Source of the DNA: Halicephalobus mephisto
Taxonomy: Eukaryota; Nematoda; Chromadorea; Rhabditida; Panagrolaimidae
DNA: 64,000 nucleotides
Assembly (NCBI GenBank): GCA_009193035.1
Contig: SWDT01000101.1
Location: 210,985 to 274,984 of the forward strand
Reading direction: 5' to 3'
In this document: positions 1 through 64,000 of the stretch, piece after piece
Position numbering within the stretch: the stretch's first letter is position 1
Layout: every line of letters begins with the position of its first letter
Made by a program: the position numbers and the translations under genes
The notes under the pieces: generated by a model
The model's input: the letters and a program-made list of their open reading frames with translations, nothing else
Databases searched by the model: none
What the model was told of the DNA's origin: nothing

Positions 1-268
1 TGTAGCATCCATTGAGTTACAGCGATTTGAAAAAAGGATTTTTTAAAGACACTATGTATTCTGTCTTTGTAAATTGAAACAATCTGGTTTTTTTTGTCGT
101 TATTTACGCAACGTGGGGAAACCAACCCTAAGTTATTTTCAGAGTAAATAAAAACCTGAAAAAATAATTTATTTTTGAATTGAAAATATCTGTACTTTAA
201 GTAATATTTAATTTTGAAAGTTGTCTTATTTTAACCCACTTGATCCTATTAGTTTTCCAAAAACCTAG
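1..268. other. Non-coding left edge
   Basis: AT-rich sequence with no open frame of note. If the candidate exon starting at 269 is real, this would be the intron before it. Nothing else is recognised. Confidence 0.4.
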
Positions 269-899
269 ACTATTCCAAAGCAGAGATCGGGAGACCCGTT
301 AGTGTGTCCATCGAGTGTGTCCTCTTCAACAACATCGGGGACGATTGAGTTCCTGCGCAAATTGATTTTAGAAAAAGTAAGCATGCTTTGGAATCTGGGA
401 TTTCCCTGTCAGTTAGGCTACAACATTCCAATTGTTTTTTACTAGATTTCTACGAAGAATCTTCCAAAATTCAATGGAAAATTTTGAAACCTTAATTCTG
501 ATAGATTTCTGAAGCTGCGTAGGATCATATAGGAATCTGTAGAGTTTTCTAATATTCGTTAAAACTCTTTAGAATCTTCTAGAATCTAATGGAAGATTCA
601 AAAACCTTCAAGACTTCTATACAAATTCCTGAAGCTGTGTAGGATCATATAAGAATCCATAGTTTTCTATCATTCGTTAAAACTCTTTAGAATCTTCTAG
701 AATCCAACTCGAAATTTTTAAGATTTCTAAAATCTTACAGAAACTTTTAAAATCTCTCGCAACTTCATGCAAATCTCTAGAATTTAGTAGGAACTCACAA
801 CATCTAAAACTTGCGATTTTTAAAATCTTCAAAGTTCTAAAATGTGTCAGAACTATTTTATAACGAATCTTGATTTTATTTTTTCAGTATCGTGATTAG
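269..899 (+). CDS. Possible 3' end of a gene running in from the left
   Basis: This is a weak candidate. An open exon at 269-376 (36 codons) follows an AG at 267-268 and ends at a good donor, GTAAGC. After an intron of 511 nt, a TTTTTCAG acceptor at 881-887 leads to codons Y-R-D-stop at 888-899 in the same phase. The exon is less AT-rich than its surroundings and encodes a Ser/Thr stretch followed by a short charged helix-like segment (IEFLRKLILEK). The upstream exons would lie outside the window. The same stretch also reads as a minus-strand terminal exon (acceptor GCGCAG near 353, stop near 266), so the strand is not certain. The intron holds a degenerate duplicated segment (about 500-590 and 628-710) rich in CTTTAGAATCTTCTAGAATC. 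No family is recognised. Confidence 0.3.
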
Positions 900-1560
900 T
901 TCAAAATCGATTTGATGTCGATTTTTGGATGAAGCAAAGTGTCCATTTTTTGTCTAATCCATTCAAGACATGTTTTATCAGTTTCATTGACGATCGATTA
1001 GGACGGACCGAACTAATCTTCCAAAGGTCCAAAAAGCACGTAAAAGTCGAAATTGCTCAGATTCTTTAGAATATCAATATTTGTTCAGTCAACGAATGTT
1101 TGTTATTGCTTGGTTTTTCCTTGATCTCAGTCTTATCTTCGAGTCCCTAGATGAACCTTGTCCCTAGATAAATTGGCCACCTTATCATCGCGTGAAATTT
1201 CTCACTTTTTTCCAAGTTAGAGTTTTGAGAGTTCTTTAAAAGTTAAAAAAATTCATTTCGAGATAAATTTAAAAAATCGATTTTTTGCTTTTAAAATAAT
1301 ATAGAAATTGTTACTGGCATTAGTTCGCTTTTCGCCAAAGACTCAAATTTGGCAATATTCACATTTCGCCCGAGTTTTTTAATTTTTTTTAATTAAAATT
1401 TTCAAAAATTTGACATAAATTTTTGTAAATTTAAAAATCTTGAAATTCGTGTCGAGAGAATTTTGTAAAAATAAATTTGTAATTTTTTAAATGATTTAGG
1501 TTTGATCGAACCATCCCATGCCATTCGAATAATTCCGTTTGATCACTGATAATTACTGAC
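900..1560. other. Upstream region of the desaturase gene
   Basis: AT-rich non-coding DNA between the possible left-edge gene and the desaturase start codon. No repeat family or clear core promoter is recognised. Confidence 0.5.
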
Positions 1561-4145
1561 ATGGGACAATCCGTCTCCAGTACGGAGTTCGTTTGGCGTT
1601 ACACCGAACAACCCCATGCTGACAGAAGAAAGGCCATCGTCAAGAAGTACCCCGAAATTAAAAAGGTTCGTTGTTGAAATTCTACAGTATTGTCAAGATA
1701 GAAACCAGAAGTACATTAATAGTCTTTACTGGAACAATAAGACACAGAGACAATTATATATCTCACACAAGACAACTAAAGGTTTCATTTGTGCTCTACA
1801 GTATTCCACATTCCCTGCTATTCAGGGTACCATTTTATGTCCCCTCTTTTTGGTCCAGTTTCTGTCCCAAGACTGACCAAATCAGGGCCTTCTAGACTGA
1901 TCGAAATTAGCCGGGAAGCTTCTAGAAGGACCTGTACTACATTATATCGAAGCTGTTCTAAGGACCCAGGATTGACTGTTGGAGTAGAAACAGAAACATA
2001 ATAACAACCTTTACTAGCACAATAAATACAGTTAGTATACACCTCCCACACAACACAACTAAGAATCTCATTCATGACATACAGTATTCCACACTCCTTG
2101 AGATTCAGGCTATCTCTTCAGATTTTCTCTTTTTAGTCCACTTCTCTGTCCCAACAAGTGCTTTAATTCCTAAAATTTAATCGAATTATAAAAATTAATT
2201 TCGAGAAATTATAAACTATAATGTTTTCTAGAAAAAGTAATTTTAATTTTTGGAAATTTCAAAATTATTACAATTCTGTAAAAAATTCCGAACTTTTTAG
2301 AAAAGAAGAATCCTAAAATTTTTGGAAACCTCGATGATAGTTTCTGGAAGCTTTTAGAATTTCTTTAAAGATTTTTGGGATTTCCTTAAACTCAGTAAAA
2401 AATTCAGAATTATTTAAGTTTTTAAATTTAAGATTTTTCTAAAAAATTAGTAAATTCATGTTGAGACGACTTCGAATTAACTTGCATTTTTGTCCAAACT
2501 TTTATTCGATTACTGTATTTTCACGGTATCTTTAATTTGGCTACTTTCAATTTTAGTGATTTCATAGTAATATAACTATAATTGAGAAGGTTCTCCCAAT
2601 TACTGTATTCCTACAGTACCTTTAATTTTATTATTTTCAGCTTTTTAGTGATTTCGTAGTAATATAATTTTTTTTAATAAGTTTACTGAAATCTTCTCCC
2701 AATTACTGTATTCCTACAGTATCTTTAATTTTATTATTTTCACTTTAAGTGATTTAACAATAATATAATTAAATTTTTTTATAAGTTCACTGAAATCTTC
2801 TCCCAATTACTGTACTCCTACAGTACCTTTAATTTTATTATTTTCAGCTTTTTAGTGATTTCGTAGTAATATAATTTTTTTTTAATAAGTTTACTGAAAT
2901 CTTCTCCCAATTACTGTATTCCTACAGTACCTTTAATTTTATTATTTTCACTTTAAGTGATTTAACAACAATATAATTAAATTTTTTTATAAGTTCACTG
3001 AAATCTTCTCCCAATTACTGTACTCCTACAGTACCTTTAATTTTATTATTTTCACTTTAAGTGATTTAACAATAATATAATTATCTTTTTTATAAGTTCA
3101 CTGAAATCTCCTTCCGGTTACTATATTCCTACAGTACCTTTAATTTTATTATTTTCAGCTTTTTGGAGTGGATCCAAGCTTGAAGTACGTTGTGTCAGCT
3201 TCAGTAATCGCCCAGATTATCGCTTGTTTTCTTCTGAAAGATTCATCATGGTTTCTGATTTTACTCCAAGCTTACTTCTTCGGCGGGGTCGTAAATCACG
3301 CTCTGACTCTGGCTATACACGATATTTCTCACAACACTGCCTTCGGCAATGATTGGCCGTTGGCGAATAGGTTTTTCGGAATGTGGGCAAATCTGCCTAT
3401 AGCTGTTCCAATGTCTATATCGTTTAAAAAATATCATGTTGAACATCACAGATATCTTGCTGAAGACGCTTTGGATACGGATGTTCCTACAGATTTCGAA
3501 GCCAAATTTTTCACAACACCAGTAAAAAAATTATTATGGTTAACTTTACAGCCTTTGTTTTATGCTTTTCGACCTTTGGTTATTTACAAAAAATTCCCTA
3601 CAGATTTAGAAATAATCAATGCAATTTTTCAAATTATTTTTGATATTTTTATACTTTATTTTTGCGGTTTTAAATCTCTTGCTTACTTATTTATCGGGAC
3701 TTTTCTCTGTATGGGAATCCATCCATCTGCCGGACATTTCGTCGCTGAACATTATTTATTTTTCCAAGACCAAGAAACATATTCCTATTACGGTCCTTGG
3801 AATCTCGTTCTCTACAACGTCGGGTACCACATGGAACACCACGACTTCCCCTACATTCCCGGTCGAAATCTGCCTTTAGTCAGAAAAATCGCTCCAGAAT
3901 TTTACGACAATCTTTATATCCACCAAAGTTGGACTACTGTTCTGTGGGATTTCGTTTTTTCTCCAGCCATGGGTCCTTACAAACGACTCAAACGTCCTGC
4001 TTCAGTACCTCAGGAGCGTTACGGTCACTATGCTCTTGCCAGTTACGTAAAACCGGTTCGTTCCATCATTACACAACAAAACTACAGTAAACTTTCAGGT
4101 CACCCGAATGTTTCGAAACCTCTTAGAAGCCATCCATGTGATTAA
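1561..4145 (+). CDS. Sphingolipid delta-4 desaturase (DEGS1/DES1-like)
   Basis: Predicted dihydroceramide (sphingolipid delta-4) desaturase, an ER membrane di-iron enzyme that makes the 4,5 double bond of ceramide. Two exons, 1561-1665 and 3159-4145, join in phase 0 to give 363 aa. The N-terminus [20 protein letters not shown] matches the DES1 start, including Gly2, the N-myristoylation position known for DES1. Three histidine boxes are present: HDISH (aa 89-93), HVEHH (128-132) and HMEHH (259-263). The usual family residue in the last box is N rather than M. Several hydrophobic segments lie between the boxes. The protein is about 40 residues longer than vertebrate DEGS1 (323 aa), through a basic C-terminal tail. 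C. elegans has two relatives (ttm-5 and F33D4.4) and I cannot say which is the ortholog. The single 1.5-kb intron is full of repeats, and the exon 2 acceptor lies in the last unit of a tandem array. An AATAAA lies at 4172-4177. Confidence 0.93.
1686..2160 (+). repeat. Dispersed repeat family E copies inside desaturase intron
   Basis: The first half of the desaturase intron holds sequence that recurs at 17290-17480 (inverted) and 18780-19025 (direct), with a weaker match at 28968-29130. Common landmarks are AAGATAGAAACCAGAAGTAC, a CTCACACAAGACAACT block and an end resembling CTGTCCCAACA. Ends resembling GTGTTGGGACAGAAAC and its inverse suggest a non-autonomous terminal-inverted-repeat element. 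Here two units appear to lie side by side (about 1686-1880 and 1950-2155). Confidence 0.6.
2505..3160 (+). repeat. About 103-bp tandem repeat reaching the exon 2 splice acceptor
   Basis: Seven units of about 103 bp (the first diverged and shorter) end near 2549, 2640, 2742, 2847, 2950, 3053 and 3158. Each carries CCAATTACTGTATTCCTACA followed by CTTTAATTTTATTATTTTCA. Units alternate between TTTTCAGCTTTTTAGTGA and TTTTCACTTTAAGTGA. The last unit ends in TTTTCAGCTTTTTGGAGTGG, where the AG is the real acceptor of desaturase exon 2. Confidence 0.85.
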
Positions 4146-4184
4146 AAAATCTAAAATGATTGAAAAGAAAAAATAAAGTAAATT

Positions 4185-5839
4185 TTATTTTTGAATCAAA
4201 AATTCCTCTTGATCCTTCAGAAGCAATTCGTGGAGTTTACAGGCCCTCAAGTCCACCATCTCTTGGGAAACGTCTGATAATCCATCTTCAGAAACAACCT
4301 TCTGCCAATCTATGACTTCCATAAATCTTCCTTTAGATCCGTTGTTTTCTTTTACAAATTCATTTAAAAAATTATTCACTTTTTTGAATCTGTCGTTGAA
4401 ATCTATCACTCCACGTCCATCTGCCTTACAGTATGGAATTGTAACAAAGTAAATATTCGGGTATTGAGGAGAAATAGGTTCTTCTGATTCCGCGTTTTTG
4501 AATCTTGCCGGCGACTTTGGTCCGAAATCTTCATCGAGGGACTTTAGGAACTTGTTGATGAAACTATCCAGCTCACTGAAGCAACACTCTCTGTCCACGG
4601 CTCTGATAGCGAGATCCATTCCATAAGCGATGTAAATCCTGGGGATAATGTAGGCGTTTTTCTTCAACTTTCTAACTTCCTGAAGAGCTTTAAAGAAGAC
4701 AGAAAACGGCGTCGGAAAACTGAGATCTATAGCTGCGGAATGCTTCACTACAGTATGCGTCTGGAGTGGCTTCAGAAGAGTGTCGAAAATGAACAAATTC
4801 CTCACACGGGGTATAGGTTCAGAGTAGTGGAACTTCATCATGATGTTTCTGAATTCCTCTACGGTTCTCGGTTTGAATCTGCTAGCTTGGAAAACCCAAT
4901 CAGATGAGGCACAAACAGTCGGAGCAGGAATCAAATTGAAAGCATACGGTAAAGCAGCAAGAGCGTTTTCGGTGTTGTCGACATTGACCACTTTGTGATC
5001 TTCATCGATTCCAGGACATCTGGTGTAGAAATCTATCATATCGAGAGCGTTAGGGGTGCAATCTTCTACAGGTTCTTTGTGGATTTCGTCTTCAAAAGTC
5101 GACGATGGGGAATTGCAAAAAGTTGTTTCATTTTCGAATCTGACTTTTTTGGCAGTTTTTCTTATTTTATACTCTTGATTTCGTTCTTCAGAATCCCATT
5201 TGTCTTCAGAATCCATAGTTCTTTCAGAATCCCAGTTTTCTTCAGAATCAACTTCTTCGAAAATCGCCCGTCTTCTGTCATCGCCAGACCGAGAATATCC
5301 TTTGTTACTTACTGCATCTAATCCTTCTTCATCCTCGAATGTGACACCGGCTTTTCTCTTCTTCGCCTCTGAGTTCGACGGCCTCGAATCCGTCAACGGA
5401 ATCACGCTATCCCAGCCTTTTTTGAATTCATCCACCATCAGGAGGGCACTGCCGTAGAACTTCATATACTGTTTGCTTCTACCACCGATTTTGAAGTAAA
5501 TTTGATCGAAATTTGTCTCAAATGTTTCCTTCGTAGCTAAAAGTGGGAAATTCACATATGGGAATTTGACACAAAAGAACTTACATTTTTTAAAAGCTTC
5601 GAGAAAAATTTTCTTCAATTTTGGGAGATTTTTGAATTCTTCAACTAACATTGGTCTATTCTTTGGAAATATATCAGCACTGGAATGTCGCAAACACTCG
5701 AAGTACACTGAAAACAATAAAATTATAAAAATTCATATATGAAAAAAAACTTACAATCGAACGATTGAGTGGGACCTTCAAACAGCGGTTTTTCGTCTTC
5801 TTCATTTAAGTAATCTGCAAAAAACTCCTCCAATTCCAT
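4185..5839 (-). CDS. Orphan protein, acidic low-complexity centre, 535 aa
   Basis: No family is recognised. Exon 1 (5755-5839) starts at the first ATG and encodes MELEEFFADYLNEEDEKPLF. A short intron with donor GTAAGT and acceptor TTTTCAG leads to one long exon (5707-4185). The N-terminal ~130 residues look globular. Residues ~135-215 are charged, with repeated DSE motifs (SEENWDSERTMDSEDKWDSE) and basic patches such as KKRK, which suggests a disordered linker and possibly nuclear location. The C-terminal ~270 residues are again globular, with a segment ending IYFVTIPYCK and a later IDWQKVVSEDGLSD. That layout is loosely like the end of an SGNH/GDSL fold, but I would not call it one. No signal peptide or membrane segment is seen. 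The gene converges on the desaturase: the two stop codons are about 40 bp apart, and a minus-strand AATAAA overlaps its own stop. Confidence 0.75.
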
Positions 5840-6041
5840 ACCCGAGATTTCACCATAAAAAATTTAAAAATATCTAAAAAATTAATAAACATTGATATAA
5901 CCACACAAAACTGAAAATCACTCGAAAAAGGAAAAGAATAAAACGCCAAATTTTTTATCTTCATTGAGAAAAATAAATTTTTATTTCAATAGGAAAAAGT
6001 AAATTTTTTTATTTTAATATAAAAATGAAGTTAAAGAACTA
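5840..6041. other. Short spacer between orphan gene and receptor copy 1
   Basis: AT-rich DNA upstream of the orphan gene (read on the minus strand) and downstream of the minus-strand receptor copy 1. No feature is recognised. Confidence 0.4.
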
Positions 6042-7727
6042 TTACTTCCATTGAAAAGAATAGAATTTGAAATAGTCCTCTTGAGTGGGCAATGGAGCTA
6101 CATGAGAACTCCTGGACATTCTGGAGCAACGGTTCAAAGTCAGAATCTGGATGAACCGTTTCCTCTGCTCTCCGTTCGTCCCTACACCCAGAATCGGATG
6201 AATCATACCGTAAATAGGGAAAACCAGGCTCGAGAACTCCTGAAAACATAGATCACTCTAAATGAGAAAACTTGTAGAAAGGGAGATCCGTATTAAAGCA
6301 CGCTTTTGACAGAAATTCGGTTTTCTTTCTTACCTTTGTGGCAACGAAATCCACCATGCTTTTGAATTCTTTATCGTTCTGAGCCCAGCTGATTCTATAT
6401 GTGATGTAAAGAGTGATAAAGTAAGCTATCATGAATCCGATCATCTGAAATGCTATCTCCTTCGTCGTTTGGACGTTTTCTCTTCTTTGGAATTCTTCAG
6501 ACAGGTAATTGGGCTTCAATAGGTTTTTCGGATTGCTTTTTCGGAAGCTTTTAAATTTCTTAAATTTCCGATTTACAAAATACAATCCGATCGTGATGAA
6601 AATCGCGGCTACAGTGCCCATGAAGATAGTGGACAACATCGTGAAGAAATGTATTCCAATGGAATTTAGGGAACTACAATAATCTAACAATTCACTAGGG
6701 ACGGAGAAACTTCGGATGAAAGTTGGAGTGGATGTTATGATGACGTAAATCCACGGAATAGCACAAATTAATACAGTCACGAATATACTGTCGAATTTTT
6801 CGTACTTTTTGTAGAATATTGTAGCTGCTAACCTTTCGACTGTAGATATATCTAATCCGATCATAGCTGCGTAGAGTGGCTGTCGACCGATGAGGGATTC
6901 GATGGAACAGGAACGTTTATCCACTCGGAACGAACAAGGATCTGACGCCTATAAGATATACTGTAGCTTTCGAAATTAATTTAATTTAGAATAAAAGAGA
7001 AATATTCAAAAACAAAAAGAAAGAAGTATAACTTATGTCAAATATGATGCTTTAAGAAACCAATAATTAACATCATAATTGAAAAACAAATCAAAAATTG
7101 TTCATTTCAAAATGATCATATGAGATATCCTTTCGAGAAATTAATAATTAAAAATTAAAAATATTAAATAAAGAAATGCTGATTCCAATACGAGCAATAG
7201 TTTATTATCTGATTACGAAATTGGTTGTTTCTTAAGTATCATGCGTGACAGAATCAGTATTTAATTTTGATAATTTTTCATATATTATCTGAGAAAATAC
7301 TTCTGAAAATAGCCTTAACATAAATAATATTATTATAATCACTATGTGGGGGCTAAATATGTGACTTTTTTAAAGTGAAAAGATTATTTGTTAAATTTAA
7401 TTTTTTTTATACAAGGTTATAACAAGAAATGAATGTGTAAATAATTTTCAGAGGTTGTGGACTTACAGTGAATGCAGCAAATAAGTGACTTCCAGATCGG
7501 TAGAGAGTGAATAGGTTCCTCAGCATTATCCCCACGGAGATGTTCACCCTCAGGGCACGGACATTCAGATGCACCTCCTTCGACCGCAGCTGGACCACCA
7601 TGTAAACCCCGAGGAGCACCAACGAACAAGAGTTGCACAAAATGATCGAGGAGTGAGCAGCCATCACAGTGGGGTTTCTGGAAATCTCCTCAGCAGAAGA
7701 GCAGTCTCCATCTCCAGTGGAATTCAT
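6042..7727 (-). CDS. Serpentine chemoreceptor copy 1 (Sra superfamily, Srab-like)
   Basis: Seven-transmembrane receptor of the nematode chemosensory type, predicted for sensory-neuron membranes. Exons on the minus strand are 7727-7467 (87 codons), 6948-6334 (205 codons) and 6239-6042, all joining in phase 0, for 357 aa. Family signs are the N-terminal C-S-S-A-E-E-I-S-R-N block, V-H-L-N-V-R-A-L after the first membrane segment, an S-D-P-C-S-F stretch, and E-R-L-A-A-T-I-F-Y-K-K-Y-E at the end of TM3. This combination is typical of Sra/Srab receptors; the exact subfamily is not certain. A cytoplasmic loop rich in Lys/Arg (RKFKKFKSFRKSNPK) lies before TM6. The last exon ends with H-P-I-L-G and a 45-residue tail. 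The reading frame is intact. It is divergent to copy 2, and exon 1 is nearly identical in all four copies. Confidence 0.78.
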
Positions 7728-7800
7728 GTTCAGGAAACAAAAATAGACAAATATGTCGTTTAAGGTTACCCAGTTACAAACAGAGTTATCTCACAAGTTT
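7728..7800 (-). promoter_or_regulatory. Conserved upstream box of receptor copy 1
   Basis: About 70 bp immediately 5' of the ATG are nearly the same in all four receptor copies. They include GACAAATATGTC (an inverted repeat), GGTTACCCAGTTACAAACAG and AGTTATCTCACAAGTTT. Homology stops sooner here than in copies 2-4, which also share GGCGGAGAACTT. This is likely a shared promoter segment or the edge of the duplicated unit. Confidence 0.5.
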
Positions 7801-9254
7801 CAAAAATAATGGAGAATTTTCTACTTTTTATAATAGGAGAAATTACAGTGTTTCTAAAACTAATTATACCTTACATATTTTATAACTTGAGAGGTAATTA
7901 CAGTCCGAAATATCATAAAAGGTGCAGAAAAATATGAAAATCATCACAATATAAATTTGTAAACTTTCCCTGTTGAGATCGAAAATTCTGACATTTTGTG
8001 TTTAGGTAATTCTAGAAGGTTCCAAAACTATCTAAAAAATACTGTCAGTTTTGTTATAAAAAAAGTAAAAACTATTATTTTAAATATTTGAAAAACAGCT
8101 TGGGTATGAATTTTAACACTTCTGCTGTAGCACTAGAATTAGAGTACAAAATACCGAAACTATTTGTTACATATCAGTCTTGTCTGTCACAGAATACCTG
8201 AAGAATACAACGTGAAGCGACTACTGAATCTCTCAAGAACTTTCATGCCAAGAGTCTGCTCTCATGATGTTTTAAACATCCATAAAACTATTTAAAATCA
8301 TTTAATTCTTGTTCTCTATCAATACCAAAAGTTGTTCGTTATGTAAAGAAAATACTAAAAGAATACAACGTGAAGCGACCACTGAATCTCTCAAGAACTT
8401 CCATGCTAGAAGTCTGCTCTCATGATGTCTTAAATAGTAAGGAAATTTGACGTGTTGCCTTAATTGACTGATTCTACTCGAATGATGACTCTGGTTTATT
8501 CAGTCAATCAAACAATACAAACGCTCATTAATAATGTCTTCTGATAGTTCAGCTTCGTCGGCGGATGTTTGATATAAATACACACAAATCAGTGTGCACT
8601 AAAATTGTCCTAATACATGATATTTAATTCATTGAGACATGAAGTACAATGTACCCATATCAACTCAATGTATCTGATACATTATATATAGTGCACTGAT
8701 ATCGATTTAATGTATCGAGATATTTAGTATAATATATCTGATATATTATAGTCGTTTTAATGAATCTATAATCATATATAGTGCACTGATATCGATTTAA
8801 TGTATCGAGATATTGAGTATAATGTGTCTCATACATCAGAACTGTCTTAATGTATTCATATATTATATATTATATACTATGTACTTTTGATGAGTACGAA
8901 GGACGGATATTAACTGATCAAAAATCCTTACACGATAACATAAGATAACGCTTAATCAGCTGGCGCAACAAAAATCTGAGAACACGAAGAATGTCAATCT
9001 AGCCTTTTTTCTCTTGAGGTGATCCACAGATCAGATGAAGATATCTCTTTTTCGCTAGAGGTATTTGTGAATAAAATGTGCTCATGACTTGCAAATACAA
9101 TAGTAATTTACGGTTTTCTGGGCGCCATCAAGGATCCTGAACTAACTCTAACATACATGACATGCGAGCCCCAAACTCATTTACTATTGATTTTTACATA
9201 CAATGACTTATAAATTATAATTAGTTTTAGAAATATTATTCTCTTTCCCCTGAC
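7801..9254. other. Intergenic region between divergent receptor copies 1 and 2
   Basis: There is no coding sequence. It contains a ~70-bp direct repeat (about 8202-8270 and 8357-8430; AATACAACGTGAAGCGAC to CTGCTCTCATGATGT) and a family A foldback-type repeat at about 8556-8895. The rest is AT-rich and unassigned. It must hold the promoters of both flanking receptors. Confidence 0.6.
8556..8895. repeat. Repeat family A (TGTATCGATATATT units)
   Basis: A run of short, partly palindromic units such as CACTGATATCGATTTAATGT and TGTATCGAGATAT, each about 50 bp. It starts near ACACACAAATCAGTGTG and ends near ATGTACTTTTGATG. Related copies are at about 15715-15860, 28570-28665, 31432-31762 and 53847-54128. 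The best copy (53847-54128) has inverted ends TACACACAAAAAAGAGTAC and GTACTTTGTTGTGTGTA. Confidence 0.6.
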
Positions 9255-9349
9255 AGGAACTCAAAGTTCTCCGCCTTTGCGAAACTTGTGAGATAACTCT
9301 ATTTGTAACTGGGTAACCTTAGACATTTGTCTATTTTTGTTTCCTGAAC
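9255..9349 (+). promoter_or_regulatory. Conserved upstream box of receptor copy 2
   Basis: It holds GTTCTCCGCCTTTGCGAAAC, TTGTGAGATAACTC, TAACTGGGTAACCTTAGACA and TTTGTCTATTTTTGTTTCC ahead of the ATG. The same block, in the same order, precedes copies 3 and 4 and, in part, copy 1. Confidence 0.5.
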
Positions 9350-11922
9350 ATGAATTCCACCCGAGATGGAGACTGCTCTTCTGCTGAGGAGATTTCCAGG
9401 AACCCCACTGTGATGGCTGCTCACTCCTCGATCATTTTGTGCAACTCTTGTTCGTTGGTGCTCCTCGGGGTTTACATGGTGGTCCAGCTGCGGTCGAAGG
9501 AGGTGCATCTGAACGTCCGTGCCCTGAGGGTGAACATCTCCGTGGGGATAATGCTGAGGAACCTATTCACTCTCTACCGATCTGGAAGTCACTTATTTGC
9601 TGCATTCACTGTAAGTCCACAACCTCTGAAAATTACTTACACATTCATTTCTTGTTATAACCTTGTATAAAAAAATTAAATTTAACAAATAATCTTTTCA
9701 CCTTAAAAAGTGCATAATTAGCTTGGATACAAAAATTAAATTATTTTATTTGTATCAAAATGACTTTTCTGAAATTTCCCCTTAGGTAATTGAGATTAAA
9801 AACTAATAAATGAAAAAACATTGAGTGTGGCATGAATAATGTTTAGAAAGCCTTTAATTTCGTAATCAAAGAGTAAATCAAACGGTTCTTGGCAGTACTG
9901 TAATTTCTTCATTCAACACTTTTCTTAATTTGTTAGTTTTGGAAGGAAATATAACATTGTCTGACACGAATGATTATTTATCTGTTGGCTATGAAATTAG
10001 TTACGTATTTTTATTTATCTTTTGAATATGGACTTGCAGAAGAAATGCACCTACTCAAAACGGTTTTCTGGAACGAAATATACAATCGAACTTGGATATA
10101 AGATACCCCTTTGGGACTGAGTAAAGCGTATGTTATAAGAAAGGATATATTATAACGGGGGTAAATTTAAAGACAGACTAACCAAACTGACTCACACTAT
10201 ATGCTATAACAAGAGATATATTATAACGGGAATATCTTATATTTAAGTTCTACTGTATTACAATTCCAAAATAAACTTGTTTTATTTCCATTTTGATGAT
10301 AGTATTACACTCGAATTTGAATATAAGATACCTCCCTTGGGAACGACCAAAGCGTATCTTTAATAAAGGATATATTATAGCGGGGTAAATTTGAAAGCAG
10401 ACTAACCAAACACACTCAAACCGTATGCTATAACAAGAGATATGTTATAGCGGGGGTATCTTATATCCAAGTTCTACTGTATATCATTTTGTAGCTCTTA
10501 AAATACTAATTTCCAATATGTATTTCATTTTCGCCACACAGTGTTCTAAAACGAGATAATCTGGAAAATCTCTATTACCTTTCCTGATAGTTGTAATTGT
10601 TTTTCTGAAAAACCAATTAAGCAGCTGTAAGCAACGAAAAAATATACCTAATTACGGAAAACAATAATTAAAATTGACTAAGTTAAAAATGAACGTTTCT
10701 AAAATGGAGTCGATAAACCTCAGCGAAAATGCAGGAAAATATATTTTTTCTAATTTTGATATATAAATTTTCACAAATTTATTCTATTTTCTCACTTTGC
10801 AAAAATTAAATGCGGGCTTTCAAAATCTACTTTATAAACTACAAAACCAACTTCAACTTATTTCAAAAGACCGTTTTCTTTGTTTGCCACTGATTTTTAA
10901 GAAATCCAGCACTAAATAAGTTAGAATTATTTACTTTCTATTTTGTTTTTGTAAACAATTATATTTCTGTTTTCAATTTAAGATAGGAGTAAAATTAATT
11001 TCGAAAGCTACAGTATATCTTATAGGTGTCAGATCCCTGTTCGTTCCGAGTGGATAAACGTTCCTGTTCCATCGAGTCCATCATCGGTCGGCAGCCCCTT
11101 TCTGCAGCCATGATCGGATTAGATATATCTACAGTCGAAAGGTTAGCAGCTACAATATTCTACAAAAAGTACGAAACATTCAACAGTATATTCGTAACTG
11201 TACTAATTTGCGCTATTCCGTGGATTTACATCATCGTCATATCCGCCCCGTCAATAATCAAAAACTTCTCTGCTCCTAGTGAATTACTAGATTACTGTAA
11301 TCCCTTGAATTCCGCTGGGATAAATTTCACAGCAGCGTTGTCTATGACTTTCATCAGTACCGCAGCCGCAATTCTTATCACGATCGGGCTATATTTCGTA
11401 AACCGGGAATTTAAAAATTTTCGAAAACGCAATTCGAAAAATTCACTGAAGCACAATTATCTGTCTGAAGAATTCCAAAGAAGGGAAAATGTCCAAATCA
11501 CGAAGGAGATCGCCTTCCAGATGACCGGACTTATGATAGCGTTCTTGACTACTTTTTATGTTGGTTACAGAATCAGCTGGGCCCTGGTGAACAAGGAGTT
11601 CAAAAGTATGGTGGATTTCGTAGCTACACAGGTGAGGGAGAAAAACTGATTTTTACTTTGCAAAACCAAATTTCCCCAGATTATTAGACAATTTTTCCTC
11701 TGTTTACAGTAGTTGATTTTTCAGGAGTTCTCCACCTTGGTGTTCGGTATTTACGGTGTAATGCATCCGATTCTGGGTGTAGGGACGAACGGGGAGCAGA
11801 GGAAACGGTTCATCCAGATCCTGACTTTGAACCGTTGCTCCAGAATGTCCAGGAGTTCTCATGTAGCTCCATTGCCCACTCAAGAGGACTATTTCAAATT
11901 CTATTCTTCTCAATGGAACTGA
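9350..11922 (+). CDS. Serpentine chemoreceptor copy 2 (Sra superfamily, Srab-like)
   Basis: Exons are 9350-9610, 11026-11631 and 11725-11922, all phase 0, for 354 aa. The domain signs are as in copy 1: a C-S-S-A-E-E-I start, V-H-L-N-V-R-A-L, S-D-P-C-S-F-R-V, and E-R-L-A-A-T-I-F-Y-K-K-Y-E. It is three residues shorter than copies 1 and 4 in the loop before TM6 (REFKNFRKRNSKN instead of RKFKKFKSFRKSNPKN). Its last intron (GTGAGGGAG to GATTTTTCAG) and last exon match copy 4, not copies 1 and 3. Exon 1 differs from the other copies by only a few bases. Intron 1 (1.4 kb) holds two family C repeats. The frame is open from start to stop, so it is probably functional. Confidence 0.78.
10078..10486. 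repeat. Repeat family C, two units with shared spacer
   Basis: Two units of about 180 bp (10078-10260 and 10304-10486). Each begins with GAACTTGGATATAAGATACC or GAATTTGAATATAAGATACC and ends with its inverse, ATCTTATATCCAAGTTCTAC, with ACAGACTAACCAAAC in the middle. They are separated by a ~45-bp spacer containing TTCCATTTTGATGATAGTA. The same pair with the same spacer occurs inverted at 40757-41145. It lies inside intron 1 of receptor copy 2. Confidence 0.75.
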
Positions 11923-12659
11923 TGATTCTTTAACTTCATTTTTATATTAAAATAGAAAATTATATTTTTTCTATTTCTAATTTAAGTAGTTTTTAGTTTT
12001 ATATAAACGATTTTCTGAAAAGATCGAACACTAAAAACAATTGTGATTAATAAGTTGCTTAGATTAGTTTGAAATTTTATATAATGGATAATAGTGATGT
12101 ATGATGACAAAAATGAGAATCTGCTTCTCCATTACAATGACCTAATAAACAAAGTCAAAAATCAATTTTGATCTGTGTAACAACTCATCACACCCAAAAA
12201 AACATAAATTTTGGTCCTCTAACAATTGCGAATTATTATAAAAATAACATAATTGTTACTATTTTTATGAATATTTGACATTTGTGACGAAAATTGCAAT
12301 TTAATAATAATGGTTTACATTTGTTAGTAAGTCGAAAATTACGCTTTTTTACATCACTATCCAAATTTTCAAATCAATTCGCAAAACTTGGTAATTCCAG
12401 TTCCTTCTGGCATTCGGTATTTTTAAACAACTTTTTACAAAAAGTAATCAGTTTTTCTAAAATTTAGTAAATATTTTCAACATTTTACAAATTTCATAAA
12501 AAGTTAGGCATTACATTTCCGGTCTTAACTGGAGAATTCTAGAAATTCATGTTTAGATAAGTTTCATATCCTTTCGTAACGTTTATAATATTAGTCAATT
12601 AATTTCTACAATGACTTATAATTAGTTTTAGAGATAATATTCTTTTTCCTCCTGTAGGC
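11923..12659. other. Intergenic region between receptor copies 2 and 3
   Basis: No coding sequence. It contains one family B repeat (12189-12350); the rest is AT-rich and unassigned. Confidence 0.6.
12189..12350. repeat. Repeat family B copy (diverged ends)
   Basis: About 160 bp with a central TTTGTGACGAAAATTGCAAT and ends CCAAAAAAACATAAATTTTG and AAAATTACGCTTTTTT. It is related to the better preserved copies at 13701-13860 and 34921-35076. Confidence 0.6.
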
Positions 12660-12754
12660 AACTCGAAGTTCTCCGCCCCTTTCGAAACTTGTGAGATAAC
12701 TCTGTTTGTAACTGGGTAACCTTAGACATATTTGTCTATTTTTGTTTCCTGAAC
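12660..12754 (+). promoter_or_regulatory. Conserved upstream box of receptor copy 3
   Basis: This is the same conserved block as in copy 2 (AGTTCTCCGCC, CGAAACTTGTGAGATAACTC, AACTGGGTAACCTTAGACAT), directly before the ATG. Confidence 0.5.
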
Positions 12755-13119
12755 ATGAATTCCACCCGAGATGGAGGCTGCTCTTCTGCTGAGGAGATTT
12801 CCAGGAACCCCACTGTGATGGCTGCTCACTCCTCGATCATCTTGTGCAACTCTTGTTCGTTGGTGCTCCTCGGGGTTTACATGGTGGTCCAGCTGCGGTC
12901 GAAGGAGGTGCATCTGAACGTCCGTGCCCTGAGGGTGAACATCTCCGTGGGGATAATGCTGAGGAACCTATTCACTCTCTACCGATCTGGAAGTCACTTA
13001 TTTGCTGCATTCACTGTAAGTCCACAACCTCTGAAAATTACTTACACGTTCATTTCTCGTTATAACCTTGTATAAAAAAAAAGAAATTAAGTTAATAATA
13101 CTTCCGTCTAAAATTAACT

Positions 13120-13530
13120 AGGTTAAAAAGTCAACCCACAAATAAAGTTTAAAATTTCATTATTCGCGTCAAGACCACTCTTACGAAATATCACTTCATA
13201 TAATGCAGGTGATAGCCCGCAAGCTGCTTGTAGGCTAAGAAGCGAAGCCCTTTGCATATCTCTCATTAGAGGCCCGGTTGACCAAAAACATGCTAGATGA
13301 TAAGAAGAATCCAAGGTCCTAGGAACGGAAAGCTCGCACCCACCGAAGGATGAGTTGGATCAAAGGTACAAGGAAGTTTAACTTTGGTGTTATTGTTGAA
13401 CTTTGAATGTGCGATATGGGAATAAATAGAAATAGAAATAATGCAGATGAAAACTAATAAGTTAAATAATACTAGTCTTGTTGCAAATAATGTGTAATTA
13501 ATTTTCCAATCATTAACTCGGTTAGTCATC
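13120..13530 (-). other. Unexplained less AT-rich insert in intron 1 of copy 3
   Basis: This stretch has more G and C than the surrounding intron and two overlapping open minus-strand segments (13529-13293 and 13314-13123) in different frames. They encode stretches such as LPCTFDPTHPSVGASFP and LQAACGLSPALYEVIF. It is absent from the introns of the other three receptor copies. It may be a fragment of a retroelement or a processed gene piece, but no family is recognised. Confidence 0.35.
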
Positions 13531-13700
13531 TATTGGATAAATTTCTCGAAAATTAAAGTTTTTCTGCAAATAATTTTCTTTTTTCAAAACATTTTAAATT
13601 TCGCTCCAGATACTGATGATTTTTGGTTTCTTAAGAAATTAAATATTGTGTAAAACTTAAGTTTTTATTTTCATTTTTATTTTCGTAAACAATTACATTT

Positions 13701-13860
13701 ACACAAAAAACGTAACTTTTAGGTCTGTAACAATTGCAATCTGTGAAGAAAATGTGGCACAATCGTCATATTTTTTATAAATATTGGACATTTGTCACGA
13801 GAATTGCAATAGTGACTATTTGCATTTCTTACTAGGCCAAAAGTTACGTTTTTTGTGTGT
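13701..13860. repeat. Repeat family B, near-perfect terminal inverted repeats
   Basis: A 160-bp element. It starts ACACAAAAAACGTAACTTTT and ends AAAAGTTACGTTTTTTGTGT, a nearly perfect inverted repeat of 20 bp. The centre carries TTTGTCACGAGAATTGCAAT. It is a non-autonomous MITE-like element and the type copy of the family in this window. Confidence 0.8.
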
Positions 13861-14825
13861 ATGTTTTTAATATAAGATATAAATTAAATTAATTTCGAAA
13901 GCTACAGTATATTCTATAGGCGTCAGACCCGTGTTCGTTCCGAGTGGATAAACGTTCCTGTTCCATCGAATCCTCATCGGTCGACAGCCCCTCTTCGCAG
14001 CCATGATCGGATTAGATATATCTACAGTCGAAAGGTTAGCAGCTACAATATTCTACAAAAAATACGAACAATTCGACAGTATATTCGTAACTGCATTAAT
14101 TTGTGCTATTCCGTGGATTTACGTCATCATAACATCCACTCCAACTTTCATCCGAAGTTTCTCCGTCCCTAGTGAATTGTTAGATTATTGTAGTTCCCTA
14201 AATTCCATTGGAATACACTTCTTCACGATGTTGTCCACTATCTTCATGGGTACTGTAGCCGCAATTTTCATCACGATCGGATTGTATTTTGTAAATCGGA
14301 AATTTAAGAAATTTAAAAGCTTCCGAAAAAGTAATCCGAAAAACCTATTGAAGCCCAATTACCTGTCTGAAGAATTCCAAAGAAGAGAAAACGTCCAAAC
14401 GACGAAGGAGATCGCCTTCCAGATGATCGGATTCATGATAGCTTACTTTATCACTCTTTACATCACATATAGAATCAGCTGGGCTCAGAACGATAAAGAA
14501 TTCAAAAGTATGGTGGATTTCGTTGCCACAAAGGTAAGAAAGAAAACCGAATTTCTGTCAAAAGCGTGCTTTAATACGGATTTCCCTTTCTACAAGTTTT
14601 CTCATTTAGAGTGATCTATGTTTTCAGGAGTTCTCGAGCCTGGTTTTCCCTATTTACGGTATGATTCATCCGATTCTGGGTGTAGGGACGAACAGAGAGC
14701 AGAGGAAACGGTTCATCCAGATCCTGACTTTGAACCGTTGCTCCAGAATGTCCAGGAGTTCTCATGTAGCTCCATTGCCCACTCAAGAGGACTACTTTAA
14801 ATTCTATTCTTCTCAATGGAAGTAA

Positions 14826-15951
14826 AATTTTTATTTTTTTCGTTTCTTGTTCAAATAATCCTTTGTTTTATATAAACGGTTGTCTCAAAGGACCCAATGT
14901 TTAGACTGACTGGAATTATCAAGTTGCTTAGATTAATCTGAAATCTTCTACAATGGTGGTGAGTTATTACAGAGATGAAAGTTCTGATTTTCGTTCGCTT
15001 ATTAACTCATGCCGTATTAAGTTCACATAATATCTTGATAAAAACGGATGCTACTGGTTTGTCCTGATGTTAGTAGAATCGTTCTGTTATTACTTGCTGA
15101 TATACAAAGTAGGAAGTTTATTCGTTGGAATTAATAAAGATCCAGATGCAGCAAATTCAGAAATAGATATGATTTAACGTTATTTCACCATCATTTCCAC
15201 AGTTTTGAAAAAAGTTATTGATATTCATGTATGAGAAAATTTAGGAACTACTTCAAGACAGATTTGAACGAAATCAGAGGTTGACAAACTTTGAGCGTTA
15301 CAAAGTGGAGAGTTGAGAAAAGTTGTTGTTCGAAATGTTTCTTTATTACTTTATTCCGAACGCGAATCTCAAACTTGGGTAATTAGACCGTTGTAAACGC
15401 GTTATAAAATACAAAAGCAACACGATCGGTAAATCTTTGTTAAGATTGTTAGCAGTCTCTCTGGATCAATGGTGTTATCGCCGTTCCGATCAGTTGTGTT
15501 AAAATTAAAAACAAGTTCATAATCACATGATGTTTCAAGTTAAATACTCTTCAACTTGGAAGCCATCTCTGCAATCGGTTCTTTTGGGTCCTGCAGTGAA
15601 ATCAAACATGTCTGGTTTTCTGAAGAGATTCTATGAAATTCATACAGTACGTGGCAATGAGTAAAATGAAAAACGAATTTCCATTCGTGAAATAAGTTAT
15701 TACTACTATATACAAAGGGCATACATTAAAACAACTCTAATTTATCGGGTATATTGTATGTAATAAATTAATACATTGCACACTATATATCAATATCAAC
15801 TTAATGTATCGATGTATTAAATATGATAAATTGATATTACATATTATTTCCAATTCTCGGCTCTGTCAGAAAATCATTTGTATAAAACTAAAAACTACCC
15901 AAACAAAGTGCCGAATTTTTATTTTAATATAAGAATGAATTTATAAAGCCA
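14826..15951. other. Intergenic region between convergent receptor copies 3 and 4
   Basis: No gene. It holds a dispersed repeat at about 15325-15505, containing CTCAAACTTGGGTAATTAGA and TTATCGCCGTTCCGATCA, that recurs at 29808-29990 and in part at 62027-62050. It also holds a short family A copy at about 15715-15860. The rest is AT-rich and unassigned. Confidence 0.6.
15325..15505 (+). repeat. Dispersed repeat with TCAAACTTGGGTAATTAGAC
   Basis: About 180 bp, closely matched at 29808-29990. Both contain GTTCGAAATGTT, TTGTAAACGCGTTATAAAAT, AGCAGTCTCTCT and GTTATCGCCGTTCCGATCA. A third locus (62027-62050) shares only the CTCAAACTTGGGTAATTA core. It could be a solo LTR or a MITE; the ends are not clear. 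Confidence 0.5.
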
Positions 15952-18413
15952 TCAGTTCCATTGAGAAGAATAGAATTTGAAATAGTCCTCTTGAGTGGGC
16001 AACGGAGCTACATGAGAACTCCTGGACATTCTGGAGCAACGGTTCAAAGTCAGGATCTGGATGAACCGTTTCCTCTGCTCCCCGTTCGTCCCTACACCCA
16101 GAATCGGATGCATTACACCGTAAATACCGAACACCAAGGTGGAGAACTCCTGAAAAATCAACTACTGTAAACAGAGGAAAAATTGTCTAATAATCTGGGG
16201 AAATTTGGTTTCGTAAAGTAAAAATCAGTTTTTCTCCCTCACCTGTGTAGCTACGAAATCCACCATACTTTTGAATTCCTTGTTCTTCAGAGCCCAGCTG
16301 ATTCTGTATGCAAGATACATAGTGATCAAGTAAGCCATCATGAATGCAATCATCTGGAAGGCAATCTCCTTCGTCGTTTGGACGTTTTCTCTTCTTTGGA
16401 ATTCTTCAGACAGATAATTGGGCTTCAATAGGTTTTTCGGATTACTTTTTCGGAAGCTCTTAAATTTCTTAAATTTCCGATTTACAAAATACAATCCAAT
16501 CGTGATGAAAATCGCGGCTACACTGCCCATGAAGATCGCGGATATCATCGTTAGGAAGTGTATTCCAATGGAATTTAGGGGGTTACAGTAGTCTAGTAAT
16601 TCAGTCGAAATAAAGAAGGCTTTGACGATAGCTGGAGCAGATGTGGCGGTGACGTAAATCCACGGAATAGTGCAAATCAAGAAAGCCACAAATTTGCTAT
16701 TGATTTTTTCGTATTTTTTGTAGAATACTGTAGCCACTAATCTTTCGACTGTAGATACATCTAATCCTATCATGGCTATGTTGATTGGCTGACGACCGAC
16801 GGTGGATTGTACAAAACAAAAACGTTTTTCGACTCGGAACGAACACGGGTCTGATATCTGAAAGGTACACTGTAACTTTCGAAATTAAGTTCTATTTTGA
16901 ATGAAAACATAATTGTTTAAGAACATGAAACAGGAATAAACGATTTGCGTTTATATGTACACAAGTTTTCTGAAATCAGGTTTAACTGAATGGAATCAAC
17001 ACGTCAGAGCTCCTGACCACAGTTTTCACGTTATTTAACTGAGTGTAATCGATGGAAAGATTATATTCCAAGAGAAGATTGATTCTAACTGATTGTAACC
17101 AGCATGTTTGAACTATGTTTATTTCCAGTTAAAAAAGTATTAATACGTCGATTATACTCAGTTAGAATCAGTCTTCTGTTGGAATATGATCTTTCCATCG
17201 ATTACACTCAGTTAAATAATGTGAAAACTGTGGTCAGGGATTTTCACGTGTTGATTGCATTCAGTTAAACCTGGTTTCAGAAAACCTGTGTAGTGTTGGG
17301 ACAGAAACTACACTAAAAAGAAGGAACATAAAATGGTACCCTGAATAGCAGGGAATGTGGAATATCGTAGGACACGAGGAGACCCTTGGTTGTCTTGTGT
17401 GAGACATATAATTATTGTTTGTGTCTTATTGTTGAGTAAAGATTAGTGATATTTTTTCTGTTTCTGTCCTAACAAATAGGAAATTTAATTTCATAGAAAA
17501 TTACTCGCCAATTTCATAGTTGAAAAATATATCAAAGATCACTAGTGTGAGAACTAGAATTTAAAACTTATTTTGAGGAAATAAAAATTAAATAAAATTA
17601 GATTTGAAAACATTGGTCTTCACCAGAGTTTTCGTGTTTTCGAAGTTCTCAATTTTTGAATTCGAATTAATTCAAAATTGGTTTGAAAACCGACAATCTG
17701 GTCCTGATGCGAAAAACCATCGAAAAAATCACAAAGTTCATCATCGAAAAATAAATTCAGAATTATCCGTTTTAGAACCAAAGTTTTTTAATTTAATAAT
17801 TTTCGACATATTATCCAAGAAGATGTTTCAAAAAACAGTCCTGAAACGAATAATGTTATTTTTTTTTTGAGAATTTATTTTTTAACTTTTTTAACTTGAA
17901 GAAAATTATTAATTTCAATTTTTTTCCTTGTATGCAAGATTATTGTTGCAGTTCCTGGGTTGGTCTTCGATAGTAGGGAAAGATAGAAATCATAAATAAT
18001 AAGAATCACAGATAGTAACAAAATTTATATAAAAAATTAGAATACAAAGTAAACAATATCAATGTGACGCTCGCTTTCTTACGGTAGATCGTATATGAAC
18101 AATTATAACAAGAAATGAACGTGTAAATAATTTTCAGAACTTGTGGACTTACAGTGAATGCAGCAAATAAGTGACTTCCAGATCGGTAGAGAGTGAATAG
18201 GTTCCTCAGCATTATCCCCACGGAGATGTTCACCCTCAGGGCACGGACATTCAGATGCACCTCCTTCGACCGCAGCTGGACCACCATGTAAACCCCGAGG
18301 AGCACCAACGAACAAGAGTTGCACAAGATGATCGAGGAGTGAGCAGCCATCACAGTGGGGTTCCTGGAAATCTCCTCAGCAGAAGAGCAGTCTCCATCTC
18401 CAGTGGAATTCAT
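15952..18413 (-). CDS. Serpentine chemoreceptor copy 4 (Sra superfamily, Srab-like)
   Basis: Minus-strand exons are 18413-18153, 16857-16243 and 16149-15952, all phase 0, for 357 aa. The start of exon 2 is the most diverged of the four copies (I-S-D-P-C-S-F-R-V-E-K-R-F-C-F-V-Q-S-T-V), and TM3 reads V-E-R-L-V-A-T-V-F-Y-K-K-Y-E. The loop from NRKFKKFKSFRK to VQTTKEIAFQM is identical to copies 1 and 3. The last intron and exon match copy 2. The gene is thus a mosaic of two lineages, which points to gene conversion. The frame is intact. It converges on copy 3. Intron 1 (1.3 kb) contains a 143-bp-armed palindrome (16958-17293) and an inverted family E repeat. Confidence 0.78.
16958..17293. repeat. 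Long palindrome in intron 1 of receptor copy 4
   Basis: Arms 16958-17100 and 17152-17293 are inverted copies with few mismatches. TTTTCTGAAATCAGGTTTAA on the left answers CCTGGTTTCAGAAAAC on the right, and TCGATGGAAAGAT answers ATCTTTCCATCGA. The spacer is about 50 bp. The right arm abuts a family E repeat. Transcribed, it would form a long hairpin. Confidence 0.8.
17290..17480 (-). repeat. Repeat family E copy (inverted)
   Basis: Starts GTGTTGGGACAGAAACT and ends TTTCTGTCCTAACAA, giving inverted ends. It contains AGCAGGGAATGTGGAATA and GTTGTCTTGTGTGAGACATA, matching the inverse of 1690-1880 and 18783-18965. Confidence 0.7.
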
Positions 18414-18512
18414 GTTCAGGAAACAAAAATAGACAAATATGTCTAAGGTTACCCAGGTACAAACAGAGTTATCTCACAAGTTTCGCAAAGGCGGAGAACT
18501 TCGAGTTGCCTA
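18414..18512 (-). promoter_or_regulatory. Conserved upstream box of receptor copy 4
   Basis: The inverse of the copy 2 and 3 blocks: AGACAAATATGTCTAAGGTT, ACAAACAGAGTTATCTCACA and GTTTCGCAAAGGCGGAGAAC. Spacing to the ATG is the same as in the other copies. Confidence 0.5.
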
Positions 18513-18779
18513 TACTGTAAGAATTGATAGTCTCTAAAACTAATTATCATTTGTACATTTCATAACCTTACAGATAATTGCAATGTAGTAAATATCACCA
18601 AAGTTACATAAAGATATAAAACTATCTCGACACAAATTTTCAAAATTGCTTTAATCTGAATAACCTGAAATTTTTATGTTTACGCTGTTTCCTAATTTTC
18701 TGCAAGTACTCATTACATCCTGACATCACAGTTAAAAAGTACAAAAATACATGTACTTAAATTTCAAAAAATTTTATCA

Positions 18780-19025
18780 TAGTCAAGATAGAAACCAGAA
18801 GTACATTAATAGTCTTTACTGGAACAATAAGACACAGAGACAATTATATATCTCACACAAGACAACTGAAATCTCATTCATGACATACAGTATTCCACAT
18901 TCCCTGCTATTCAGGGTATCGTTTTATGTTCCCTCTTTTTGGTCCAGTTTCTGACCCAAGACTGACCAAATCAGGGCCTTCTAGACTGATCGAAATTAGC
19001 CGGGAAGCTTCTAGAAGGACCTGCA
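18780..19025 (+). repeat. Repeat family E copy
   Basis: Matches the desaturase-intron copy almost base for base over GATAGAAACCAGAAGTACAT through GACCAAATCAGGGCCTTC, to the shared block GCCGGGAAGCTTCTAGAAGG. Confidence 0.7.
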
Positions 19026-19489
19026 CTATCATAAAAAAATCAGCCTCAAAATTTAAATTTAAATTAATATAAAAGTTAAAATTAATATAAAAAAATTAAT
19101 AATTAAATTAACATAAAAAATTAAAATTAACATAAAAAAAATTAAAATTAACACGAAAATCGAACTTGCAGGTTGCGCGCAACAGTTGGGCAGACCGGCT
19201 ACTCTGTTGTTGTACGTAAATTTCTCAATTTAATTTTGAGGTCAATTTTTTGCAGACGTCGGTACCGTACTTTTTATCATGTTCTACAATCTTATATGTA
19301 GCCATGACCGTGCAAATTTCCCTAAGGCGACTTGTTTTGTTCGCGTTTTTTCGATTTAAAAAATAAATCATTTTTTCAACAAGTTTTATTTTTCTACGGT
19401 CCTAAAACGAAAAATCACAAAAATTCCCATTTACCATTTCTTCCAAAAAAATTCAGATTTATTTGGCAATTTTGCCAGTTTTGTCTGCA

Positions 19490-19770
19490 CGCGATTGGTC
19501 TAAGCTGGTCCTCGCACGAACAAACGTTCCTTTTTTCACTAATTCTACCAGTCAATTGTGCTTTTTGATGTTTGGCTAGTTTTTTGGAAATACTCAAAGC
19601 TGGTCTTTAAGCGAACAGGCATCCCTCTTTTAACCGATTTTCCTCGAATCAATTTTGTTTTGAAACTCTTTTGCCATTTTCTCCCCAAACAAATATTTCA
19701 AGCTGGTCCTTGCACGAACAAGTCTTCCTCTTTTAACCGATTTTTGAGTCAAACCCGACACCTCGGACAA
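19490..19770 (+). repeat. Three diverged ~105-bp units upstream of alh-6
   Basis: AAGCTGGTC followed by GCACGAACAA (or AAGCGAACAG) and a CTCTTTTAACCGATTTT block recur near 19502, 19607 and 19710. The middle and last copies are the most alike. No function is evident. Confidence 0.55.
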
Positions 19771-20084
19771 GTTTGTCGTCATCACAGCGTTGCTTGCTCG
19801 TTCAAATTCTAGTCCAGGGGCTCCCACGTGTAAGTTGTTAACCTTTGCTCAGTTTTTTAAACGATTTCGTTGATAATTATTTTTGATCAAAAATCGTTCA
19901 CTGAGCCCTTATCAGGTCCTTATTGTTGTTTATTTTCGTTGGCAATCTTCCAGGTGATTTATATTTGGGTATTTTCAAATTTAATCACGTTTTGCTCAGT
20001 TCTAGAAAAAAACAAAAAATCACAAACATTTTAGGTAATTTTCGATGTTTTTATTTTTCCGTTAATTTTATTGGAAAACAATAT

Positions 20085-20560
20085 GTGAATTCTGGATGGT
20101 TTTTGATTTTTTATGGATTTGGTTAAAAATTGATATATGAATTCTGGATAATTTTCGATTTTTTGTGAATTTTATTGAAAATTGATATATGAATTCTGGA
20201 TAATTTTCGATTTCTTGTGGATTTGGTTAAAAATTGATATATGAATTCTGGATAATTTTCGATTTTTTGTGGATTTTATTGAAAATTGATATGAATTTTG
20301 AGTAGTTTTTGCAATTTTTATCCTTTTATGAGTTTTTATTGAAAAACAATATTAATTCTAGATGATTTTTCGTTTTTTCGCGGATCTGTCAAAAAACGAC
20401 ATGGATTTTCGGTATTTTTCAATTTCCTCTTTTTCGTGGATTTTATGAAAATTAATATATAAATTCAAGATAATTTTTGGCATTTTTTGTTTTTTTATGA
20501 TTTTTATTGAAGAATAATATATGGACTTTGGGCAATTTTTCATTAATTTTTTGATTAAAA
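20085..20560 (+). repeat. About 65-bp tandem array upstream of alh-6
   Basis: Units of about 60-70 bp contain GAATTCTGGATAATTTTCGA, TTTTTTGTGGATTTT and AAAATTGATATAT. The first four are well preserved; those after 20280 decay progressively. Confidence 0.75.
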
Positions 20561-20734
20561 AATAGTTTATGAACTATGAGTGATTTTTTTCGTTGATTTT
20601 ATCGAAAAACGGTGAAAGGTCATTGAACATGCGTGTCTGAGTTTTTATGAGGACGAATTCGGAAGGCTGAACGAGTTTCGATCGATTTTAGTTTAGTGTT
20701 CCTAAAATTGGCGTGAAAAAATTTAAATTTGACG

Positions 20735-20755
20735 TTTTTCAGCTTTTGAAAAATC
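20735..20755 (+). promoter_or_regulatory. Likely trans-splice acceptor before alh-6
   Basis: GTTTTTCAG ends at 20742, 13 bases before the ATG, with no obvious upstream coding exon. In nematodes this is the usual form of a spliced-leader addition site. An ordinary 5' UTR intron would look the same. Confidence 0.5.
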
Positions 20756-23700
20756 ATGTCTCTGTCGAAATTGGTCGCCAGAATTCCCGGATCTTTGATT
20801 GCCCGACATGGATCCACTTTTACGTAAGTTTTTGGAATTTTTAAAAGTATTTTTTATTTTTTTAGGTCCTTGACTTCTGAGCAATTCATGAAGAACCCCG
20901 TGAATGAGCCGATTCTTGAGTACAAGAAAGGAAGCCAAGAGCGAGTTGCCCTCGAAAAAGCTCTGGACGAGTTCTCCCGGGGTTCCACCGAGGTTCCCCT
21001 GGTTATTGGATCCCAGAAGATCAAAAGAAACGATAAAAAACAAGTAATGCCGTCGGACCATAACCACGTTCTTGCGACGTACACGTATGCCACTGAATCT
21101 GAAATTAAAAACGCGATCCAAGTCGGACTTGAAGCCAGAGAAAAGTGGGAGAAAAAACCACTAAAAGAAAGAGCGGATGTCCTTCTTCACGCCGCTGATC
21201 TGGCCGCGGGAAAGTACAGAATGGCCCTGAACGCGACGACAATGCTGGGACAAGGAAAGAACATCCTTCAAGCCGAAATAGACTCTGCCTGTGAACTGGT
21301 GGATTTCTTCCGCTTCAATTCTTATTTCGCTTTGCAAATTGAAAAATATAATCCAATCAGTCCCAAGTCAACCAAGAATTCGATGATCTACAGAGGATTG
21401 GAAGTGAGTTGATATATGAAAAGTTTAAATTTAACAAAAACAAGAAAAATAACCCGATTTTGAGGAATCTGGTGTTAGGTACGGTTTTTTGAACATCTAT
21501 TAGGACTTTGATGAGTGGTACTTTGTCTCAGAGAGTAAATAGTACCCCATATGACCCTGATCCAAGAAGTTATAGATCACTTTGGTCTGGATATATTTCT
21601 AAAACATTGATTACGAAATCATCCAAAATCGTCGAAACACCATACTGATTTAAAATTGCAAATTATTTTAGTTTCTAACGAACTTTGAGAATTTCATGTT
21701 GGAAGAATTTCAAAAAAGTTAACTTTTGTTTTTACAGTAATATTAGGATTCAATAAAACCTTTTAGAACTTTCCACAATTCAGTAGAAATTTTTAAAATT
21801 ATCTAAAATTAAAAATTCAGAGAATTTCGTGTTGGAAGAATTTCAAAAAATTTAACTTTTGTTTTTTACAGTAATGTAAGAATCTAGTAGAAGCTTTTGG
21901 GATCTTTCATCATCTATAAAATTGTCTAAAATTCAATTAAAAATTAGAATTAATATATGAAATTGAAAATTTGTGTTGGAGAAATTTTATAAAAAATTTT
22001 AATTTTTACAATTACTGTTTTTTTTAGGGATTTGTTGCGGCGATTGCTCCGTTTAATTTCACGGCTATTGGAGGTAATTTGGCATCTGCTCCGGCATTGA
22101 TGGGAAATGTTGTTCTTTGGAAACCATCTGATACGGCTGTTTTGTCGAATTATATTATTTATCAAATTTTGGAAGAAGCCGGACTCCCTTCAGGAATTAT
22201 TTCCTATCTTCCATCTGACGGACCTACTTTTGGAAATACTACAACCGACAGTAAACATTTTGCAGCTGTTAATTTTACTGGATCTGTTCCGACTTTCAAA
22301 TATATCTGGCAAAGGGTGAGCCAGAATTTGGACAGATACACGACATTCCCGAGATTAGTTGGAGGTTAGTTTTGTTTATTTAATTTTTAGCTGTGCAGTA
22401 GTTGTTCCCTTGGGATATTTGTCCCCTTTGATTTTTACTGGTTTTAGAATTTTTATTTTTAAATTGTTTTTGGTTACTTGGTTATCCACAAATGCTCTAT
22501 AATTACTTTAATTGAGCGAATTCGATTAATTTATTGAATGTATGAAACCTAAAGTGAACATGGAATCAAAACTATTTTTATTTTCAATTCCTACGTAGAA
22601 GAATGAGTGTAATTGAGTACATTCAATCACACTTAGTTACAAGTAATTGTGGATCACCTCTGTCATTATAAGTTATTTCATATAAAAATAGATCTAATAG
22701 GAAAATACGGATTTACGACAATTATTTTCCTTTCATTTTTCCTGATTTTGATATTTTTACTCAAAATTTATATTTTTAGTCCTTAATTACTATTTTAAAT
22801 CATTTCATATATCGAAAACACTAAGAAAAAAACGAAAAAGATGAATTTTATAATAATTACCCCTATTAGCAGTTTTTTCTTTTAAATTGGTCTTATTAGT
22901 TACTTTTTTATTATATTGGGCTAATATAAACATCTAAAATACTAGTTTGAAAAGATAAAAAATGAGACAAACCTTGGAAAATAGAAAACAAGTATCGCAA
23001 GGAAGCAAATGTTGTACAATTTATTTTTGAAATAATGATCGTTAATTTATAGAGTGCGGCGGTAAGAACTTCCATTTTGTGCATCCTTCTGCTGATATTG
23101 ACAGTGTGGTACCGGCGACCCTTCGATCAGGGTATGAATATTCTGGACAGAAATGCAGTGCCTGTTCTCGTTTGTATGTCCCACAAAGTCTTTGGGAATC
23201 GTTCAAATCGAAGTTTGGTGACTTGCATAAGCAATTGAAAGTAGGAGATGTAAGTTTCGATTTAATTTTATATGAAAATTGTAATTTCAGTTTTATTTTA
23301 TATGGAAATTGTAGTTTTTATTACATTTTATATGAAATTTAATAGTTTTGGATTTTTTAGGTTCGTGATGGATCTATTTTCATGTCTGCGGTTATTGATG
23401 ATAGATCGTTTGCGAGAAATAAGTCATATATAGACTATGCGAAGACTGGAGCGGATGGAGCTGAAATTATTTATGGTGGAACTTATGATGACTCAAAAGG
23501 GTACTTTATTCAACCAACATTGATTCAAGTAAATAGTCCAAATTCGAAATTGATGACAGAAGAAATTTTTGGACCGGTTATAACGGCTTATGTTTATCCT
23601 GATTCAGAAGCAATGAAAATGGTTTCTAGTTTGAAAGATGCTACTCCTTATGGATTAACGGGAGCAGTGTTTTCGCAAGATAAAGATTTCCTATACAAAG

Positions 23701-23915
23701 CGAAGGATATTTTGCGTGATGCTGTGGGTAATCTGTATCTTAATGATAAAAGTACTGGATCGATTGTTGGACAACAACCATTTGGAGGAGCTAGAATGTC
23801 AGGAACGAATGATAAAGCTGGTGGTCCACATTATGCACTTAAATGGGCTAGTCCACAAACAATCAAGGAAACTTTTGTTCCAATTCACGAATGGCGTTAT
23901 CCGTCGATGGATTAA
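20756..23915 (+). CDS. alh-6: Delta-1-pyrroline-5-carboxylate dehydrogenase (ALDH4A1 type)
   Basis: Mitochondrial P5C dehydrogenase, oxidising glutamate-gamma-semialdehyde/P5C to glutamate with NAD in proline breakdown. Exons 20756-20823, 20866-21403, 22028-22364, 23053-23249 and 23361-23915 join in consistent phase to 564 aa, against 563 for human ALDH4A1. The first ~23 residues (MSLSKLVARIPGSLIARHGS) have the Arg-rich, Ser-rich look of a matrix-targeting peptide. Family motifs are EGFVAAIAPFNFTAIGGN, the catalytic Glu in GECGGKN (Glu315, codon split by intron 3), the catalytic Cys in YSGQKCSAC (Cys349), EEIFGPV, and GSIVGQQPFGGARMSGTND near the C-terminus. Intron 3 contains a family D repeat. 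No defect is seen. The ortholog assignment to C. elegans alh-6 rests on similarity of the whole chain to ALDH4A1. Confidence 0.96.
22488..22662. repeat. Repeat family D copy in alh-6 intron 3
   Basis: About 175 bp, from ATGCTCTATAATTACTTTAA to GTAATTGTGGATCACCT. Copy at 59566-59750. Shared blocks include GAACATGGAATCAAAACTAT and CTACGTAGAAGAATGA. The ends TATCCACAA and TTGTGGATC are inverted. Confidence 0.7.
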
Positions 23916-24508
23916 TTAGATGGAAAAAAAAGGAGATTCATATTGAATTTGTTTAAATAGATTTTTATGCATAATTAGGATAATTGTCAGGTTTTTTGTA
24001 CTAACCGGTTTTTTAAATGTAAATAATACTGCTGTGCAGTAAGTTACATGAATATATTTAGAATTTGGAATTTGTGGATTTTTCATGGGTTGAATAGCCC
24101 TGGAGGATATTTTTGAAGTTTTTTGAAATAGGATTTGATAAATTTTGGAATTTAATACATTGTGGACCATATTTGGTACAATTTCTGTATGGTACGCGCA
24201 TGTGACACATAATATTTTATAATAGATTTCTTTTTTATGATTTAGGATTTTCTTTGTTTTTGTAACTAACAAACACCCCTAGATTGAGCTAAATATTGAC
24301 TGATTTGGGCGAAAGAAAAAAGAAAAAATATATATCACTTTGGATCCATGGCATACAACATTGAAAACGTGCATTGTCCGCAATGTGTTAAATGTTTTGT
24401 AAAAATTTAGTAAATTTTGAAAATTTAAAAATTGAATTTAATTATTTTCGAAAATTTATATTTTAAGCATTTTGCAATACGTAATTTTTATATTTTGATT
24501 AATTTTAG
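23916..24508. other. Spacer between alh-6 and emc-2
   Basis: 593 bases with no gene. It is AT-rich, and ends in TTTTAG directly abutting the next ATG. It is longer than the roughly 100-nt spacing usual inside nematode operons. Confidence 0.6.
24500..24508 (+). promoter_or_regulatory. Likely trans-splice acceptor at the emc-2 ATG
   Basis: TAATTTTAG runs directly into ATG at 24509, leaving no 5' UTR. No upstream coding exon in phase is seen, so spliced-leader addition here is the simplest reading. Confidence 0.5.
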
Positions 24509-25848
24509 ATGGTTGAAAATACGGATTGGACGGATATTTCTTTTGAGGAAGCGAGACAAACACTGAAAAAATGGAGAGATGATCATGCAAGAAGATCTGA
24601 AGAAACGGTTGAAATTTGGGAACATGTATTGAGTCGATATGCTTCATCTCTTAATGATGAATTGTGGAATATATTAGAACAAGTTGCTATTGCTGCAATT
24701 GATTCGGCTAGATTTGATATAGCTGCGGATTGTCTTCAAAAATTGAAAAATCAATTTCCTCAATCTTCAAGAGTTATGAAACTTCATGCTATGAGATTAG
24801 AAGCAACAGGACAATTGGAAAGTGCGGAAAAACTTTATGATCAGTTGATTAATGCAGATGAAACTAATCCGGTTGGTTTTTGGTTTAATATTGTTTGTAA
24901 AAGCAAAACAACCTGGTTCAGAAGTGTTAGTTGTGATTTTTCGAGTAGTTAGTGAAATTTCCATATATGAAAATTAATCCTTGAGTGTAAATGAAAGTTT
25001 TTATATATGCTTCCGGTTTTGGAGTTTCTGAATTTTTTAGATAAAATATAGTTTTAAAAATTAATTACAAAGTCACTATTGAAGAAAGCCAAAATTTTAG
25101 GCTACTTTAGTTTTTCGAAATTCATACATGATTGACTATGAAATTGTATAAGATTACGAAATCATTATCAAACAAAATCAAATTTATTCTGTAGTCTACT
25201 GTAGGTTTTAAAAACTTCTGAAATTTGTGTCAAAGTTGTCCAGAAAGTTTATATATGATTTTTGTAATGTTATGTAAATTTCAGGGTTTTCGAAAGAGAA
25301 AAATTGCAATCTTGTTGGCCAAAGGTGAAAGATTAGAAGCGATAAAAAGCTTAAATGAATACTTGGAGACTTTCATTAACGATAACGAAGCATGGATTCA
25401 ATTGTCCGAGTTGTATTTGAAAGAAGGAGATTATTCAAGAGCTTCCTACGCTTTTGATGAAAGTTTACTGTCGAATGTGAGTTATTTATTTAATAATTTT
25501 TATCATCGAATGTTTTAGCCTCATAGTAGTTTGAATTTTCGGAGAATTGCGGAAATTCGGTACGCCATGGGAGGACAGGAGAATTATGAACTTGCAAGAG
25601 CTTATTTTGAGAAATCCATTAAGATGAGTGAATGTGATGTTAGAAGTCTTTTTGGACTGGTTTTGTGCTGTAATCAATTGATTCCGAAAGCAACTCCAAG
25701 TAAGAAGAAGGAACTTGTGACTTCTGGAGTCAAGGCGGCGGATAAACTTTTGGAGATTTACAGAGGTGCGAATGAAAATGCACATTCGGATGTTCATGTA
25801 AGGACAGTCCTGGCTATCAGAAATCAACTGAACCAATTGGCTAATTAA
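24509..25848 (+). CDS. emc-2: ER membrane protein complex subunit 2 (TPR protein)
   Basis: EMC2/TTC35, the cytosolic tetratricopeptide subunit of the ER membrane protein complex, which inserts tail-anchored and multi-pass proteins. Exons 24509-24871, 25285-25476 and 25519-25848, all phase 0, give 294 aa (human EMC2 has 297). Diagnostic stretches are the RKRKIAILLAKGERLEAIKS block, LNEYLETFINDNEAWIQLSE, and LNFRRIAEIRYAMGGQENYE. Helical repeats of TPR type run from about residue 60 to 260. The model skips a 413-nt first intron with donor GTTGGT, a weak donor, but the frame and homology on each side support it. AATAAA lies at 25904-25909. Confidence 0.93.
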
Positions 25849-26515
25849 TGTTGTCTTTCTGATGGAGTAATGTTGTTTAATTTATTTAAGTTAAATGTTG
25901 GAAAATAAAAAGTGGAATATTTCGGATTTGTGTGAAAATTTGAGTTTTACTGTATTTTGTTTTTTCTAAGTGGGATTTGGATAAAAGTAGAAGGATACGG
26001 TAAAGGATTGTGATTGAGGATTTTAGGTATTAAACAATAAGAAGTTAATTTTTAATGTGGAAAATTTGATTTTTATTATTTCGCTGATTTTTGAGCGAAA
26101 ATGGAAATTAACACTAAAAATAATATAAAAAAGTAATAGACTTTTATTATGAAAAATTTGATAATTATGATGCATTTGCTCATTTCTGAACGAGAGTGGA
26201 AATATATCCTTAAAATTACGCAAAAAATAAAATTTTAATGATTTTTGATTTATATTATTTTTTCTATTATCATATTAAATATACTTTTTTTAAAAATAAA
26301 TTTGGAAAACCTATGCACGTGAACATTCGCGATCTTCTAAGATTTCCCATTCAATCGAAATTTTAAAACCCAAAGGTTCGAATTTCTTTTTTAGAAATTT
26401 GACCATTGACGAAACTGTAAAACACTACAATAGTCCCTGGTTAATTTATTAATATCGTAATATAGTATCTACAGTACCAGAATTATTAATTTTTGATTAT
26501 TTTTAAATTATTTTT
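25849..26515. other. Convergent spacer between emc-2 and the pepsin-inhibitor-like gene
   Basis: Two genes end towards each other here. AT-rich, with a poly(A) signal for emc-2. A ~100-bp segment at 26035-26120 partly repeats at 26130-26240 (AATTTGATAATTATGATGCA region). No gene. Confidence 0.55.
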
Positions 26516-27815
26516 TTAGAAAAGTTGAGAACAGAACTTCGGGGGCTGTGGAGGCAGGATCGAAGTCGTGGGTTTCTCGACCTGTTTGGAATCCCCGGGG
26601 CTTTCTGTAGTCGTAGAAGTTTTAGTTTTTAATTTTTTCTCAACGACTTCGATCGATTGAATGCTTTTGTCGTTCCAACTGTAAGTGTCGGGTTCCATTT
26701 CTCCGGGGGAGTCCCAATGGCCCTTGGGAAACTGCTTCAAAGACTCCAGAATTTCACTTTGATATTCTTTCAATCTGTATTCGTATTCGTCCATTTCTCG
26801 TCTTTCGTCGTCCGTCAACTGTCTTACGTAAAGCGATCCTATGTAGATACGGTAGTTCTGGACCACACATCCGTTCATCTTGTAGACAGCAGTGTCCCGA
26901 CCGCTACAGAAGCTCGGAAGGGCTGGTCGACGAGGCATCGCTTGTTGAAGTCGTGGTAGGACCACTCTACTACCGTATATCCAATTTATTGCCGGAGGAT
27001 GAGAAATATAAGCAGTATGAAGAAAATCCGCCAATTGTTTATTATAATTGTCCAATTCTTGTTCGTATTTTACAAGTTCTGCTTGTTCTTCCGGATTCAA
27101 TTCTCGAACAAAGTATCCATGAGAATACAGCAAATTTGCCTGGAAAAATTATTTTTAAAATTCGACATTTCTGAAAATTTTTTTTGAATTTGGAATATCT
27201 TCAAAAAATTCCGTTTAAGACTAAAAAGGTTTTCAAAATACTCCCCTTAGGACCCAGACTATTTTTAAAATACTCCCTTCAGGACCCAGAATATTTTTAA
27301 AAAATTCTCTTTGGGACCCAAAATATCTTCTAAGAATTCTGTTTAAAACCCAGAATATTTAAAAAAAATTCTGTTTAGGATTCTGAATATTTCCAAAAAT
27401 TCTATTGAAAGTCAAAAAAGTCTAAAAACTTTTTTCAAGACTCAGAATTCTTTAAAAAGTCATCTTTAAGATTCCTAATATTTTCAAAAATTTCCCTCCA
27501 GGATTCGAAACATTTTCAAAAATATCACTTTAGGACTAACAATGTTTTTCAAAAATTTTCTTTCAAGATTCGAAACATTTTCAAAAATTTCCCTTTAAGA
27601 CTAACAATGTTTTTCGAAAATATCCTTTCAAGACTAACAATGTTTTTCGAAAATATCCTCTAAATCCAAAATTATCTCCAAGTAAATCCTACCGTAACCA
27701 AACAAGCGGAATCGTGGGTTAATCTCGGTTTATTTTTAAAAATATTAAATCTAGCTCCGCCAAATCCATAAGATAATTCAAATAAAATAAAAAAAATAAT
27801 GATTTTAGTCATCAT
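26516..27815 (-). CDS. Secreted pepsin-inhibitor-3-like protein
   Basis: Predicted secreted relative of the nematode pepsin inhibitor 3 (PI-3) family, whose characterised members, such as that of Ascaris, block pepsin-like aspartic proteases. Exons 27815-27693 and 27139-26516 join in phase 0 for 248 aa. The start MMTKIIIFFILFELSYGFGG is a classic signal peptide; an upstream in-frame extension to 27923 is not needed. Two PI-3-type repeats are visible: YSHGYFVRELNPEEQAELVK with Cys just before it, and GCVVQNYRIYIGSLYVRQLT-DDERREMDEYEYRLKEY. Both have the family pattern of Cys, then Y-V-R-x-L-x-x-x-E, then an acidic helix. A Ser/Thr/Pro-rich tail (TKTSTTTESP to ILPPQPP) ends with one more Cys. 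The exon 1 donor is GTAGGA. The intron is filled with short degenerate repeats (AAAATTC.CTTTAGGACCCA). A TATA-like GGATAAAAGG lies ~70 bp upstream of the ATG. Confidence 0.8.
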
Positions 27816-28073
27816 CTCGTTGAATTTTACAGTGAACAAATAATAGTTTAGAAAGGTCCGTGAAGATTGTGAGAACCTTTTATCCTTGTTGTCATTGACA
27901 AAAGACGTAAGGACAGCTTTCAATTGAACGTGATGGTCATTGTCTCAATTTCTTGTTTGCTTTAGGATGAACTGTCGAAATTTAGCTAGATTTTTGAAGT
28001 TTTTTGTTCTTCAAATCGGGAATATGTGGTTCGACGTTTTTTATCCCGATTACGACTAGCTTTTTTACAAAAA

Positions 28074-28325
28074 AAGTAATAAATTTAAAATAAAAAAAGT
28101 AAAAAAGTAATAAATTTAAAATAAAAAAAGTAAAAAAGTAATAAATTTAAAATAAAAAAAAGTAAAAAAGTAATAAATTTAAAATAAAAAAAGTAAAAAA
28201 GTAATAAGTTTAAAATAAAAAAAAGTAAAAAAATAATAAATTTAAAATAAAAAAAGTAAAAAAGTAATAAATTTAAAATAAAAAAAAGTAAAAAAGTAAT
28301 AAATTTAAAAATATAAAAGTAAAAT
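28074..28325 (+). repeat. 31-bp AT tandem array
   Basis: About eight units built on AATAAATTTAAAATAAAAAA plus AGTAAAAAAGT, with unit length varying by one or two A residues. It is nearly pure A/T apart from one or two G per unit. Confidence 0.9.
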
Positions 28326-28463
28326 CATAAAAATTTAAAAATTAAAAAAAGCTAAAATAACTTATAAGGGAGACTGTCTACAGTATGTAAGGCTTACATG
28401 ACGCTTTTCTGGGACCCCCTTTCTCTGTAAGCCTTACATATTTTAGACAAGCTCCTTTATTAT

Positions 28464-28566
28464 TAAATTGCAATCTTTGTCACAAATGTGAAGTATTTAT
28501 GAAAAATAATACATTTTTGTTAAATTTCGCAATTGTTACGGAACCAAAAATTACGCTTTTGTGTGA
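28464..28566. repeat. Repeat family B, partial copy
   Basis: Only one half of the element is present: TTTGTCACAAATGTGAAGTA through AAAAATTACGCTTTTGTGTG. The opposite end is missing. It runs directly into a family A fragment. Confidence 0.6.
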
Positions 28567-29807
28567 AGTTAATCCAACTATGCATTTGGATATAATGCAT
28601 CTGATACATCTGAGCCGTTTCAATGTAGTCATATATCATATACAATCCACCGATAAAACAGAATTCGACTAAAGGTTTCTAAAGAGCATGAGTAAGAATT
28701 CTTTTGTCTCAGATACAATTAAAAAAAATAAAATGTAGTAAACAAAATTAATAAAGTCAAAATTTATAATTTTTTTGGGAAATAAAAAGGCGATATTAGA
28801 GTAATAAGAATTTAAAAAAAAATTTTTTTCTTTTCCACATAAAACCAAAACAAATATAATAAAACTGAAATCATCAAAGAAACTTTAAGTCTCCTCAATC
28901 GATGAAGCTACTCTCAAAGGCATTCTTCTTTTTCTACTTGTTGAAACATAAAACTAAATCAAAAATAGAACGTCTGGAGCAATAGTCTGAATACCAGGGA
29001 GTGTGGAATACCGTATGCTATAAGTAAGATTCTCAGCTGCTTTGTGTGGGAGTAATAATACAATCGTTATCTATGTTTTATTGCTGAGTGAAGATTATTA
29101 TACTTCCGGTTTCTATCTTAACACTACCCCAACTCCATCAACGAATAATTGAATCAAAAGGTCTTTCAGATTAATGACTTTCTTCGAAACAAGTATTTTT
29201 TCTCAATGAAGATAGCTTTTTGAAAGATATGAAGAAATCAGATTTCGTAAAACAACATATGATATAAAATTGTCAAAGAAAAGCAACAAAAATCGAAATA
29301 CAAATATTAGTAAGATTACTCATCATTATTCCTAATGAAACGGAAACGTCCTATGTAAAACCGTTTTTAAAGTATAGTACACTTTCTAATTGCAGACAAA
29401 TGGGGTTTTAATAATAAGGAGATAAATTGTAGGAAATTGGAATAAATCTCAAAGACCACAATAATTGTTGCACATATGAACAACAGCATTTGCACATTTA
29501 GAAGAAATTCAATGAACTATAAAAGTTTTTCAAGTATACACAATGGGTAAGTTTCAAATTGTATATATGTGCATAGTCGATGAACTTGTTAAAATTGAGC
29601 ATAGAAAATTATAATTTCGCTGCGATGCACAATGTAACAAGTAAGTAGTATTTAGTTATGGAAAATCTGGTAAACTTTGGATAGTAAACTGTTAAGGAAA
29701 GTTCTGCAACCTTTTTATGACATTCTGTTAAAAAAGATCTTGAAATCTTTATATAACAATTCATCACGGAAAATATTATATTTTTTATATCATAATCAAC
29801 ATAATCT

Positions 29808-29990
29808 TTGTGTTCGAAATGTTGTCTCGTAGTTGCTTTATTTCGAACGCCTCAAACTTGGGTAATTAGACCGTTGTAAACGCGTTATAAAATAAAAAAC
29901 GCAACACGATCGATAAATTTTTGTTAAGGCTGTTAGCAGTCTCTCTATATTGATAGCGTTATCGCCGTTCCGATCACTTTGTTAAATGTT
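29808..29990 (+). repeat. Dispersed repeat, second copy
   Basis: Matches 15325-15505 over its length, including the exact CTCAAACTTGGGTAATTAGA and CCGTTGTAAACGCGTTATAA blocks. Confidence 0.6.
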
Positions 29991-31431
29991 CGATTTTACT
30001 TAAAAATGCATTGCAATTTTCGTGACGAATTTCAAACATTTATAAAAAACTATTGCGCTATATTCTTTATTAGAATTACATATTATGAAAATCGTATACC
30101 ACGGTGATGTCGCACATTTGTTATCTAAGCAAATGTTACGATATTTTATATGCAATTTCGGTGATTTTGATGTTGATTTTTATACACATTATGCTGATTT
30201 TGAGCAACTTGAAGATGATTAACCTATTCTGCAAAATTTGAGTTTAAAAATTCTTCTTGTTATCCTAGAAAACTAAGGGATTGAACTCAATAATTCAGAA
30301 TTCACCTTAGATGAAAAATACAGCAGACGGTAGATTTATTATTTTCAAATTATGCAGATTCAAGCGTTATTTTTGAACAAATGTGAATCGTGAAGCATAA
30401 AAGCAGACTTGGCATTTCGATGAAAACTATTAATTGCAATCTAATTTCATGGGATGAATATAAAATGATAATCATGATATTTGCAAAAATGAGCGTATTT
30501 TTCATTGCGTATGTTGCCATAATGAAGGAGCACTAGCAACTTTTAGTTTCTGAGATAACGTTTTTTTACAACACTTTGTTGTACTTTGGAGGTCATAGGT
30601 TAATTCCTAGCTAGTTATTTAAAATCTGTTATGGTTTCTTGAACTTGCTCCAAGCGAAATTATCAATTGTGAATTTTTAACTTTGTTGACGAAAACACTA
30701 CAAAAATTTCAGGATATTTGACGTAATGTGAAATGTGAAAGTTCAAACTTTCCTCGTTTTAGGATTTTCGATATCTATTCTTTCGTGTTTGAAATTCTAG
30801 GATTCTGTGAAATTTTGTATGTCCATTTTGAACTTTAGAATTTGTAGGACTTAGTTGTATTCATATCTGTACTTTAAAAACTTAATGTTTTTCATTTTGA
30901 ACTTTAGAATTCCCTCAAAAACAAAACATTTTCTTGGAAGCAATCGAAAATTAATGAGTTTTTAGACTACTGTAGAAATAGATTATATTGTTTTATAATG
31001 AAAAGTAAGTTTGAAAAAGATTGGGAAATTTTTGTTTTTTCTTAGAAATATATAGAAAATATTCAAAAAAAACTTAGATTACTGTAGAAATAAACGTCAT
31101 TTTTTGTCGTAAATTGAAGAACGTTGTTGAAAAAATTGTAGTTTTTGTCAGAAATTTCCAAATATTAATTAAGTAAGTTCTTATTACTGTATAGGTATCT
31201 TTTATTGTCAAATAATCTCAAAAATACTGTAAGGTGAATGTTTATTTTTCCCTCAGAAGTCTCCGAAAATAAATTCAAATTACTACAAAGATAAATGCTA
31301 CTTTTTTGTGGCCAAAAATATATCTTCAACACTTTCAAAGTATAATTTTCCTGTTTTCGAGAAATCCCTGATAATTAGTTAAAATACATCTGCATTACCG
31401 TAAGTATGGTCTAACATCTATGGTAAATTAG

Positions 31432-31762
31432 GTATACAACAAAAAAGTACATTAAAACAGCCCTAATGTACAACTACAGTATGCTCAATGTATCGGTATA
31501 TGATTATAATGTATCCAATACATTAGAGCCGTTTTAATGTACCCATGCATTGAATACAATGCACTGATATCATACTTAATGTATTAATACATTGAATACA
31601 ATGTATCTGCTACGTCAAAATTGTTCGGATATATCAGTACATTAAATACGACGTGGAGGTGTCATACTTAATGTATCGGTATATGATTATAATGTATCCA
31701 ATACATTAGAGCCGTTTTAATGTATCCATACATTATATACCATATACCTATTTTCGTGTGAG
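31432..31762. repeat. Repeat family A, large copy
   Basis: Starts TATACAACAAAAAAGTACAT and ends near CATATACCTATTTTCGTGTG. Internal units such as GTATATGATTATAATGTATC and CCAATACATTAGAGCCGTTT occur twice. Confidence 0.65.
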
Positions 31763-32477
31763 TTGAAGACGTTGAGAGATAAAGTGGCCAAGTAATTAAA
31801 GTTTAACATAAAAAGTGCAAACTGGTTTTGTATCTAATATGTCATAGTTTCTCCAGCAAACATTAGATTAAAAACATACACTTTACTACTCTACTGTGAG
31901 AACATTCCCCAAATTACCAATATTACTATTTTGCTTAAAAAACATCTGTTCATGAAACTGAAGCTCTTTTACCATTATTAAATAACCTTCAAATATCTTT
32001 AAAAAATTTTCTTTTGTATAAAAAAAAATAATTTTATAAATTAAGCTTGGCATTTTGAAGAAATAAATGCCAACGAAAAAATAAATTTTAAAATACTCCA
32101 GAATAGATTCAAATTACCGTGAAATTAAATTTTTTTTGGATAAGTTCTAAAAATTTAAAAACGAATTTAAATCATGGTGTAATAAATATTTGTTTTATAT
32201 CCATCTCTATAGTTTAAAATTACAGTAAATAATGCCTACTGTTATTTTCGAGTATATTTATTTTTTTTTGAAAATCTCATTTTTGAAATTTAAATTACAA
32301 TTTCATTCATAATTGTTTTTTTGATTTGAAAATACAAATTTATTTCCGACGAAATGAAGAATAATTTTAAAAATACCTTTCCGGGACAAAGTCAATTTTT
32401 GGGATTATCAAAAAAGCCAAAGTTGAGAATCCAATCCTATCTCCACCCCTTTTATTTAAAGTACCGTGGCACTGAAC

Positions 32478-32491
32478 CCTTTAAAAAGCTA
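32478..32491 (+). promoter_or_regulatory. TATA-like box of srt copy A
   Basis: CCCTTTAAAAAGCT lies about 50 bp before the ATG. Srt copy B has CCTTTAAAAAGCT at the same distance. Confidence 0.5.
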
Positions 32492-32536
32492 GATTTTCTA
32501 GTTCTTCTTTATCCAGTTTCATAAATTTCCCTTGAC

Positions 32537-34413
32537 ATGGATATCCTCCTCTGGAAAAGAGACGAGTTTAACAGACTCTACAATTGTACCTTCTACGACG
32601 TGGATTCTGTTCCCCTGTATAAAAGACAACACACGTATGTCGGGATCTCGATGATAATCATGTTCTTTACCTTCGAGATACTGTACATACCTTCTTTGCT
32701 CGTGATGAGGAAGCCAGGTTTCTTCAAACAAAGCTGCTACAAGATCATGTTCTTCATGGGCATCGTCGATGTCATCTGTCTCTGTATTAATACGGGGAGC
32801 ACTGGGATCTTCTCTCTCACTGGAGAAGTTTACTGCACTCATCCTACACTTATCTATATCCTCGGGATGGGAGGATTATGTAAGTTTGAACTTTATAAAT
32901 TACGATAGTAGTAATTTCCATAGGTATTTGTTGCATTGATTTTATAAATTGTTGTGACAGTAATTTGCTTAGATAATTGCAATACTAATTTTGTAGGTTA
33001 TTACGTTATTAATTTTTGGTCAGTTATAATATTCATTTCTTGGTATACTGCGTTATTAAAATTTCGGTGATTAAAGTATTAACTTCTTAGTCAGTTATGA
33101 AGTTCATTCGTCGGGGAACACTGTAGGGTATTTTTGGACGTGATTATGAACTTGGTTTCTTGGGAGATTACGGTATTCATATTTCGAAGTGACAATGGTA
33201 TTGGTATAATGGATGATTATAATGTTAAACTTTTTATTGATTGGAACATTACTTTTTTGAATTTTTGGTTACAGTACTAGTTATATGGATAATTATAATA
33301 CTAATTCTATAGGCACTCACAATATTAGTTATATTGTTGGTCACAATGTCAGTTCTAAAGCTGATTATAGTATTAACTATTTGATTAATTATAGTGTAGG
33401 CTCCGTTTTCGAGTATGATGCTAATTCTTGAACGTAGCATTAGTCAGCTGCTCAATTACAAAGCCAACTCCATTGTTCATCAGAATGATAATTCCATGAG
33501 TGATTATAGCATTAGATATGTGTATGATTACAACATTTATACCATAGTTAATCACAATAACAACTTTTCATGGGTTATAATGCTAATTTTCAGCCCTTTG
33601 GGCCGCTCAATCAGATGCTGGAATGGTTTTGGCCCTGAACAGATGTCTTGAAATGTATGATCCTACTCTCTGCACGAGGATTTTCGGAGGAAATAAGACC
33701 TACTTCTGGCTTCTGTTTCCTATTCTTCACTCCCTCTTCTTTCTCTTCTTCACTAAGCCAGTTCTCTTCAATGGCATTTACCTTAGTTGGTTCTTCAATC
33801 CCCACGTAGGGTACTTTGATGATCCCCAACTTCGTGTGAGTAGTTTTTTAGTGTTAATTTTTAAGCTGAATGAATTACAGTATGCAAACATCTCCCACAC
33901 AATTCACAACATCACTGTAGTCGTCGTCATGAGTCTTCTCTACAGCATCTTTATAACTTTATTAATTAAAAAATCCCACATTATCCAAGGCTACCAAAGG
34001 ACAGAATCTCAGAGACAGGTAGTTTTTGGAATTACGGTAGTTTGAGGCTTTGAATTTTCGATTTAGTCCTTTATTCAAGTCTTCATCATTTGCATGTTCA
34101 ACGCCATCGCAGCAGCGGTCTACATCTACGAGCAGTTTTTCGCGGTTTCGGAGTATATTATTCTGCTCGGATCCTACTGCTGGACCTGCGCCCATGGAAT
34201 CCCTGCCATCATCTACTTGGTGATGAACAAGTCCATCCAGAAACACATCAAGTCCTTCTTCGGATGGAGAAATCATGTATCTGCCCTGATATCCGTCAAA
34301 GGTGGACATCAGATAGGTAATTCTCCGAATTCTTAGAAATAGATAGATGTTAAAATATTGTAGGATCAACAAGTGCCAATCGTCTTGGCAAAGTCAGCAC
34401 AGTTACGGACTGA
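32537..34413 (+). CDS. Serpentine chemoreceptor, Srt family, copy A
   Basis: Seven-transmembrane receptor of the nematode Srt class, presumably acting in chemosensory neurons. Exons 32537-32879, 33594-33835, 33881-34018, 34067-34316 and 34364-34413 join in phase to 340 aa. Family signs are the extracellular Y-N-C-T-F-Y start, a P-L-Y-K-R-Q-H linker before TM1, the Y-I-P-S-L-L-V-M end of TM1, [14 protein letters not shown] in TM2, and A-L-N-R-C-L at the end of TM3. The last membrane segment runs [14 protein letters not shown]. The five exons have exactly the same lengths as in copy B, 6.3 kb downstream. Intron 1 is 714 nt of degenerate tandem repeats, against 51 nt in copy B. The frame is intact. 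Confidence 0.87.
32885..33590 (+). repeat. Degenerate tandem repeat filling srt copy A intron 1
   Basis: Diverged units with the core GATTATAATATTAATT (often ATTATAGTATTAACT or ATTATAATGCTAATT) recur every 30-45 bp through the intron. The real acceptor, GCTAATTTTCAG, looks like a modified unit. Confidence 0.55.
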
Positions 34414-37400
34414 ATAATTTTTTCTTCAATCTACAACTTTCTTCAAACATTTTCGATGAATTGCGATTATTTGTACTTTGGAATATACTGAATCTAGTTC
34501 AAACTTGTTTTGAGTAGCTTTGAATTTTTAACTATTTTGTCATACTATCGAATAAATGGAAATAAATCCTTGTTACAAAGTCATTTTGACAAATTTTCAC
34601 AACTTTTTGGAAAATTCAATACCACCTATTGGATTCTGAAGATTTGAATGGGATTTAAGAAAGATTCAGAGTCCTTTACCGGATTTTAAAATGATCCGAA
34701 AATTCCATTTATATGATATCTCTGTCTCAAACGTTTCAGTTCCAAACCAATGATATCAATTCGAAAACTAACGCCAATACTGACTTAGACATTATGTCCA
34801 CTCATGCCAAGCATTCAATTACTACATTAAATTTGGCTTGTTACTAGATATGATCTTACAAGTTTATCCTAGGATTTCACTGACATTCGAAGACTGTTGA
34901 TGTAGATCTAATGTTATCTACACACAAGAAAGCGTAACTTTTGATCCCATAACAATTGCGGAATATAACATAATCGTCGCATTTTCACGAATATTTGGTA
35001 TTTGTGACGAAAATTGCAAGCAATAGTGACGATTTGCACTTATTAATGAGTCAAAAGTTACGCTTTCTTTGCGTGTACTCTTGTATTTCGGTTAGATGTA
35101 AAATTAATATTTTGAGACCTTACTGATCTCGCAATAATATAGAATCAGAAAACGTAATCACTCATAAAGATTAAAAGAAAGAATCTACGATTACACATAA
35201 TACTTCAATTATAATGGAGAAAACTTTCCTGAGAACTATTAAAGGATTGTACATTTGTTATGATAAAACAACACTTCAATTTAGCATTATTTTTTTCGAA
35301 TTAGTGTTATCAGTATGGGATAAACGTATTTGGTTTTGGGACAGAAATTGTGCACTGTAAAATTTCCTTTTATATTCTGATAGATTCCAAAACCTTGTAT
35401 GGCATTTATCGTGAATCATAACATGATCTATGCAGTTCTACCGTAGCTCACCGAAGGGATAGGGGTTCCTCTTTGTTCTAATACAGCAAGATTACAGTAC
35501 AATAAATGTATCTTAACATAGTGGAACAATAATAGAGAGAATAAACACGATAGTAGGACACAAGAGAAACTTAAGTAATAATAATCTCTACCACACGGTG
35601 GTGGGGGATTTGGTGGCTTTCTTAAATACTGGAGCTCTGAGCTTCACTCGACTGATCCTCAAGAACAAATGAATTCCTATGGACTTTGGAGGATCTCGCG
35701 TCAGAAGCAAATTCGCGTTCCGTGACAATATTATTATAAATTTCAAAATCTTTGGTTAGGTTTTTGAAATTTGCACGAATTTCTAAGGAGTTTTAGAATT
35801 TTCTACAAGATACTACAGAATTCTAACTTCCGAAATACTTTATTTTTCCATTTTGTACGATTCACGTGGCGAATTTCCTTTTTCTTCGCTTAAGTTGGTT
35901 CATCTAATTTCTATAAATTAAGGATAGATATTTTCCTCTCAACAAAATAATAAAGCGGAAATTAATAATACCATATTTTTAACTTTATTTTAAAAAACTG
36001 CAGATATCTCTGAAACTTTTAAAATTAGTTAAGGGGCATTGAATTACGACGAATCCTAATCCGTCGCAAATCCTCGAGTTGGTATATACAGTATCTTCAG
36101 TAGATTAACGTGTGCGTAGATAATTAAGAATAAGCATCAGACATACAACATTTAGTTTTTTAAAAATTGTCGCAATGCCCTTTTCTAATCCTGGAACAAT
36201 GGATAATCCCTAATCCATGATGAAAAAGAAATCAAAACCTTTGTTCATAATGATAGGAAAAAACCAAAATTTCCTTAAAAGCACAATGATCATTGATAAC
36301 GAGGAAAAAGTAAATTCACACTATTACTGAAACGGAAATGTTTTCCACACAAGTTTTGGGAAAATACCTTGAGGTGTATTTTGAGACCTTCCTGTTTAAA
36401 AGTAAAAATTAGTGTTCAATGTTTGCACAGCTTAAAATTGCATGATAACATAAAAGAAAATTTTTTCATAAACTACAGATAAAATTATAGCTAATGTAAT
36501 GATACCAAATCTCAAACCATATTATTTCAAAACATGTTTGTCGTGTAATTCCGAAAAACCGCCTCATACAGTAGTCGGCTTCAATTTCAAAGTAATCCTA
36601 TAGTTGTTTCAATTTTTCTTTTGATAATAGTGAATACATATCTTTAAAAAAGTAATTGATTTCTAAAATTTTGCAAAAATGAAACAGAATTCTTTCCTTC
36701 GCAGGCAATTATTATATTTCATTAAACTCAGTTATAATCATAAATATTTTTTTCATTATCGAGTTTTTATCAATAATCATGGTCAAAGTTCATTAAAATA
36801 AGCGAATTTGAAATTCTAATGGCTCAATTACAGTATTTAATTCTCTTGTAATAACTTTATTTTTCAAAATCTGCTGCTGATTATTTCATGGAAAATTGCT
36901 GTCGGAAATGTGCGATTAAATAATACATTGTAAATTTGTTACTTTCTGAACAATGACAAAACGTCTGCCTCTACGAAATCCGAACTTAGCATCTTCTCCA
37001 ATTTTGTCCAATAGGTTTTTTCGATAAACATCTTTGATTTTAATAAATTGAAATTTATCTTGTATCTCTATTACATTTAAGTACTGTTTTATAATGATTA
37101 TTATCGTCAATTAACACGCACGTTAAAAGCTTTCTGTAAATGATTATTTAGAGTACAAACGAGAAGGAAAAGTTTATCATTTTTCTGTAAATTGCAAAAT
37201 ATGCTTCTGAATCTTATTATTATTTATTTTTATTTCCCTAAATCATTGAATAGCATATATTTTCATTAGATACTATAAGTTTGAATCTTTGGAGAAAGAA
37301 ATAGTACCTACAATTGTAGATACAATAATTCATTTCTTTCTGATGATTGAGTAACAGCTTGACATGAAAGTTTGATTCTGTTTTCTGTAAGCATAGTTAC

Positions 37401-38754
37401 GCAAGAACTAACGTCATTGTCGTCATCTACCTCGAGGATATTAATCTTTTGGCCTTTCAAAATTAGACATTGACTGATTGCTATTAGGTGGTAATAAAGA
37501 AGATAAGTGATAAATAAGATCATATTTACAAACTTTGTACTGATTTTCAATTTGTGGTAATGCTAAAGAGTAAATACGGAATGAAGATAAAGAGATATTA
37601 TATGCTAAAAATACTGCTTCAAGAATCCTGCAGACATGAATAATTTGCAATTTCGATATATTTTATGCATAAACTAAGATGGGATTACTGGAAACTATTA
37701 TATCATTGTGAAAGTGATCTAAACAGTAAAGGAAAATACCACAGAATAGACAAACGTTCTGTACAAGCTGAAAAGTTGATTCGTTGATTTTATACAGATT
37801 ATTTGGCCCTTCAAACTCTAATTTCCGAAATCATTTCTCATTATTTTAAAAAAGTGCACCAACAAAATCTAGCAAAACGGTTACTTTCGTATTTTCTTGA
37901 ATATCGATGAAAATCTCCAGCTCATAAAGGTTCTCATCCATTTACCAATTTAAATAACTTTCTCCTTGTTCTCATATTGTGTACTCACAGAGTAAAATTT
38001 ACAATACACCAAGAATTGAAAAAATTAATTACTTCGATGGGAATTTCTCACTATTCATTACACTGTTATTCCACATGTTTACAACAGAGGAATAGCAACA
38101 AGAGTCGACAACAATAAACATCTTCATCAACTGTGCATTGTCAGGATAAATAACATAAATAATTTCATGTGTTATTTTACAGCTTAGTGGTTAGAATCTT
38201 CTTTCTTATCTAGATGATTTGAACTTTCGATTATTAAGAAATCTTTGTAAATTTCTAAGAATATCGTCATGTGTAATAGGTAATTGTGAACTTATTAAGA
38301 TTTTCAAAAAACAACTGCAAATATAAACTTTTTTAACGTTGCTTCAAATTTACAGTTTAAATCATTTTAGTTTTCGAATTTACTAGAAAACGAAAGTATT
38401 TTCTCAGAAACAACCAACAATTAGCAAAGATGAACTTTGATTACTGTGGACGTAACTTTTATTGTTGTATATCCATTGTTATATTATCTAAACTCATCCA
38501 AATAACATTAATTTCAGTTTCAAGTGAAATCATTCTTTATTTTCGAAGGTTCTATACTAAAGTAGAATTAACACTTTTTCGTACTTATGTTTTTGTCCGT
38601 CCTAAGGAGCACTAAATCGTCCCTTACACAATAAATGACAAATCGAGAAATACCCCTCTACAATTGACGTAATCCATGAATCAAAGAGGGAAGGGTCAAA
38701 GTGAACAAAAGCTCCTCTCCACCTCTTCTATTTGGATACCTCAGGTCCTGTGTC
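34414..38754. other. 4.3-kb gene-poor region between srt copies
   Basis: No supported gene. It contains a family B repeat (34921-35076) and a somewhat GC-richer stretch at about 35440-35740 that includes CTCTACCACACGGTGGTGGG and GATCTCGCGTCAGAAGCAAA and could be a retroelement remnant. The rest (35.8-38.7 kb) is AT-rich with only short, unsupported frames. Confidence 0.6.
34921..35076. repeat. Repeat family B copy
   Basis: Starts CACACAAGAAAGCGTAACTT and ends AAGTTACGCTTTCTTTGCGT, long inverted ends. The centre is TTTGTGACGAAAATTGCAAG. Confidence 0.8.
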
Positions 38755-38767
38755 CTTTAAAAAGCTG
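38755..38767 (+). promoter_or_regulatory. TATA-like box of srt copy B
   Basis: CCTTTAAAAAGCT, about 50 bp before the ATG, is conserved with srt copy A, whereas the DNA between box and ATG is much less alike. Confidence 0.5.
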
Positions 38768-38810
38768 AATTGTTTCATTCTCTTACTCATTTTCACAAAT
38801 CTTCCTCGAA

Positions 38811-40022
38811 ATGGATTACGTTCTCTGGAGAAGAGATGAGCTGGCTGAACTGTACAATTGTACCTTCTACGACGTGGATTCTGTTCCCCTGTATAAAAGA
38901 CAACATCCGTACGTCGGGATCTCGATGATAATCATGTTCTTCATCTTCGAGATACTGTACGTCCCTTCTTTGCTCGTGATGAGTAGACCAAACTTTTTCA
39001 AGCAGAGCTGCTACAAGATCATGTTCTTCATGGGCATCATCGATGTTTTCTGCTTGTGCATCAACACAGGAAGTACTGGACTTTTCGCGCTCACTGGAGC
39101 TGTTTACTGTACTTATCCAACACTTATCTACGCTCTCGGGATGGGGGGATTATGTAAGTTCCTTTTTAATTCAATTAACAGTAGACTATGATGTCAATTT
39201 CCAGCTCTCTGGGCTGTTCAGTCAGATTCGGGAATGATTCTGGCCTTCAACAGATGTCTCGAGATGTACGATCCCACTCTCTGTTCCAGGCTTTTCTCGG
39301 GAAAAAAGACCTATCTTTGGCTGTTGATTCCGATTGCCCATTCTTTGTACTTTTGTTGGTTCACAAAGCCAGTTGCGTTCAGTGCTATCTATGTGAGCTG
39401 GTTCTTCAACCCCCACGTAGGGTACTTTGATGATCCCCAACTTCGTGTGAGTAGTTTTTTAGTGTTAATTTTTAAGCTGAATGAATTACAGTATGCAAAC
39501 ATCCTCCACACAATTCACAACATCACTGTAGTCGTCGTCATGAGTCTTCTCTACACTATCTTTATACTTTTGTTGCTTAAAAAGTCCCAAATTATCCAGA
39601 CCTTCCACAGAACTGAATCTCAGAAGCAGGTAATTGATGAGATTACGGTAGTTTGAGGCTTTGAATTTTCGATTTAGTCCTTCCTTCAAGTCTTCATCAT
39701 TTGCATGTTCAACGCCATCGCAGCAGCGATTTATATCTACGAACAGTTTTTCCCAGTTTCGGAGTATATCATTCTGCTCGGATCTTACTGCTGGACCTGC
39801 GCCCATGGAATCCCTGCCATCATCTACTTGGTGATGAACAAGTCCATCCAGAAACACATCATGAGATCCTTAGGTTGGCAGAATAAAGTCTCTAACATTG
39901 CTTCTGTCACTCCTGGATCCACAGTCGGTAAACCTATAAAATTTGAAGAACTTTTAAGTTACAGTATTTCAGCATCAAAAACTCCCATCGTTCCAAACAA
40001 TCCTATTACAATATCCGAGTGA
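38811..40022 (+). CDS. Serpentine chemoreceptor, Srt family, copy B
   Basis: Compact paralog of copy A. Exons 38811-39153, 39205-39446, 39492-39629, 39678-39927 and 39973-40022 give 340 aa. Introns are 45-51 nt. The start is [22 protein letters not shown]2 reads [16 protein letters not shown]. The last exon was placed by phase: the frame also stays open straight through the 45-nt intron 4, so an unspliced form would add 15 residues ([15 protein letters not shown] after the shared G). The 50-nt size match with copy A favours splicing. The C-terminus ends PITISE here and STVTD in copy A, so tails have diverged while TM5-TM7 remain almost identical. Confidence 0.87.
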
Positions 40023-41947
40023 CCAAGTTCTTTTTTGAAGTCTACGGAATCTTTCAAATTTCTTCCGATGGATTACGATAGTTTAGAATCCGGGATGTAA
40101 TGGATCAAAATTACTTTCTTTAACTTTCAGACTTTTGAATCTTGTCGATTTTTAAAACTCAATAGATACCGTATCTTTAAACTTTGTATTTAATTTTTTA
40201 AATTTAACCATATATGTAACCTTTCATAAATTAAAAACACAATTTTTGTCTCAACAAAAAAGTGAAATTTTCTGATTTTAAAAAGTAAAAGAAATTTAAA
40301 AAATCCAGAATTCTTAGTAAAAATCCACTTTGGATTTAAGCCGCTACATCCCTAAATAATAAAGACCATAATCCGTCATAAACATTTCGAAAACTCTACA
40401 GTAATCCATAGAGGATGAGTAATCGGGGCTATTACTGGAATCAAAAATGGCGTCTACGTAGTTTTGAGTTTTCAAATATATTGTTTCAATTTCCGTTTTC
40501 TAAGTTTGAAATAATGGATATCCGGAAGTCCTTTGTGAATAACGGTTCAGAATTAAGATTGTTATTTATATTTATAAAGACCGGTGATTAATCTTTTAAA
40601 AAATAAGAAACGATTTCTAACCAGATGAATAAAAACATTGCGAAATTCTGGAAAACTTTTTCATAAAGAAATTTTATAATTTTCCAGTCGAGAACAAAAA
40701 GAATAAAATGTTGTTTGGATATTGATATAGTTGCTTAAAACATTTGAAAAATTATTACAGTCGAATTTGGATATAAGATACCTCCTTAGGACAGGGTAAA
40801 GCGCATGTTATAAAAAAGGATATGTTATATCCGGGGTAAATTTGAAGACAGACTAACCAAACTCACTCACACTGTATATTATAACAAAAGATATCTTATA
40901 AAAGATATCTTATATCCAAATTCTACTGTAATACTATCATCAAAATGGAAATGCAACAAGTTTATTTTGAAATTGTAATACAGTACAACTTGGATATAAG
41001 ATACCCCCTTGGGACCGGGTAAAGCGTATATTATAAAAAAGGATATATCATAGCAGGGTAAATTTGAAGGCAGACTAATCAAACTCACTCATACCGTATG
41101 CTATAACAAAAGATATCTTATAAAAGATATTTTATATCCAAGGTATACTATATTATATCCGGGATAAATTTGAAGACAGACTAACCAAACTCACTCACTT
41201 ACACCGTATCCTATAGCAAGAGATATGTTATAAAAGATATCTTATATCCAAGTTCTACTACATTAAAAAAGTGAATTTTTTTACATAATTTCAAATAAAA
41301 ATTATTTCGACAAGAAATTTTATAATTTTCCAGTCGAAACCGAAAAGTATAAAAATTAGTGTTTACTTAATTTTTGAAAGTTTCAAAATTATGTTATTGC
41401 AAAAATAAAAATATTTATCATAAAATTCTGAAAGAATTGTCTCAATACAGATTTCTAGAAGTCTTTTGTTAAGACAAAAAATTACGAAATTTAATGTTCA
41501 TGTTGTTTTAGAAAATTCCAAAACAATCCAATAAATTCAAAAAACATGTTATTATAAAAATTTTTGATGAAATTTCAAAAAAATTATTTTAAGAGAAATT
41601 TAGAAAATTTGCAATTAAAACCAAAAATTTTAAAATTTATATTTTTTAATTTTGAAAAGCTTCAAAATTGTGTTATTTCAAAAATGAAAATATCTGTGAT
41701 AAAAATTATAAAAGGATTTTCTCGACACGAAATTCGAAAATTTTCCAGTTGAGACCGAAAATGCAAAAAATAATATTTTTTAGTTTTTGAAGGATTTAAA
41801 ACTATTTAGTAAATTTTGAAATATTCTAGAACGTTTTTGAAATTTCTTGCTTTTACTTAAATACCATAGTCGAGCAATTAATCAAATGCAAATCCTTTTT
41901 CTTGTTTCACTAAATGCTCGAAGAATATTTTATTGTCTTTCTTTCTT
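40023..41947. other. Intergenic region after srt copy B
   Basis: No gene. It contains the inverted family C composite (40757-41265) and, at 41280-41830, about four diverged units of AAATTTTCCAGTCGAAACCG with AT-rich filler. Confidence 0.6.
40757..41265. repeat. Repeat family C composite, inverted relative to 10 kb
   Basis: Two full units (40757-40932 and 40978-41145) and a partial third (to 41265). The units have inverted ends GAATTTGGATATAAGATACC and TTATATCCAAATTCTACTGT. The spacer at 40933-40977 is the reverse complement of the spacer at 10261-10303, so the whole pair moved or was copied as one block. Confidence 0.75.
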
Positions 41948-41954
41948 CGATAAA

Positions 41955-42975
41955 CAGCTGTATAGCATTTGCTCCCCGCCGACAGTTGCTCCCTATCGAC
42001 AAATGCTCCCCGTCGGGATTTACTTCCTAGTGATGTTTGTTTCTCATTGACAAAAGTTTTTTATAGATATTTGTTCTCTATCGGTATTTGTTCCTCATCG
42101 AGATTTGTCTCCTAGTGATGTTTCTTATTGACAAAAGTTCCTTATAGGTATTTATTTCCTATCAGTATTTATTAGTTATCAAGATTTGTCTCCTAATGAT
42201 GTTTGTTTCTCATTGTCAAAAGTTCCTTATAGGTATTTGTTCTCTATCGGTATTTGTTCCTCATTGAGATTTACTTCCTAGTGATGTTTCTTATTGACAA
42301 AAGTTCCTTATAGGTATTTATTTCCTATCGGTATTTATTAGTTATCGAGATTTGTCTCCTAGTGATGTTTGTTTCTCATTGACGAAATCTCCCTATCAAT
42401 ATTTGTTCCATATCGGCAAATGCTCCTTATTGATATTTGTTCCCTACTGATATTTAATCTTCATTGAGATTTACTCTTTACCGACAAATTCTTCCACTGA
42501 TATTTGCTATCCATAGCACTTGTTTCCCATCGACAATTACTCTCCTTCGATTCCTACTGGTTTCGAAATTCTTTTCAAATTACTTTTTCGCTACTTAGCT
42601 GGGATAGTAAGTTAATTTACCCAAAAACCGATGTAAAAACGAAAGAAATTATATAAATTTTACGAAATAGGGGAAGGAAATGTTAGTAGGGATAAACTAT
42701 TGCTAGGGATATTTGTCGATGGGGAGCAACTATTGCTAGGGATATTTGTCAATAAAAACAACTATTGCTGGAGATATTTGTCAATGGGGAACAACTATTG
42801 CTAGAGATATTTGTGGATAGGGATAAACTATTACTGGGGATATTTGTCAATAGGGATAAACTATTACTGGGGATATTTGTCAATAAAAACAACTATTGCT
42901 AGGGATATTTGTGGATAGGGAACAACTATTGCTGGGGATATTTGTCGATGGGGAGCAACTGTCATACAGCCGTGA
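41955..42975. mobile_element. About 1-kb foldback element with subrepeat arms
   Basis: The ends are inverted: AGCTGTATAGCATTTGCTCC on the left, and its counterpart GGGAGCAACTGTCATACAGC on the right. The left arm (to about 42545) is built from units such as GGTATTTGTTCCTCATCGAG, TTTGTCTCCTAGTGATGTTT and TTGACAAAAGTTCCTTATAG. The right arm (from about 42680) is made of the inverse type, AACTATTGCTAGGGATATTT with GTCGATGGGGAGC. The centre (about 42546-42675) is unique. No open frame of note. This is the layout of a foldback-type transposon. Confidence 0.65.
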
Positions 42976-43123
42976 TAAACGAGCAAGATATCGATCAGTT
43001 TTTTCAGCTAGACACGGGTTGTTTGGCCCGATGTAATGGACTTTCCCGAAGGACTTTCCGCCTTCTTTTTTTCATTTTGAATAAATTTTTTTAAATTTTA
43101 TTCAAACTTAGATATTTTTTGAA
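42976..43123. other. Short upstream region of the GPI-protein gene
   Basis: 150 bp, slightly less AT-rich at its start (GTTGTTTGGCCCGATGTAAT), directly between the foldback element and the start codon. Confidence 0.4.
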
Positions 43124-46100
43124 ATGAAGTTTGTTTTTATTTTTGGATTACTTTTATTTTCAGAAATAAATGGAGAGGTTTTCGAAAAAATTATTGAAAA
43201 TTATTTTAAAGAAAGAAAAAATTTCGGAAATTTCGAAGCTAGTAAACTTGTTGGAAATTCCACTTTTTATATTTTAAATTTAAAAAATTATGAATATAAT
43301 AAAAAATTGTCGGAATTTCTACAGTATGAAATGGACTTCATCACAGCTAAGATCGACGACGTCAAAGAAGCCAAAAATATTGATGGATTTTTTGAGGTTT
43401 TTATTTTTTTTAATGTTTAATTTTTGTTTAATTTTAGGAAGTGATTTCTCCGTTTTCGAAATTAACCGATTTAATAATTGTTTATTTGAAACAAGAAAAT
43501 CAACAAAATTTAATAAATCTGAAAACTGTTTGCACAGAAAAATCTGCAAGAAATATCATCAATGTAAGTTGTCTGATTACAATTTTTATTTTTTAGAATT
43601 TTAAAGTTTTAAGAAATTTTAAAATTTAAAAAAGTTATAAAATTTAAAATTTTTTAGAAACTTCCAAAATCGGATAAAAATTTTTATTTTTTTAGAACTT
43701 TGGAAATTTTTAAAAGATTACAATTTTGAAAAAATAAATTCACTTTAACATTTCTAGAATTTAAAAAAAAATTATTATAAATTTTCTTTTTTTGTACTCA
43801 AGTTAGGAACCGCAAATGTAGACAAAACTTTTCAAAGAAAATAAAAAATCTCTGGGGATTTTCTCATTTTTTAAAATTCCTAAATTACGGAAATCAATAT
43901 TTTTTTGTTTTTTAAGTTTACAAAGAATTTGTAATTTTCTAAATTCATCGATGATTACATCTATAGGGGATTTATGAACAATCAAAAATTTTTCAAAAAA
44001 AAATTAATTTCCTTAGGCGTTTTTTATGATTTTCAAATTTTACAAAAAAATTAATTTTTTTTAATATTGTTAAAAATTTACAAATAATTTGTAATTTTTT
44101 AAATTCATTGATGATTATATTTATATACACAAAAAACGTAACTTTTGGTACAGTAACAAATGCAAATCGTCACTATTATTTTTTATTTTTTGTCACAAAT
44201 ACGAAAGATTCGCAAAAATGTGATTATTACGTCATATTTCGCAATTATTAGAGAACCAAAAATTAGACTTTTTTAGAATGTAAAACATTTATAAACATAG
44301 TTAAAAATTTCTCATAAAAAATTAATTTCCTCAGGCATTTTTTGACGATTTTAAAGTTCCACAAATAAATCTTAATATTTTTAAAAAATTTACAAAGAAT
44401 TTACAGTTTTTTTAAATCCACTCATGACTACATATATAGGGAATTTATAAACAATGTTAAAAATTTCTCATAAAAAATTAATTTCTTCAGGCATTCTTTA
44501 ACAATTTTAAAGTTCCACAAATAAATCTTTTTAATATTTTTAAAAAATTTACAAAGAATTTATAGTTTTTTTAAATCCACTCATGACTACATCTATGGGG
44601 AATTTATAAACATAGTTGAAAATTTCTCATAAAAAAGTTAATTTCTTCAGGCATTTTTTGACGATTTTAAAGTTCCACAAAAAATAAATCTTTGTTGATA
44701 TCTTGTAATAATTGATAAAAAGTAATCTATCCAGACCTTGTTCTCCTGGGTTGCACATTTTGAGACCTAGAAGTGTAATTAAAAGTTTTTTATAAAACAC
44801 AAAAGATCTTTAGAAATTTCTTTATTTTGAAAAAAGTCAAATCCACCTTTGATATTTTATGAAAATTAATAAGAAGTAACTCATCCGGATCCTATTCTTG
44901 ATGAGATCCAAAGGTAAAATTAAAAGTTCTTCAGAAAACACAAAAGACCTCTGAAAATTTTTCTTTTGATTTTTTTTAGAAAAAAATAAATCCCTTTTGA
45001 TGCTTTTTAAAAGTTAAAGAAGCAGTAATTCCTCTAGATCTTCCTTAGTTACACACATAGGGGATCTATAAGGATAAACAGAAATGCCCTAAAGGGATAC
45101 AGAATTCCTAGTGATATTTCAGACGTCATAGAACTTCAAAAATAAATTTAATTTTTGATAATTTTAAAAAATTTCACAAAGAATTAACTTCTTTTTTATT
45201 ACACACACATATAAGATCTATAAAGATAAATAAAATTGCCCATAGGATATACATAATTCTTGAAGATATTTCGGATTTCACAAAACTTCAAAAATAATTC
45301 CCTAAATAGCTTTTAAAATTTATAAAAAAAAATTTTCTTTTTCTGTTACATTCATGATTTCATTTATAATTAATTTTTCAACCATGTATTGTGTTTTTAG
45401 AAAATGACGAAACTCGTAACATCGGACTTGTTGCTTCATTTGACCGACGTATATGCTTATTCTGCGGATTCTATTGAATCAACCCAGATTATTCTGACTT
45501 CGTTATCCAAAACCGGAATTGTCATTGATTCTGTTTGTTCTTTTGAATTGAAACAGAACTTAAATTTAGATGAATTTCTGGAAAACTTCAAAGCCATTAA
45601 GTACAGTATCCAAAACCAGAAAAATAAAATCAAGGCAAGTGTTTTCAATTGACCTTTGGAAAAGTCAAAGATGTTTAATCATCCCCTGAAGACAAAAGAA
45701 AGATATTTTTCAGGAAATCTACTTTCCGGATTCTGTTGCTTACGTGGTCAACCAATACCTGAAGCAGATTTCCAGCGAATCTTACTCATTTTCGTCAAAA
45801 GAAATCAAAGACTACAATCAACGAGTGGCTTTGGAGCTCGCAAAGTACCTCGAAGAGTATTATAGAGGCTTGTGAGTTTTATTTTTTTACTTTTTGAATA
45901 GATTTAAAAATTCTGGAAGTAAAACCTTCCGAATATCTGATATTCTGCCCCCATACAGAAGCATCTAACCTAGGTCCTACCAGGTCTAGCTAAAACTTTT
46001 CAGACCTCATCTGTCATGTTCCAAAAAGATACATAGCAGATAGGACAAGAACTAATTTGAAAAAATTTAAAAATCAATCTGTAATTTTCCCTAATAACCC

Positions 46101-47323
46101 ATCTTAGATCAGATTGAAACCTTCTAGAACAATCTACCATAGATTGGATCAGGACTTTTTAGAGTGATTAAAATCATATCAGGACAGAATTTTCTAGAAA
46201 GATCTATGGTACGATGATATGAAACTTCCTGGAAATACTATACCAAATCGGACTAGAACCTTCTGAAAAAGCTACTCCAGGTTGAATACCAACTTTCTAG
46301 AACTGGTCTAAAGGGATATAAAACCTTGTTCGGCAATTAATATCATTTTGATATTCACTTTTGTGTCCATTATTTATTATATCTATTCTTCCCCTATATA
46401 CCTCCTTTTTTCAATACCGTAACCCAACACTCTTAATCTCATTTCTCAATTTCAGTGACGTTTACTCTGTGGGAATCAATAGGGCAGGTCTGTCCTTAGT
46501 TGGGAAACTGTCCTCAGAATCCGTAATCGAAGTGACGAAGAACGGATGGACCGCTTTCGTTTTCCGATCTCCTAAAGCTTCTTCGTACCAGAATCTAACC
46601 CTAGCTTCAGCGGTCATCTCCAAAGTCATCGATGACTATCAAGATTCCTCCACTGAAAACGCTCTTTGCGAAAAAGGAAACCCGGAAAAAACGGCTTCAG
46701 AAGTCTTCAAGGCCATTATGAAAATCTGCGGTACAGTATCCCTGTGTGCAGTTCTTCCATTTAGCAATTTTGGAGTTGCCCAGGTCGGAAATCTCCAGAT
46801 AGAACCCTATTCCCTCTGCAATTCAATGGAGTTCCAAGGATTCCATTTCATTGCCGGATTAAATGTCGATGGACTAGTTGACCAAGAGGTCGATGAACCT
46901 GTAGATGAAGCAAATTGGGAAGAATTCAAAGAAGAATTTGAAGCTTTTCTCGACAACCAAGAAGTGAAATTGGAGGAAAATAAAGAAGAAAAAAAGTCTG
47001 AAAATAATTCAACAATTCATCCACCAATGGACTTGACGACTCGTCCATCAACAAAATCGACAACTTTTCATATTACTGCTGTCGTTAAGACGAACAAAAC
47101 AGAAACGATCCACAATTTGAACTACAGTAAGGATCTTGAACACACTCCGCTGGAACAACCGACCCCAAATCCGGAACTCCTGGACGTCCACAGTACCGAG
47201 TTCCCGGTGAAACTCACAAATGTACTATATACTGAAGATAACGAAAAAAATGTTAATTTTTCGATGAGATTTATCCCTAATTATTTTGTTATTTCTTTCA
47301 TTGTAATTTTGAAGTTGTTATAA
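43124..47323 (+). CDS. Secreted, probably GPI-anchored orphan protein, 552 aa
   Basis: No known domain is recognised. Exons 43124-43396, 43438-43563, 45401-45634, 45714-45871 and 46456-47323 join in phase. The start MKFVFIFGLLLFSEINGEVF is a signal peptide. The last 13 residues (YFVISFIVILKLL) are hydrophobic and preceded by small polar residues, as in GPI-anchor signals. Residues ~90-340 look globular, with Cys in VCTEK, SVCSF, ALCEK, KICGTVSLC and SLCNS that may form disulphides. Residues ~405-530 are acidic, then Thr/Ser/Pro-rich (DLTTRPSTKSTT), typical of an O-glycosylated stalk. Intron 3 appears to be a GC-AG intron (AAG|GCAAGT). Intron 2 (1.8 kb) holds a family B repeat and a ~170-bp tandem repeat. 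The gene lies between a foldback element and a piggyBac element. Confidence 0.72.
44126..44276. repeat. Repeat family B copy in intron 2
   Basis: ACACAAAAAACGTAACTTTT at the left is the same 20-base end as at 13701. The right end is more diverged (AAAAATTAGACTTTTTT). Confidence 0.75.
44280..44760 (+). repeat. About 170-bp tandem repeat in intron 2
   Basis: About three units with TTAAATCCACTCATGACTAC, AAATTTCTCATAAAAAATTA and CAGGCATT followed by TTTAAAGTTCCACAAATAAA. Weaker relatives extend upstream (from 43800) and downstream (to 45360) in the same intron. Confidence 0.7.
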
Positions 47324-47483
47324 ACTTCGATTTCAAGATCCATTGACAATTCTGTATTGATGAAAATCCCTTAAATCCACTCCCTGAAAATGACTTTTTG
47401 TTACTGTATCTATGATTTTACTTTCTTCGTGACTAATCAATTTTTTTAAATGGATACCATATTTTATAATTAAATTAACTTTT
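47324..47483. other. 3' flank of the GPI-protein gene up to the piggyBac element
   Basis: AT-rich 3' flank with no further feature seen. It ends at the TTAA target site of the transposon. Confidence 0.5.
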
Positions 47484-47487
47484 TTAA

Positions 47488-49506
47488 CACCTTGACGACA
47501 ATGTGACCCACCCGTGGGTCACAGATTTTTTTCTTATTTTTATTTGTGTCTACGGTAACTTTTTAGTATTTTTTGATGTAATTGTGTAATATGCACTCTA
47601 ACAATGCTACTCACTTTGCAGACACAAAAAAGCTGTAGATATATTTGAAATTTTTAAAATCAAAACAAACATGCTATATTTGACATTTACTATGCTTTTT
47701 TTAAAACCACTCTAAACAAAACGACTTGAGGCACTGATTGCATCTTGTATTGACTTTGCGAGTTTTTTTGGTAGCAACAGTACGACCGTGAAGGGCTGCC
47801 AGGACTTTGTAACATCCATAGCATCGACGTCGATTGAGAGATTTTGGACCCGGAACTTCCTCTAGAAGATGCTTTGTTGTTGGGTTGAAGGGCTTTTGGC
47901 TGTCAAGCAATGACTTAATTATTTCAATTTTGAAGTCATTGAATCTTATTTTTTTGACATTATCATGGTATAACCTCCAGACGTTTACCATTGCTGTCTG
48001 AGTAAGTAGGTGAAAAAACAGCCTGATATACCATTTTGTTGTTTTCCGAACAAATGGAGTGAAACTGGCCATATGATCACTGGCATCAACAAATGACTTT
48101 CCTTTATTGTAAGCCTCAATGATGGTCGGTTTCCCTTCAGGAGTTCTTGAATCATCATGTTTGGTCGAGAGCACCAACAGATCACGCTTGTTCTTCCATT
48201 TCAAGACAGTGACACCGTTTTTGTTCTGTTGGGCATAAATATCACCTTTTTTAAGCTTCTTGCTAGTGACAGCTTTGGGTAGCCCTTTTCTATTCCTTCT
48301 GCAGGTCCCTATCAGATCAGTTTTTCTATTGATCAAGTTTTCTGCCAGCTGAACTCCCGTATACCAATTGTCCGTGAATAAACATCTTCCATCGTCAAGC
48401 AGCCCATCCATTAACTTCATGACGACTGACTCAGCCAATGATCCTACCCTTGTTTCATCTTTCCCAGCATAAACCATCGTTTTAAATGTGTAGCCTCCAG
48501 AACAGCATATCTTGAAGATCTTGATTCCATACTTGTGGCGTTTATTAGGAATATACTGTTTGAAAATTATACGACCACGAAACGGAACTAACGACTCATC
48601 AATGCATATTTCTTTTCCCGGACTATAAGCAATCTTAAAGAATTCATTGAATAACTCAATAAAGTGCGAAATCTTGAATAATCTATCTTTTCCTGTTGCC
48701 ATAGCATTGTTTTCCTGTTGCCATAGCATTATTTTCTAGATGCAAACTATTCAAAATAGCTTCAAACCTCATCCTTGGCATAACTTTTGAACCAATTGGG
48801 CCTCCAAACACCGGCTTGGTACTCCAGTAATCTCTTAGACGCGGTAGTTTAACAATACCCATCTGTAGACAAAGACCAAGAAATCTCCTCAGTTCATAGG
48901 CGTCAATTTCATCCCATTTACTATTCTTTGCTTTCCCATAAATGTTTGTTTGTTCAACTATCAAATTAACAACTTTATTATCCAAATACATTTCATAGAA
49001 GTCAATCGGCTTGTTACAACCATCCAAAATACCAATATTTACTCTCGAATCTTTAGAAAAAACCCATCTGTCATTTTTTGTAACATTATCGGTCCATCCA
49101 GGTTCATCATCAAGGTCCTCTTCTTTTGATTCTTCATAGGAATTTTCATCTGAACTAACTACTAGCAAATCACTGATAGTTTCCTCATCAGCAGCTTCAT
49201 GATTCCCTTCTTCATCACTTTCCAATAATAATCTCTCAAAACTTTCGTCTAAATCTTCTGCAGCCATAGTTATCTGAAAAATAAATGATAAATATTCGCG
49301 TAATTTTACGAGATATTATATCAAATTATATATTGTTAACGACACACATCGTGAATTTTTTGGATAAAAAGTAGTTATTAACTAAGTTTATAATCAGCCA
49401 AAGAAATTCTGTCCTCAGGGACAATGTGACCCATCCGTGGGTCACAGCGGAAAAAGAGAAAAAATTGCGCCCGTCCCACGCAAAAATTCGCATTGTCGTC
49501 AAGGTG
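47488..49506 (-). mobile_element. piggyBac transposon, complete ends, TTAA target sites
   Basis: A 2019-bp element bounded by TTAA at 47484-47487 and 49507-49510. Terminal inverted repeats are CACCTTGACGACAATG at the left and CATTGTCGTCAAGGTG at the right, identical over 16 bp. Just inside each end lies a subterminal palindrome around GTGACCCA-CCGTGGGTCAC (about 47502-47521 and 49428-49446). TTAA duplication and a DDE_Tnp_1_7-type transposase identify the piggyBac superfamily. The perfect ends indicate recent insertion. Confidence 0.95.
47701..49267 (-). pseudogene. piggyBac transposase, broken by a 22-bp duplication
   Basis: The transposase reads on the minus strand in two frames: an N-terminal part from 49267 to about 48690 and a C-terminal part from about 48729 to 47701. 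The N-terminal part starts with acidic residues and then has the family region around DEIDAYELRRFLGLCLQMGI. The C-terminal part carries the DDD-type catalytic surroundings C-I-D-E-S-L-V-P-F-R-G-R, F-T-D-N-W-Y-T-G and F-V-D-A-S-D, and ends in a Cys-rich finger (C-Y-G-C ... C-N-Q-C-L-K-S-F-C). The break is a tandem duplication of 22 bp at 48691-48734, whose units both start TCCTGTTGCCATAGCATT. It shifts the frame by one base. Everything else is open, so this single event accounts for loss of the full-length ORF. No intron is evident. Confidence 0.92.
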
Positions 49507-49510
49507 TTAA

Positions 49511-50359
49511 AGAAGATTCTTAATTTAAAAATAATTTTCTAAAATCTGAATATTGTGAAATAGAAAGTCAATTTTCAGTACTAAGTATCTCAAAATTACT
49601 AGTTTTCTTATTAATGAGCGCTAGAATTAACCAAAAAAGCGAAATTAATTTCTATATGATGTTGACAATGACCATGACCAGTTTGTTCCTTATCAAGCGC
49701 GACTAGAAATTAACGCCAAACATCCTAATAAATAAAAATTAACTTTTATTAAAAATTTTCCAAAAATTATAATCGGTTTGGTTGTCTTTAAGTACAAGTA
49801 AAATTTCGCATTGAAATTAATCTAAAAGAAGAACAAAAGCAATTCTGATCACGAAGTCATTGAAAATCATAAATAGTTTGTTGATTACGAAGTGAAAATA
49901 AAAATTAACACAAAAAGCAGCCTAAAAATGCGAAATTTAATATAGACAATTTATAATTAAAATTTTTTGTATTTCTATTCTAAAATGTGTTCGTTGTGAG
50001 ATAAATTTACAATAAAAAACTATTTTCATTGCTTAAGTAATAGAGTGAAATATTGACTATTATGATATTTACAATGACTACGAAAAAAAAGATTTTTGAA
50101 ATTTTCGCTAATCTTTTAACCTTCAAGATTTATAAATAAGAATTTCTTATTTGATACTTTTTAATTTTGCAACAATCTATAAAACTTCAATTCACTTATA
50201 ACTTATGTGATTCTGAATGTCAGATTTCGCTTTTTCCCTTTTTATCAATTTTGGTCTCATCGCTGGCTTAACTTAGTCGTTGCATCAATATCGAACATGA
50301 ATAATTTCTTTATTAACTATTCTTTTCAAATTTATTAACTTTCGCTTATTTTTTGAAAA
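49511..50359. other. Upstream region of the eIF4E-like gene
   Basis: AT-rich, no gene. Parts (about 49610-49640 and 49975-50030) resemble sequence downstream of the same gene (52205-52330), with GCGCTAGAATTAA versus GCGCTAAAATTAA and TTGTGAGATAAATTTACA versus TTGTGAGACACATTCACT. The gene may therefore be flanked by remnants of a duplicated segment. Confidence 0.45.
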
Positions 50360-51843
50360 ATGAATTCTTTTGATGGCTGGGACGTTATTCGACTTGATCA
50401 CAATCATGATGCCGAATGGAAGAGCAGGATGATTGTGAGTAATTTTGATCCTTCTATAGACGAAATCATGGATGATGAAGATATCATCAATAAGGATCGT
50501 CCAAAGCGAAGTTTCGCAGTTTTTAAAAGAGGCTTCCGTCCCTGTTATGAAGACACTAAAAACATTGGACGGCTTATTATACAATGTCCTCCTGAATTTT
50601 CGAGAAGTACCTTCGAGAAATTTAGAAAAAGTCAACTTTTCTATGATCGTAATATATCGGGAATTTACATAAACAGAAATCAGGTGAGTTTATTGTATCG
50701 ATTCATTTCCTAATCAATTTTTAGAAATTCGCAATATGGACAACGACCAGAGATAGTGAAATTATAAATCAAATCAAGAAAGAAATTCGGAAGATTGCCC
50801 CAGTAGACGATAAGATCTCTTGGGAAGAGTTTAACAATGATAAACATGCTATTACTGCGACTTATAAAAATAATCAATGGGCATTTGACGGATGGGATTT
50901 GTTTAAGATGGATAAATCAGCTAAAAAATGGAAAGATGGAATCACTATTTACAAAGCAAACCCAACATTGGAACAAGTGATTGAGACCATGAGAAACCAA
51001 ACATATTGTAAAGCCCTCTTCCGACAGGGAAGGGTTCCAAAATGGGAAGATGAAATTAACTACGGTTGTTTGCGTAGAAATTTTGCAAAATTCGAAGATA
51101 TTGAGAATTTCTTGATTGCATTTTCGGAAACCAAATTACTTAATAACACAATTATCAACGGAATTTACATGAACAATAAGTTATCTATTAGTATCTGGCT
51201 GGGATCTGATGATAAAAATGAGATCTCTAATCTTTCCGCTACTGTTAATGAATTGTCTGGCATGGGGCCAAAGAATTGGAAATGGGAGTCCTTCATTAGT
51301 GGTCGTACTCTGAAAGAAAAAAACGGATATTTCTCAACAGGTTACTTGAAAGATGATAATTCAATAATCTGCGAAAATCGCACTCTTCACCATTTATTTA
51401 GCAAATCATTAAGCAAGGAATCGATAATTCTCTACCGCAACAACTTTCCAGAGACAGATGATGGATGTTATATTCTGGAGACCGAGTTTCCAGATATGGA
51501 TAATGATTGTATGAATAAAGTCTATGAGATATTCGAAAAATTGAACACTGAAGGAATCCCCACTTATACTGAAATCATCGACGGAATCATCGCGAAATAT
51601 AATGAAGAAGATTCCTCAGCTACTGTAAGTTGGATAAAAGTATGACTTTATCAGACTGTAATTTTGCAGATTCGTATGGCCGTTTATCCTTATAAACTAA
51701 AAGTTCCTGTTCATAATGCAGAAATAGCCATAACCATAGCGGCAAAGTTGAAACAAATGATATTGTCCAAGTTCCCCGATCTTCAATCCCTCCTGATCAA
51801 AACCTATCCACACAATAACCAAGACAAAGATGTTTTGGTCTGA
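50360..51843 (+). CDS. Tandem eIF4E-like repeat protein (three folds), 465 aa
   Basis: Exons 50360-50683, 50725-51624 and 51670-51843, all phase 0. The chain is three repeats of about 145 residues, each resembling a shortened eIF4E (mRNA cap-binding) fold. Repeat 2 (about aa 159-300) is clearest: FDGWDLF, FKMDKSAKKWKDGITIYK, LFRQGRVPKWEDEINYG and IINGIYMNNKLSISIW. These line up with the eIF4E segments that hold W56, W102-E103 and W166, here Trp177, Trp215-Glu216 and Trp266. Repeat 1 (about 4-145) starts FDGWDVI and has Trp20, Tyr63-Glu64 (FRPCYEDTKN) and Trp113 (KFAIWTTTRD). Repeat 3 (about 300-450) is degenerate, recognisable from LYRNNFPETDDGC and EIIDGIIAKYN, and has no cap-type Trp. The dorsal Trp used for eIF4G binding is not seen. 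There is no signal peptide. AATAAA lies at 51919. The assignment is by eye and needs a profile search. Confidence 0.7.
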
Positions 51844-52584
51844 TGAAAACCCTCTAATTTGTATTCCGAAAGTTTTCCTTTGATTTACTGATGCTTTCTG
51901 TCATTTTGAAAAATGTTAAATAAAAATATGAAGGTGATTTTAAATGGTCTATGATCTTTGATATGGTCTCGTATATTTGAAAGCCACTTATTATGTGGTA
52001 AATTCATCATGAGAGAGTAGTTTGGGGATAAATCCACAAAGGAAAGTATATGTCATATCCAGATCCGTGACAAGACGTATCGTAGAACGTGACGTCGTTA
52101 ACGATCATAACGAGTTCATTCATTAGTGAATGCAACTAGAATCTCTTACTAAAACTAAAAGAGCAAAATCAATTCTGATACAACATTGTTAAAAGTAACG
52201 ATGAATTTATCTATTAACAAGCGCTAAAATTAATTTTAACGATAAACAAAATCTGTTGTAAAGTTCTTTGATTTTTTCTGTTTTCTGTTATTATTGAAAA
52301 CATGTTTATTGTGAGACACATTCACTACAGAAAAACACTTCATTTACTGAATTATATAAAAATGAATATATTAAATCTATGTCATCATAGACCTTTAATC
52401 AGAAAACTGAAAAAATGGAGTTTAAAGTTGCATGTTGAATCCCAGAAAAAGGAAATGACCACATTCCTTGTAGTGGTAGTGGTTATCAGGACTGTAGTCT
52501 TGTAGTTTGACTTTGGAATTGATTTCGATTTAATGTTGATATTCAAGACAGGTTCCCAAAGGTTTGTTGTTGGAAAAGTCAATC
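51844..52584. other. Spacer between eIF4E-like and SDR genes
   Basis: AT-rich, with a poly(A) signal for the upstream gene. A 67-codon frame at 52302-52505 has no supporting signals and partly overlaps the sequence resembling 49975-50030. Confidence 0.5.
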
Positions 52585-54912
52585 ATGGTTGAAAATAACG
52601 GGTATGTTTCAATTTTTGAGCTTTTCTAAATTCTTGATAAATACGAAGATTTATAAAAATAAATCAATATTCCAAAAAAACAGGGATCTAGTTATAAAGC
52701 TTTAACGAATTAAAGATCTTTTATTTTTTTTTAAATGAAATATTATTTTTGACAATTTTCTCAGATTACAGTAGTTCAATAAAATTACAGAAATTCATAA
52801 AGTTCTAGGACTTTTAGAACCTACTATAGGTGTTTATAATTTTACAATTTTCGATCTCAATTGGAAAATTTTTAAAATTTCGTCTTAAAAAAATTTTAAT
52901 AAAAAATAGTTTAAATTTACATTACTGTTTTTGAGACTAAAAATACAAGACTCAATTTTTAGATTTTTTATAAATTTAGAGAATACTTGTTTCAATTACA
53001 TCTTTCTGAATTCACCCGTAGAAAAAAAGTTTATCATTTCATTTGAATATAGCAAATGAATCTCAGAAAACTTATGAGTTTCAAAATTTTATTTGCTAAG
53101 TTATACTTTACTAAATTTTTCAACTTCTAACTCTATCCGTAACTCCTGATCCCTAACTCCATATCCTTAACCTCTGGTCCCTAACCTTCAATCTAACTTC
53201 CCATCTCTAATCCTTAAACCCTAGCCTCCTACTTCTACCCCCCTGATCCCTACCCCTGGACCCCTACCCCCTGACCCCTATCCCTTGACCCACTGATCGC
53301 AATTTCAGTTACTTTAAAAACAAAACAGTCATCATCACTGGAGCTTCTCGAGGAATCGGAAAAGCGATCGCTTTGAAACTCGCGAAAGATGGAGCGAATA
53401 TCGTCATTGCAGCGAAAACAGCAGAACCCCATCCGAAACTCCCTGGTACTATCTACACCGCTGCTGAAGAAATCAGACAAGCTGGAGGCAAAGCCCTAGC
53501 TTGTGTTGTTGATGTCAGAGATGAAAGATCCGTCGATAAATGCATCCAGGACACAATCAAGGAATTCGGAGGAATCGATATACTGATCAACAATGCTTCG
53601 GCTATTTCCTTAACTGGTACAGTAGATACTCCGATGAAGAGATTCGACTTGATGCACAGTATAAACACCCGAGGTACTTTTCTAATGAGCCAAAAGTGTC
53701 TACCGTACCTTGAGAAGGGAAAGAACCCTCACATCCTGAACATTTCGCCCCCACTCGAGATGAAGTCCAAGTGGTTCGCCCCTCACGTCGCTTACACTAT
53801 AGCCAAGTTCGGTAAGCTTAAATTTGAATAAGAAAGATAAAAATGGTACACACAAAAAAGAGTACATGGAATATAACATATGAATACATAAAAACGACTC
53901 TGATGTATCGTATATATTGCATCTAATATACCGATATATTAAGTATGACATTGGTAGATTTTATATCATGTATCAATACATTAGAACGACTCTGATGTAT
54001 GGGATATATTATATCCGACGTATTTCTACATTAAGTTAATATCGATGTAGTGCATTTAATGTATTGATATATTAAATATACTATATTCGATGTATTAGAA
54101 TTATTTTAATGTACTTTGTTGTGTGTAGGAAATTAATATCAGAAGCAGATTCAAATATACTTTTTATAATATCAAAGATAAATTTAAAAATATAAAAAAA
54201 TTAAAAATTACTCATCTTGCTTCTATTCCCTATATTTATTATGATAAAAAACACTTTTAAGCATAATTAGGACTGTCGATTTTCGACTCGCATTGATAAA
54301 TAACCATGTCGAATATAGTTATTAAGGATTTTCGTGGTGGGAGTGGACAAATTTAAGATGATTATCAGGCATTTTCGTGACAGGAATTGACTGTTCTAAA
54401 TGTTTACAGTTGTTTTTTGAACAAAATCTAATTCGAATTTAGGTATTACCAAATTTAGTGCAATTGTCAGGGACTTTCATGATAAAAGCTGATTTGGTGT
54501 TTTGTAACAGATGTTATTGGGTTTTTAGGAATGTCCTTGTGTGTCCTCGGGATGAGCGAAGAGTACCGGGGTTCCGTTGCCGTCAATGCCCTCTGGCCCA
54601 GAACGATAGTTTGGACAGCGGCTACAGACATGCTCGGAGGATCAAACAACAAGACCGTGAGCCGAAAGCCAGATGTCATGGCAGATGCTGCTTACTACAT
54701 TCTACAACAAAGAAACAACTTCACCGGAAGATTCCTCATCGACGAAGTTGTCTTGAAGGAATCTGGAGTGAAAAATTTCGACAAATACGCTTATGATCCA
54801 AGTAATTGATTGAATTTTGATTTTTAATTAAGAAGAAATTTCAGAAGCTCAGTTGGCTCTTGACTTCTTCCTTCCAGAGGAACTTCTCGAAACCCCGAAT
54901 TCGAAACTTTGA
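52585..54912 (+). CDS. HSDL2-like short-chain dehydrogenase, peroxisomal, no SCP2 domain
   Basis: Classical SDR most like HSDL2 (hydroxysteroid dehydrogenase-like 2; C. elegans dhs-6). Exons 52585-52601 (17 nt), 53309-53811, 54529-54801 and 54845-54912 give 286 aa. Motifs are TGASRGIG (aa 16-23) for NAD(P), NNAS, the catalytic Ser152, and Tyr168/Lys172 in AYTIAKFG. HSDL2-specific stretches are KTAEPHPKLPGTIYTAAEEI and NALWPRTIVWTAATDML. HSDL2 is usually about 418 aa with a C-terminal SCP2 sterol-carrier domain; this protein stops after the SDR domain with TPNSKL, a canonical type 1 peroxisomal signal. It probably reduces a carbonyl or hydroxyacyl lipid in peroxisomes; the substrate is unknown for the family. 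Intron 2 holds a family A repeat, and intron 1 a run of CCCTAACTCC/CCCTGACCCC-like sequence near 53130-53290. Confidence 0.92.
53120..53295 (+). repeat. CCCTAAC/CCCTGACC-type degenerate run in SDR intron 1
   Basis: Short degenerate units such as CCTAACTCCATATCCTTAAC, CCCTAACCTTC and CCCCTGACCCCTATCCCTTG run up to the exon 2 acceptor. The C-rich, telomere-like texture contrasts with the AT-rich surroundings. Confidence 0.6.
53847..54128. repeat. Repeat family A, best-preserved copy, in SDR intron 2
   Basis: Ends TACACACAAAAAAGAGTAC and GTACTTTGTTGTGTGTA are inverted. The interior is made of units with CGATATATTAAGTATGACAT, CATTAGAACGACTCTGATGT and ATTATATCCGACGTA. Confidence 0.7.
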
Positions 54913-55494
54913 AAAATTCGTATTAGCTTCGATAATTGAATTGAAAATTTATATAAAAAATAAAATATTTAAAACCAAATCAGAAATTTCATCCAAAAAT
55001 TAATAAATCATTTTATTTATGTACATTATCATCTTAGTCAATTTTATTGAGTTCTTTATTTTTGTCTAAAAAAACAAAAAATAACAAAAATACTTTATAT
55101 TTAGAGTTTCATTTTTTGAATTTTTATTTTTATACAAAAACCAAAATTTTTTATTATATATATTTACATTTTAATTTTAATTTTAATTTTAATTTTAATT
55201 TTAATTTTAATTTTAATTTTAATTTTAATTTTAATTTTAATTTTAATTTTAATTTTAATTTTAATTTTAATTTTAATTTTAATTTTAATTTTATATTTAA
55301 AACAAATTAAATTTTCCAGTTTATATGTGTAATTTTATTTATTTTTTGTCTTATTTTACATTATCGAAATTCATATTTGTTTAAAAAACAAAAATATTTT
55401 GTACATGTGCATTTTTAACATTTTTTCGATTTGGTTTGTTTTTTGAATTTGTTATTTATATCTAAAAAATAATAAAACACCGAACTTGATGTAC
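54913..55494. other. 3' flank of the SDR gene
   Basis: AATAAA near 54959-54964 probably ends the SDR transcript. The rest is AT-only low-complexity DNA including the hexanucleotide array. Confidence 0.55.
55168..55292 (+). repeat. (AATTTT)n hexanucleotide array
   Basis: About 21 perfect copies of AATTTT. The frame across it encodes only alternating Phe-Asn and is not a gene. Confidence 0.98.
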
Positions 55495-56074
55495 ATTTTT
55501 GTTATTTTTCATTTTATATCATTTAATAGTTTTCTAAATACATATAAAAGATAAAAGAGATCTTCGATTTCATATACACATACATATGTACATTTTTATT
55601 GTTTATCTTTTATCAGTTAATTGAGTTCTCTATATATAGATGAAGGATAAAAAAGATTTTTGACTTCATATATACATACATATATGTACATTTTTTCATT
55701 TTAGTAAACTTAACAGTTCTCCATATTAATACAAAAGATAAGGGGATTTTATATACATATATATGTACATTTTTACTCTTTTTTTGTTTTAGACTAATTA
55801 ATAGAGTTCTCTATTACATATGAAAGATAAAAAAGATCTTCAATTTCATATATACATACATATATGTACATTTTTACTCTTTTTTTGTTTTAGACTAATT
55901 AATAGAGCTCTCTATATATAGATGAAAGATAAAAAAGATCTTTGACCTCATATATACATACATTTATGTACAATTTTACTCTTTTTTGTTTTAGACTAAT
56001 TAATAGAGTTCTCTATTATATATAAAGATAAAAAAGATCTTTGACCTCATATATACATACATTTATGTACAATT
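55495..56074 (-). repeat. Tandem array continuous with the last exon of the next gene
   Basis: Six decayed units with a period of about 90-103 bp begin near 55500, 55592, 55685, 55770, 55872 and 55972. The seventh unit, from 56072, is the 3' end of the minus-strand gene at 56075-56727. Each holds a TACATACATATATGTACA palindrome, a TTTACTCTTTTTT block, AATAGAGTTCTCTAT and AAAGATAAAAAAGATC. Confidence 0.8.
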
Positions 56075-56727
56075 TTACTCTTTTTTCATCTTGGCCCACT
56101 TAGCAGAGTTCTCTATCCACATCTCGATAGTAGCTTGTTTGTAAGCCAGATCTATATAATGCTGTATTGCCAGATGCTCTTCTTTCATGGTCCTCTTGTA
56201 ACTTGGAAAACCAGGAATAGCAATCTAAAAAGTACTTTGAGATTTTTTAAATTGAGGAAACTTACAAATAAGTTAACAATGTACCAGAAGGAAAATTTTA
56301 TTTTTTCAAAAAACGAACGAGGTTTTAATTTTGGCGGATTTTTGAAGAGGATCTTGTGGACTTTACTGTAGAAAAAATCGATTTCAGAAACATCCCGATT
56401 TCGGTCTTCTTCACTGGGATCGTAGCCGTTTTCCAAGTCCACGGATTCGCTGGATTCAGAAGACCTACAGTAATCCTGCGACGAATATCCGTTTTCCAAA
56501 TCTATGGATCTACTGTAGGTAGCTTCGGAATTTGACTTTTCAGATTCCGAACTGGACGAGGAAGTTGCGGAATTTTCAGACATGGAGATAAATTTCCGGA
56601 TACCGTAAATAATGTTCAATGATCCGGAATGACTAGATCCAGTATCCCAGCCAGAGTCCCTCGGACCATCCTTGGAAGTGGATCTGGACGAATTCGAACA
56701 AGAACTATAATCTATGAGATGCAACAT
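56075..56727 (-). CDS. Orphan Ser/Glu-rich protein, 203 aa
   Basis: No family is recognised. Exons 56727-56266 and 56224-56075 are separated by a 41-nt intron (GTAAGT to TTTTTAG), phase 0. The start ATG is the first in-frame Met that leaves a sensible N-terminus (MLHLIDYSSC); the frame stays open upstream to 56781. Residues 10-110 are Ser-, Asp- and Glu-rich, with a near-repeat of SIDLENGYSSQD and SVDLENGYDPSE. They are followed by a basic region (KNPPKLKPRSFFEKIK), one hydrophobic stretch, WYIVNLFIAIPGF, that could be a membrane segment, and a helical tail ending KWAKMKKE. The last ~14 codons and the 3' UTR correspond to one unit of the tandem array downstream. Confidence 0.65.
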
Positions 56728-57329
56728 GGCTGGGAAATAGCAAAATTTAGGGAAAAATAAAACTGTAAACACTCCGCGCAAATGGTGACCTTTTAGTTCC
56801 TTTATCTCTGTCCGGAACTGCTTTGCCGGTTTTCATAAAATCACTTTCCGCGATGGTCATTGATCACAAGATTTGCAAAAAATTCTTAAGAAAGCACGCT
56901 ATTTAAAAAAATCAAAAACCAATGTTTTTCGAAAAATTTTTCACATGACTTTTTGAATTGGAAATTTAAAATTCCGATTTTAAAAAATTCTAAAAATTTT
57001 ACAAAACTCCAAAAATTTTCAAATTATATTATTTTAAAAACAAAAAATTAATATTTTTAAATTTTTTTACAAATTTTTTCGAATTGGAAATTTAAAATTT
57101 CGATTTTAAAAATTTTTAAAAATTCTAAAAATTTTACAAAATTCCAAAAATTTTCAAATTATATTCTTTAAAAAACAAAAAAATCAATATCTTTAAATTT
57201 TTTTGAATTTAATAATTTCAGATTTTAATTTTTAAGGTTTTTAATAAATTTTAAGATTCTAGAAACTTTACGAAATTTACATATTTGAATAAAAATCGAT
57301 TTTTTAATTTAAAAAATTTGTCGAAAAGG
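56728..57329. other. Divergent spacer between the two orphan genes
   Basis: Both neighbours are transcribed away from here. The DNA is AT-rich, with AAAATTTTACAAAATTCCAA repeated two to three times (56990-57170). No core promoter is recognised. Confidence 0.5.
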
Positions 57330-59469
57330 ATGTTGAGAAAAAATTATTTATCGTTGGATCTGGATTCAGATGACTCCGCAGAAGAAGAATTCGAATTCGT
57401 CGGGATTCCGGAGGAGAAACTTATTCCGAAGAGATATCCAGCTTCAGAAGTACTTTTTTCTGAGAATTCGTCCACACCGAAGCCGATTTTTGACAGTAAG
57501 TACAGAATGAAATCTGGGGGGATCGCGACGACAGAAGAAATCAACCAAGTCCTCGGAATCTGGTACTTTATCTCCTGGACTGTAAGTTTTTATAAATAGA
57601 AAAAACAATAGAAATAACTGTTTGAAGTAAAATTCCGACATAAATGATAGTTTATTTCGTAAGCTATTAGAGATATATGGAGAACTAGTGTTTAATTTTA
57701 GTTACAAGTTCCGTTGGAATGAGAAAGTCGAAAAAGTTGGAACTTCATATATCGAAAATTAAAAAACAAACGAACTGTGGAGGAACTATTTTCAAAACAT
57801 TCATTAGCAGTTTTTTTCTAATTATCTACATTGATCCTCCTAATTGCAGTTATCCAGTAGAAAATTCCGAGAGAATTTTAAAAAATACAATCCTAAATCT
57901 GCGGATTTTCTGAATTATCTCGTTCTAGAAGGATCTTCAACAAAATCAAATCGCAGATTCTGAATGCACTCTTGGAAAAGATCCAATTTCATATATGAAT
58001 CATATCTGAAAATTACTAAGAATAAAATGATTTTTATAAAAATAATAAATTTTAGAGAAAATCTTTGAAGAATTACATTTTCGTTATTCAGAAAAACTTT
58101 GAAAGTCCCTTGATTCAACGATGTACTCAAAATAAAATAGAAATCATAAAAAATAAGAAAAATAAAAACAACGAATCAATTTTGAAGAATGCCGAAAATG
58201 AAACTGCTTTCAATTATGAAATTTCGAAACTTCGGCAGAAGTTAAAAAGTGAAAATTTAAAATTAATTAATATATGAAAAATTTTTAGAACGTCTGAAAT
58301 TTGATGAACAGTGTAGTTTTACGGTAGTAGAAGGATTTGTGACGCCGATGGAAGCTAGTATTCTTCAGAGATTGACGGCTTTGATCAAGACATCCAGGAC
58401 TTTATTGAAGGACACGATGAAGATGGAAGAATGGTTCGAAAAAAACGAAAAAGTAAATATTAATAAAAATCATGAATTTTAATTTTATTTTAGGTCTTGA
58501 TAAAACACGCTTCTGAAGTGATTCCGGCCATCGAACACGCAATCACTATGTTCAACGCTGTCTGTGTCCTCGGAGAAGTCTTCGGTCTGCAGCCCATTGA
58601 CAGATCCAACAAGGTAAGTTACTTTGTCCCTAGTAATCCTCAGATATGATTCATATATGAAATCGGATCTTTTCCAAGAGTGCATTCAGAATCTGCGATT
58701 TGATTTTGTTGAAGATCTTTCTAGAACGAGATAATCCAGAAAATCCGCAGATTTAGGATTGTATTTTTTTAAATTCTTTCGAAATTTTCTACTGGATAAC
58801 TGCAATTAGGAGGATCAATGTAGATAATTAGAAAAAAACTGATAATGAATGTTTTGAAAATAGTTCCTCCACAGTTCGTTTGTTTTTTAATTTTCGATAT
58901 ATGAAGTTCCAACTTTTTCGACTTTCTCATTCCAACCAAACTTGTAACTAAAATTAAACACTAGTTCTCAATATATCTCTAATAACTTACGAAATAAACT
59001 ATCATTTATGTCGGAATTCTATTACTAATAAAATATTTTCTTTCGTCAGGTAATCGAGAACTACAAAAATTACCTTGTTGAGTACGACAGAAGCAACTTC
59101 AAAGAAGAGAGAATTCTGAACATTCCGAAGACAATTAAAGCTGAAGAATACTGTTCAGAATTATGTGTTATGGTGAATCATTTCAGGTAACAAATTTCTT
59201 AAAAACTTAATTTTTAAATTTAGATTTAATTAATTTTTGTTTTTTAAATTTAGTTTTTCAGAACGATTATGTTTGTCATTTATTCCTCCAATTTGAGTAT
59301 TTTCCAGACAGTTCTGAATTCTGTTCCTGGAGAATTGATGAAAACAACTACCAAGGAACTCAACAAAACGATCGACAAACTTCCGCCGGAATTCAGAATC
59401 TCATTCAAATCGGATCTTTCTGAATTTGCTCAGAATTTTCTGAAAAGATTTTTTAAGGAAAATTCTTGA
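57330..59469 (+). CDS. Orphan protein with inverted-repeat introns, 357 aa
   Basis: No family is recognised. Exons 57330-57581, 58056-58248, 58289-58452, 58494-58613, 59050-59186 and 59262-59469 join in phase. The exon 2 donor (A|GTGAAA) was chosen by phase and is the weakest call. Residues 1-60 are acidic (DLDSDDSAEEEFEFVG), then comes a Lys/Asn-rich stretch (KNKKNKNNESILKNAENE). The C-terminal 220 residues look alpha-helical and globular, for example EGFVTPMEASILQRLTALIK, IPAIEHAITMFNAVCVLGEV and LPPEFRISFKSDLSEFAQNF. No signal peptide. Introns 1 and 4 are almost entirely made of two inverted ~390-bp copies of the same sequence. Confidence 0.65.
57626..59024. repeat. Inverted repeat, ~393-bp arms in introns 1 and 4
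   Basis: Arms 57626-58018 and 58631-59024 are reverse complements with only scattered differences, for example TTCCGACATAAATGATAGTT on the left and its inverse at the right end. The 612-bp spacer carries exons 2, 3 and 4. Confidence 0.9.
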
Positions 59470-60772
59470 TATAGAATAAAAATTAAATGTTTAAGACTGT
59501 CAGAGAAAGGGCTCTCAACACAGAAGTCCCTGAAATGCAAAGATCCAACTTGTGCACTATTTTGTAGCAACACAAGTGCTCTATAATTACTCTAATTAAG
59601 CAAACTCGATTTATTTATTGAATATATGGAACCTAAAATGAACATGGAATCAAAACTATTTTTTTTCAGTTGCTACGTAGAAGAATGAATGTAATCGGGT
59701 ACATTCAATCACGCTTAGTTACACTTAGTTACAAGTGATTATGGATCACCTGTGAGATATGACGCTGTTCAAGAGTCAGAGGACAACGACAAAGTTGAAC
59801 TATCAAGAGTTATTGTTGATTAATTTTGTATCGTTGGCTTCCTCGAACAAACCGAGGAGTGATCGTTCTCACAAGACTAGTCAATTAAAACAACATGTTA
59901 AATTTTCTTCCAGAACATGAGAAATTCCAACTGTTAAAGTGTTTTTAGATGAAAATATTAGAATCCCTCATTTCGATTCTGAAAGTTTTATTGATAGTCC
60001 GAAAATTTGAAAATGATCTTCATTTCTTATTCAATGGTTAATTTTTTCCTTTTTTGATAGATAAGATTGAAAAACTGTTAATCCTTGATCGTATAAGATT
60101 TTAATCAAAAATTTAAACGAAAGACGAGATTAAAATAATAATATGGATAACAGATTATTATTTTTGTATAGCCGTAATCTCACAAGATAGTCAAAATTTA
60201 ACCGATTATCGAAGACGACAATAGGATGGAGTTATGGAAAATTGAAGAACTTTTATATCAGAGACTTTTATCAAGACACACCTCGATTACGTATCACAAT
60301 CTGAGAAAGCAATGAATCACTCAAAAAGAGAGAAAAATTACGTCAAAGATTAAATTGCTTCATGATGTTGAGATAACGCATTTGTATTAAGATTGGTGAT
60401 ATTGAAAGATGAAAATATGGAACACGAACGTAATTATATGATACGAATAATAAAAAAACTCACATAATTGCTACTTTATTCTTTTTCCGGGAATGAATGT
60501 AAGAAATGGAAGTTTATTGCTTCTCAAATCCCATAATGTTCTATTTTTGTGAGGATTGATAATTTCTTTTTTATCATTTATTTCACATACTTTCACTCAT
60601 ATTTCGAACGTCTTCAGTTCTGTGTATTACGTACTTTACTATAAATATCTTACTATCACAGAAAGTGGGATCTCTGACGTAATTTGCTGTCTCGTTTTGA
60701 GTGATTCATTGCTTTCCCACTGCTCTCCTAGGCTATCATACGTAATCAAAGCATGTCCTGATAAAAGTCTCT
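59470..60772. other. Intergenic region with family D repeat and inverted repeat
   Basis: No gene. A family D repeat lies at 59566-59750. An inverted pair at about 60225-60350 and 60665-60810 shares ATTACGTCA, TTGAGTGATTCATTG, GATTACGTAT/ATACGTAATC and TTATATCAGAGACTTTTATC/GATAAAAGTCTCTGATATAA. The right arm carries the probable TATA box of the His-rich gene. Confidence 0.6.
59566..59750. repeat. Repeat family D copy
   Basis: Matches 22488-22662, with an 11-bp local duplication (CTTAGTTACAC). Confidence 0.7.
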
Positions 60773-60781
60773 GATATAAAA
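60773..60781 (+). promoter_or_regulatory. TATA box of the His-rich peptide gene
   Basis: GATATAAAAG about 115 bp upstream of the ATG, in an otherwise ordinary AT-rich stretch. A second TGATAAAAG lies 15 bp before it. Confidence 0.45.
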
Positions 60782-60891
60782 GTCCTTCAATTTCCCCTAA
60801 CTCCATCATATTGTTTTCTTCAATTGTCAACTGGAACTAGCTACTGTTCAGCTCTCTGCTTTGGATTTATTTCGTTGAGAACTTATAAAAA

Positions 60892-61047
60892 ATGTCGCTT
60901 TTCCACCATCTCTTCGGTCATCACTGCCATCCTCATCATCATCACCATCATCATCACGGTCATCACCACCATGGACACCACCACGGTCATCATCACCATG
61001 AGCATTTCCATTTTGGACACCATCATGGGCATCATCACCATTGCTGA
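60892..61047 (+). CDS. Histidine-rich peptide, 51 aa, 33 His
   Basis: A single-exon ORF starting MSLFHHLFGHHCHP and ending in Cys before TGA. 33 of 51 residues are His, in runs of 2 to 8 separated by Gly, with Glu, Phe and two Cys. No signal peptide. Such composition strongly suggests binding of Zn, Ni, Cu or Cd. Small His-rich proteins are known in nematodes among metal-responsive genes, but I cannot assign an ortholog. Codons mix CAT and CAC, so this is not a simple trinucleotide repeat. It has a TATA-like box upstream and AATAAA at 61130-61135, about 80 bp after the stop, which supports a real short transcript. Confidence 0.75.
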   Translation: MSLFHHLFGHHCHPHHHHHHHHGHHHHGHHHGHHHHEHFHFGHHHGHHHHC

Positions 61048-63287
61048 TCTTACAATAATTGTCCCTCAGCATTGAAACTACGTAGTAATTTTCTAATTAT
61101 ATATTGTTGACTTCCTACTATAATCTGTAAATAAAGACTGAGTTCCCTAAATCTGTGACAACCACACTTTTATAGAGATTAGAGGTCACATTGATTTCTT
61201 ATGAAATTACCTTGACTTGAATTTGTATTAATTTTTAGAAAATTTAATAATTCTCAATTTTAAATGTTTGTGTCAGAAATGTCCACTTAATTTAAGTTCA
61301 AGAAGTTTCAACTCATGCTTGAGTGTTCTCACTGGAATTCGAACCTTCTTTAATTCATAATTACTAGGAATTACAACTATTTAAAAAATGTTCGCATTCA
61401 GAAAGAATGTGCTAAATGGAGTTTCGTACTTACTTCGGTTGCTGTAAAATTGTTTCAGTGACTTGTACATTATAGAAAACAGAACGATGTTATCAGTGGA
61501 TCATAAGTGCTGTCAAATACAGTTAGGGTTTAGTCGTTCATAAAGCTGGATCCGAGGGAGAACAAGAATCTCATAACTTACAGTTACGAATAATAATCAC
61601 TGTACTATCAAAGACTGAGATATCGTAACTTTAATATCGTAAATTGAAGAATGAAAGTGAAATAAATATTTTAAAAAACAAATTTTCATACGTTTATTCA
61701 ACATAAGCGTTAAGACTGTCCAATAATTGCCAGCATTTCTACTCGCGCTGATCTCATTTTTTCTTTTAAATTAGCCTTCTTGATTACTAGAGTAGCATGA
61801 TTCGTCCGAACACCAAATAGTTCTTGAGAGAAAAACCAGTCATAAAAAAGGAAAAAGTCATAAAGGAGAAATTACTGACAGACGTCATACGTTGGTTTAA
61901 AAAATCCACGACTACATCTAATTAAAGCCCAGTACTTTTATTTATAAGCTTTCTTCATAGAAAGCGTTCCAAAATTTAGATAATTCCCACCACAAGATTA
62001 CTCAGGAGCGGAACTCAATGTTACCTCAAACTTGGGTAATTAAACCGAAGATAACGAATGTCATTTCTCTGTTCAGGAAACGCGGCTTTTTTTCTTCTGT
62101 CAGATCTGGAAGTAACAGAAGAAAGAACAAGGTCTGAGAGGAAGCGCTAGACCAAGAAATAACCAATCAGCATGCGTATTAGCAATTTTCGCCCTTTATT
62201 CAGTGTTACCAAAGTAGGTTAGTGACACTTGTCCCAACCTAGCAATGTTAATTCCAAAACTAAGTACGACACTCTACCATCAATGACCAATGTTTAGTCA
62301 ATCAAATCTAGCATTTCTTACGAGATATAATTTAGAAACCTATCCTAGATCATTATTGTCACTTAAATTCTGCTGATGCAGATCTTTTGTTATTCACTGT
62401 TATATATTCATCAGTAGAAGTCTTAATATATCAGAACCTAGTTAGTTTCCGGACAATTTGGTGACTAATATTTTACGTTACTTGATTTTGTTCTATTCTC
62501 TGAGACAACCGCTCAGAACATTCACGATGATCTTGTGGTTGAAACCTTAAGCTTAGTATTCCAACTGACATCTAGGAAGTCATGAAATCTTTGGATTTTG
62601 TCTAATTTCCTTAAGTAATAACCATTTTGAAAGAATATCACAAGAAATTTTTACTTAGACAGCAAATTAAAAAAGTGTTTATTCATTTTACAGTACATAG
62701 TGTATGGAAAAGAAGCTCAAATGATATCTAGAAGATTCAGAGGTAGACGTTCTTGAATATTATCCAAGATTTATAACAGAGAATTTATTGAGAACAACGT
62801 TGGATAGTATTCACAAGCTTTCAAAGCCTCAATTTCTTTGATACTATCCTAAAATAATCTTTGAACGACAATTTAAGGCTCGAAAGTAAAACCGTATTAT
62901 CTATTAACATCACGGAAACAATGAAGATAATAATCGGTAAACGCCTATTCTAAGAAGCTTTACACTCTAGTTTAATGCTCAATAATTATGATATCACTGA
63001 TCAATTTTAATCTATAACTGCTGAAATGATCTTTCAGCAATTTTTAAAAGTTTTGTGTATTTTATATTACTGTAAGGACAAATAACTTTGACTTTTTACA
63101 TTAATTGTACATTTTATACAGATTTAATGAATTGGTATATGACAAAGTGTGTATTGAATTTTTAATCTCTAATAGTAGTTATCTAATTTCCGGGAAGCAA
63201 CAGAGAGAATTGGAAGGAAAATTAATCATGATATCACTCGGAACTAAAATCGACTGATACAACACAACTTTCTGAGAGAGATTTCTG
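61048..63287. other. 2.2-kb gene-poor region
   Basis: No supported gene. 62027-62050 repeats the CTCAAACTTGGGTAATTA core seen at 15.3 and 29.8 kb, followed by a less AT-rich stretch to about 62240 (GAAGCGCTAGACCAAGAAAT, AATTTTCGCCCTTTATTCAG) that may be a retroelement remnant. 62260-62395 loosely resembles 34760-34920. The rest is AT-rich and featureless. Confidence 0.5.
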
Positions 63288-63295
63288 TATAAAAA
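63288..63295 (+). promoter_or_regulatory. TATA box
   Basis: TATAAAAA about 50 bp before the first ATG of the 63343 ORF. Spacing is like that of the two srt genes. Confidence 0.55.
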
Positions 63296-63342
63296 GAGTA
63301 GTGAAAACAGGACCTGACATAGTTGACTTCACCTTCAGCTGT

Positions 63343-63666
63343 ATGATGATCCGAGTCTCTTCCTCACTTTCTTCGGCTTCTGCCCTTTCTTCTGCTGCTC
63401 AAAGTGCTCAAATCTGCACTTCTATGTTTATCAATGCTACCTTCACCGTAAACAATTCCACAGTTTTGGTTTACACAACGAATCTCCAAACTAAAGAACT
63501 TCAAGGAAATCCGAAAACTCAGCTCTTTCTTACTAATGAAACCTTCACTTCCGTTGATGCATCTCTGTACTATCCATATAGGGAAGGCATTCGCATTGGT
63601 ATTGGAGCTGATTACGCTAAGAGATGTGTAGGCACAAAGATCGGACTTAAACCGCAGACGGCCTAG
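63343..63666 (+). CDS. Short ORF of a secreted-like protein, probably cut by an LTR
   Basis: Open from ATG at 63343 to TAG at 63666 (107 codons). The start MMIRVSSSLSSASALSSAAQ is Ser/Ala-rich and could be a weak signal peptide. It is followed by CTSMFINATFTVNNSTVLVY, TNLQTKELQGNPKTQLFLTN and a Tyr-rich YYPYREGIRIGIGADYAK, beta-strand-like segments as in small secreted nematode proteins; no family is recognised. From about 63625 the base composition becomes clearly richer in G+C. The last 13 residues (CVGTKIGLKPQTA region) probably belong to an inserted LTR. The rest of the original gene may lie beyond the window, on the far side of the insertion. Confidence 0.5.
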   Translation: MMIRVSSSLSSASALSSAAQSAQICTSMFINATFTVNNSTVLVYTTNLQTKELQGNPKTQLFLTNETFTSVDASLYYPYREGIRIGIGADYAKRCVGTKIGLKPQTA

Positions 63667-63890
63667 ACAAAATACCCAAGGCTCCGCCCAGTCAGCCGAC
63701 GCCTGTGAAGTGAGACTAAAGTGTTAGAGGGTCAGTCTTTTGAGAAATTCCAGCTTTAGACGGGTCCGAGTTTGACTTCGGTCAAACGAGGACCTTTCCT
63801 CTTTTGTTTTATGCTTATGTTAAGATAAACAAGCTTAATTGCTAAATAGTAGGAACCAACAGTTATCCGCCCCTACCTTATTTTACTACA
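63625..63890 (+). mobile_element. Candidate 5' LTR of a retrotransposon
   Basis: Begins TGTGTAGGCAC, ends TTTTACTACA, and thus has TG...CA ends. Two bases later, TGGCGATCCTGGGACTAC (from 63893) looks like a tRNA primer-binding site, as it starts with TGG and would pair with a tRNA 3' CCA end. The left half has higher G+C than its surroundings. The leader continues to the window edge. The matching 3' LTR and the coding region lie outside, so this stays a candidate. Confidence 0.42.
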
Positions 63891-63892
63891 TA

Positions 63893-63910
63893 TGGCGATC
63901 CTGGGACTAC
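63893..63910 (+). other. Candidate tRNA primer-binding site
   Basis: TGGCGATCCTGGGACTAC, two bases after the putative LTR end. The tRNA is not identified. Confidence 0.35.
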
Positions 63911-64000
63911 TATAAAGCAATTAAACAGAAGAGGACTCAAAGACTCACCCAATTTATGTCGCGACCCCTAACACCCAATAAATAAATTGGACCATAAAAT

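Follow-up and report, generated by a model that had tools for sequence, protein, structure and literature searches.

Does a single nematode gene encode several copies of the cap-binding eIF4E fold in one chain, and if so, what could such a protein do? This question is raised by a locus at positions 50360 to 51843 (plus strand, like all features of the gene given below) of a stretch of 64,000 nucleotides from contig SWDT01000101.1 of Halicephalobus mephisto, which was analysed as a whole and is called the window here. In the first-pass annotation, the locus was described as three exons coding for 465 residues. Splicing and translation closed the gene model at these positions, with three exons, 465 residues and no internal stop. 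The encoded protein has a mass of 54.5 kDa and a pI of 6.1. Exon 1 (50360-50683, residues 1-108) opens the first unit of the protein and ends at the beta5-beta6 hairpin, inside which the 41-bp intron 1 (50684-50724) is located in phase 0. Exon 2 (50725-51624, residues 109-408) encodes the rest of unit 1, the whole of unit 2 and the bulk of unit 3, and exon 3 (51670-51843) encodes residues 409-465 and the stop codon. Intron 2 (51625-51669, 45 bp) lies within unit 3, and a paralog of the gene has an intron at the matching place. Both introns are of the GT-AG type. Unit 1 (residues 1-158, 50360-50874) spans intron 1, unit 2 (residues 159-303, 50875-51309) is free of introns, and unit 3 (residues 304-465, 51310-51840) spans intron 2. 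Two units open with the motif FDGWD, as had been noted before, and these motifs begin at residue 4 and residue 162. Units 1 and 2 are therefore spaced 158 residues apart, not about 145, the period that had been proposed.

For assignment of the units to the eIF4E family, we applied the Pfam IF4E profile (PF01652), whose gathering cut-off is 28.7 bits. The whole protein matched in two stretches with 42.5 bits (E 7.4e-11). In the comparison repeat by repeat, which had been proposed along with the first-pass annotation, unit 1 alone passed the cut-off with 32.0 bits, unit 2 stayed below it with 20.2 bits (E 5.4e-4) and unit 3 gave no match. The cut-off is also passed by the paralog, which is located on C123, and by two related proteins, P0001 and P0002. 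Exon by exon, an IF4E search of the genome gave nine matches and revealed five ordinary eIF4E loci, with neither tandem gene among the matches. A phmmer search of the PDB with the plain protein was weak (best eIF4E E 0.022). When a profile of nine unit-1 and unit-2 sequences was used, eIF4E structures came out on top, the best at E 6e-6. Of 31 distinct sequences retrieved with E values up to 1, 28 were eIF4E or 4EHP; the remaining three were one transport protein and two mannose isomerases (best E 0.092). Shuffling excluded that the similarity between units 1 and 2 arises by chance or from mere composition, as their local score of 135 compares with a shuffled mean of 30.8 and was not reached in any of 1000 shuffles. 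Unit 3 compared with units 1 and 2 stayed at chance level (837 and 419 of 1000 shuffles scored as high), hhalign gave a probability of 0.3% for a relation to them, and a unit 3 profile found no eIF4E in the PDB. Because Pfam, shuffling, profile search and hhalign were all negative for unit 3, a third repeat cannot be claimed from sequence alone.

The published aromatic signature of eIF4E is given in a 2005 survey as H(x5)W(x2)W(x8-12)W(x9)F(x5)FW(x20)F(x7)W(x10)W(x9-12)W(x34-35)W(x32-34)H (PMC1260017). Compared by eye, the residues of the tandem protein do not follow this signature overall. The Trp43, Trp56, Trp102 and Trp166 positions are occupied in unit 2. Missing there are the FW pair (72-73) and the Trp located 11 residues past Trp102, and the distance from 73 to 102 also departs from the signature.

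The predicted structures of units 1, 2 and 3 all match the eIF4E fold, including its alpha/beta arrangement. Units 1 and 2 share 12-21% identity with the 50 solved entries listed as their fold matches, and unit 3 shows the same predicted fold at 8-15% identity among the 50 structural alignments listed. Against a viral structure library, unit 3 gave nine matches at E up to 0.001, seven of which are named viral eIF4Es (from giant viruses and an entomopoxvirus); these are taken as further eIF4E matches and nothing more. The earlier claim of three tandem eIF4E-like folds is thus backed by predicted structure for all three units, with additional support from sequence in the case of units 1 and 2. 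On these grounds, sequence for units 1 and 2 and the predicted model for unit 3, the protein is a divergent member of the eIF4E family with tandem eIF4E domains in one gene. Unit 3 represents a candidate homolog which was missed by sequence searches and is seen via its predicted fold.

The paralog on C123 (29155-27174, minus strand; locus L016) consists of four exons and encodes 615 residues in four units, with unit 1 present twice, followed by units 2 and 3. Unit 1 was duplicated along with its intron, and an intron at the matching position borders the second copy. Outside of this genome, the three units recur in two further sources with 37-51% identity per unit. P0001 (489 aa), encoded on a JGI contig of 1544 bp, shows 40% identity over the full length. 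P0002 (424 aa, FO519_003240) belongs to Halicephalobus sp. NKZ332 and is the only named homolog found. It contains the same units and lacks the stretch linking units 2 and 3, which could be either a true loss or a matter of gene prediction. P0003, an ENA protein of 117 aa, corresponds to exon 1 of a gene closely related to that of P0001. It matches P0001 at 82 of 107 positions and appears to run into an intron at the place of intron 1. P0001 crosses both intron sites unbroken, while P0003 apparently enters an intron, and therefore P0001 is probably a cDNA. This suggests that the copy of this relative is probably transcribed.

Among 5.77 billion proteins, of which candidates sharing words with the query were scored, no further relatives were found at E 0.001, 0.01 and 0.1 (4138, 7993 and 665 candidates, respectively). 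A search for a single-unit ancestor with a unit profile of 142 aa, covering 665 candidates of 0.55 to 1.75 times this length at E up to 0.1, returned only P0003. A possible extra copy on C302 (E 0.015) was rejected as a chance match, with no alignment among the tblastn output listed and no unit in three frames. Three relatives in a collection of this size, with word-sharing candidates scored, are few, and could speak for a decaying or mispredicted gene, that is, a functionless tandem duplicate. We consider this highly improbable, and it is already contradicted by the reading frames, which are open in the tandem gene and in the C123 paralog. Between these two, the four corresponding unit pairs have pN values of 0.23-0.31 and pS values of 0.55-0.69 (e.g., 0.23 versus 0.55), giving pN/pS ratios of 0.38 to 0.45. 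Since pN is lower than pS in all four unit pairs, the gene is under purifying constraint. The recurrence of the same three units in P0001 and P0002 also argues against decay, as do the intron positions: both are shared by the paralog, and that of intron 1 apparently by P0003 as well.

The residues that had been named as a possible cap pocket were all confirmed in place by alignment. In unit 2, Trp177 (50929-50931), Trp215-Glu216 (51043-51048) and Trp266 (51196-51198) are the equivalents of Trp56, Trp102-Glu103 and Trp166 of eIF4E. In unit 1, Trp20 (50417-50419) and Trp113 (50737-50739) are the equivalents of Trp56 and Trp166, and Tyr63-Glu64 (50546-50551) occupies the positions of Trp102-Glu103. 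The Trp43 equivalents are Trp165 in unit 2 and Trp7 in unit 1. The pocket set is hence complete in unit 2 and lost in unit 3, as the first-pass annotation held; unit 3 is devoid of Trp here, and the other three proteins each have a single Trp in this unit. Four sequences were aligned for unit 2, and the set of Trp56, Trp102, Glu103 and Trp166 is held by three of them. The equivalents of Trp43, Trp56, Trp102, Trp166 and Glu103 are invariant in the three proteins with three units. Of the 118 unit-2 columns covered by each of these proteins, 39 are identical. In unit 2 of the C123 paralog, the equivalents of Trp56, Trp102 and Glu103 are gone, and thus the pocket is dispensable somewhere in the family. 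Lys162 and Arg112, which we take to be the cap-phosphate contacts of eIF4E, have equivalents in none and one of the four unit-2 sequences, respectively, the Lys162 column being uncertain due to a shortened hairpin. Among the six sequences aligned for unit 1, the equivalents of Trp56, Glu103 and Arg112 are present in all, that of Trp43 in five, and that of Trp166 in all five which cover this column. Position 102 is occupied by Tyr (3), His (2) or Gln (1). As far as can be judged from the alignments, unit 2 is a credible candidate for a pocket that holds the base, though with weak support for the phosphates, and unit 1 is a credible candidate for such a pocket in altered form.

The same residues can be read in another way. 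The eIF4E fold may have been reused as a protein scaffold which does not bind caps, with the Trp residues serving for packing and units 1 to 3 contacting other proteins; it might, for instance, be a decoy for proteins that normally bind eIF4E. The loss of the pocket in unit 2 of the paralog and the missing phosphate contacts of unit 2 would fit such a scaffold, and so would unit 3, which is pocketless yet conserved between the paralogs about as well as unit 1 (57% versus 58-60%). However, packing would not readily explain that the Trp43, Trp56, Trp102 and Trp166 columns of unit 2 are invariant in the three-unit proteins, while both of the remaining Trp columns that all three cover are variable. 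Moreover, Glu103, a base-reading residue for which a need in packing is not obvious, is kept in six of six unit-1 and three of four unit-2 sequences. We therefore regard reuse as a scaffold as a realistic but somewhat doubtful possibility.

On the dorsal surface, the (S/T)VxxFW site for eIF4G and 4E-BP is not found. The equivalent of Trp73 is absent from all six unit-1 and all four unit-2 sequences, in accordance with the earlier observation that a dorsal Trp is lacking, and its position in unit 2 is occupied by Ile194 (50980-50982). A hydrophobic motif persists at this site in the form of SIDEIM and TLEQVI. In eIF4E, non-aromatic substitution of Trp73 disrupts the binding of eIF4G and 4E-BP, and the 2005 survey reports Trp73 for the members of all three non-protist classes except one fly protein (PMC1260017). 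Among the five single-unit eIF4E loci of H. mephisto, the dorsal Trp is present on C174, C93 and C217. It is replaced by Cys on C281 (167579-168380, minus strand) and by Ile on C221 (356877-357289, minus strand), which is unusual by comparison with this survey of animal eIF4Es (PMC1260017). Since two of the five single-unit loci are also without this Trp, its loss does not single out the tandem protein, and the missing dorsal Trp tells less than was held at first. If the lineage uses other contacts, as the losses on C281 and C221 may indicate, the tandem protein could be an unusual initiation factor which recruits eIF4G or an eIF4G-like partner via lateral or non-canonical surfaces, and the hydrophobic character of the dorsal site would be in line with this. 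In view of the effect of non-aromatic changes at Trp73 (PMC1260017) and of the five further eIF4E loci in the genome, such a role is improbable.

The reading we prefer is that unit 2 holds a capped 5' end and that, without a dock for eIF4G, the RNA is sheltered or held back and not translated; we put it forward tentatively, as having nearly an even chance of being right. The pocket formed by Trp177, Trp215-Glu216 and Trp266 would most likely hold an m7G- or trimethyl-G-capped 5' end. Nematodes have both of these caps and some nematode eIF4Es take both, as stated in the survey (PMC1260017), so that either cap would be possible as a ligand. Because the dorsal Trp is absent, the usual docking of eIF4G would not be expected, and cap binding of this kind would shelter the RNA or withhold it from initiation. 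Unit 1 may act as a site that is altered or binds more weakly, and unit 3 may provide a scaffold or a protein-binding surface. As five ordinary eIF4E loci are present, the tandem protein need not serve initiation. In a wider and rather unlikely version, these proteins would form an undescribed class of animal cap-binding proteins with three to four eIF4E folds per chain and one or two sites for capped or trimethyl-G (spliced-leader) RNA, storing or silencing this RNA without an eIF4G dock and using the degenerate unit as a platform for partners. Such a class would so far be restricted to nematodes, with a Halicephalobus species as the named relative.

Trp at both 43 and 56 is described as the mark of class I eIF4Es in the survey (PMC1260017). 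This pair is present as Trp7/Trp20 in unit 1 and Trp165/Trp177 in unit 2, with the exceptions of unit 1 of P0002 (Ser at 43) and unit 2 of the paralog (Leu at 56). The tandem proteins thus share with class I eIF4Es (metazoan eIF4E-1; nematode IFE-1/2/3/5) the fold, the Trp43/Trp56 pair in units 1 and 2, and Trp102-Glu103 and Trp166 in unit 2. They differ from them by having three or four units per chain, by the missing dorsal Trp, by shortened alpha1-beta3 (unit 2) and beta5-beta6 segments, and by the partial aromatic signature. 4EHP (eIF4E2, class II) is a single-domain protein in which the cap-binding fold serves repression and not initiation. Its structures are among the fold matches of the tandem units, but units 1 and 2 differ from it in bearing a class-I-like Trp43 and Trp56. 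The separate locus on C93 is read as 4EHP-like. Ascaris eIF4E-3 (PDB 3m94) is also found among the fold matches; like C. elegans IFE-1/2/5 and unlike the tandem proteins, it is single-domain. Both Ascaris eIF4E-3 and IFE-1/2/5 accept trimethylated caps, according to the survey (PMC1260017).

Inspection by eye showed that an intron in phase 0 follows immediately after the Lys162 codon in the single-unit eIF4E genes on C217 and C221, and the loci on C174, C93 and C281 show no break at this site. The phase-0 hairpin intron of the tandem genes is located one codon further from Trp166 than in C217 and C221. The position of this intron and the Trp43/Trp56 pair suggest that the tandem gene descends from a class I eIF4E gene, with unit 1 keeping the old intron.

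To our knowledge, eIF4E is known solely as a single-domain protein. No description of tandem, double or multiple eIF4E domains was found among the open-access papers listed; most subscription papers lie outside this search, which is therefore no proof. The fold is known, and its arrangement appears to be new. If true, a tandem form in an animal that uses spliced leaders would mean that a cap-binding fold can be multiplied and diverted from ribosome recruitment to a different task, and intact, altered and lost pockets in one protein would provide a natural series on the requirements of cap binding.

With regard to spliced leaders, the genome contains an SL2 RNA gene (46.7 bits, Rfam cut-off 41), which, like the Halicephalobus homolog, supports its nematode origin. 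SL1-like RNA gave 47 matches genome-wide at E up to 0.001, none of which reaches the Rfam SL1 cut-off of 75. Several of them are paired divergently at a distance of about 400 bp, for example at C216:68960-69464 and C314:193573-194077. One SL1-like match (47.7 bits, cut-off 75) is located in the window at about 61945-62046 on the minus strand; at the Rfam gathering thresholds, the 64-kb window gave no matches.

Other genes were recognised around the tandem gene. About 1 kb upstream of it, at 47701-49315 (minus strand), a piggyBac-type transposase was identified (Pfam DDE_Tnp_1_7, 168.7 and 87.9 bits), which is spread over two reading frames overlapping around 48683-48735. Exons resembling a serpentine chemoreceptor are located at 38769-40022 (plus strand), the first of which matches Pfam 7TM_GPCR_Srt with 98.9 bits. 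Downstream, the next gene recognised among the listed frames is represented by a short-chain dehydrogenase exon at 53289-53831 (plus strand; Pfam adh_short, 110.3 bits).
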